Shown in pieces: positions 1 through 34,251 of a stretch of 34,251 nt of DNA. Below the pieces are notes generated by a model. The model ran no database searches. It saw nothing but the letters and a program-made list of their open reading frames with translations, and was not told the DNA's origin. Position numbers and translations under genes: made by a program. The stretch is from a virus, in IMG/VR virus record IMGVR_UViG_3300047297_000061, positions 1-34,251 of that record; one strand, written 5' to 3'. The number at the start of each line of letters is the position of its first letter. Position 1 is the first letter of the stretch.

Positions 1-127
1 TAACTATACCAATTTAATGCAGTATCATTATTAGCAGTATAATTTTCCCATTTATTTGCTCCACCTACTTGAAAAAATATACCTGATTCGTTTCCACCTG
101 TACTTGTTGCGTTTAAAGTTAAATAAC
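1..127. repeat. Direct terminal repeat, left copy
   Basis: These 127 bases match 34125-34251 exactly. They sit inside the tail fibre coding sequence. 127 is also the largest k-mer commonly used by de Bruijn assemblers, so this is most likely the overlap of a circular assembly rather than a biological terminal repeat. The unit without the duplicate is 34,124 bp. Confidence 0.95.
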
Positions 128-2585
128 CATTTGAAGTACCATCAACTCTTAAATTCCCACTAAACCTACCCGTTCCGTTTACATCTAGCTTGTATGTTGA
201 GTTAACTAAAGTTCCAACAAGTAAGTTTCCACCATTTGGTTGTATTGCTAAATAGTCATAAGTACCTAAACTATTTGCTCTTGTTGATTGAATCCAAGAA
301 TAATCACTTGCTTCATTAGTTCCAAAATCAAGAACATTATATAAACCTGTACCACTTGATACTCTAAACACCGCAGTTGTTGTAGTACCACTTGATGCGG
401 GTACTCCATTTGCACCCTTAACAACAAGATAAGCACCATTTAATGTAGCATTACCAAATGCACCTGTTGTACTAAATACCGCACTTGTTCCATTTAACGC
501 TCCTAATAATGTTAAACTTTTATCTTGTGCTAAATACATTCCTGTTGTGGGAATGGTTCCTGTCCCATATGCAGAAACTAAAAAATTTATTTGCCCACCG
601 TTATTACCAGCTGCATTAGGATTTGATGCTGATATTGATGCTACTCTTTCATTTCCTCCAAAACTATTATTTACTCTAAAATCTATTAGTGCAACATTAG
701 ATGAACTTGCACCTGTATTATTATAGATAGATATTGCAGCGGTAGAAGTTCCAAAACCCGAATTAAAACCCAATGCACCTGTTAAAGTACCCCCTGTTAA
801 TGGTAGGTAATTAGCCAATGAAGCAGTTGATGCTTTATTGTTAAATGTTGTCCAATCCGCACTTGATAATGCACCTCTATTTGTTGCACTCGCAGTTGGT
901 ACATTTAAAGTAATTACAGGAGTTGTTGTACTATTTGCAACACTTGAACTTAAATCAGTTCCGCTTGTTCCTATTGTTAAAGCAGCTACCGATGTAACTG
1001 TTCCTACACCACTACCGCCTACTAATGCTATTGTACCACTTGAAGCAGGGAAGGTATATACATAACTTGCTCCCATTTGAAACGCTAAATCACTTGTATA
1101 ACCACCATTAAATGCAGTTCTTAACCCTCCTGAATAAGCACCTAAACCAACAACGCCTGCTCCACTTGAAACAGTTGCACTTGTTGGAAATAATATTCCT
1201 ATTGTTGCTTGTAAAGCTGAATTAAAAGTTGCACTTCCTGTAAATAATGAAGTTCCGCTAAAAGTCTTTGCACCACTTATTGTTTGTGCAGTTGCTAAAG
1301 TTACATAAGCAGTTAAATCACTAGTTAAAGCTAAAGTTCCTGTTCCGTTAGGTAAAGTAACTGTCCTATTTACACTTAATGTAGGCGGTTGTAATAACAA
1401 AGTAAACCCTGAATTACTAAAAGTTAATCCGCTTGTAATATCTACTGTTGATGTAAAAGTTGTATAACCGCTAAATGTTTTAGCACCTGTGATAGTTTCC
1501 GTACCTGCTAAATGAACTACTAAACTATCTAAAGCGTAAGTGCTTGAATCAACTGTGCCATCAGCCTTTAAGAACTGACTTGAAGTTCCACCACTTTTTA
1601 CTAAAGTAGTTGCGTTTAAAGTACCTACAATCGTTGCTGCGTTTCCGCTACCACTTGTCTTGTTTATGTATAATCCTTCGCCATTACCACCTTTAGTAAT
1701 ATTTAAAGCAATACCTGCACCGCTTGAATGATTAATAGCAAAAGTATCACTGCTACCACTTGATGCAAAAGAACCTGTTGCACCTGTAATCAAATCAGCA
1801 GTTAAATCAAAAACACCTAAATCTACATTAGCCGTAGCACCTGTATAAGGCACATACCCTGTTAATATAGGGAAGGTTGTCAAGTTTCCTGCTCCGTTTA
1901 CATACTGAAGATTAGTTCCGTTGAAGCCTATGTTAATCGTTCCGCTTGTAGTAATGGGTGAACCTGTGATGTTTAAACTATCTCCGCTTTCGGTAACCGC
2001 TACACTTGTAACTGTTCCTACTGCACCACTTGAACGCTGCCAAATAGAACCGCTATAAATAACATAATCACCTACTGCAAAAGTAATAACACCTGCTCCA
2101 AAATTTACAGAACCTGCTGCATTACAAATATAAACATCACCTGTGTCGCCTGTTCCATTCGCTAATGTTGGAGTATTTGTTGCTGCACTCCACATACCTT
2201 TGTATTCCATTATAGAACTAGGTAATTGTGATACAGGAACTTTACCTGAACTATCTAATGATGCGTATCCATTAGATGCACCTTTTTCACTTCTTAACTG
2301 ATAAGTATCTAATAAGGCTTGACTAGGAAAAGTTTGCACATAAGCACTACCACTCCATAAATAAAGTTTATTAGTATCCTTTGCACAATATATAGTATCA
2401 ATAGTTCCTGTTACAGGAAACGCTGCCAAGTTAGCATAAAAAGAAACTGACCCTGCGAATAAGGAAGCAATCTGTTCAAGTGTAATCTTCTTTGAAACAC
2501 CTGTTATTGGGTCACCTACTATCGTTAAGTCAGTTGTTGCAGGTGACATTTCTGTCGCCAATTGATTTATTTTTTTAGATTCCAT
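1..2585 (-). CDS. Tail fibre / receptor-binding protein, N-terminal 820 or so residues (continues at 34251)
   Basis: This is the start of a very long virion fibre gene. ATG at 2585 opens MESKKINQLA, then TTDLTIVGDP, a start often seen in adhesins of Bacteroidota phages. The frame stays open to position 1. Joined at 128/34251, it continues in frame to a stop at 32552, giving 4158 nt and 1385 residues. The body is rich in Gly, Ser, Thr and Ala with degenerate repeats (GAKTFSG at two places, GTVTSVA at two places), as expected for a trimeric beta-structured fibre. The start overlaps the stop of the upstream neck-like gene by 11 nt. The function as receptor-binding fibre is inferred from composition, repeats and the C-terminal S74 domain; I cannot identify the receptor. 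Confidence 0.85.
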   Translation of the reverse strand, partial: MESKKINQLATEMSPATTDLTIVGDPITGVSKKITLEQIASLFAGSVSFYANLAAFPVTGTIDTIYCAKDTNKLYLWSGSAYVQTFPSQALLDTYQLRSEKGASNGYASLDSSGKVPVSQLPSSIMEYKGMWSAATNTPTLANGTGDTGDVYICNAAGSVNFGAGVITFAVGDYVIYSGSIWQRSSGAVGTVTSVAVTESGDSLNITGSPITTSGTINIGFNGTNLQYVNGAGNLTTFPILTGYVPYTGATANVDLGVFDLTADLITGATGSFASSGSSDTFAINHSSGAGIALNITKGGNGEGLYINKTSGSGNAATIVGTLNATTLVKSGGTSSQFLKADGTVDSSTYALDSLVVHLAGTETITGAKTFSGYTTFTSTVDITSGLTFSNSGFTLLLQPPTLSVNRTVTLPNGTGTLALTSDLTAYVTLATAQTISGAKTFSGTSLFTGSATFNSALQATIGILFPTSATVSSGAGVVGLGAYSGGLRTAFNGGYTSDLAFQMGASYVYTFPASSGTIALVGGSGVGTVTSVAALTIGTSGTDLSSSVANSTTTPVITLNVPTASATNRGALSSADWTTFNNKASTASLANYLPLTGGTLTGALGFNSGFGTSTAAISIYNNTGASSSNVALIDFRVNNSFGGNERVASISASNPNAAGNNGGQINFLVSAYGTGTIPTTGMYLAQDKSLTLLGALNGTSAVFSTTGAFGNATLNGAYLVVKGANGVPASSGTTTTAVFRVSSGTGLYNVLDFGTNEASDYSWIQSTRANSLGTYDYLAIQPNGGNLLVGTLVNSTYKLDVNGTGRFSGNLRVDGTSNGYLTLNATSTGGNESGIFFQVGGANKWENYTANNDTALNWYS

Positions 2586-3009
2586 TTGAAGGTATTTGAC
2601 AAGTGTCGTTTAATGAAGATAATGTTAATGTAAAATCTATTTTAATACCTGCTAAATAATCAGGGTCGCTTTCAGTGTAAAAGGTTATAGGCATATTATC
2701 ACCCGCTATCCAATTATAAATATGGTCTCTTAAATTAGCAACCAAATCCTGACCGATTAAAGTCATATCACTTAATACTTCTGTTTCGTTTGTTTCTTCC
2801 ATTAGCATCCTATCCATTACATAGATAGAAAAATTGTATTGTATTTGCTTTGCTAATATTTGAGCATCAGTTAAAGTAAAAAACATAGCAGGGTAAGTTA
2901 CCTCACCATTGCTTAATCGTTCCCAAACATCACCAAAATATACAAACTTAATTTGCTCGTGATTGTTTCCGAATGTTGTTATTTGCTTTACTATTTGATT
3001 TAAGGTCAT
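2575..3009 (-). CDS. Head-tail joining / tail terminator-like protein
   Basis: A 144-residue soluble protein starting MTLNQIVKQI. It has no motif I can name with certainty. Its place after portal and connector genes and before the fibre, together with its size, fits a neck or tail-terminator protein, and similar proteins occur at this spot in other Bacteroidota phages. The residues around LRDHIYNWI and the beta-rich IDFTLTLSSL end would suit the small alpha/beta fold of such proteins, but this is inference. The stop overlaps the fibre start by 11 nt, suggesting translational coupling. Confidence 0.6.
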   Translation of the reverse strand: MTLNQIVKQITTFGNNHEQIKFVYFGDVWERLSNGEVTYPAMFFTLTDAQILAKQIQYNFSIYVMDRMLMEETNETEVLSDMTLIGQDLVANLRDHIYNWIAGDNMPITFYTESDPDYLAGIKIDFTLTLSSLNDTCQIPSNGI

Positions 3010-3076
3010 TCTTTTTTGTTTTTTCTAAATAAACTTTTAGCTTATTTTGATTCTTAATGTTTGCTTCTTTGCTCAT
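2948..3076 (-). CDS. Possible 42-residue basic protein nested between connector and neck genes
   Basis: ATG at 3076 lies 1 nt after the stop of the connector gene and reads MSKEANIKNQ to a TAA at 2948. It overlaps the start of the 144-residue gene in another frame. The product is strongly Lys/Asn rich and hydrophilic. Without this ORF the 68-nt gap between the connector and neck genes would be empty, in a genome that wastes little space. It may instead be chance, or only a leader that carries ribosomes to the next start. Confidence 0.35.
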   Translation of the reverse strand: MSKEANIKNQNKLKVYLEKTKKNDLKSNSKANNNIRKQSRAN

Positions 3077-3077
3077 A

Positions 3078-3650
3078 TTAACATCCTATTTTACCCTGAT
3101 ACTTTTCGGCTAGGTTTTTATTCTCATAACAACTGCCATCTTCCAAATATAAAGATGAAGTGTATCCTTCTAAATCAGGTATTATGGTATCAATACCACT
3201 TGTAAAGTTTAAATATTCAGGGAACAAAGTATTATTCTGTCTTAAATATTTAATCACTCTTTGTTTGTAAAATTCTGCTCGTGTTCTATATCTATTAGCT
3301 ACATCAATCATATCCTGCATTGAAGGATTTTCTGTGTTATCACCTGACTTTCTTAATAGACCCTTATTATAAAATTGATATGATAAACCCATTGGAAGTT
3401 CACTCATAACATAATAAATCAAGCAATCAGCTAAATAATTATTTAAAAGTATTACTTCGTTAGCGTTTAAATTATTTGCAGTTATACCTGCTTGTAATCT
3501 ATTATAAAGTGTGCTACCCAAAGTAGGTAATATATACATATCCTGTGCAGTCTTTATTTCAGGTAATACTAATTTTTCATCTACATTAGCGTGTAATCCT
3601 GTTCTATCTTTTATACCTTGTACAGATATGAATAATGTATTTAATGACAT
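3078..3650 (-). CDS. Head-tail connector (DUF6712-like adaptor)
   Basis: A 190-residue, mostly helical protein just downstream of the portal gene (3-nt gap). The start MSLNTLFISVQGIKDRTGLH, the LLNNYLADCLIYYV helix and the ending with Tyr- and Cys-rich residues resemble the DUF6712 proteins found next to portals in Bacteroidota phages. Such proteins are thought to act like gp6-type adaptors that sit under the portal and join the tail. The family call rests on remembered sequence features and position; the structural role is inferred. Confidence 0.65.
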   Translation of the reverse strand: MSLNTLFISVQGIKDRTGLHANVDEKLVLPEIKTAQDMYILPTLGSTLYNRLQAGITANNLNANEVILLNNYLADCLIYYVMSELPMGLSYQFYNKGLLRKSGDNTENPSMQDMIDVANRYRTRAEFYKQRVIKYLRQNNTLFPEYLNFTSGIDTIIPDLEGYTSSLYLEDGSCYENKNLAEKYQGKIGC

Positions 3651-3653
3651 TTC

Positions 3654-5636
3654 TTATTTTTTTCTTGTTACTACATTTGTTTTCCATTCGTGGCGACAAG
3701 ATTCACTTGCTACCCCATTGTCATTCCACCATCCTCCCCTTCTATCCCAAACTGAATATCCTAATCTTGCACTCATTGATTCAATATCACTTCTGCTATA
3801 TAATTTATTTGCACCTAGTAAAGCCTTACAGAATGGTCTGCTATTAGTTATGTCGCTATTATTAAAACCTGCTATCCAATCATAAGAATAACGAACTAAA
3901 ATTTCAGTTGTTTGTGGCTTTGTTTCACCTACTGCCTTGCTCAATGGTTGTGTTAACTCCCTTGAAATTATAATGTTGCTATTTATTCCTTTGCCTATTT
4001 TAGTTTCAGTAGTCTTTAATATCTTTCTATCCTCTAAATCCTTTATAACTGTATTAATAGTTTCAACACTTTCATCTAAAATCTCTGCTAATACTTCAGG
4101 TGTAATATCCTTTTGTTTTGCTATTTGGTCTAATATGTCTGATTCTAATTGATTAACATCAGCAAACATATAAAAGTCTGCCTCATCACTAAAACGCTTT
4201 TTAGATTTCCAAATGTTATAACTTTCTTTAGTTTCACCAAACTCAAAGAATACTCCAAAATCTTGTTCAGCAAATTGTGCATCTAGTTCTTCCGAACCTA
4301 GCCAAGTATTAACTTCTTCATCACTTAACGCATATCCTGTTTTAAGCATTGCTGAAGCCTGTTCTCTATTAATCTTACCTTTAGTAAATTCACGAATGAT
4401 ACGCTGCATATTCTGCCACTCACGACCTTTTAAACCTTTGATATGCTCATTAACAGATAAACTTTGTGCAGGTGCTGCAGCATCTTGTACAGGTGCATAT
4501 TTAGTCATATCAATTCCTATCTTCTCTAATACCCACTCTTTAGGAGCAACTGAAACTATTGTTTGCTCACTAAATTCTATTCCTATTGGTTCAGTAGGTA
4601 TAATTTTAATTTCAGTTTGAACACCTTTTAATTTAGCTAACATATTAAATACACTTTCTAGGTGCATCTGTTTAGCGTTAACATAAGTGTTCTTAAATAT
4701 CTCGTAGCCATCACGCATCTCTGTTCTACTTCCTAACTTACCTGCTTCTGCAATACCCATAATTGATGGAGTAGTAACTTGATGCCCACTAAAGATATTA
4801 GTTTGTATTAATTCATCTATTTTACCAAAATCCTCTTTGGTTAAATCACTCGTACCTAAATCATCTACGACAGGCTTCCTAGATATGTCATTGACAAAAG
4901 CAATCATATATTTTTTACCATCAGCACCGCTATAAGTCTTTCTTAATCTATTATCTACATTTCTTTTTTCTTCATCATTAGGCTCACCATTTGGTAAGGT
5001 AATAAGTTTACTAGCAGAAAACCCTGTTTGAGCATTACCTAAAATATGTTTAGATACCTCAATATCTGATTCAATATAATTTAAAGCAGCAAAATAACTA
5101 GGCAATCCATAAATACCTATGTTTGGTCTATACTCTTTTACATACAAAATTTGTTTACCTATTGGTTGTTTAGGATTAAATGCAGCAATAACATCAGGTT
5201 TAACTTTGTTATCCTTCCAATCTTCTTTATACCAATACTGCGTATTATCTTTATTCGTGCGTATCTTAACATAATCACAATGCCATATCTCTGCTAAATT
5301 ACCTGCTAAATCCCAAATAACTTCCATATAAGCACCGCCAAATATCTCAATGTCCAAAGATACTTTTCTAGTTAAATCATCTAAAGATTCAACTCTATTT
5401 GCTTTATCAATAAAGGATTGAGCATCTGCCTCACCACTCCAACCATTACCTGTAATGTAGTGAACCTTGCTTTTAATGATGGCACTATGCTTTGATGACT
5501 TGTTGTATAAGTCAACTATATATTCAGGGTAATCATTATTTTCCCCATATTTTATGTATCCGCCATCAATACCTTTCTTCTCTTTGAATTCAGGCTGCCT
5601 AGCTTCTGCGAATGTTAATACTCTTAAATCTATCAT
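3654..5636 (-). CDS. Portal protein with long C-terminal extension
   Basis: The portal forms the dodecameric ring at the capsid vertex through which DNA passes. At 660 residues it is longer than a usual portal (about 400-550). Residues 1-420 have a portal-like layout: NNDYPEYIVDLY near the start, KVHYITGNGW, the EIFGGAYMEVIWD strand, and FNPKQPIGKQILYVKEYRP. Residues about 480-560 look like a winged-helix segment (DITPEVLAEILDESVETINTVIKDLEDRKI has the spacing of an HTH). The last 90 residues carry RPFCKALL, RRGGWW and CRHEW, like the tail of MuF-type minor head proteins. So two head functions may be fused here. The start overlaps the stop of the 124-residue gene (ATGA-type). Portal call is fairly sure; extension roles are inference. 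Confidence 0.8.
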   Translation of the reverse strand: MIDLRVLTFAEARQPEFKEKKGIDGGYIKYGENNDYPEYIVDLYNKSSKHSAIIKSKVHYITGNGWSGEADAQSFIDKANRVESLDDLTRKVSLDIEIFGGAYMEVIWDLAGNLAEIWHCDYVKIRTNKDNTQYWYKEDWKDNKVKPDVIAAFNPKQPIGKQILYVKEYRPNIGIYGLPSYFAALNYIESDIEVSKHILGNAQTGFSASKLITLPNGEPNDEEKRNVDNRLRKTYSGADGKKYMIAFVNDISRKPVVDDLGTSDLTKEDFGKIDELIQTNIFSGHQVTTPSIMGIAEAGKLGSRTEMRDGYEIFKNTYVNAKQMHLESVFNMLAKLKGVQTEIKIIPTEPIGIEFSEQTIVSVAPKEWVLEKIGIDMTKYAPVQDAAAPAQSLSVNEHIKGLKGREWQNMQRIIREFTKGKINREQASAMLKTGYALSDEEVNTWLGSEELDAQFAEQDFGVFFEFGETKESYNIWKSKKRFSDEADFYMFADVNQLESDILDQIAKQKDITPEVLAEILDESVETINTVIKDLEDRKILKTTETKIGKGINSNIIISRELTQPLSKAVGETKPQTTEILVRYSYDWIAGFNNSDITNSRPFCKALLGANKLYSRSDIESMSARLGYSVWDRRGGWWNDNGVASESCRHEWKTNVVTRKK

Positions 5637-6007
5637 TGTCTAATGGTATAAGTGTCTGTTGTTGTATATTCTGTATATGATATAGTAGTACCTGAAAGCC
5701 ACATAATCCCTGTTTCTAGCTTGTTTAAGCCACTAGGATTTGTGTTGCTAGTACTTGCTTGTTCATATATCTCGTATGTGTATTGCCCTTCTAAAGCAGT
5801 ATTAAAGTATGTATTAGTTACAATGCTAAATTCATTGAACCTGTCTTTATATGAACTTAAATCAGTTGCGTTTAATTTAACAAAACTTACTACCTCATTG
5901 CTACTTCTATTAGTAAATACAAATAAATAGTTTGGGTTAGTCAATAACTGCTTTTCAGTTAATGTTAACACAATAGTATTTGTTTCGCCTTTAGTTAAAT
6001 GTATCAT
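5633..6007 (-). CDS. Conserved phage virion-region protein of unknown role
   Basis: A 124-residue beta-rich protein starting MIHLTKGETN, followed by LTEKQLLTNPNYLFVFTN. An upstream in-frame ATG at 6067 would add 20 hydrophobic residues, but the conserved-looking start is at 6007, so I chose that. Similar proteins occur near the portal in Bacteroidota phages and have no assigned function. The stop overlaps the portal start by 4 nt. It is the first gene after the hairpin-rich non-coding stretch, so it likely opens a new transcription unit. A head decoration or neck accessory role is possible, but nothing in the sequence decides it. Confidence 0.65.
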   Translation of the reverse strand: MIHLTKGETNTIVLTLTEKQLLTNPNYLFVFTNRSSNEVVSFVKLNATDLSSYKDRFNEFSIVTNTYFNTALEGQYTYEIYEQASTSNTNPSGLNKLETGIMWLSGTTISYTEYTTTDTYTIRQ

Positions 6008-6485
6008 TACTAATATATAGGGAAATAATGAATGTTTGCAAAATAGTAATATAGTTATAATTTGCATGAATTTTACATTAAAACCTATGCAATAGTTAAT
6101 AAATTGGCAATATATGTCCGAATTAGTGTTAGATATTTATCTAATTATGTAACATAGTTAGGATTAATTCGGTAGTAATACTACCCTGATAGCAAAAAAT
6201 GTAAACTCTGCAAGTTTTGATAGTGTTCACTGCCTGTGAACAATGGTAATAAGTGAACATATTATTTACTCAATGGAGTGAGTAATTTTACTCAAAGTAA
6301 AATAGTAAAGCTATTATTTTACTTTATCAATCAAAAGGTAAATATATAACTTGACAAATGAGCCGTAAATGATTGATAAACGGCTCAATATTGATTGATA
6401 AATGCACATCATAAAGTGCACTTAATGACTCATATTGCCATCATTAGTGTCAAATAAGACACATTATGGTGGATATATATAACAC
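6008..6485. other. Hairpin-rich non-coding region with iteron-like repeats
   Basis: Nearly 480 bp without a convincing gene, the largest such gap besides 27792-28121. It contains at least six inverted repeats: TGTTCAC/GTGAACA (6224-6242), TTACTCA/TGAGTAA (6266-6285), TTTTAC/GTAAAA (6286-6302), a 10-bp AAAGTAAAAT stem (6294-6325), TGAGCCGT/ACGGCTCA (6359-6387), TGCAC/GTGCA (6403-6420) and GTGTC/GACAC (6447-6462). GATTGATAAA occurs directly at 6371 and 6393 (22-bp pitch) and inverted at 6323-6332. This could be a replication origin, a packaging site, or a regulatory leader for the portal unit. Confidence 0.7.
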
Positions 6486-6516
6486 AAAAACCCCCACCTA
6501 GAATACTAGGCAGGGG
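6486..6516 (-). terminator. Rho-independent terminator after the tail tube gene
   Basis: Read on the minus strand, a GC-rich stem of CCCC and CCTAG pairing with CTAGG and GGGG has a 4-nt loop (TATT) and is followed directly by five T. It lies 25 nt past the stop of the probable tail tube gene, so it should end the capsid/tail-tube transcript. Confidence 0.85.
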
Positions 6517-6540
6517 AACTAACTATGAAAAACTACAAAC

Positions 6541-7059
6541 CTAACCTGCAGTTGTAAGAGCAGCAGCGACTGTACTATTTACTTCAGCACACAAACTAGG
6601 TTCAGCACCTGTAAATGTTAAAGTATATCCGCTTCTGTCTCCTTCAGCAGTACCTGTTGCGGCACTACCTGCGGTTAAATCTATTGCCCTTGTTTTACCT
6701 ACATACCAAAACTTACCATTGTTGTCTTTAGCAACTGCTACAAGTCTATTTTGTGCTAATAAAAGAATTTCATTTCTTGTATTCGCTTGTAACTTATTTA
6801 AAATTATTGTCAATTCAGGGGTAAAAAATAAAGTACCATTTTGAACATTTGATGCTACATTCTCTGTAAGCATTGAAGTTCCTTTGGTTAACTCATATTT
6901 ATAAAACCTCTTACCTGCTGCTTTAGTTAGTGCAGTTATTACACCACTTACTTCAGTAGTAGAAGTTACATCTGAACTTGCAATAAAATAAACTTCCGTA
7001 ATTCCGCCTAAAGAATCACGACAATCTAGGGTATATCCCTGTGTTAATGCACACGCCAT
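6541..7059 (-). CDS. Probable major tail tube protein
   Basis: A 172-residue protein starting MACALTQGYTLDCRDS. It is rich in Thr, Ala and Gly, beta-strand-like throughout, and has GDRSGYTLTFTGAEP near the end, which resembles tail tube proteins of Bacteroidota phages. It follows the major capsid gene and is fenced by terminators on both sides, as expected for a product needed in many copies. The family assignment is from recall, not search. A head decoration protein is the main alternative, since position next to the capsid gene would suit that too. Confidence 0.6.
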   Translation of the reverse strand: MACALTQGYTLDCRDSLGGITEVYFIASSDVTSTTEVSGVITALTKAAGKRFYKYELTKGTSMLTENVASNVQNGTLFFTPELTIILNKLQANTRNEILLLAQNRLVAVAKDNNGKFWYVGKTRAIDLTAGSAATGTAEGDRSGYTLTFTGAEPSLCAEVNSTVAAALTTAG

Positions 7060-7080
7060 TTTTGTTTATTTTATTTTATT

Positions 7081-7109
7081 AAAAAATGGGGAGTATGTTT
7101 CAACTCCCC
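7081..7109 (-). terminator. Rho-independent terminator between capsid and tail tube genes
   Basis: On the minus strand GGGGAGT pairs with ACTCCCC around an 8-nt loop, followed by one A and six T. It sits 7 nt after the capsid stop. With no clear new promoter before the tail tube gene, it probably only attenuates, setting a high capsid to tail ratio. Confidence 0.85.
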
Positions 7110-7115
7110 TTATAA

Positions 7116-8066
7116 TTAAATTGCTACTTTAACGATTTCATCAGGGAATGCTACGTTCACACCCATTTTGAACTCTGCTGCAAAACGAACTTCATCAGCC
7201 TCTTTTGCAAAGAAGATTTCAAACTTTTCTTCTTCGTTAAGTAAATCTGTACCCAAGAACAAGTTGCTTAAACGCATTGCATAAACATCGTTTGTTCCGT
7301 TTAAACCTTGTAAAGCTACTACTTTAATAGAAGTTCCCGGAAGTACAAATTCAGCATCTGCTTTAACATCAATTGAATATTGGAACATATTAGCGTTCTT
7401 CAATGCAATAGTGTAAGTTCTGAAAGTATCTTGACCACAAACAATAACCATATCATCAGCAGCTACTACTTTAGCAGGGATTGCTTTATAAACACCATCA
7501 AATAAACTAACTACGTTAGCTGCAGTGATAGAACTTAAAGGAGCACCTGAAATATATCCTGATACGTTAGCATCAACTACACCACTTGCAGCACCGATTA
7601 ATTTGATGAAGCCATCAAACTTATTCAAGTTACCATTAGCAGAAGTAGTATCACCTTGCCATAAAGCAGTCTCTAATTGAGAAGCAATTGTTTTAGCTTT
7701 TCTATCAGAATAATCTTGCTCAAAAGGAATTGAATCATATTGACTACCTGTTGGTAAAGCCTTTTGTAAGTATTTAGCTTCCAATGCTTTAGGACATAAA
7801 GCCTCTTGTACTTTAATCTTACCTACTGTTACAGTTCTTTGTGTAAAAGAAGTTGTACCTGATGCGTTCCAACCGCAAGTACCACCTGCTTGAAAGAAAG
7901 CATCTGTATCCATAATATTAATGGTTTCTGCGGATTTAACTCCAACCATTACGTTACCTGCACTTTTGATAAGAGCAGCAGTTTTTGCACCTAATACAGA
8001 TGAAGTCACTAACTGTGCTTCGTTTTCTTTAGTATAGTTGCTTAATGTTGATACTGAAAATGACAT
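7116..8066 (-). CDS. Major capsid protein (HK97-like fold)
   Basis: This 316-residue protein builds the icosahedral shell. It follows scaffold and protease genes, the usual order for a head cluster. The N-terminal residues MSFSVSTLSN and the polar stretch to about residue 45 may be an N-arm. Residues 55-115 (TDAFFQAGGTCGW, TSFTQRTVTVGKI) would be the E-loop region, and the C-terminal half with FDGVYKAIP and DDMVIVCGQDTFRTY the A and P domains. The length is typical of a capsid protein that needs no large delta domain, consistent with a separate scaffold gene next door. A strong terminator follows. The HK97 fold is inferred from order and length. Confidence 0.85.
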   Translation of the reverse strand: MSFSVSTLSNYTKENEAQLVTSSVLGAKTAALIKSAGNVMVGVKSAETINIMDTDAFFQAGGTCGWNASGTTSFTQRTVTVGKIKVQEALCPKALEAKYLQKALPTGSQYDSIPFEQDYSDRKAKTIASQLETALWQGDTTSANGNLNKFDGFIKLIGAASGVVDANVSGYISGAPLSSITAANVVSLFDGVYKAIPAKVVAADDMVIVCGQDTFRTYTIALKNANMFQYSIDVKADAEFVLPGTSIKVVALQGLNGTNDVYAMRLSNLFLGTDLLNEEEKFEIFFAKEADEVRFAAEFKMGVNVAFPDEIVKVAI

Positions 8067-8077
8067 TTTTTATAAAT

Positions 8078-8683
8078 TTATTTGTTTAAAATTGCGTTTC
8101 TATATTTCTCTAATCTCTCATATTTAGTATCATTTGTAGATACATATGATTGAAAAGCGTTTGCTGCTTTTTGAGTTGGTTCAGCAGTTGGAGTGTTTGA
8201 AAGTGCTTCTACTAATTCAGCTACTTGTGCAAACCCTTGTTTTACTTTACTCTCTAATTCAGCAATTTTTGTTTCTAATTGACTTTTTTGCTCTGCAAAA
8301 TCTGCTTTTAATTCAGATACCATAGCAGTAGTATCTTGTGCAGGTGCAACAGGTGCAGCAGGTGCAACAGGTTCTTCTTCTACAATATCTTCTTTAGGGG
8401 AAGAAATTTCAATGATTGTTCCTGTTTCATCTACTTGGATAGAAGTACCATCCATTAATTGATGTTCGCCTTGTGGAGCAGGAGTGCCATCAGCCATCTC
8501 TACTTTACCACCGATTTCTAATGCAGAAATCATAACCTTTGTTCCATCAGCCAAAGAATATTCAGCCATTTCTACCTTTGTAACTACAGGTTCTGCAGGT
8601 GCAACAGGTGCTTGTGGCTCAATTACTTGTGGCATATCTTCAAATAAGGCTCTTATTTGTTGTAATGCTTCTTTTGGGTTCAT
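8078..8683 (-). CDS. Capsid scaffold protein
   Basis: A 201-residue acidic protein between protease and capsid genes. It starts with a short helix (MNPKEALQQIRALFEDMPQ), then has two copies of a small beta unit (YSLADGTKVMI, HQLMDGTSIQV), a Pro/Ala linker (EEPVAPAAPVAPAQ), and a coiled coil at about residues 110-155 (LKADFAEQKSQLETKIAELE), ending in a basic tail (KYERLEKYRNAILNK). This layout suits a scaffold that binds the capsid by its C-terminus and is removed by the protease. Role is inferred from position, charge and coiled coil. Confidence 0.75.
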   Translation of the reverse strand: MNPKEALQQIRALFEDMPQVIEPQAPVAPAEPVVTKVEMAEYSLADGTKVMISALEIGGKVEMADGTPAPQGEHQLMDGTSIQVDETGTIIEISSPKEDIVEEEPVAPAAPVAPAQDTTAMVSELKADFAEQKSQLETKIAELESKVKQGFAQVAELVEALSNTPTAEPTQKAANAFQSYVSTNDTKYERLEKYRNAILNK

Positions 8684-8726
8684 CTTTATTTTTCTTTAAA
8701 TGTGAATAATTACTATTGTTTATCAC

Positions 8727-9320
8727 TTAAGCAGTTATAGTGCTTAAAATGTCTTTAATCTTTTGCATCTTAATCATATCATTAGATAGCTTTGGAGTGT
8801 AATTAAATATGCCCTCAATAGAGAATCCATTAATCTTACCTTCCTTAACTTGCTGCCATACTTCATCATTTTCAACTAACATAGATACAAACCAACTTCC
8901 ATCAGGTGCATCCTCAAATCCTTTCATTGGCAAAATACCCCTAGTCTTATCACTTATAAAACTCTCAAACATTGTTACCCCTGTTTCTATTTGGGTAGGG
9001 TCGTGCATTAGGTTAACATTGTTTTGGTAACCCTTTTTAAAGTACTTTTGTACAATCTTAACAATAGTATCTTTAGAAAATGCCACATAATAATCACCAA
9101 AATTAGCATCACTTCTAAAAATAGGAGTGTCAGCCAACATAGCACAACCGCTAATGATACGCTTGTCCTCACTAATAACTTGAAACTTTTGTTCATTCTT
9201 AAATGCATTCCAATTCTTTTGAATAGCAGGTCTGTCAACCAAAGCGACAAACTGAACTTCAGCATCATCTAATGGGTCATCAGAAATCTCTAACATATAT
9301 AAAGGTAATTCCATACTCAT
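8727..9320 (-). CDS. Prohead protease (XkdF-like serine protease)
   Basis: A 197-residue maturation protease that would cut the scaffold and perhaps the capsid. It begins LPLYMLEISDDPLDDAEVQF VALVDRPAI, the typical opening of the XkdF-like family. A likely catalytic His lies in NLMHDPTQ (about residue 105) and a likely Ser in GFSIEGIF (about residue 170), the order seen in the HK97-type S-H protease fold. It precedes scaffold and capsid genes. The catalytic residues are assigned by eye and need a structural alignment. Confidence 0.8.
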   Translation of the reverse strand: MSMELPLYMLEISDDPLDDAEVQFVALVDRPAIQKNWNAFKNEQKFQVISEDKRIISGCAMLADTPIFRSDANFGDYYVAFSKDTIVKIVQKYFKKGYQNNVNLMHDPTQIETGVTMFESFISDKTRGILPMKGFEDAPDGSWFVSMLVENDEVWQQVKEGKINGFSIEGIFNYTPKLSNDMIKMQKIKDILSTITA

Positions 9321-9340
9321 AAATATCTAATTTTAAAATA

Positions 9341-11287
9341 TTAACTAAATCTTGCTCTTTGTCTTATTGCAGCTATCCTTTGTTGATTGCTAGTTACATC
9401 ACTTTCAATTACATAGGCTCTTACCGCTTGATTGCCTATATCGTTAATTGATTGCTGATTTAATTGTGTTACTTGTGCTTGTGGTGCTTGTGGTATCATT
9501 GGTGCTGCACCTCCAATTCCACCGCCTCCACCACCTGTATCACTACTTCCACCTGACTTAAACCGAGCAATAGTTCCTGCTGCTATTGTTGCTATTGAAA
9601 TACCTGCTCCAATTTTTAAAGCTGCAATTTTACCTGCACCTATTCCTGCTGCTATTGCATAAGCAGGGTTTGGAACTCCAGGTGGTAATATTGCAGGTAC
9701 TGCTGCAACACCTGCTTTTACTCCAACAATTGCAGAAGCAGTAGTAGAAATAATTTTACCAATTTCTAATGCCTTACTTACTGCAAATATTATATTTGCT
9801 AATTGTTCATTCCTACCTGCTAACCCTTCTAAAAGATATAAAGCATTTTGAGCATTATCATATTTAGCTTGATTTAATTCTATTTCAGCCTGTAATAATG
9901 CATCTTTAAGTTCTTTATCATTTTGTCTAATAGTTTCATTACTTGTAACAATTAGATTAGTTCTATATTGTATTGCTGCAATATGTGCATTTTTACTTTC
10001 AAGAGCAGCCGCAGCATCTCTTTCATCTGCTTCTTTTTGTAATCTAACACCATCATCTGCTAATGCTTTATCATCATTTGCAATTTGTTCATTACGATTT
10101 TTATTAAAGTTTGCTAAATCTAATGCATCTTTTTTTGCTTTTTCTGCTGCCTTATCATCTTCTACTTTCTTTTTATCTGCATCTGCTTTCTTTTTATCTG
10201 CTGCTGCTTTATTGATTCTTACTGCTTCATTATTTGCATCTATTTGTATTTTAAGTTTTTGATTTTCATATTGATTAGTAGCTTCAATTGATTCCTTTCT
10301 AAATTTTTCAGAATTTGCTAATATATCTTTATCAGTTGATTTTGCGTTTTCTTTTTTATCTTTTTCCCATATAGCATATTTTTTCCTATAATTTTGTAAA
10401 TATTCATCTAATAATAATGAATCGTTTGTTCTTTGTTCATTATATATCTGTGCTTCAGTTGCACCATTCTTTTTTAATTCAGATATTCGTAATTCACCTG
10501 CTTTTTTTATTTTAGTAATATTACTATCTAAAATTTCATTTTGAGTTGCAATAGATTCATTTAATTTATCTTGTGCACCTTTTGCTTCTTTTGTACTTGA
10601 TGTTAAACTACCTAATGCTTCAATTAATAATCCTACTAAAACAACTATTGCACCTATTCCTGTTGCAATTAATGCTGCTCTAAATATTCTCATTGCAATA
10701 GTTGCACCTGTTGTAGCAGTTGTTACAACAACTGTTGCTGCTGCTTGTGAATTTAATGCCACAGTTTCTGCTTCAATTGAAACAACTGCCTCTTGTGCAA
10801 CCTCTACTGCATCACCCATTATAAAGTTATATGCAGCTTGATAAATAGATGTGCTTTTTATTACTGCACCTAGTTGTCTAAAACTATCTATGCTTTCCCC
10901 TATTGATTGCAATCCTTGTGAAATTGCCATTGCAGATTGTACTTTTAATAATGTCTTTTGCACATTATCACTTTCTGCTCCAAATAAAGCCATTGCACCT
11001 TGTACCGCACCAAAGCCTCCTGCAACACCTGCTAAAGATGAAGTTAATGCTTTAAACTTTGCATCAGGATTAAAGGCATCAGTTAATGATTTAGCATCAC
11101 CTATTCTATCACGAAGTTCAGCTACTTTCTTTGCTGCATTAACTGCTTGTACTGATGTAGCACCAAACTTTTCGGACATACTTAATACATCCTTACTAGC
11201 TTCTCTTAACTGCTCTCTAAATGATTTGACTGCACCTTTAGCTTGTTCGCCATCAACCTCTACTTTATATTGTAAATTATTTGCCAT
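9341..11287 (-). CDS. Tape measure protein
   Basis: A 648-residue protein that sets tail length. It has an N-terminal helical part (residues 1-110, FREQLREASKDVLSMSEKFG), a hydrophobic block at about 195-230 (AALIATGIGAIVVLVGLLIE), a long Lys/Glu/Ala coiled coil (240-460), and a second hydrophobic, Ala/Gly-rich block at about 500-580, followed by a Gly-rich stretch (TGGGGGGIGG). This layout is characteristic. At about 0.15 nm per residue, the tail would be near 100 nm, a modest siphovirus. The start overlaps the stop of the preceding tail gene by 1 nt. Confidence 0.9.
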   Translation of the reverse strand: MANNLQYKVEVDGEQAKGAVKSFREQLREASKDVLSMSEKFGATSVQAVNAAKKVAELRDRIGDAKSLTDAFNPDAKFKALTSSLAGVAGGFGAVQGAMALFGAESDNVQKTLLKVQSAMAISQGLQSIGESIDSFRQLGAVIKSTSIYQAAYNFIMGDAVEVAQEAVVSIEAETVALNSQAAATVVVTTATTGATIAMRIFRAALIATGIGAIVVLVGLLIEALGSLTSSTKEAKGAQDKLNESIATQNEILDSNITKIKKAGELRISELKKNGATEAQIYNEQRTNDSLLLDEYLQNYRKKYAIWEKDKKENAKSTDKDILANSEKFRKESIEATNQYENQKLKIQIDANNEAVRINKAAADKKKADADKKKVEDDKAAEKAKKDALDLANFNKNRNEQIANDDKALADDGVRLQKEADERDAAAALESKNAHIAAIQYRTNLIVTSNETIRQNDKELKDALLQAEIELNQAKYDNAQNALYLLEGLAGRNEQLANIIFAVSKALEIGKIISTTASAIVGVKAGVAAVPAILPPGVPNPAYAIAAGIGAGKIAALKIGAGISIATIAAGTIARFKSGGSSDTGGGGGGIGGAAPMIPQAPQAQVTQLNQQSINDIGNQAVRAYVIESDVTSNQQRIAAIRQRARFS

Positions 11288-13356
11288 TAGTATGTTGTTT
11301 CAATTACTTTTAATAAACTTATTTTGGTCGTATTATATTCCATTGGATTAAATCCATCTACTTTATTTAATCTGAATAGTACACCATCTATCCAAATGTA
11401 TTTGCTAAAATCTAAATTTAATATATCAATTGTATTAAGCAAAGCAGAACAAGTTAATAGTTTACTATTCTTGTCTGTTATCTCGGCTATGTAATCACTA
11501 TGATAGGCATTAAATAGATTTGTTGTAGGATATGTTGTAGGGGTAAATGATAACTCTTTAGGTGCTCCAAAGTTAATATCATTAGCAGGAGAAGTAGGGT
11601 CATCTAAATGCCCTGCATAACCATAAGCAGTAGGACTACTTAATACAGTTCCTAGATTCATAATATTATAACTTGTTACCCCTGTTATCTTTTTAACTTG
11701 CATTATCCTTATAACACTATCCATAGCATCCTCTTTTGTATTGTTATTAGATAGTTTATAAATAGCAGCATATATTTTATCAGTTCCTGTTTGTTGAAAT
11801 AAAACGCTAGGTGCAAATATTATATTTGTTGTTTCTGTATCTTTTGCAAAGTCAAACTCTGTATCATAAATCCTATCTGCGTATCCTTCGCTATATTTCT
11901 TTGTGTAATTTTCATTATAAAAATCGTTATCTGTCTTATACTTATATTGAAAGTATCTCGCATTAAGTTCACTCATTGGCTTTATGCTTAATGGCTTTGA
12001 CCTATCTATTTTATTTGACCAATCCTCTGCATTATCACTAACAGAAGGATAGAAATTTATGTAAGGTTTTATTAATATCTTTTTATCATCCCACTTATCA
12101 TCATAAACATATAGGTTAAACATCTTACATATACTTAAAAAGAAATCTCTTTGGAATATACCTTTAGGAATTACATTATTAATTTTAATAGTTTCTGCAT
12201 AATTAATAGGTACTATTTCTACTGAAGTAGTTGTCATATCAAATCCTGAAGAACTTAAACTATTAAACTCATAAGGCTGACTGCCTAATGACCAAGTAAT
12301 ATGTACTTGAAAATAATCATTTGTATTAATTGTTACCCCTGTTAAATTAAAGTTTACTTGGAAAAAATTACCACTAAATCCTGTACCCATATTATATGAA
12401 GCAATAGCAGTTCCGTTTTTCTTTAAAAACATTGTAGCATTTTGACCTATTGCCCACTCTGCGTTTACATTGAAATCTATATTTACTACTTTTGAAGTAG
12501 CACCTGTAAATGTAAATAATGTATTACTAGAAGTTAAAGTAAAGTTTCCCAATGTTATTGTTCCAAATTGCAAATATAATTCAACTGCAGTTCCACTATA
12601 TGTTTGGTCTATTGGATATGCTTTTAATTGAACATTGCTTGAACTAGATAAAACCTTTTGATTATGTGGTATTATAAGTCTATTATATAATTCTAAATCA
12701 CCTGCTTCTAAATCTAAAGTATATGTGTAATCAGTTCCTGCAAATATTTTATCTATATATTCAGCTACAAATAAAGCAGGTCTAAATGTACTTACTTGGA
12801 AATCTTTTTTAAATGTTCCATAAGTTCCTGTGCTTACATTGCCAAAGTCAATCAATGGGTAATAATAACCTGCACCTGTTATGCTATTCCAACTGTTTGT
12901 AATATTTGAAACATTATAAGTATGGTCATATGCACTAAAATCTAAATCCTCTATTCTTGAATTTCCTAATGCAGTTATAAATCCGCCTAATTCACCAAAG
13001 ACAGAACATTGATATTCTATTGTTTTGCCATCTACAACTATCTCAAGTATTCTTAATGTACCCTTAAATATTTGTACCTTGTCAATAAATATCTTGCATT
13101 GTGCTGCTTTACTTGCATTGAAGTTATAGTTAACATTTGGTAAGGTATTATCAAAGAAATTAGCATTACCTAAATCAAATACAAATCCAAATATTTGGTT
13201 ATTAATAGCAGTACCTGATAATGATATAGTTTTACTAAAGGAAGTATTTTTACTACCAAAATCAGTAATGTCATCTATTGCATAAGTAAACTCTGTACTT
13301 ATATCTTGCAATAAATCTAGCTTATAATCTTCTACATATATCTCTGTACTAATCAT
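11287..13356 (-). CDS. Tail tip / baseplate protein (distal tail hub-like)
   Basis: A 689-residue beta-rich protein just upstream of the tape measure gene. It opens MISTEIYVEDYKLDLLQDIS and continues TEFTYAIDDITDFGSKNTSF, a motif I recognise from large tail proteins of Bacteroidota phages, where the part after SKNTSFSKTI marks a distal-tail-like beta domain. The rest has many Tyr, Asn and Thr and alternating strands. It may fill the Dit/Tal roles at the tail tip. Overlaps both neighbours by 1 nt, so it is translationally coupled. Exact role is inferred. Confidence 0.6.
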   Translation of the reverse strand: MISTEIYVEDYKLDLLQDISTEFTYAIDDITDFGSKNTSFSKTISLSGTAINNQIFGFVFDLGNANFFDNTLPNVNYNFNASKAAQCKIFIDKVQIFKGTLRILEIVVDGKTIEYQCSVFGELGGFITALGNSRIEDLDFSAYDHTYNVSNITNSWNSITGAGYYYPLIDFGNVSTGTYGTFKKDFQVSTFRPALFVAEYIDKIFAGTDYTYTLDLEAGDLELYNRLIIPHNQKVLSSSSNVQLKAYPIDQTYSGTAVELYLQFGTITLGNFTLTSSNTLFTFTGATSKVVNIDFNVNAEWAIGQNATMFLKKNGTAIASYNMGTGFSGNFFQVNFNLTGVTINTNDYFQVHITWSLGSQPYEFNSLSSSGFDMTTTSVEIVPINYAETIKINNVIPKGIFQRDFFLSICKMFNLYVYDDKWDDKKILIKPYINFYPSVSDNAEDWSNKIDRSKPLSIKPMSELNARYFQYKYKTDNDFYNENYTKKYSEGYADRIYDTEFDFAKDTETTNIIFAPSVLFQQTGTDKIYAAIYKLSNNNTKEDAMDSVIRIMQVKKITGVTSYNIMNLGTVLSSPTAYGYAGHLDDPTSPANDINFGAPKELSFTPTTYPTTNLFNAYHSDYIAEITDKNSKLLTCSALLNTIDILNLDFSKYIWIDGVLFRLNKVDGFNPMEYNTTKISLLKVIETTY

Positions 13357-14582
13357 TATCTAAATTGGCTTGTTAAATATTTACCTACCTCTATGTCAAT
13401 TTCAAAGTTAAATAACTTATCACTACTTTCTAACTTGTACTCATAGTTTGTGCTACTAATTGTAATAGGGAAGTATGCACCTTGCACTTCCATATATGTA
13501 ATAGTACTTGCAAACAACTGTGCTAACCATTCATAATCCTGCTCACTAACCCAATCAGATATAAGATGAAACTTATCCTTATGCTGAATAGCATAGTTCA
13601 AAGTAGTTTCATTATACTTATTATAAGCATCTATATTGGTCATAGTGTTTCCGCTTAACTGCCAATCATTCCTTCTGTACGAAGCCCTTTGTAGTTCTGT
13701 TGACCTTTTGTTAACTAATGCAAACTTCATAGTATCCCAACCGCCTAAACGATTAAGGAAATGAAGATTATACTGCTTGTATTTAGGATAGCACTTTTGA
13801 GTAAATTGCAACTTCCTAGATATTGCCACACCTCTTTTTAAATAAACATTATATCCATAAGTAGATTCTGTAATAAGTGTTCTACCTGCAAAAGTATTAA
13901 TATGCCCTGCTTGACAATTAAACAAATTCATTTCACCACTTAACGTAATGCTACCACTTGCAGTATCTACTACTGAACCTGATTCATTTATAACATCAAT
14001 GAAAGCCGAATAAGAACCTGCAGTAATCTTAAAATAAGTCGCATAAAAATTATCCCCATACTCAATCGTAATATTGTCATTGTCTCTTTCCGTAATCCAA
14101 TCATCTGTAAAATTTTCTAAAAGTAAATTGTCGTAATAATCAGACAATACTAATGGGGTATTATTATTAGTAAATAGAATATCTGCAAATAATGGTGGAT
14201 AGTAATTGTAAGAACTTAACGCACCTGAAACTAGATTTAAACTTGTAACTAAATTACCCCCACTTACATACTCCTCACCTATCTTTATTTCACTATCTAC
14301 TTTTATCTTATCATTAGATGCCACCAAAATAGAACTACCTGAAGGCTCAAAGTAATTAGTTACATAACTCCTTACCATTGGTGATGCGTTAAATATTCCA
14401 TAGCTACCTTCTGCTGAAGGTGATGGATATACTTTTGTCCTACTAACTTGACTTCCGTTTACATAAACATCATACACAAACTTAAACGCTGTTTGACCTA
14501 CATTAGTTGAACTTGAAACGAACCATAAGTCATCGTGCATACTGCTATAAGGTGCAGGACTACTTTGTATTGTTATTGCCAT
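13356..14582 (-). CDS. Tail protein of unknown exact role
   Basis: A 408-residue protein starting MAITIQSSPAPYSSMHDDLW, an opening seen in tail proteins of Bacteroidota phages. It is beta-rich with many Tyr and Asn (LNLVSGALSSYNYYPPLF, KYNETTLNYAIQHKDKFHLI) and lacks signal or membrane segments. It lies between the gp10-like and the hub-like genes, and its reading frame overlaps the upstream gene by 23 nt and the downstream gene by 1 nt. It is probably a tail tip or tail assembly component. No catalytic motif is visible. Confidence 0.55.
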   Translation of the reverse strand: MAITIQSSPAPYSSMHDDLWFVSSSTNVGQTAFKFVYDVYVNGSQVSRTKVYPSPSAEGSYGIFNASPMVRSYVTNYFEPSGSSILVASNDKIKVDSEIKIGEEYVSGGNLVTSLNLVSGALSSYNYYPPLFADILFTNNNTPLVLSDYYDNLLLENFTDDWITERDNDNITIEYGDNFYATYFKITAGSYSAFIDVINESGSVVDTASGSITLSGEMNLFNCQAGHINTFAGRTLITESTYGYNVYLKRGVAISRKLQFTQKCYPKYKQYNLHFLNRLGGWDTMKFALVNKRSTELQRASYRRNDWQLSGNTMTNIDAYNKYNETTLNYAIQHKDKFHLISDWVSEQDYEWLAQLFASTITYMEVQGAYFPITISSTNYEYKLESSDKLFNFEIDIEVGKYLTSQFR

Positions 14583-15225
14583 TGTTTTGTTTATTTGTTG
14601 CTTGAATCTTAATATTTATATCTTCTCCTAAAGCTGCTAGTATTACATTAGTAAAATTACTTCCAAATGTTGAAGTCAATGCCTCATCAAAGTAATGCGT
14701 ACTCCTTAAACCTTTTCTATGTATAGACCTAGCTACTAAATAAGCTAATGACTTTTTGCTATCTATTGCTTTTAATTCTACTCCTAGTTTTGAATATCTT
14801 TTTACAGATACTGCCTTTAGTTTGTTGTAACCAAGCCATCCTTCTATTACTGAAACGGGTATGCTCTTTTTAGATGGGTTAAACTTAAATTGGGTCTTTG
14901 AATCTGCCTTCTCGTTTTTAGTTCCTTTAACACCCTTATTTACATACTCAAAGTATTTAGAAGCAGGTTTATTTTCAGGGTAACCTAATGATAAAACATA
15001 AGTATTGCCAAACTTGGTTTGCTGAATCCTTATATCATTAATAGCACCTGAAGCTATTGATTTGTTTTTACGCAGATTAGATTGAGCCTCAACTATAAAT
15101 GCACCACCAAACATCTTCATAATCTCCTCAACCACAGGCAATTCTCCATCAGGGATATTTGCAGTTCCTAATGAGTTAAGTATTTTAGATGCTAAAAATT
15201 TAGCTTGTGCTTGAGATATGTTCAT
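14560..15225 (-). CDS. HK97 gp10-like tail completion protein
   Basis: A 221-residue basic protein. The middle carries the pattern of the gp10 family: a helix, then IRIQQTKFGNTYVLSLGYPE, KYFEYVNKGVKG and a C-terminal part with SIHRKGLRSTHYFDEAL, in which a small-residue loop precedes the last helix. Such proteins complete the tail end or join head and tail. The C-terminus is Asn/Lys rich (KQNNGNNNTK). Located after the chaperone pair and a hairpin. The match is from recall and is moderate. Confidence 0.5.
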   Translation of the reverse strand: MNISQAQAKFLASKILNSLGTANIPDGELPVVEEIMKMFGGAFIVEAQSNLRKNKSIASGAINDIRIQQTKFGNTYVLSLGYPENKPASKYFEYVNKGVKGTKNEKADSKTQFKFNPSKKSIPVSVIEGWLGYNKLKAVSVKRYSKLGVELKAIDSKKSLAYLVARSIHRKGLRSTHYFDEALTSTFGSNFTNVILAALGEDINIKIQATNKQNNGNNNTK

Positions 15226-15249
15226 ACCAATAAATAGGACAAAGGTATA

Positions 15250-15283
15250 AAAATAACTAACCCCACCTTTTTAGGGATGGGGT
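15250..15283 (-). terminator. GC hairpin after the tail chaperone genes, possible weak terminator
   Basis: On the minus strand ACCCCA pairs with TGGGGT, extended by CC/GG past a one-base bulge, with a short A-rich loop. It is followed by TTAGTTATTTTTA, a broken T run. It lies in the 79-nt gap after the frameshift product stop. It may lower expression of the downstream tail genes rather than stop it. Confidence 0.55.
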
Positions 15284-15304
15284 CATTAACCAAAAACTAA
15301 AAAA

Positions 15305-15577
15305 CTATCTAACCTTCTTTATCTGCTCATTGTCATAATCTGTCTTTGCTTTTAGATAGGACAGGGTATTAAGACATTCTATTGTTGAGAGTTCATACGC
15401 TTCCGTAACTGTGCAATTTTCGTACTCGGCAATAAGTTTGGTACTATACTGCCATCCAAAATACTCAATAAACTTACTACCACCTCTGTCGCTTCTTGCT
15501 CCTTCATCCCTGCCTTTGTCATTTTGTTCGCCATATAATCCTGTGAAACTTCTATCCAATTTCTGTATAGTTGATAA
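15305..15577 (-). CDS. Tail assembly chaperone, frameshifted C-terminal part (T-like)
   Basis: This reading frame has no good start of its own (only a TTG at 15559), but is open from inside the T9 run at 15576-15584. A -1 slip there would join it to the 226-residue gene and give a fusion of about 251 residues. The product FIEYFGWQYSTKLIAEYENC, then EAYELSTIECLNTLSYLKAK, is a compact domain that looks conserved in similar phages. In lambda, gpG and the -1 frameshift product gpGT together chaperone tape measure folding. Its coding character and its complete dependence on a slip are the evidence. Confidence 0.75.
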   Translation of the reverse strand, partial: LSTIQKLDRSFTGLYGEQNDKGRDEGARSDRGGSKFIEYFGWQYSTKLIAEYENCTVTEAYELSTIECLNTLSYLKAKTDYDNEQIKKVR

Positions 15578-16059
15578 AAAAAAACCAACGAGTGATAAAC
15601 ATCTACAAACCTAGCTTCTAACATATCATTAGCGTATTCCTGATGGCTACTTGCATCATAGGGTAAGTCAACCCAAAAGCCTAACTTTTTCTTCTGTGGT
15701 ATTACCATTGTCGCTGCTAACTTATGTAGGTTGCCATATAAATCCTGACTAAATACCTTGCTCTCAATATACCTTGCAAATGGCATCTTGCTTACATTGT
15801 AGTTTATTCTATACCTTTTACTATTAGAAGTGCGTATAAACTTAACAGGTTTGCCATTAACAGGCTCATTTAAGAAAGTAATACTTTTACTCATCTTTGC
15901 GTATTCATTCAAAGGAAGGCTATCTACTTGCATTTCTGTAAGGTTATTGACTATTGCAACTAATCTTACATTTATGTCTAGGTCAGTATCATTCTTATCC
16001 TTTGAGTTAAGAACATTGTAAATCTGTTGGTATTGCCAAACACTTATTTTTTCCCACAT
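15379..16059 (-). CDS. Tail assembly chaperone (G-like)
   Basis: A 226-residue soluble protein starting MWEKISVWQYQQIYNVLNSK. Similar proteins precede tail genes in Bacteroidota phages. Residues FFYQLYRNWIEVS lie right at the slippery T run, and the unshifted end is AQLRKRMNSQQ. It would act with the frameshift fusion to keep the tape measure soluble while the tube forms around it. Its start overlaps the small membrane gene by 16 nt. Unlike in lambda, four genes rather than none separate it from the tape measure gene. Role assigned from the frameshift layout and position. Confidence 0.7.
   Translation of the reverse strand: MWEKISVWQYQQIYNVLNSKDKNDTDLDINVRLVAIVNNLTEMQVDSLPLNEYAKMSKSITFLNEPVNGKPVKFIRTSNSKRYRINYNVSKMPFARYIESKVFSQDLYGNLHKLAATMVIPQKKKLGFWVDLPYDASSHQEYANDMLEARFVDVYHSLVFFYQLYRNWIEVSQDYMANKMTKAGMKEQEATEVVVSLLSILDGSIVPNLLPSTKIAQLRKRMNSQQ
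15576..15585 (-). promoter_or_regulatory. Predicted -1 ribosomal frameshift site
   Basis: On the minus strand the codons are GTT TTT TTT TAT, nine T in a row, containing the perfect heptamer T TTT TTT. After a -1 slip, reading continues TTA TCA ACT with no stop for 90 codons. I do not see a strong stem just downstream, so slippage may rely on the T run alone. Confidence 0.7.
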
Positions 16060-16169
16060 AGTTCCTTAAATTTACATAAAGATACAACAATTATTAATAG
16101 CACCATACCTAATAATGTACCTAAAATTAATCTTGTAAATCCTATTGTAATCTCTAATATTTCTTTCAT
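16044..16169 (-). CDS. Small single-span membrane protein (41 residues)
   Basis: ATG at 16169 overlaps the stop of the 59-residue gene (ATGA), and the TAA overlaps the start of the tail chaperone gene. The product has one clear membrane helix (LGTLLGMVLLIIVVSL) with a short charged tail (CKFKELCGKK). Tight overlap on both sides argues that it is a real gene. Function unknown. A small accessory to lysis or to tail assembly at the membrane are both possible but unsupported. Confidence 0.65.
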   Translation of the reverse strand: MKEILEITIGFTRLILGTLLGMVLLIIVVSLCKFKELCGKK

Positions 16170-16345
16170 ATCTTATTTATTTTAAGTATTGTAGTTAATT
16201 GTTTTTCGTATTCTAAATATTCTTCAAGTGCTTTGATTTGTAAATCCTTTATTGATATTTCTATTTCTTGTTTCTTAATTCGTTCAAGCAGGGTTTCTAT
16301 TTCCATCCTGTCTAATAGACTTTGTTTTAGCTCGTATGGTTTCAT
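16166..16345 (-). CDS. Small coiled-coil protein (59 residues)
   Basis: ATG at 16345 gives a strongly charged helical product: MKPYELKQSLLDRMEIETLL, then heptad-like Glu/Lys/Leu/Ile spacing to KINKI. It probably forms a coiled coil. Its stop overlaps the start of the small membrane gene, so the two are co-translated. I do not recognise a family. It stands at the head of the virion operon just after the promoter at 16543. Confidence 0.65.
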   Translation of the reverse strand: MKPYELKQSLLDRMEIETLLERIKKQEIEISIKDLQIKALEEYLEYEKQLTTILKINKI

Positions 16346-16428
16346 AAGTTTTAGTTTTTAAAATATCCCTGCCCCCATTGGGACAACCCACTAACGGTTA
16401 TTAATTTTAATTAAGCAGGGATAGTAAG
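16346..16428. other. Leader with long-range inverted repeat
   Basis: This leader of the 59-residue gene contains ATCCCTGC and its complement GCAGGGAT about 45 nt apart (roughly 16366-16422 on the plus strand), with GGG and CCC runs between. In RNA it could fold as a stem enclosing smaller hairpins. It has no clear T run after it, so a structured leader is more likely than a terminator. Confidence 0.4.
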
Positions 16429-16545
16429 TTAAATATTTTGTAGGTATGCAGTTATTAAGAATGCTACAACTAATATTATTACTGCTTCTATGTTATGTTT
16501 GTTTTTGATACAGCGAAGATATATAAACTTATATACTACTTCCAA
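16429..16545 (-). CDS. Possible small membrane peptide (38 residues, TTG start)
   Basis: The frame from TTG at 16545 (or 16557) reads MEVVYKFIYLRC and ends in a hydrophobic helix (AVIILVVAFLITAYLQNI). The TTG sits inside the predicted -7 box at 16543-16550, so that start could not be used from this promoter. Either it is read from upstream transcription or it is not a gene. The hydrophobic helix is the only support. Confidence 0.25.
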   Translation of the reverse strand: MEVVYKFIYLRCIKNKHNIEAVIILVVAFLITAYLQNI

Positions 16546-16606
16546 ACATATTCCCAACTATTTTTAAACTTTGTGATGAACGGTAATTATCAAGGACAAA
16601 CGGTAA
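16543..16606 (-). promoter_or_regulatory. Predicted virion-operon promoter with paired CGGTAA sites
   Basis: On the minus strand TATGTTTG (16550-16543) matches the TANNTTTG -7 box of Bacteroidota. No TTG is seen at the usual -33 distance. Instead, two ACGGTAA elements begin at plus positions 16580 and 16600, exactly 20 bp apart, overlapping the end of the terminase gene. The same element occurs in the master regulatory region near 27.9 kb. This suggests a promoter that needs a phage activator bound around -40 and -60. Confidence 0.55.
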
Positions 16607-16607
16607 A

Positions 16608-17759
16608 TTACATAAAAGTATACCTGCCATTGCCCCTTTTGATGCTGAAGTTATTCCACGCTAAAGCCAATGCCATTACGCAGTCATCGTGAAATCCACT
16701 AGGGGCAGAATACTTAACCCCATTTGCAGTGAACTGATATTCAAACACTTGCAGTTCGTTTGTTATTGCTCCTTCAGGGAATCCAATTCTACCCTGTTGT
16801 ATTGCAGTTGCAAGACCTTCCATAAGTTGCTGCTTACTTGAACTCGTAAACTTTAAACCTTCAATGGCTATACCTTCCCTTTGTAAATCTTCTAGGATAG
16901 GGTCACCTACACCTGTACTATCTACTAATATAGGACATCTAGGCAGCCTTTTAATATTCTCTTTGGTGTTATGCCAATCCATTTGATACCTGTCAAAATA
17001 AGCCACGTTACCCCCATTATCTAATCCTATGATTACTGTATGGTCAACTGACTTTGCAAGGTCAATACCAAATGCAACTATTTGTTGGTTGCTAATAGGT
17101 TTTATACAATCCTGAATGAATTTGTTCCCAAATGGGTTAGCACTATTCTCGCTAGGGTTTGCCATATATTCCTGCTCAAATACTACATTTGGCAGTTGCA
17201 TTCTTGCTTCATCTATTTCCTGTGGGTCAATGAAAGGATTATCATAGCTAGTAAACTTAAACGATGCCCAATCATTTTCACCTGCCTTCATAAACAGGCT
17301 ATAGAAATAATTCTTACCTCTAGGTGTAGAAAGGAATATTGCCTTCCCTTTGTAATCTGTCAGGGTTGGTCTAATACTATTCTGCCATCCTGATTCAAGT
17401 TCAGGGATAAATGATGCTTCATCTATGATAACTAAATGAAATTTTCTACCCCTTAAATTATCTAATCGTTCCCCTGTGAAGAATTCAATCTGTCCGCCAT
17501 TGGGAAAATCTATTTTAAGGTCTGACTTGTTTTTAGGCAATTCTAGGGACTCTGTTAGCTTACTGAAGAAAACCTTTGCCAACCCATAAGTAGGGGTAAT
17601 ATAAGCCACTGAATAGCCTTTAACCGCATATGTGACTGAAAGTATCTGTGACAGTTCTGACTTACCAAATCTTCTGCCGCACATCACCACTCTAAAACGC
17701 TTGTCGCATTCTAATATCTTCTGTTGATTTGCGTGTGGGTTAGGTAAGAATATTTGCAT
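16608..17759 (-). CDS. terL: Terminase large subunit
   Basis: The motor that translocates DNA into the prohead and cuts it. Its 383 residues include a Walker A-like site near the start (VMCGRRFGKSE), Walker B (HLVIIDEASF), a coupling motif (IFLSTPRGKN), and a C-terminal RNase H-like nuclease with acidic motifs FGIDLAKSVDHT, ILVDSTGVGD and HDDCVMALALA. It is on the short side for the family, but all motifs are present. It starts 1 nt into the end of the small terminase gene. The first of the paired regulatory repeats for the virion promoter overlaps its 3' end. Confidence 0.95.
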   Translation of the reverse strand: MQIFLPNPHANQQKILECDKRFRVVMCGRRFGKSELSQILSVTYAVKGYSVAYITPTYGLAKVFFSKLTESLELPKNKSDLKIDFPNGGQIEFFTGERLDNLRGRKFHLVIIDEASFIPELESGWQNSIRPTLTDYKGKAIFLSTPRGKNYFYSLFMKAGENDWASFKFTSYDNPFIDPQEIDEARMQLPNVVFEQEYMANPSENSANPFGNKFIQDCIKPISNQQIVAFGIDLAKSVDHTVIIGLDNGGNVAYFDRYQMDWHNTKENIKRLPRCPILVDSTGVGDPILEDLQREGIAIEGLKFTSSSKQQLMEGLATAIQQGRIGFPEGAITNELQVFEYQFTANGVKYSAPSGFHDDCVMALALAWNNFSIKRGNGRYTFM

Positions 17760-18118
17760 TATAAAATGGTTTTACCATCTACAAAGATAACCTCTATTTT
17801 ATTATCTGATTTAATATCCATCTGTTCCTTTGGCTTACCATATACCCTAGTCAATAAAGTTTCAATTGAATATAGGCTTCCCTTGCTCATTGAGTTTAAT
17901 ATAGCCTTACAAATGGTTCTTTCTAATGCAGTTGCTAATACATCATCCTGTATAGATTTAAGTTGTTCTTGATTCATTGCCATTAGATTTTGTATTGTAT
18001 CGTTTACTTCAGATAACTTATACCCCTGCTCAATAAGTAAGCTAACATACTTTTTAGGTCTGCCATTTGGATTCCCTGACTGACCCTTTACAAATGGTAT
18101 TAAATGTTCTTTGCTCAT
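17759..18118 (-). CDS. terS: Terminase small subunit (DUF5681-type)
   Basis: A 119-residue DNA-binding protein. It opens FVKGQSGNPNGRPKKY, the hallmark of the DUF5681 domain, which occurs in putative small terminases next to large ones. A helical middle (MNQEQLKSIQDDVLATALER) would mediate oligomer formation, and the end is beta-like. It would recognise the packaging site and hand DNA to TerL. It overlaps terL by 1 nt and lies 16 nt after the 117-residue gene. Confidence 0.8.
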   Translation of the reverse strand: MSKEHLIPFVKGQSGNPNGRPKKYVSLLIEQGYKLSEVNDTIQNLMAMNQEQLKSIQDDVLATALERTICKAILNSMSKGSLYSIETLLTRVYGKPKEQMDIKSDNKIEVIFVDGKTIL

Positions 18119-18134
18119 TCTGTTTTTATTCTGT

Positions 18135-18488
18135 TTATTTATCTAATTTAGATTTAAAATGCTCACAAAGTTTATCCATCTTGCTAACATAATAAGTCAT
18201 AAAGTCTTTGAACCCTTCGTTATCTTGTTGATAGCTGACATACAAAATACCCCTTAATCTTTGTGATGGGGTTTTGTTTATTTCTAGGTCTGTCTTAATG
18301 CTATCTATGTTATCTAGTTCATCTTGTTGAAATGGTTCTTCTTTGATGGCTATGTAACAGAATCTTTGGTTAAGTTGGAATACCTGTGCTGCATCATTTG
18401 GTGACATTTCCTGTGTTCCAAATGTTACCTTAATTGTTTTATCCTTTCTTGATGTTAAGCCTTCTATTTGTGCAGGTAAAATTATCAT
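18135..18488 (-). CDS. Unknown protein between HNH nuclease and small terminase
   Basis: A 117-residue protein starting MIILPAQIEGLTSRKDKTIK. Similar proteins occur between the HNH and terminase genes of Bacteroidota phages. It has a small beta N-terminal part (FGTQEMSPND, FQLNQRFCYIAIKEEPF) and a helical C-terminus (NEGFKDFMTYYVSKMDKLCE). Its ATG overlaps the HNH stop (ATGA). The place in the packaging cassette suggests a packaging accessory, but no motif shows it. Confidence 0.65.
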   Translation of the reverse strand: MIILPAQIEGLTSRKDKTIKVTFGTQEMSPNDAAQVFQLNQRFCYIAIKEEPFQQDELDNIDSIKTDLEINKTPSQRLRGILYVSYQQDNEGFKDFMTYYVSKMDKLCEHFKSKLDK

Positions 18489-18733
18489 CCTAGTTTTTGT
18501 TTATGTATCTCTTTTAAAAATTCCATATATTGTTTCTTGTCTCCGTATTGTAAATGATGCTCTCTGCATAGTGCCATAAGATTATCTATTGTATCCCCTT
18601 TCTTTGTTCCCCCCATTCCCCTAGCTTCTATGTGATGAATGTCTACTGCCCTTGCACCGCAAGTTTCACAAGGTATAAAATCCTCACCTGTGTAACCAAA
18701 ATGGTTCAGATATACTTTAGTATGATTTTTAAT
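18485..18733 (-). CDS. HNH endonuclease of the packaging cassette (probable ATT start)
   Basis: The frame reads KNHTKVYLNHFGYTGEDFIP, then CETC, DIHHIEARGMGG, NLMALCREHH, an intact HNH site with two zinc-binding Cys pairs. HNH proteins next to terminase genes assist TerL in cutting at cohesive ends in phages such as HK97, so the same role is likely here. There is no ATG, GTG or TTG at the conserved start: the in-frame TAG is followed by GCA and then ATT at 18733, giving 82 residues. ATT overlaps the glycosyltransferase stop, so translation may be coupled. A CTG nine codons in is an alternative. Confidence 0.8.
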   Translation of the reverse strand: MKNHTKVYLNHFGYTGEDFIPCETCGARAVDIHHIEARGMGGTKKGDTIDNLMALCREHHLQYGDKKQYMEFLKEIHKQKLG

Positions 18734-19724
18734 TGCCTATCAGTTTATTATAAATAGCAAATCTTTTATTATTTATAGCCTCAAAGTTAAACTCCCTTTC
18801 ACAGAATTCAAATAATTTCTGTCCGTATTCTATTCTAGCTGCTTCATCAAAAGTTAATAGCTTAATCCATTTATACCAATCAGTTTGATTATTTACATAG
18901 CATACAGGCATATTTTTATAAGGATGCACATTGCTAACTATTGCAGGGTTTTTCTTTGCAGCCGTTTCTAATACTTTTAAATTAGATTTCATTGAACCAA
19001 ACTTATTATCTACTAAAGGAATTAAACTTATATCAGAGTCAGCATAAGCACCCATATACTTTGTAATTTCTGCATAGTCATATATGGTAGGGTTTAACTT
19101 TAATCCGTTTGTAAATACTCCTATCATTCTATCCCATAGATGTTTCTCCCCTAAATTATATCCTGCAATAACTGTTCTTATAGGAAAATTTATCTTCTTC
19201 ATTGGGAATCGTAATATATCTAAATCAGGAACGTGAGTGCCTGACCCACTCCAAAATAATCTAACCATATCCGATTCAATCTTATTATCCATAAACTGCT
19301 CTTTACCATAAGGTAAGGCATTAGGTAGTATTTCTACATTAGAATTATATATAGATATTTCTTCTGCTAACCTTTCGTGTGTGCAGGTGCATAGGTCTGC
19401 AATCCTAATAAAATCCGTTATCCTTTGAGTAACATCACTATCCCTATATCTATCAGCTAGAACGTGTGAAGGTGGCAATATCCAATAGTCATCATTATCT
19501 ACTACCAATTTAAAGTTATATTTCTTTCGCATATCCTCAAGCATTGATATTTCTGTAAATGCTAGGAATCTATTAAATATTACTATGTCATAGTTATTAT
19601 CAAATACTGCTTCGTTTATTGTATCTGTAATTAAACAATAATCTTTCTGCATATTAACTAAAGGCATCATTATTCTATGATAACCTACACCACTAAACTT
19701 GCTAGTAATAGCTAATATTCTCAT
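18729..19724 (-). CDS. GT-B fold glycosyltransferase
   Basis: A 331-residue enzyme that would transfer a sugar from a nucleotide donor. It begins MRILAITSKFSGVGYHRIMM, a Rossmann start with a Gly-rich loop, has LVVDNDDYWILPP and CTCTHERLAE in the first domain, and VRLFWSGSGTHVPDL plus SDISLIPLVDNKFGSMKSNL KVLETAAKKNPAIVS in the second. The last motif matches the donor-binding part of group 1 glycosyltransferases. Possible targets are virion proteins, phage DNA or the host surface. Its stop overlaps the HNH frame. Confidence 0.8.
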   Translation of the reverse strand: MRILAITSKFSGVGYHRIMMPLVNMQKDYCLITDTINEAVFDNNYDIVIFNRFLAFTEISMLEDMRKKYNFKLVVDNDDYWILPPSHVLADRYRDSDVTQRITDFIRIADLCTCTHERLAEEISIYNSNVEILPNALPYGKEQFMDNKIESDMVRLFWSGSGTHVPDLDILRFPMKKINFPIRTVIAGYNLGEKHLWDRMIGVFTNGLKLNPTIYDYAEITKYMGAYADSDISLIPLVDNKFGSMKSNLKVLETAAKKNPAIVSNVHPYKNMPVCYVNNQTDWYKWIKLLTFDEAARIEYGQKLFEFCEREFNFEAINNKRFAIYNKLIGN

Positions 19725-19727
19725 AGG

Positions 19728-19961
19728 TTATTTGTTTTGTTTAACTATTAGTTCTTTCATAAATTCAACCCCTGCCTTAAAGTAATGCTTTTTCACGCCA
19801 TAAAATGTTTTTTCAATATACTTATCTATATCCTCATCACTTGGTAGTTCTATTGGATTTAATTGATTAATGATACCGTCATCTTCTAAATCATAAAGGT
19901 AATGATGTTTATCTGCCAATTTTATTGCCTCTCTTACTTGTTCTTCTGTATATAGTTTCAT
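19728..19961 (-). CDS. Small unknown protein (77 residues)
   Basis: An acidic helical protein starting MKLYTEEQVREAIKLADKHH. It resembles small phage proteins of unknown function in Bacteroidota, and its middle IELPSDEDIDKYIEKTF reads like a short conserved helix. It ends VKQNK followed by the repeated leader described under findings. Placed between the fused 149-residue protein and the glycosyltransferase. No function can be read. Confidence 0.65.
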   Translation of the reverse strand: MKLYTEEQVREAIKLADKHHYLYDLEDDGIINQLNPIELPSDEDIDKYIEKTFYGVKKHYFKAGVEFMKELIVKQNK

Positions 19962-19964
19962 AGG

Positions 19965-20414
19965 TTATTTGTTTTGGTTTGTAAGTTTACGAGTTTCTGC
20001 TGCACAAAACTCAAGTAATACTGAAACTACTTTAAGTTTTTCATCTTGAGGTAATCTATTAAAACAATCTTTAATATTTATTACATCTGTCAATTCTCCA
20101 TCAATAGTAGTTGCAAAAATGCTAGTAGATGGAAATAAATCGTGAGCATTCATTTTAATTGGTTGACTTAAAGTACCTGTTCCTGTTAATTGTTCTTTCA
20201 TTGTTTTTTTGTTTTGTTTATAGGTTTTGTTGTAGTATTTTTCTGCCACAAAAAAATTATTATCTTCATCAATTCCAACTTGAAACCCTTGCATTATCTG
20301 CTTTTTTTCTTTTTCAAGTAATCTTTTTTCATTACTTGCAATCCAATTTAATATTGTTAATGGATTATTTTGTGTATCCCAATATTCAAATATTTCTTGT
20401 AAGGCTGTTTTCAT
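19965..20414 (-). CDS. Fused small protein: YYNKTY-family domain plus 78-residue domain
   Basis: The first 71 residues (MKTALQEIFEYW, LLEKEKKQIM, AEKYYNKTY) match the 77-residue gene at 32007-32240 in order and motif. There the protein stops after YYNKTYNN. Here the frame runs on through AAACAAAACAAAAAAACA, which looks like a gene leader, into an internal ATG at 20201 that starts MKEQLTGTGTLSQPIKM and would alone encode 78 residues. So two adjacent genes appear to have merged by loss of a stop or a one-base change in an A run. It may be expressed both as fusion and from the inner start. Function unknown. Confidence 0.7.
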   Translation of the reverse strand: MKTALQEIFEYWDTQNNPLTILNWIASNEKRLLEKEKKQIMQGFQVGIDEDNNFFVAEKYYNKTYKQNKKTMKEQLTGTGTLSQPIKMNAHDLFPSTSIFATTIDGELTDVINIKDCFNRLPQDEKLKVVSVLLEFCAAETRKLTNQNK

Positions 20415-20500
20415 ATTTTGTTTGTTTTTGTTTAATAATGTAAAGTTTATTTAATTTAATTAATTAATAGTAAGTATTAGTACTAAATTTAAAATATTTA

Positions 20501-20588
20501 TAATTAGAATTATATTTCTAATTTGGTTAAATAATTGTTTTTTAATTGGTTTTTTTATAGTAATTAGAATTATATTTCCAATTTGGTT
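20501..20588. repeat. 28-bp direct repeat, 60-bp pitch, each copy a hairpin
   Basis: TAATTAGAATTATATTTC plus AATTTGGTT occurs at 20501-20528 and 20561-20588 with one mismatch. Each copy is also nearly palindromic (TTAGAA/TTCTAA). The second copy encodes the last codons and stop of the 102-residue gene, so the first looks like a partial duplication of that gene end into the 155-bp gap 20415-20569. The rest of the gap is AT-rich without features. Confidence 0.75.
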
Positions 20589-20878
20589 TTTGGATATTGT
20601 GTATAAAATTTTCCCATCCATTTTTCTGATTCAGCCTTGTATTTTTGTTTAGCTTTAAGTAATTGTTGTATAGTCCCTTTTAGGTTTTTTACATACTCAT
20701 CTTGCCTATTAATACGAAGTGATTTATTTTCATCTTCTAATTCTGCTATTTGGCTTTCTAAAATACCAACCTTAACTCCATATTCTTTTAGTTGCCTATG
20801 CAAATCAGCGATTATTTCATCTTGAGAATAAATTCTTTTTACCTGTAATAAAACCTCTCTATCTACATATGTTTTCAT
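20570..20878 (-). CDS. Coiled-coil protein (102 residues)
   Basis: Starts MKTYVDREVLLQVKRIYSQD. Residues 30-85 form a predicted coiled coil with Leu/Ile heptads (LESQIAELEDENKSL, LKGTIQQLLKAKQKYKAESE). The end is basic. No enzyme motif. Such proteins are common in phage accessory regions and their role is unknown. The upstream leader is of the repeated ATAACCTATG type. Confidence 0.65.
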   Translation of the reverse strand: MKTYVDREVLLQVKRIYSQDEIIADLHRQLKEYGVKVGILESQIAELEDENKSLRINRQDEYVKNLKGTIQQLLKAKQKYKAESEKWMGKFYTQYPKTKLEI

Positions 20879-20881
20879 AGG

Positions 20882-21052
20882 TTATTTGTATTGATTTAAT
20901 AATTTTTCATTCTTTTTACTACCACATTTGGTACAAACTAAATAAACCTTTATGACTTTAGAAAAATGTTTACTTAATGTAGTTAGTACTTCTGCTTTAC
21001 AATTAGGACACAAATCTCCTACATTACATTTTTTAGATAATGTTTTGTTCAT
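20882..21052 (-). CDS. Zinc-ribbon protein (56 residues)
   Basis: ATG at 21052 gives MNKTLSKKCNVGDLCPNCKA and, after a spacer, YLVCTKCGSKKNEK. The two CxxC pairs 22 residues apart are a typical zinc ribbon, suggesting nucleic acid or protein binding. It ends LLNQYK, and its last codons form part of the leader for the next gene. It is under 60 residues but has good codon structure and tight spacing (3 nt). Confidence 0.65.
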   Translation of the reverse strand: MNKTLSKKCNVGDLCPNCKAEVLTTLSKHFSKVIKVYLVCTKCGSKKNEKLLNQYK

Positions 21053-21055
21053 AGA

Positions 21056-21238
21056 TTATTTGTTTTTGTTTATTGGATATGTACTTAACCATTGTATGCC
21101 ATATACAGAATCTACGCCATAATCTCCATCATAATCCCATTCATATTTTTCTTTGCAATTAGGACATTCTCCACTTTTATGCTCAATCGCAATAAAATTA
21201 ATATCACAATACAAACAATTTGATTCTATTTCTTTCAT
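21056..21238 (-). CDS. Zinc-ribbon protein (60 residues)
   Basis: Starts MKEIESNCLYCDINFIAIEH and has CLYC and CPNC pairs about 20 residues apart, then an acidic stretch WDYDGDYGVDS. The fold is probably a zinc ribbon like its neighbour downstream, though the two are not obviously related outside the Cys pairs. It ends INKNK, again within the shared leader. Role unknown; binding nucleic acid or host protein is a guess. Confidence 0.65.
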   Translation of the reverse strand: MKEIESNCLYCDINFIAIEHKSGECPNCKEKYEWDYDGDYGVDSVYGIQWLSTYPINKNK

Positions 21239-21241
21239 AGG

Positions 21242-21481
21242 TTATAGTTTTTCTATTTCTTTTTTAACTTCTTGCCAAAAATTAATATCATATGTAATAT
21301 GTTCAGTTAAAAATTCACCTTCTAATGATAGTTTATATGGGTTAGAATTTATTATTTCATCTACTGCTATTAATGCACATTTTTTCCCTCTTTGTTGTCT
21401 AATTATAAAATGGTCTTCATCATGTGTATCTACCATCATATATTTACTAACTAATTCTATTGCTTTATCTTTTTCTGTCAT
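21242..21481 (-). CDS. Small unknown protein (79 residues)
   Basis: Starts MTEKDKAIELVSKYMMVDTH, a short helix common in small phage proteins, followed by a beta stretch CALIAVDEII, and an end FWQEVKKEIEKL. The product is acidic and soluble. No family function is known to me. It sits between the GT2-like gene and the zinc-ribbon genes. Confidence 0.6.
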   Translation of the reverse strand: MTEKDKAIELVSKYMMVDTHDEDHFIIRQQRGKKCALIAVDEIINSNPYKLSLEGEFLTEHITYDINFWQEVKKEIEKL

Positions 21482-21497
21482 AGGTTATTTGTTTTGG

Positions 21498-22085
21498 TTA
21501 TAAAGGAAGGTAATATGTTTTGCTGCCATTTGAATAATTTGCTACATTGCTAGTATGTAATTCCCAAGTACTTTTAACTAAATCATTTTTATTATAACCA
21601 TACGCATCTATTCCATTCTGTTCAATATGAGTAGCATAACCTGTACGAATGTATTTAGTATATAACCCTGCTGCTCTTACTCGTGTGCAATAGTCAAGGT
21701 CAATTGCTCCGTATGGGTCAAGTGCAGTATTGAACGCACCTACATTTTTAATTACCTCTTTAGTTATTGTGAAGTTCCCTATTATATCTGTTGTGTCATC
21801 AAATTGTCCAACTATAGGAAAAGAACAAATACCTATTGTTTTATCCTGCATAAATTCATTCCTACTCTTTAGCCAATTGTCAGGTTCTAATATGTCATTA
21901 GATAAAAATGTTACATATTGAATATCACTTAAATTTATTTTATTTAAACCTATGTTCATAGCTTTTGCTATACCTTTCTCGTTAACTATTATAACTTGTT
22001 CAATATCTGTACCTGCATTAGATAAGTTAATGCCTAATGTTTTAACGCTATTGTTTTGATAATTTAAAAATATTACTGCGTTCAT
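21498..22085 (-). CDS. GT2-like glycosyltransferase (GT-A fold)
   Basis: A 195-residue minimal glycosyltransferase. It starts MNAVIFLNYQNNSVKTL, has VTFLSNDILEPDNWL, where SND stands in the place of the metal-binding DxD, and PYGAIDLDYCTRVRAAGLYT, which matches the catalytic acidic motif with DLDYC of the GT2 family. It is shorter than the usual 230-300, lacking any membrane part. Its start overlaps the acyltransferase stop by 4 nt, so the pair act in one pathway. Target not known; virion or surface glycan modification is inferred. Confidence 0.75.
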   Translation of the reverse strand: MNAVIFLNYQNNSVKTLGINLSNAGTDIEQVIIVNEKGIAKAMNIGLNKINLSDIQYVTFLSNDILEPDNWLKSRNEFMQDKTIGICSFPIVGQFDDTTDIIGNFTITKEVIKNVGAFNTALDPYGAIDLDYCTRVRAAGLYTKYIRTGYATHIEQNGIDAYGYNKNDLVKSTWELHTSNVANYSNGSKTYYLPL

Positions 22086-22606
22086 TTGATTATATTTTGT
22101 CCTAATGATTTAGCAGGTACACCTGCATATTTTGTATATGGTTGTGATTCGCCTTTAAAAAATGCACTTGCTCCTATCATACAACCTACGTGAATATTGC
22201 TATATTGATGTAATACTGCATTCATTCCTATGTTAGATTTTTCACCTACTGTAGAATGTCCACCTATTTTAGCACCTGAACTTATTGTTACATTATTATT
22301 TATTGTGCAATCGTGTGCTATATAAGCGTGTTTCATTATAAAACAATTATCCCCTATATATGTAGCTTGTTCTGTTCCTGCATCTATTGTAACTAATCCT
22401 GTGATTATATTATTATTTCCAATTATAACTCTACCACTAACAACCTCTCTCATTCCATTGTGTTTATTATTTACATTACGTTCATATTTCCAAAACTCTT
22501 TATGTTCTGCAGGGTCTCCTATAATGCAATAAGCACCAATGTAATTGTTATCACCTAGTATAACATTATCACCTATGATTGCCGTTGGATGTATATAATT
22601 AGCCAT
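22082..22606 (-). CDS. Left-handed beta-helix acyltransferase
   Basis: A 174-residue protein of hexapeptide repeats (GDNVILGDNNYIGAY, IGNNNIITG, IGDNCFIMKHAYIAHDC, VTISSGAKIG) with an N-terminal start HPTAIIGDN like that of LpxA. The HAYIAHDC His is the expected catalytic residue. It would acetylate or acylate a sugar on a nucleotide. At 174 residues it is shorter than LpxA, lacking its C-terminal helices. With the two glycosyltransferases it suggests a small sugar-building set. Confidence 0.85.
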   Translation of the reverse strand: MANYIHPTAIIGDNVILGDNNYIGAYCIIGDPAEHKEFWKYERNVNNKHNGMREVVSGRVIIGNNNIITGLVTIDAGTEQATYIGDNCFIMKHAYIAHDCTINNNVTISSGAKIGGHSTVGEKSNIGMNAVLHQYSNIHVGCMIGASAFFKGESQPYTKYAGVPAKSLGQNIIK

Positions 22607-22910
22607 TCTTTTTCTTTCTAGTTTTTTTAATTATAACTTGTTGATTTTCAGCTACTTCACTTTTTTCACCTTTTTCACTAATTTGGTTTTCTATTGGTAA
22701 ACTTTCATAATACCTATATAATCTTAAAATCATTTCCATCCTACAATCACCGCACCAAATTGTAAGTATAAAAGTAGGGTTAATATATGTTTTATAAATA
22801 TGCTCATACATTTTAAGTACAGGCAAATCTAGGTTTCTTACATAACCACTTAAAGCAGTTTCATAATTATTATAGTGTTCTTTTAAAAATTGTCTGTGTT
22901 CTAGTTCCAT
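22599..22910 (-). CDS. CxxC protein with basic tail (103 residues)
   Basis: Starts MELEHRQFLKEHYNNYETAL. The middle carries IWCGDCRMEMILRLYRYYES, a single CxxC, and the end is highly basic (KKTRKKKNG), overlapping the next gene start by 8 nt. Similar small CxxC proteins are frequent in Bacteroidota phages and lack a known function. A lone CxxC could bind metal in a dimer or act in redox chemistry. Confidence 0.6.
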   Translation of the reverse strand: MELEHRQFLKEHYNNYETALSGYVRNLDLPVLKMYEHIYKTYINPTFILTIWCGDCRMEMILRLYRYYESLPIENQISEKGEKSEVAENQQVIIKKTRKKKNG

Positions 22911-23140
22911 ATCTTATGCATTAAAGTTTCAATTATTGCACCTAGAAATCCTGATATAAATACAACACTTGCTATATCTACAACTAATTTAGGTGAGAAA
23001 TAGAGTATGACCCCAACCCACGCAGCCAAACAACTTCCGCAACTGAAAGGCTTGAAGTTGATATGCCATTTACGATGAAGGTTGTGTATTGAATTAAAAA
23101 ATAATGATGTACAGACACTTGTTATAATAATTTGAATCAT
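22901..23140 (-). CDS. Small membrane protein with CxxC (79 residues)
   Basis: Two or three membrane helices: an N-terminal one (IIITSVCTSLFFNSI), one after the motif KPFSCGSCLAAWVGVILYF, and one near the end (VVFISGFLGAIIETL). The SCGSC motif next to a helix resembles a family of small bacterial membrane proteins (DUF1360-like). Function unknown. It overlaps the genes on both sides by a few nt and may pair with the CxxC protein downstream. Confidence 0.65.
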   Translation of the reverse strand: MIQIIITSVCTSLFFNSIHNLHRKWHINFKPFSCGSCLAAWVGVILYFSPKLVVDIASVVFISGFLGAIIETLMHKIWN

Positions 23141-23619
23141 TTGCGAATGTGTTTTTTTAGTTCGGTTTTAGTTTGTTTCAAAGTTCTTATAATTGACATA
23201 TATGGTATTCCTGTCTTTCTGCTTAACTCTTTTGCGTTCTTATTAAACTCAAAAGTATATAGGTTTAATATCTCTTTTTGATACCAATGTAGTTTTTCTA
23301 TTCCGTTCTCCATTACATCTATTACACTATTTTGTTCTGTTTCAGCCTGTTCTTTGTCCTCGTATTCTGTGTAGTTTCTGTATTTTTTCCAAAATTGACT
23401 TCTATCTGACTTAATCATATTTAGCATAGTTCGTACTATGTAGAACCTAATCTCACCTCTTTCATATAATCCAAATAGCTTTTCATCTTCCATTTCTAAC
23501 AATACCATAAACACTTCTACCTTTAAATCATATTGCAATTCTTCAGGTTGCATCTTTGCAAATGCCTGATTTACTTCATCATTAAGCCAATATTGCTCTA
23601 CAATTTTATTTTTGTCCAT
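23137..23619 (-). CDS. Sigma factor-like transcription regulator
   Basis: A 160-residue protein with a sigma-like layout. Residues 25-80 (LKVEVFMVLLEM, IRFYIVRTMLNMIKSDRSQF) resemble region 2, and residues 110-155 (LHWYQKEILNLYTFEFN, AKELSRKTGIPYMSIIRTLK) have the helix-turn-helix of region 4. This suggests an ECF-like sigma or a related switch, perhaps acting on the virion promoter at 16543. Its start overlaps the nuclease gene by 22 nt. The assignment is from pattern and not certain; a region-4-only regulator is the alternative. Confidence 0.6.
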   Translation of the reverse strand: MDKNKIVEQYWLNDEVNQAFAKMQPEELQYDLKVEVFMVLLEMEDEKLFGLYERGEIRFYIVRTMLNMIKSDRSQFWKKYRNYTEYEDKEQAETEQNSVIDVMENGIEKLHWYQKEILNLYTFEFNKNAKELSRKTGIPYMSIIRTLKQTKTELKKHIRK

Positions 23620-23912
23620 TCCACCAAAGCAGGTTTATTTTCTACTTCAGTACAAATATAGACTAAACTTCCGCATTTCCAACAATCTGTAAACCTTTCA
23701 ATTTGTTCTTTGCTTAACTTATCCCCTAATTTTTTTACTTCAACCATAACATATTTACCTTCTTGATTGTAACCTTGTAGGTCTGCCCATCCCTTTTCTA
23801 TTGTTCCTTTTCTTCTGCCATAAGGTATATTGTTAACTCTGTTAAGTCTAACTCCAATATAACCTAGATTTAACTTTGCCCATTGAGTAAGTTCGTTTGC
23901 TGAAATATCCAT
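23598..23912 (-). CDS. VRR-NUC endonuclease-like protein
   Basis: A compact 104-residue PD-(D/E)xK nuclease: it has GWADLQGYNQ and YVMVEVKKLGDKLSKEQIER, giving the D and ExK residues in the right order for the VRR-NUC family. It would act on branched or replicative DNA, fitting the neighbourhood of ERF and DUF4373 genes. It overlaps its upstream neighbour by 43 nt and its downstream one by 22. Confidence 0.75.
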   Translation of the reverse strand: MDISANELTQWAKLNLGYIGVRLNRVNNIPYGRRKGTIEKGWADLQGYNQEGKYVMVEVKKLGDKLSKEQIERFTDCWKCGSLVYICTEVENKPALVEWTKIKL

Positions 23913-24070
23913 AACTTTTCGTAAAATTCTTTTGTGAATAAAATCCTGTCTTTATTGTTCTCTAAATCAGGTATAGATAAATAGCAATCTTTAAGGTTGT
24001 TTGTGTAACACCATTTGACTACTCCGTAATGTGTGTACCTAACTTGATAGGTTTTCAAAGTATTTGACAA
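23870..24070 (-). CDS. Small unknown protein (66 residues)
   Basis: Starts MSNTLKTYQVRYTHYGVVKW. The first 25 residues are beta-like with many Tyr and Thr; the rest is mixed. It overlaps the upstream 246-residue gene by 32 nt and the nuclease gene by 43 nt, in a genome with many such couplings. No family is recognised. Confidence 0.55.
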   Translation of the reverse strand: MSNTLKTYQVRYTHYGVVKWCYTNNLKDCYLSIPDLENNKDRILFTKEFYEKLWIFQQTNLLNGQS

Positions 24071-24779
24071 GTGCTAGTTTTTTACATTGTGTATCTAAAT
24101 AATCTTCATCCTTTATTCTCTTATTAAACTCTTTTGCATCTGTTCCGTACATTTTTTGCAATCTTTGTGCATTATCTTGTCTAACTATCTTAACAATCTT
24201 TAGCATTTCATCAGGCTCAAATTTTAACTTCCCATCTTTTAATAAAATATCAAATACTTTATCAGCGTTAAATACTCTGTTAAAATCGTTTCTAGCCGAT
24301 TCTAGCCACTCTTTCTGTGTGAATAGTACTATTTGCTCATCAGTTAATTTTGGTGCTATTATTTCGTTTAAAACAGGTTTTGCTATTTTTCTTACTTCAT
24401 TAGCTTTTTTAGTATATGCTACCATAACTTGACCTATAAACTTTGGACTAAACTTCTCATAATGTTCAGTAGAACAATCCAACTTACCTTGTACCGCCAT
24501 TTTAAATGCTATTCTAAATTCTTGTATAGTGTATAATGGATAGCTAGTTCGTATAAAATCTTCTATAATAAGCATTTCTTCTTTTGCAGGATAATTCTTA
24601 AATCCTAGCAAAGTAAAAATGTAAGCTAAATTTTCCCTTAATGTTATTGGTGAGACTAGATTTAATTTATCACCATTAAAAGAATTTAGTATTTCATTAT
24701 CAACTATGTACCCACTCTTTAAGGGTTGCCATTCTTGATTCACTTGTAGTGCTTGTTCCAAATGTTTTTGAATTTCCAT
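24039..24779 (-). CDS. Putative replication accessory protein (246 residues)
   Basis: Starts MEIQKHLEQALQVNQEWQPL. It follows the DUF4373-type replication gene with an 80-nt overlap in another frame, so the two are tied together. It is helical, with YTIQEFRIAFKMAVQGKLDC and KFIGQVMVAYTKKANEVRKI in the middle, a pattern I associate with primosome or helicase-loader proteins of Bacteroidota phages, where the FSPKF(I/L) segment recurs. No Walker motif is seen, so it is not an ATPase. The role is inferred from place and pattern. Confidence 0.5.
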   Translation of the reverse strand: MEIQKHLEQALQVNQEWQPLKSGYIVDNEILNSFNGDKLNLVSPITLRENLAYIFTLLGFKNYPAKEEMLIIEDFIRTSYPLYTIQEFRIAFKMAVQGKLDCSTEHYEKFSPKFIGQVMVAYTKKANEVRKIAKPVLNEIIAPKLTDEQIVLFTQKEWLESARNDFNRVFNADKVFDILLKDGKLKFEPDEMLKIVKIVRQDNAQRLQKMYGTDAKEFNKRIKDEDYLDTQCKKLALVKYFENLSS

Positions 24780-25416
24780 ATTTGTTTGTGTTTTTATTCC
24801 AAGTATTAATCCTTCTTTTTATGTCAAAAAACTTTTCACATTGGTATCTCAATTTTCCTTTATCATTTTTCTCTGTCCAATAATCTAAAAATTCTTTATA
24901 ATTAGTTCCTATTAATTCTTTAAATGGGGTTAATAAATTTTCAAATGATATAATACTTTCCTCTACAAACTTATTATAAACATCTATATTATTATTATTT
25001 ATATTTTCTTTTATTTCCTTTTCTTTTCTTTTCTTTGCATTAGCCTCCCCAATAGCCACCCCATTAGCCTCCCCATTTTTCCATCTATTTAATGCTCCAT
25101 TCTTACCGCTTTCACTTAATTTTGCCCTTAATCCAAGATGGTCATTAAGTCTTTCCGACCAAAACTCACCTTCATCAATTCTAAATAAGTCAAATTGCAT
25201 TATCACTCCTTTAACTTTGATATCTGTAGATTGCATTTGCATTGCCAAGACAGGTATTAATTCAATTGGTAATTTACCACCTGCATCAGCAAGTCTTTCA
25301 ATTATAAACCAATAAATACCATAACCTTCCATCCCTAGTTGATGCCTTAAAAAAAGCACCTTTGTATCATTAGCCGCATTATAATCGTGGCTAAAATAAT
25401 AAGATTTGTTTTTCAT
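24700..25416 (-). CDS. DUF4373-type replication initiator-like protein
   Basis: A 238-residue protein whose first 110 residues (YYFSHDYNAANDTKVLFLRH, GMEGYGIYWFIIERLADAG) match the N-terminal winged-helix domain of DUF4373 (Lin1244/Lin1753-like) proteins, often found in phage and plasmid replication loci. A linker rich in Asn, Lys and Glu follows, then a C-terminal helical part (FKELIGTNYKEFLDYW) and ESRMATLKEW near the end. It would bind the origin and recruit host replication proteins. A GC-rich hairpin stands just upstream of its start. Confidence 0.75.
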   Translation of the reverse strand: MKNKSYYFSHDYNAANDTKVLFLRHQLGMEGYGIYWFIIERLADAGGKLPIELIPVLAMQMQSTDIKVKGVIMQFDLFRIDEGEFWSERLNDHLGLRAKLSESGKNGALNRWKNGEANGVAIGEANAKKRKEKEIKENINNNNIDVYNKFVEESIISFENLLTPFKELIGTNYKEFLDYWTEKNDKGKLRYQCEKFFDIKRRINTWNKNTNKYGNSKTFGTSTTSESRMATLKEWVHS

Positions 25417-25439
25417 AAAAAAAATAGGGTTCAGGCTCT

Positions 25440-25458
25440 ACGCAGGTCGTATCTGCGT
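25440..25458. promoter_or_regulatory. GC-rich hairpin before the replication initiator gene
   Basis: ACGCAG and CTGCGT flank a 7-nt loop, in the 94-bp gap before the ATG at 25416. It stands out in a very AT-rich genome and is followed on the minus strand by GAGCC and then eight T before the start. It could be an operator or an origin element, or slow transcription. Confidence 0.5.
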
Positions 25459-25510
25459 TTCGCCATCCCCCTAATATTGTTGTTAATACTATATACGACA
25501 TAGTAGTTTT

Positions 25511-25936
25511 TTAATTCTGTACAAAGGTATTAAATTTTTTGATTTCATTTTCAATATCATCAATTTTATTTTTATACCATTCTTCAGTTGTAATTAAATC
25601 TTTAGCAGTAGAAACATTGTAAAGTACAGTAGTGTGGTCTTTAACTCCTATGTAAGGAGCAATCTCTTTAAGAGATAATGAAGTGTGTTTCTTTAATACA
25701 TAAGCTGCTGCCTTCCTAGCAAATACAGTATTCTGCATTCTATTCTTTGCAAGTACATCTGTGTCAAAAACATCTTCAACTAATCCAACTAGCTTTTTCA
25801 TTGTTACTCTATTGTTGCTTCTATTCGTGTCATCCTTTTCTATTAGATTATATGCTACTAAAGTGTTCTTTAATTGTCTTAAATTTTTCTTTTGTGCTTC
25901 ATAATAATCTATAATGTTCGCTTCTATTGTTTGCAT
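25511..25936 (-). CDS. DnaA domain IV-like protein
   Basis: A 141-residue protein whose C-terminal half matches DnaA domain IV, the DnaA-box-binding part: FARKAAAYVLKKHTSLSLKE, then IAPYIGVKDHTTVLYNVSTA, where DHTTVLY is the family signature (DHSTVLH in bacterial DnaA). The N-terminal half is helical without an AAA+ module. It may bind DnaA boxes at the phage or host origin, to redirect or block host DnaA. It sits just upstream of the initiator gene. No clear TTATNCACA boxes were seen in the non-coding stretches. Confidence 0.75.
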   Translation of the reverse strand: MQTIEANIIDYYEAQKKNLRQLKNTLVAYNLIEKDDTNRSNNRVTMKKLVGLVEDVFDTDVLAKNRMQNTVFARKAAAYVLKKHTSLSLKEIAPYIGVKDHTTVLYNVSTAKDLITTEEWYKNKIDDIENEIKKFNTFVQN

Positions 25937-25938
25937 AA

Positions 25939-26130
25939 TTAAAATTCTATATCATCTTTGGGTTTATAATTGTCTTCATAAATTTGGAAATCAGGTTGAT
26001 TGTCAGCCTTCTTATATGTATTGACCCACATATTATATTTTTTGCCTTCAATGCTAAAGTTAATTACCTCACCCTTTGGTGTTTGTTTTTTCCACGCACC
26101 ATACTTCTTTTTTACTTGTTCGTTTTCCAT
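25939..26130 (-). CDS. Small unknown protein (63 residues)
   Basis: Starts MENEQVKKKYGAWKKQTPKG and continues INFSIEGKKYNMWVNTYKKA. It is highly charged, with a beta core that resembles small phage proteins of unknown function. Its start shares a base with the stop of the upstream gene, and it ends 2 nt before the DnaA-like gene. A nucleic acid-binding role is possible from the basic N-terminus, but unproven. Confidence 0.55.
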   Translation of the reverse strand: MENEQVKKKYGAWKKQTPKGEVINFSIEGKKYNMWVNTYKKADNQPDFQIYEDNYKPKDDIEF

Positions 26131-26342
26131 TAGTTTTTATTTTTTAAAAGTGAATATTCAGCAACATATTTTGCGTTGCGTTGACTTCCTACATTAACAA
26201 TCTTTGTCTTAATGTTATGTCCTTCATCACGAAGGTTAAAAATTAGTGCAGCTAATCTCATTGTACCATACTTTTTTAACGCTACTAATGGGGTAAGCGG
26301 TTGACTTTTAAGGTGGTTAAGCACCATAGTTTGTTGACTCAT
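26130..26342 (-). CDS. Small winged-helix protein (70 residues)
   Basis: Starts MSQQTMVLNHLKSQPLTPLV, then ALKKYGTMRLAALIFNLRDE GHNIKTKIV, the layout of a short helix-turn-helix with a wing found in many phage regulators (the MRLAA(L/R)I pattern is typical). It likely binds DNA, and could be an early regulator of the operon. It overlaps upstream and downstream genes. Confidence 0.7.
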   Translation of the reverse strand: MSQQTMVLNHLKSQPLTPLVALKKYGTMRLAALIFNLRDEGHNIKTKIVNVGSQRNAKYVAEYSLLKNKN

Positions 26343-26520
26343 TTTGTCGGTTTTTAATTTTAGAAAAATTGTATTGATTGTTTAACGAAATTGCATTTTC
26401 AATTGATTCATTATTGCTATATCTAGTTGATACTTTCAATTGTTTAAACCATTCATTTTGTGTTAGTTTTTCTTTAGGTAAAGCTATTCTGCTTATTTTA
26501 ATTCCCCAAATATTTTCCAT
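26317..26520 (-). CDS. Small unknown protein (67 residues)
   Basis: Starts MENIWGIKISRIALPKEKLT. The rest is polar (SNNESIENAISLNNQYNFSK) with no recognisable domain. It overlaps the winged-helix gene by 26 nt and follows the ERF gene stop with the shared ATAACTATG leader. Function unknown. Confidence 0.5.
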   Translation of the reverse strand: MENIWGIKISRIALPKEKLTQNEWFKQLKVSTRYSNNESIENAISLNNQYNFSKIKNRQNESTNYGA

Positions 26521-26522
26521 AG

Positions 26523-27068
26523 TTATTTGTTTTGATTTTGGTTAATACTTCTTAATGCCTTTTCGTATTGCTCTAATGTTGTTAAAGCACTAATTTTAAT
26601 TGCTACTTTTTGTTTCATAGTTTCATCCCAACTTGTATTTTCAAGTAAAGTGATTAACTCCATTCTTTTAACTTCACCTACTTCATCTTTATGCTCATTA
26701 GTAGCATCACTATCTTTAGTGTCATCAATAGCAAATAAACCATTGAGTGCATACTTTCGTGCGTAGCTTGAAGCACTACCTGTTATCTGTGCTGCATCCA
26801 TTCCCTTTTTTACTTCTTCTTCTCGTGCCCAACCATTTACAGAAATATGGTCATCTGTTGCATCTAATAGCGTTGCAGTAGCTTTAATGTAGATTCTATC
26901 ACCTACTTGTACTACTTCATCACTTACTATTAATGCAGTTCCATATTTGTTTAATATGGGTTTAACCGCTTCAATGATATCTTCTGCACTTCTGTATTTA
27001 TATTTACCAAATGCGTTTGTTTGGTTTTTTGGTGCTTTTAATTCTGCTTGAATTTTTACTAAATTCAT
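26523..27068 (-). CDS. erf: ERF-family single-strand annealing protein
   Basis: A 181-residue recombinase that anneals complementary single strands. The N-terminal 120 residues have the ERF pattern: ELKAPKNQTNAFGKYKYRSA EDIIEAVKPI, then AQITGSASSYARKYALNGLF AIDD, which is the most conserved part of the family. The end is Lys/Gln rich. In this phage it would repair and perhaps circularise the genome and help recombination-dependent replication. It works with the VRR-NUC nuclease and DUF4373 protein. Confidence 0.9.
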   Translation of the reverse strand: MNLVKIQAELKAPKNQTNAFGKYKYRSAEDIIEAVKPILNKYGTALIVSDEVVQVGDRIYIKATATLLDATDDHISVNGWAREEEVKKGMDAAQITGSASSYARKYALNGLFAIDDTKDSDATNEHKDEVGEVKRMELITLLENTSWDETMKQKVAIKISALTTLEQYEKALRSINQNQNK

Positions 27069-27087
27069 AGTTTGTTTTTTTTATTTA

Positions 27088-27363
27088 TTAATAATTTTCG
27101 TGTTCTTCAAATATTTCTGTTAGGTCTGCTAATCTTACATAATCTTTTGTTTCCTGTATTGGTTTAGCAGTTGGATAAGTAATCCTATAATACTCACCGA
27201 ATTTTTCTCTAGCTTCCTGATACTTTTGATAGTATTCAGTTTTAAAAAATCTGTGTGAATGTTCATACTTCCATCTCCAATAATCTAGGTTAATGCCTAA
27301 TTCATTTAATTTATTGTCTTGTGTTAGTGCGTGTCTCATATTATAATTCATTATAGTTTTCAA
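27088..27363 (-). CDS. Small unknown protein (91 residues)
   Basis: Reads MKTIMNYNMRHALTQDNKLN and continues WRWKYEHSHRFFKTEYYQKY, rich in aromatic and charged residues and mostly helical. A second ATG at 27351 (MNYNMRH) follows an A-rich leader and may be the true start, reducing the overlap with the previous gene. No known family. It is part of the early cluster next to the ERF gene. Confidence 0.55.
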   Translation of the reverse strand: MKTIMNYNMRHALTQDNKLNELGINLDYWRWKYEHSHRFFKTEYYQKYQEAREKFGEYYRITYPTAKPIQETKDYVRLADLTEIFEEHENY

Positions 27364-27574
27364 CTAAACAATCCCAAGCATTTGATGGTTGTCTACCATA
27401 TATTTTTCTAAAGTAAGATTCAATATCTAAAACACAAAAGTATTTTAGTTCATTCATAAAATAAGTACTTTTTAATTCATTGATTAAAATTGTAGTACTT
27501 GTTGGATATTCAAGCAAATCTTTATTGATTAGTTCTTGAATTTCAGGTTTTAATTTTTCTAGTAAATTTGTCAT
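27341..27574 (-). CDS. Small unknown protein (77 residues)
   Basis: Starts MTNLLEKLKPEIQELINKDL and contains STYFMNELKYFCVLDIESYF RKIYGR, a helical pattern I believe recurs in small Bacteroidota phage proteins. Soluble, no enzyme motif. Second gene after the early promoter. Being first transcribed, it may be a host-takeover factor, but this is only position. Confidence 0.55.
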   Translation of the reverse strand: MTNLLEKLKPEIQELINKDLLEYPTSTTILINELKSTYFMNELKYFCVLDIESYFRKIYGRQPSNAWDCLVENYNEL

Positions 27575-27593
27575 AGTTTTTGTTTTTTAATTA

Positions 27594-27791
27594 TTAATAA
27601 AATAATGATAATAAATTTTTCATTTCTTCTTGGCTACTAATTCTAAATGAACTTTCATTTACTTCGTGATTTGCACCCCATCTTTTTTTAGCTAAACTAA
27701 TAGCTTGTTTTTTAGTTTTACCACCTTGTGTGTTCCAACCACCGCCAATAAAATTGTAAGTGTACTCTTTAATTTTTAATTGTTGTTTCAT
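27594..27791 (-). CDS. First gene of the early operon (65 residues)
   Basis: Starts MKQQLKIKEYTYNFIGGGWN with a strand, and continues GKTKKQAISLAKKRWGANHE VNESSF, which looks like a small alpha/beta fold with a basic helix. The predicted promoter lies about 25-55 bp upstream. The A/C-rich leader AACACAAAAACT precedes the ATG. Function unknown; a host-directed early protein is an inference from position. Confidence 0.6.
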   Translation of the reverse strand: MKQQLKIKEYTYNFIGGGWNTQGGKTKKQAISLAKKRWGANHEVNESSFRISSQEEMKNLLSLFY

Positions 27792-27814
27792 AGTTTTTGT
27801 GTTTGTTTATAAAG

Positions 27815-27846
27815 CAAATCTACAGGCTTTAAACATACTATCCAAA
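27815..27846 (-). promoter_or_regulatory. Early leftward promoter
   Basis: On the minus strand TTTG (27846-27843) and TAGATTTG (27822-27815) are separated by 20 bp, matching the Bacteroidota sigma consensus TTTG and TANNTTTG. The start of transcription would lie near 27808, about 17 nt before the ATG at 27791. It would drive the whole early operon. Confidence 0.75.
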
Positions 27847-27872
27847 TATTATACCCTATTTTTTTAAGAAAT

Positions 27873-28014
27873 ATGATGAACGGTAAATAGAAATGATGAA
27901 CGGTATTTGCCATATATTTTGTCCGATATTTTGTCCGGACAGAAAACAGGACATACTAAAAAATTTAGTATTTACCGCTTATCCTTAAATATTACCGCTT
28001 GTGTAATAAATTTG
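27873..28014. promoter_or_regulatory. Intergenic regulatory array between the two divergent promoters
   Basis: Four nested sets lie here: ATGATGAACGGTA at 27873 and 27893 (20-bp pitch), TTTTGTCCG at 27917 and 27929 with the palindrome TGTCCGGACA at 27932-27941, a hairpin TACTAAA/TTTAGTA at 27954-27970, and TTACCGCTT at 27972 and 27992 (20-bp pitch). The last pair contains the reverse complement of CGGTAA. TAAATTTG at 28007-28014 is a -7 box for the plus-strand gene. The gap 27792-28121 has no gene; its remainder is AT-rich leader. Confidence 0.75.
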
Positions 28015-28121
28015 GATATGTAGTTTATAAGTTGTATATTGTATTATAATTAAGAAATTAATTATGCTCTTTGATATTAACCAAAAACAAGTGAGACACA
28101 CTTAAAACTGTACAACTCAAA

Positions 28122-28352
28122 ATGAGTCAGTATTTTACATTTGTTGAAAAAGCAAACCCAATTGTAAAGTTTAAAAAAGACATTGAAAGTTACAAATACC
28201 CTATATATTATATATGGTTATGTGATGAACAAGGCAATGAATTAAAAGGTGAAAATGGTTATCAGTATTTTTTAGCTACACCTGATGAACTTAAAGGAAT
28301 GAAAAGAAAATACATTGAATTAGGTTATGATGTAGCGGTTTACAATAAGTAA
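28122..28352 (+). CDS. Lone plus-strand gene, unknown (76 residues)
   Basis: The only gene on the plus strand. It encodes MSQYFTFVEKANPIVKFKKD, a beta-rich N-terminus, then YYIWLCDEQGNELKGENG and a helical end (DELKGMKRKYIELGYDVAVY). No helix-turn-helix is evident, so it is not an obvious repressor. It is divergent from the early operon and shares the regulatory array, so it may be an immediate-early host-takeover factor, anti-host protein or control gene. The leader (about 100 nt) contains CTCTTTGATATTAACC. Confidence 0.7.
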   Translation: MSQYFTFVEKANPIVKFKKDIESYKYPIYYIWLCDEQGNELKGENGYQYFLATPDELKGMKRKYIELGYDVAVYNK

Positions 28353-28364
28353 ACTAATGCAGGG

Positions 28365-28383
28365 GTGCGACTGCTTAACGCAC
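28365..28383. terminator. Small hairpin between convergent genes
   Basis: GTGCG and CGCAC flank a 9-nt loop in the 31-bp gap between the plus-strand gene and the end of the leftward circle transcript. There is no T run on either strand, so any terminator function would be weak. The two convergent gene ends make it a natural place for one. Confidence 0.35.
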
Positions 28384-28653
28384 TTATATACTACCATCCT
28401 GCAAAGGCAAATCAATAGTATCATCTATCTTTCGGTAACCTTCCTTCCATAAAACTTTAGTGATTAAAACACTTTTACGAATGATAGTCTGTTCACTATC
28501 TTTAGGATTTGTCAAGTGCATTAGCTCGTGTATTAAAACCTCAAGCATCTTGCGACCCTTTAACCTTTCATCAATCTCAATAACCCCATCACTTGATGAA
28601 ATACCATAAGCCTGTTCTTTACCTAGTTTACGATATATGATTTTTATTTTCAC
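28384..28653 (-). CDS. Small HExxH metalloprotease-like protein
   Basis: An 89-residue protein with VLIHELMHLTNPKDS, an HExxH motif that would bind zinc, followed by a short helix. It starts with three short beta strands (KIKIIYRKLGKEQAYGISSS). It resembles minimal SprT/ImmA-like proteins seen in phages, which are shorter than full enzymes. It is the last gene of the leftward circle before the convergent gene. Activity is uncertain because the third zinc ligand is not obvious. Confidence 0.6.
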   Translation of the reverse strand: MKIKIIYRKLGKEQAYGISSSDGVIEIDERLKGRKMLEVLIHELMHLTNPKDSEQTIIRKSVLITKVLWKEGYRKIDDTIDLPLQDGSI

Positions 28654-28835
28654 GACTTTAGCATTGCTTCATCAGGTCTGTCAATCTCTTTAACTTGGAT
28701 TCTTTCACCGCCTCTTATCTTGGCTAACATCTTTGTAATTTGACTTTCAACTGCATAGTATTCCTGCAGTCTATTAACTAGCCATAACTCCTGTTCGCTT
28801 AATGTCCACTTGTTAAATCCCTTTGGCATTTTCAT
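28650..28835 (-). CDS. Small unknown protein (61 residues)
   Basis: Starts MKMPKGFNKWTLSEQELWLV and continues LQEYYAVESQITKMLAKIRG. Helical and charged, with a basic start. Overlaps the neighbours by 4 and 23 nt. I do not recognise a family; similar short proteins lie near the end of phage lysis or late operons. Confidence 0.5.
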   Translation of the reverse strand: MKMPKGFNKWTLSEQELWLVNRLQEYYAVESQITKMLAKIRGGERIQVKEIDRPDEAMLKS

Positions 28836-29016
28836 CCTTTTTAGTTTTTATAATTTTTTTTAAATAGATTGCTAAATCTAATGCTTCTTCGTATGCGTGT
28901 TGTAACCATTGTTCTTCAGTTAAATCTTTTCTGTCCATAGTTGTTCCATACTCCATACGACCCTTCTCCTCTCTATATAGCAAATCATCTATAATTGAAT
29001 ATAATAGTTTACTCAT
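28813..29016 (-). CDS. Small MazG-like helical protein (67 residues)
   Basis: Starts MSKLLYSIIDDLLYREEKGR, then TTMDRKDLTEEQWLQHAYEE ALDLAIYLKK. The YGxxxDRxDL...WLQHxxEEALDxAxYL pattern is shared with short phage proteins and with the all-alpha NTP pyrophosphatase group (DUF5664 / MazG type). At 67 residues it would be only one part of that fold, so activity is unlikely without dimerisation. It starts on the last base of the exonuclease gene. Confidence 0.5.
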   Translation of the reverse strand: MSKLLYSIIDDLLYREEKGRMEYGTTMDRKDLTEEQWLQHAYEEALDLAIYLKKIIKTKKDENAKGI

Positions 29017-29750
29017 TATTTATCAGTTTTTGAGTGCATCTTAAAACACGTTTTACAAATGTATTGAATTTTTTTAACCCCTGATGCGGTTGTTCTTCGT
29101 TGGTTAATTATAAGGTCATCACTACCACATTCAGGGCAGCTACCTTTATCTTGTCCAAAAATTACCCCATAATGTGTTTTAGCAGGTATATGATTGTTTA
29201 ATGCTTTGTGTACCTTTTCTAATAGTACCACATCCTGTATACAATAATCTATCATTGTGTTCATTGCAGTCTTATCATTCTTTAACATTATATCTTTCCA
29301 CAAATCAAAGTTAGTATGGTTCTTTTGACCTAACCCTAAAAACTTACCTATGTAATCAAGCCTATTTGAATTGAATCTAAATTTAGACCTAGCAACTTTT
29401 AAAGTGTCTATTGTATTATAGGTAGGAAACATCTGTATATTGTGAAATAAACATCTCGTTCTAATCCAAGACAAATCAAACTTGTCTCCGTTATGCCCTA
29501 CTAATTCATCTGCCGTATTTGCAACCGCAATAAAATCTTGTAGTAGTTTTTTATCATCTTGTTTCTTATCCCATTGCAAATAGTATACATCCTTGTCATC
29601 TTCCCACTTATAGCAGATACAAATGACTGCTCGTTCCTTAATTATATTTTCTGTACCTATTTGTAATTTGTAACCTGACTGCCAAAATAAACCAATGTTT
29701 GCAGATACTTCAATATCAAAGTATAGCCTTCTCCGTTTTGTTTGTAGCAT
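29016..29750 (-). CDS. DEDDy 3'-5' exonuclease with C-terminal zinc ribbon
   Basis: A 244-residue RNase H-like exonuclease. It has the three motifs in order: RLYFDIEVSA (DxE), ELVGHNGDKFDLSWIR (second D) and IDYCIQDVVLLEKV (YxxxD), so it is of the DEDDy type. The last 45 residues carry CPECGSD and ICKTCFKMHS, a zinc ribbon absent from most relatives. It could proofread, trim DNA ends, or degrade host DNA. It starts 1 nt into the endolysin stop, an odd place for a DNA enzyme. Confidence 0.8.
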   Translation of the reverse strand: MLQTKRRRLYFDIEVSANIGLFWQSGYKLQIGTENIIKERAVICICYKWEDDKDVYYLQWDKKQDDKKLLQDFIAVANTADELVGHNGDKFDLSWIRTRCLFHNIQMFPTYNTIDTLKVARSKFRFNSNRLDYIGKFLGLGQKNHTNFDLWKDIMLKNDKTAMNTMIDYCIQDVVLLEKVHKALNNHIPAKTHYGVIFGQDKGSCPECGSDDLIINQRRTTASGVKKIQYICKTCFKMHSKTDK

Positions 29751-30232
29751 TAAAAATGTTTGTAGTGTGTAGAACCATTTGTTTTATATGCTATTAAAAT
29801 TTCCTTTCTATGCCTATTTGAATAAGAACAATGAACCCAATCAGGGTTTGTCTCATTGCCAAATTCCCAAATTAATTGGTCAAAAGGAAGTTTATCTTTT
29901 ATGTAATGAAATATCTCTGCGTTGGTTACACCATAGTTAGTGCCATCCATATCTATATCTATTGCCTGTCCCAATGAGTGCTGCGAAGTATTAGACCCCC
30001 CTATTTTGGCATTTAATTCTTTTGACCTATAACCACTTGAAATTAAAATAGGACACCTAAAATTGGCTCTAATTGGCTCAAATATGTTTTCAGCTAGTTC
30101 TTTTAAGTTAGCTATATGTTCAGGTGATGGCATATTACTAATGCCATTACGCTTTGCGGATTCACTACGAATAGCCTCTGCTAGTGTAAAATGTTCCGAT
30201 ATTTGCATATTATTTATATTTACATTTATCAA
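29750..30232 (-). CDS. Endolysin, M15 family peptidase
   Basis: A 160-residue zinc peptidase that would cut peptidoglycan stem peptides. It has SEHFTLAEAIRSES, LISSGYRSKELNAKIGGSN, SQHSLGQAIDIDM (SxHxxGxAxD) and PDWVHCSYSN, which supply the His, Asp, His zinc ligands of the M15_3 family. No signal peptide is seen, so a holin is needed, and candidates lie upstream. The start overlaps the GIY-YIG gene by 23 nt. Confidence 0.9.
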   Translation of the reverse strand: MINVNINNMQISEHFTLAEAIRSESAKRNGISNMPSPEHIANLKELAENIFEPIRANFRCPILISSGYRSKELNAKIGGSNTSQHSLGQAIDIDMDGTNYGVTNAEIFHYIKDKLPFDQLIWEFGNETNPDWVHCSYSNRHRKEILIAYKTNGSTHYKHF

Positions 30233-30770
30233 AATGCCATTGTTTCATTGCACCACCACCACCTTCTAATTTGCAATGTGGACATATAAATTTAACTTTT
30301 TTTATACCAATTAATGATAAACTTCTTTTACTTTTTGTTTCTTCAGATTGTATTTTGCCTTTATTATATGCCATATCCCTGCTTCTACTTGCAATACTCA
30401 TTCTATTTCTAGTTTCTTCAGATATTGGTTTTTTATTTTTTTGAGCAATACTCATTTTCTTTTTAGATTCATCAGTAAATTTTAACCCATAAACACCCTC
30501 ACCGCCATCTGTTAAATTAGATAAAATACCTGTTTTTAAATTTTTCCTGCCATATAATTTAATAAATTCCTTTTCCTTATTACAGGCATCATCCCAAGTT
30601 AAATTATCTAATATAATTTCTACTTCAAATGAAGTATTTGAAACTATTTTATTCCATATATTATTTCTTTTTTGAATATAATATGCTCTTTTATAATCAT
30701 TATCTGAACCAATACCTATATAAAATGGTTCATTTTTATCTAACCTTATATGTCTATAAACGTATGGCAT
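30210..30770 (-). CDS. GIY-YIG homing endonuclease with NUMOD3 and zinc finger
   Basis: A 186-residue free-standing homing endonuclease. The N-terminus VYRHIRLDKNEPFYIGIGSD is the GIY-YIG nuclease region (YIG as YIGIG), then the KEKEFIKLYGRKN core and a NUMOD3-type repeat region (GGEGVYGLKFTDESKKKMS, ISEETRNRMSIASRSR), and a C-terminal zinc finger (CPHCKLEGGG, WHFDKC). It sits between spanin and endolysin, overlapping both, and so splits a lysis cassette without disrupting it. It probably cuts related phage genomes that lack it. Confidence 0.9.
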   Translation of the reverse strand: MPYVYRHIRLDKNEPFYIGIGSDNDYKRAYYIQKRNNIWNKIVSNTSFEVEIILDNLTWDDACNKEKEFIKLYGRKNLKTGILSNLTDGGEGVYGLKFTDESKKKMSIAQKNKKPISEETRNRMSIASRSRDMAYNKGKIQSEETKSKRSLSLIGIKKVKFICPHCKLEGGGGAMKQWHFDKCKYK

Positions 30771-31242
30771 ACATATAAAATAATCGTTTAATAATTATGT
30801 ATCCAATTAAAATGCCAAATAAGCCCCAAAACCGCCACATCCACTTATTGCTAGTCTTATTACTATCTTTCAAAGAAGTGCCTAAATAACGCACCGAATC
30901 AAGCAATATGCCTACCCTACGAGTATCTACTATATAACCTGTGTGAATTTGATGAACCTTAACAGTCTTAACTATTGTTTTAGCAGCCTCTTTAATGGTT
31001 ATATATTCTTTGCCGTTAATAGTAATTGTATCTCTTTGGTAGTTAGTAATGGTATCAACAAGTAAGGTAGTGTCATATTTAGTCATTATGGTAGTGTCAT
31101 TTGCACAGGGTCTAGTTTTTTCTAGTTCCCTAAATACTCGTTCACTACTTTCAAGATTGTTTAATACAGTTCTTTCAGCCTTTTTAATTGGGTTACACCC
31201 TACCATAAATAAAGCCAAAATTAAGATTATCTTATTTACCAT
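30754..31242 (-). CDS. Candidate one-piece spanin (u-spanin)
   Basis: A 162-residue protein with an N-terminal lipoprotein signal (ILALFMVGCNPIKK, Cys near residue 16) and a single C-terminal membrane helix (MWRFWGLFGILIGYIIIKRL). An outer membrane lipid anchor at one end and an inner membrane span at the other is the defining layout of the T1-type u-spanin, which fuses the two membranes. The middle is rich in Thr, Lys and Ile and beta-like. It follows the holin-like genes and precedes the endolysin in a lysis cassette. Confidence 0.75.
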   Translation of the reverse strand: MVNKIILILALFMVGCNPIKKAERTVLNNLESSERVFRELEKTRPCANDTTIMTKYDTTLLVDTITNYQRDTITINGKEYITIKEAAKTIVKTVKVHQIHTGYIVDTRRVGILLDSVRYLGTSLKDSNKTSNKWMWRFWGLFGILIGYIIIKRLFYMYAIRL

Positions 31243-31420
31243 ATCTTTTGTCGTGTGGGTTTAGGTAGTTTATAATAATAGGCAAAATTGATATAATTCC
31301 TGCGTTTAAACAATCTTTTAATGTTATCAAATAAATATCCCCTTTCATTACAATCATTGTAAGTATTGCTGAAACAAAGACTTTTAACCACGAACCATAA
31401 ATACTATTTAGGAACTTCAT
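31232..31420 (-). CDS. Holin-like protein (62 residues)
   Basis: Two likely membrane segments (WLKVFVSAILTMIVM and IISILPIIINYL) and an end YLNPHDKRYGK, where NPxDxRYG is a motif I associate with small phage holins. It would open the inner membrane to release the endolysin. It overlaps the upstream 63-residue gene by 17 nt and the spanin gene by 11 nt. One of the two small membrane proteins could be an antiholin. Confidence 0.7.
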   Translation of the reverse strand: MKFLNSIYGSWLKVFVSAILTMIVMKGDIYLITLKDCLNAGIISILPIIINYLNPHDKRYGK

Positions 31421-31595
31421 CTTTTTTTATCTTTTTAGTTGCGTTGTAATAATAACGAATGGCAAATAAACCACTGATAATAGCAGTGAACCCTGCTAAT
31501 AAAGTAACAAAGGGTTGTACCTGTGTTAGTGTTAAGGATGCAGCCGTTAAGCTAATCCCTGTATTAATGAGTGCACTGCTACTATCTTGTGTCAT
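31404..31595 (-). CDS. Holin-like or antiholin-like membrane protein (63 residues)
   Basis: Starts MTQDSSSALINTGISLTAAS and has a strong hydrophobic segment (FVTLLAGFTAIISGLFAIRY) followed by a lysine-rich tail (NATKKIKKDEVPK). One or two spans. A neighbouring gene has the better holin motif, so this could be the holin partner. Overlaps neighbours on both sides. Confidence 0.6.
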   Translation of the reverse strand: MTQDSSSALINTGISLTAASLTLTQVQPFVTLLAGFTAIISGLFAIRYYYNATKKIKKDEVPK

Positions 31596-31981
31596 TACAA
31601 TTCTTCTTCTTCTTCTTTAATAAATGTGATTCCTGTAGTCCAATCCTCTAGGAAACTAAAGTGTTCAAGACCATTTGTGTTAATTACCTCAATAGGTTTA
31701 AACTCAAATTCTTTTTCCCCTAGTTCTTTTACTTGAGTAGTTAGTTTCTTGATAGCTTCTTTAGTGAAACGATATTCACCTTTTTCATTAAGCACTAAAC
31801 AATCCTTGTCATCTACTTGAGCATTGTCTAATCTTAATTCCTCTACTTTAGCTTGATAATCTTCGTGATGGGTTTTAACCTTCTCGTAGATTTTAAATAA
31901 TTTTTTAGCCGTTTTTGTTTCTTGTGAACCAATAACCGCATTAATTGATGCGACTAGGGTTTGTAGTTGATTGTATTTCAT
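31595..31981 (-). CDS. Unknown soluble protein (128 residues)
   Basis: The frame extends upstream to 32089, but that part overlaps the 77-residue gene. ATG at 31981 (MKYNQLQTLVASINAVIGSQ), preceded by an A-rich leader, is the better start, giving 128 residues. The product is helical and charged (LFKIYEKVKTHHEDYQAKVE) and ends in a run of Glu (KEEEEEL). Similar proteins lie near lysis genes in Bacteroidota phages. Role unknown. Confidence 0.65.
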   Translation of the reverse strand: MKYNQLQTLVASINAVIGSQETKTAKKLFKIYEKVKTHHEDYQAKVEELRLDNAQVDDKDCLVLNEKGEYRFTKEAIKKLTTQVKELGEKEFEFKPIEVINTNGLEHFSFLEDWTTGITFIKEEEEEL

Positions 31982-32006
31982 TGTTTTGATTTTTTTACAA
32001 ATATAG

Positions 32007-32240
32007 TTAATTGTTATAGGTTTTGTTGTAATATTCTTCTCCATCATCAAATGCCTTTCCTTCAATCCAAATACCTTCATTATGTGCATTTTCTATCTGC
32101 TCTTTTTCTTTTTCAAGATATTCTAATGCCATACTCTTTGCTGCATATAATGCTGATGACATTACTAAATTGTTTTCCTTATCTAATTGTTTTTCAGTTT
32201 TATCTAATCTGTCAATTAACTCTTGCATTGCTGTTTTCAT
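32007..32240 (-). CDS. YYNKTY-family small protein (77 residues)
   Basis: Starts MKTAMQELIDRLDKTEKQLD, then LEYLEKEKEQIENAHNEG and ends EEYYNKTYNN. It shares start, LEKEK and YYNKTY motifs with the first half of the 149-residue fused gene at 19965-20414, and the DNA near the two ends is also similar. It is probably helical and binds something small or another protein; no function is known. Lies downstream of the fibre-linked 94-residue gene. Confidence 0.65.
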   Translation of the reverse strand: MKTAMQELIDRLDKTEKQLDKENNLVMSSALYAAKSMALEYLEKEKEQIENAHNEGIWIEGKAFDDGEEYYNKTYNN

Positions 32241-32265
32241 AATATTGGTTTTGCCAAAATTAGTA

Positions 32266-32550
32266 CTATTCGGTTACTTCAACAACAGGTGGAACATAAT
32301 CCCCAATGATTGTAAGGTTAAGTTCACTAGCAACCCAATCCCAAGCGTAATTGTCCGATTGCCATTTTGTGTAAGCCTCACCTGTCATTGTTAAATTACC
32401 ATCTTGTAATCTTTGTTGAGCAGCATCTAAAATGTTATAACAAAATACTGCACTTGTATTAAGAGTTACATTTACCGCCCACGCATTAAGGTAAATTCCT
32501 TCTACGAATATACCATTTTGCCACATTTGAATCGGTTGAATTTCTTTCAT
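32266..32550 (-). CDS. Fibre-linked unknown protein (94 residues)
   Basis: Starts 1 nt after the fibre stop: MKEIQPIQMWQNGIFVEGIY, then LNAWAVNVTLNTSAVFCYNI and AWDWVASELNLTII, ending VVEVTE. I recall such proteins right after tail fibres of Bacteroidota phages. It could be a fibre-tip or fibre chaperone protein, like other small genes that follow fibres. Role is inferred from place. Confidence 0.55.
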   Translation of the reverse strand: MKEIQPIQMWQNGIFVEGIYLNAWAVNVTLNTSAVFCYNILDAAQQRLQDGNLTMTGEAYTKWQSDNYAWDWVASELNLTIIGDYVPPVVEVTE

Positions 32551-32551
32551 T

Positions 32552-34251
32552 TTATTTATTTTTTAAAGTTTCTATTTCTAATTTAAGTTCTTGAATTGCC
32601 TTGATTAATACAGGCACTAATTCCGTATATCTAACCCCTAACATTCCATCACCATTTTTATCAATTAGTTCAGGGAATATCTTTTCTACCTCTTGTGCTA
32701 TTAATCCAAGATTTTGTTTGTTAGTCTTGTCATCTTTATAAGAGAAGTTAATAGTTTGTAAAGTAGATAGTTTTTCAACTGCGTTCTCAATATGACTATT
32801 TATATTTTTAAGTCTAATATCCGAGTTTGCAGTCCAAGATGTAGCACCTTGAGTTAAATAAACACCACCTGAATAGTTGGTTATGTAAAGTTTATTTCCT
32901 GTAAATTGATTAATTAAAATCATATCACCTGATGCCGTTCCTGTGATAAACTGATTCGCTGCGGTACAAGCCCCTAAACTACCACCTATTGTTGGTGAAA
33001 GAACTGTATTACTAAAACTAATTGCAGGTGCAGTTCCTGCTGCTTTGATTTGTGTTGCAGCAGTTGTAGAATAAGATACAAGTCTACCACCATCATCTGT
33101 TGTTCCTATTAGTACATTGCCACCGCTTGTAATTCGCATCGCTTCTGCTGCATTGCTTAAATCGAATACAATTGGTGCAGCACTTTCGGAATTAGAAGCT
33201 CTTATTCTTAAATCAAAGGGGCTATCATAATTCTTTCTTATAGATGCATATCTTGCACTTCCCGTACCGCTATCAATTAAATTTAAAGTAGCATACCCGC
33301 TAGAAGTACCATAACCCGCCGTAACACTACTCGAAAACGTGGCTGCACCTGTTGAGGCAATGGTAAATAAAGTAGATGCTGAACTTTGAGCATCATTCCA
33401 CAAACGTAACTGCATGACGTCATTTACCCCACCTGCGGCTATTGCTCTCCATTCATATATTCTACTATTTGCTGTGCCGCCTGTTACTCTAAATCTTACT
33501 GTTGGGTCTGTGTTTTCTATATTAATAGAGCCATTTGCAGCACTTGCTGCTGAATTTGCAGTAATAATTCCACTAAACGTAGCACTTGTAGCAGCAATAG
33601 ACGAGCTAAACGTGGCTGCACCTGTTGAGGCTATTGTAAACTTATCTACTCCTGATATACTAAAATATAATTCAGAGCCACTAATTGCTAATGGTTGATA
33701 ACTTCCATAAAAAGTATTATCCACTCCAAATATTGTAGTCCTTCCACTACTAAATGTGCCATCGTTATCTATTCTTAAACCTCTTGCAGTTCCACCAAAT
33801 GCAGCAGTAGTTCCGTTAGCACCATTATAAGCAGTTAATGAATATGTTGCTGCTGCTCCTCCTACTCCAACTTTGTTACTAAATGTAGCTGCACCTGTAG
33901 AGTCAATAGTTAATCTTGTTCCCCTACTTCCAGCACCTCCAGTTTCAGCTATAAATTGAAAACCTGATACAACTGCACCTGCTGATGATTTGTAAAAGTA
34001 TGCACTACCATCGGTTGGGGTTATTTGATTTGTTGTTGCACCAAATCTACCAACAGCATCAACACTTGAACTAAATGTAGCTGCACCTGTGGAGGCTAAT
34101 TTAAATACTATTGTACTATTTGCATAACTATACCAATTTAATGCAGTATCATTATTAGCAGTATAATTTTCCCATTTATTTGCTCCACCTACTTGAAAAA
34201 ATATACCTGATTCGTTTCCACCTGTACTTGTTGCGTTTAAAGTTAAATAAC
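32552..34251 (-). CDS. Tail fibre / receptor-binding protein, C-terminal part with S74 chaperone domain (continues from position 1)
   Basis: This is the second half of the fibre gene. The stretch from 34251 to 32552 is open in the same frame as the N-terminal part at 1-2585. The GTG at 33724 is only an internal valine codon, not a start. Repeats with TGAATFSS recur (four times from 34.1 to 33.3 kb). The last 100 residues (SDIRLKNINSHIENAVEKLS, KQNLGLIAQEVEKIFPELID) are a Peptidase_S74 intramolecular chaperone, with the Ser and Lys of SDIRLK as the self-cleavage dyad. The domain helps the trimer fold and is then cut off. Confidence 0.9.
   Translation of the reverse strand, partial: YLTLNATSTGGNESGIFFQVGGANKWENYTANNDTALNWYSYANSTIVFKLASTGAATFSSSVDAVGRFGATTNQITPTDGSAYFYKSSAGAVVSGFQFIAETGGAGSRGTRLTIDSTGAATFSNKVGVGGAAATYSLTAYNGANGTTAAFGGTARGLRIDNDGTFSSGRTTIFGVDNTFYGSYQPLAISGSELYFSISGVDKFTIASTGAATFSSSIAATSATFSGIITANSAASAANGSINIENTDPTVRFRVTGGTANSRIYEWRAIAAGGVNDVMQLRLWNDAQSSASTLFTIASTGAATFSSSVTAGYGTSSGYATLNLIDSGTGSARYASIRKNYDSPFDLRIRASNSESAAPIVFDLSNAAEAMRITSGGNVLIGTTDDGGRLVSYSTTAATQIKAAGTAPAISFSNTVLSPTIGGSLGACTAANQFITGTASGDMILINQFTGNKLYITNYSGGVYLTQGATSWTANSDIRLKNINSHIENAVEKLSTLQTINFSYKDDKTNKQNLGLIAQEVEKIFPELIDKNGDGMLGVRYTELVPVLIKAIQELKLEIETLKNK
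33338..33630. repeat. Recurrent repeat inside the fibre gene
   Basis: CGTGGCTGCACCTGTTGAGG is identical at 33338-33357 and 33611-33630. Looser versions lie at about 33886-33905 and 34075-34094. In protein these encode the TGAATFSS-type turns. They could support recombination between fibre modules. Confidence 0.7.
34125..34251. repeat. Direct terminal repeat, right copy
   Basis: Exact copy of bases 1-127; see the left copy. It includes the coding of the fibre protein around the junction. The shared frame between copies is what lets the fibre gene run through. Confidence 0.95.

Follow-up and report, generated by a model that had tools for sequence, protein, structure and literature searches.

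The control region and its genes

The window, by which we mean the whole stretch of viral DNA analysed here (34,251 nucleotides), ends in an identical 127-base direct repeat (1-127 and 34125-34251), which probably stems from circular assembly, and so looks like the complete, circularised genome, about 34.1 kb long, of a Bacteroidota phage. Its leftward operon, with an Erf-like annealing protein and replication genes, and its rightward operon, which opens with a 76-residue reading frame, diverge in the stretch 27791-28122; a terminase large subunit (TerL) gene lies at 16608-17759 (Table 1). No DNA relatives of the window were found in the annotated phage collection, and the relatives described below are metagenome contigs.

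Table 1. Genes, predicted promoters and putative operators of the window
Feature	Position	Strand	Description
Left early LytTR operator (putative)	27876-27904	-	ACCGTTCAT at 27904-27896 (distal) and 27884-27876 (proximal); pitch 20 bp
Right early LytTR operator (putative)	27974-28002	+	ACCGCTTAT at 27974-27982, ACCGCTTGT at 27994-28002; pitch 20 bp
Third LytTR operator (putative), before structural operon	16576-16604	-	ACCGTTTGT and ACCGTTCAT; pitch 20 bp
Left early promoter (predicted)	27815-27846	-	-33 TTTG 27846-27843, N20, -7 TAGATTTG 27822-27815
Right early promoter (predicted)	28011-28042	+	-33 TTTG 28011-28014, N20, -7 TATATTGT 28035-28042 (weak match)
Structural-operon promoter (predicted)	16516-16546	-	-33 TTTG 16546-16543, N19, -7 TATATCTT (weak match)
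Central dyad (putative separate operator)	27920-27953		TGTCC-N7-TGTCCGGACA-N7-GGACA; half-sites at pitch 12 around one dyad
76-aa reading frame, first gene of right operon	28122-28352	+	no family match; homologues only in some relatives
Erf-like ssDNA annealing protein, left operon	26523-27068	-	phrog_155, E 4e-46
Stand-alone DnaA domain IV protein	25511-25936	-	PF08299, E 5e-14; without ATPase part; adjoins Lin1244-type replication initiator
160-aa protein	23137-23619	-	weak ECF sigma-factor similarity, TIGR02937, E 1e-5; common to many relatives
Terminase large subunit	16608-17759	-	phrog_2, E 1e-49

Three repeat pairs, one at each promoter

A preliminary description of this sequence had reported mirror-image pairs of CGGTAA sites facing each other around a central palindrome, and had read them as a symmetric set of binding sites for a phage switch protein or replication initiator. 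The pairs are present, ATGATGAACGGTA at 27873 and 27893 and TTACCGCTT at 27972 and 27992, and both pitches are exactly 20 bp, but the sites do not simply face each other: read toward transcription, each pair is a direct repeat TTACCG...TTACCG (the distal left unit has ATACCG) oriented toward the promoter that it serves; the apparent mirror symmetry is due to the divergence of the two operons here. A third pair, absent from that description, lies directly downstream of the TerL gene, ahead of the structural operon. With one pair to each promoter and a further pair elsewhere, the pairs form neither a mirror-image switch nor an initiator array, and we dropped the former reading; what holds is that the region is a phage control region whose repeats, set on the same face of the helix, are putative binding sites for a regulator.

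The gap between the 9-bp repeats is 11 bp at all three sites, and the pairs at 20 bp are not the product of chance. CGGTAA alone is mildly enriched in the window (10 seen, 5 expected); TACCG-N15-TACCG occurs exactly three times, against 0.003 per simulated window, and ACCGYTYRT-N11-ACCGYTYRT three times, against none in 300 simulations. A reading of the repeats as DnaA boxes, suggested by TTATCC in some of them, was dropped because the CC core is invariant and the TTAT part varies.

A replication initiator and a DnaA domain IV protein are encoded close by, which might suggest that the repeats are iterons of a replication origin, bound by one of these proteins. The sites are pairs and not arrays, however, they stand at three separate places of which one precedes the structural operon, their position is fixed relative to promoters, and searches of distantly related phages with sites did not turn up the initiator gene; we regard this explanation as very improbable.

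Downstream of each pair we predict a promoter of the Bacteroidota sigma-A type, with a -33 TTTG, a spacer of 19-20 nucleotides and a -7 TAnnTTTG, the latter being the known -7 consensus in Flavobacterium (PMC9723704). The left early promoter, whose score of 11.8 is the best possible, lies 29 bp downstream of the proximal 9-mer and is predicted to drive the leftward operon; a reading of TTTG at 27843-27846 as its -7 box was dropped, as this is the -33 element and the -7 box lies 20 bp further on. The right early promoter stands 8 bp from its proximal 9-mer, ahead of the 76-residue reading frame, and the structural-operon promoter 29 bp from its own. The -7 boxes of two of these three promoters are weak, which counts against the explanation that we favour below; relatives with the same structural-operon layout have a perfect -7 box, TATATTTG.

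Recurrence and spacing in viral relatives

The operator pair is found on at least 118 stretches of viral contigs, and an Erf protein 64-98% identical to that of the window is encoded by 80 viral contigs. In these Erf relatives, exact TTACCG direct pairs number 20 at spacing 20, and no other spacing has more than 4; the pairs do recur in related phages, as had been expected of them. When one mismatch is allowed, 41 of 50 whole records match; some of the matches in these 41 are copies of a single sequence that looks coding (TACCGAAGTGCAG...), probably not operators, and most of the others lie upstream of Erf, next to TerL, where most relatives have an operator too, or at one more promoter, ahead of two rightward genes inserted in the head region. 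In one relative (G001; locus L290, 10243-11354, plus strand), a fourth operator would drive these two genes, which run counter to the head genes around them. The window lacks the two genes and has, at roughly the matching position (6067-6541), a gap of 470 bp.

When the divergent region is aligned across nine phages, the repeats are kept and the letters between them drift: the left early operator retains its repeats with a varying spacer, and the right early operator is conserved as well. A clade with Erf about 65% identical lacks the pair at the Erf promoter, which counts against our favoured explanation, and some phages with a comparably distant Erf carry the pair near TerL. In remotely similar phages the pair precedes ERF-like genes and small early genes; there, TAnnTTTG often lies 32-34 bp from the 9-mer, and a distinct -33 box is missing. 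Such carriers are distantly related in the sense of tblastn searches with the window proteins, in which structural genes still show about 21-58% identity, and may share deep ancestry. Two contigs are of a different form: L019 has, at 2594, a run of three repeats with a pitch of 20 bp where two are usual (three are also present in a Saprospiraceae chromosome, L309/L313), and in L067 (63203 bases) operators recur at intervals of about 31.5 kb, which suggests a head-to-tail dimer or two related phages joined.

Among the matches listed, 131 unique viral sites, many of them from related phages and not independent events, are followed by a -33/-7 promoter in 63% of cases, compared with 2.9% when the downstream sequence is shuffled. 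The spacer from pair to -33 in the viral sites listed measures 8-11 bp (n=16), 17-18 bp (n=4) or 27-29 bp (n=62), with none between, and all listed sites with a recognisable promoter lie upstream of the -33 element, at helical steps, and never overlap it. These steps of about whole helical turns are as expected of an activator that faces RNA polymerase from upstream.

Resemblance to LytTR operators

The 9-bp unit ACCGYTYRT fits published LytTR units, and the 11-bp gap falls within the range of 11-13 bp for LytTR repeats, in which 12 bp is usual and 11 or 13 bp the minority (PMC6193735). The unit consensus from 50 sites, WWACCRYTYRTC, in which the terminal C of the first unit is invariant although the search pattern did not require it, contains the core CCGTTCGTC of AlgR sites (PMC4064291); this core is found inside some phage repeats and is one base off most others. 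We conclude that the pairs are very probably operators of the LytTR type (AlgR/AgrA/BrsR), a family of regulators that serves bacteria in sensing. The preliminary description had known of no phage control region of this form; the form itself is familiar from bacterial LytTR promoters. The anatomy is a known one, that of LytTR operators, in an unusual place, the early and structural promoters of phages without a detectable LytTR gene.

Among characterised systems, HdrRM/BrsRM of Streptococcus mutans likewise have two 9-bp direct repeats, 11-13 bp apart, upstream of the -35 element, with LytTR repeats placed 4-11 bp upstream of it and a BrsR site of the form ACCACTTAT-12 bp-ACCGCTTAT (PMC6193735); the BrsRM units resemble those of the phage, part of whose sites share a spacer of about 8-11 bp to the promoter element. 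They differ in that the regulator is encoded in the operon that it controls, whereas the phage has operators only, and the phage repeats are 11 bp apart, with the -33 element often two helical turns further away. AlgZ/AlgR of Pseudomonas aeruginosa shares the core, and in Pseudoalteromonas the pair lies between AlgZR-like and minor pilin genes, but AlgR sites are often single and distant (PMC4064291), whereas the phage sites are strict pairs at promoters. In Staphylococcus aureus, a LytTR dimer of AgrA binds two direct repeats, the proximal one near -60, and activates weak promoters (PMC4227749), although the repeat sequence is another and the gene belongs to the host and not to a phage. Pseudomonas phages with LytTR proteins (PMC11945551) also link phages to LytTR regulation, but they encode the protein, and the present group carries operators only.

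The geometry of the sites makes activation, rather than repression, their likely effect. A host LytTR regulator might instead repress or delay phage transcription and gate infection by the state of the host, as AlgR and AgrA also repress some promoters (PMC4064291, PMC4227749) and the region had earlier been read as a switch. Against this stand the placement of the listed sites with a recognisable promoter, upstream of -33 and clear of it, and the several phage promoters that have a -7 box and no clear -33, like activator-dependent promoters; we consider repression quite unlikely.

Matching sites beside bacterial LytTR genes

A scan of bacterial and archaeal genomes (257 Gb) returned 36 stretches with the pair, about 7 of which are expected by chance, as estimated from the information content of the pattern. 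We located LytTR genes by Pfam model in 18 of these genomes, and the sites described below that adjoin such genes, being partly orthologous, amount to about four independent cases. Two Saprospiraceae (L121, L137) have the pair flanked on both sides by stand-alone LytTR genes. In Pseudoalteromonas (L118, L141) it follows closely on genes for an AlgZR-like kinase and a LytTR regulator and shortly precedes minor pilin genes, and AlgR controls a minor pilin-type operon in P. aeruginosa (PMC4064291). Across Bacteroidota genomes the pair occurs in 11 of 395, only at pitch 20 or 21, and the reversed control in none of 395; in three of those 11 (L271-L273) it stands about 145 bp before an operon of a LytS-type kinase and a REC-LytTR protein. 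L306 has the pair 11 bp after a LytTR gene and before a hydrolase-like gene whose relatives in L308 and L115 also carry it, which makes this hydrolase-like family a candidate host regulon.

Across 299 Flavobacteriaceae genomes the exact operator almost never occurs (7 matches, control 4), and it is only modestly enriched in the order that contains Saprospiraceae (13 genomes, control 2), so that the presumed host regulon did not show up in these genomes. A close relative of TerL was sought in 397 Flavobacteriaceae genomes, and none was found. Both results count against the explanation that we favour.

Candidate regulators in the phages

No regulator gene with a LytTR domain was found in the same phage genome as the operator: PF04397 (LytTR) at E <= 1 had no match in this phage (G000) or in 99 other phage records, a second LytTR profile, run unfiltered on six-frame translations, had none, and hhalign of LytTR against 55 window reading frames had none. 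The operator could nevertheless be bound by a phage-encoded activator that is not recognisable as LytTR. Phage late activators (Alt of TP901-1, RinA/ArpU) are encoded by the phage and use direct repeats upstream of the late promoter. They share with our sites the direct repeats upstream of -35 and the activator logic; viral contigs carry the operator far more often than bacterial genomes do, and the window encodes a weakly ECF-sigma-like protein, a winged-helix protein and a DnaA domain IV protein. None of these candidates resembles LytTR, however, no candidate is common to the carriers examined, early promoters carry sites too, and bacterial sites next to LytTR genes fit the motif. Distantly related phages with the operator yielded no homologues of the HTH_39, sigma-like and initiator proteins, nor of the 76-residue product, and the DnaA-like protein had one weak match in one such phage; a shared phage regulator was dropped as a candidate for want of one common to these distant carriers. 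We judge a phage-encoded activator unlikely. The proposal of the preliminary description, that the HTH_39, DnaA-like, sigma-like or 76-residue protein binds the repeats, is probably wrong, given that the sites match LytTR operators and that distant carriers lack these proteins apart from that one weak DnaA-like match. The 160-residue sigma-like protein had no match in the annotated phage collection.

A probable host regulator at phage promoters

Operator pairs at three promoters, together with the lack of a detectable LytTR protein, lead us to the reading that the phage appears to use the sensory regulator of its host. A host regulator is the simplest reading because no LytTR domain is found in the phage and distant carriers lack the candidate regulators, and we hold its host origin to be probable. 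A dimer of this host-encoded LytTR regulator, probably the response regulator of a LytS-type two-component system, would bind the pair and contact RNA polymerase, and this binding would activate the structural operon together with the rightward early gene and, to the left, the operon for recombination and replication. We think it fairly likely that this account holds as a whole, namely that early and structural genes of the phage are activated through a LytTR response regulator borrowed from the host; the regulator would also carry a signal. More tentatively, and with some doubt, we suggest that several distantly related groups of Bacteroidota phages, which share this operator, may depend on a host LytTR regulator for early and structural transcription, and may read a sensory or density signal of the host with neither a sensor nor a regulator of their own. 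In the literature that we searched, of which coverage was incomplete, we found no report of phage promoters under host LytTR control.

If this is true, infection by a large group of uncultured Bacteroidota phages is coupled to a two-component sensor of the host, which would explain the timing of infection and predicts that hosts lacking the regulator are poor hosts, and the operator would serve as a sequence mark linking phages to hosts with a matching regulator. Few promoters of Bacteroidota phages are understood, and the operator makes one class of them recognisable by pattern search.

The central palindrome and other features

The central palindrome, which the preliminary description had joined to the repeat pairs, is real but separable from them: it is conserved in most relatives with the divergent region and missing in L010, which keeps both LytTR pairs. 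It is unique in the window, is followed by an AT palindrome, TACTAAAAAATTTAGTA, and is best seen as a separate putative operator, possibly for a phage repressor. The CGGTAA sites are direct repeats; the central TGTCCGGACA dyad could be a dyad-symmetric operator of the Cro type, but we recognised no repressor gene.

Elsewhere in the genome, a homing endonuclease gene (30210-30770, minus strand) adjoins an M15 peptidase endolysin gene (29750-30232). Proteins encoded at 18729-22606 resemble, by the look of their sequence alone, glycosyltransferases and a hexapeptide-repeat acyltransferase, and perhaps serve in surface or DNA modification.
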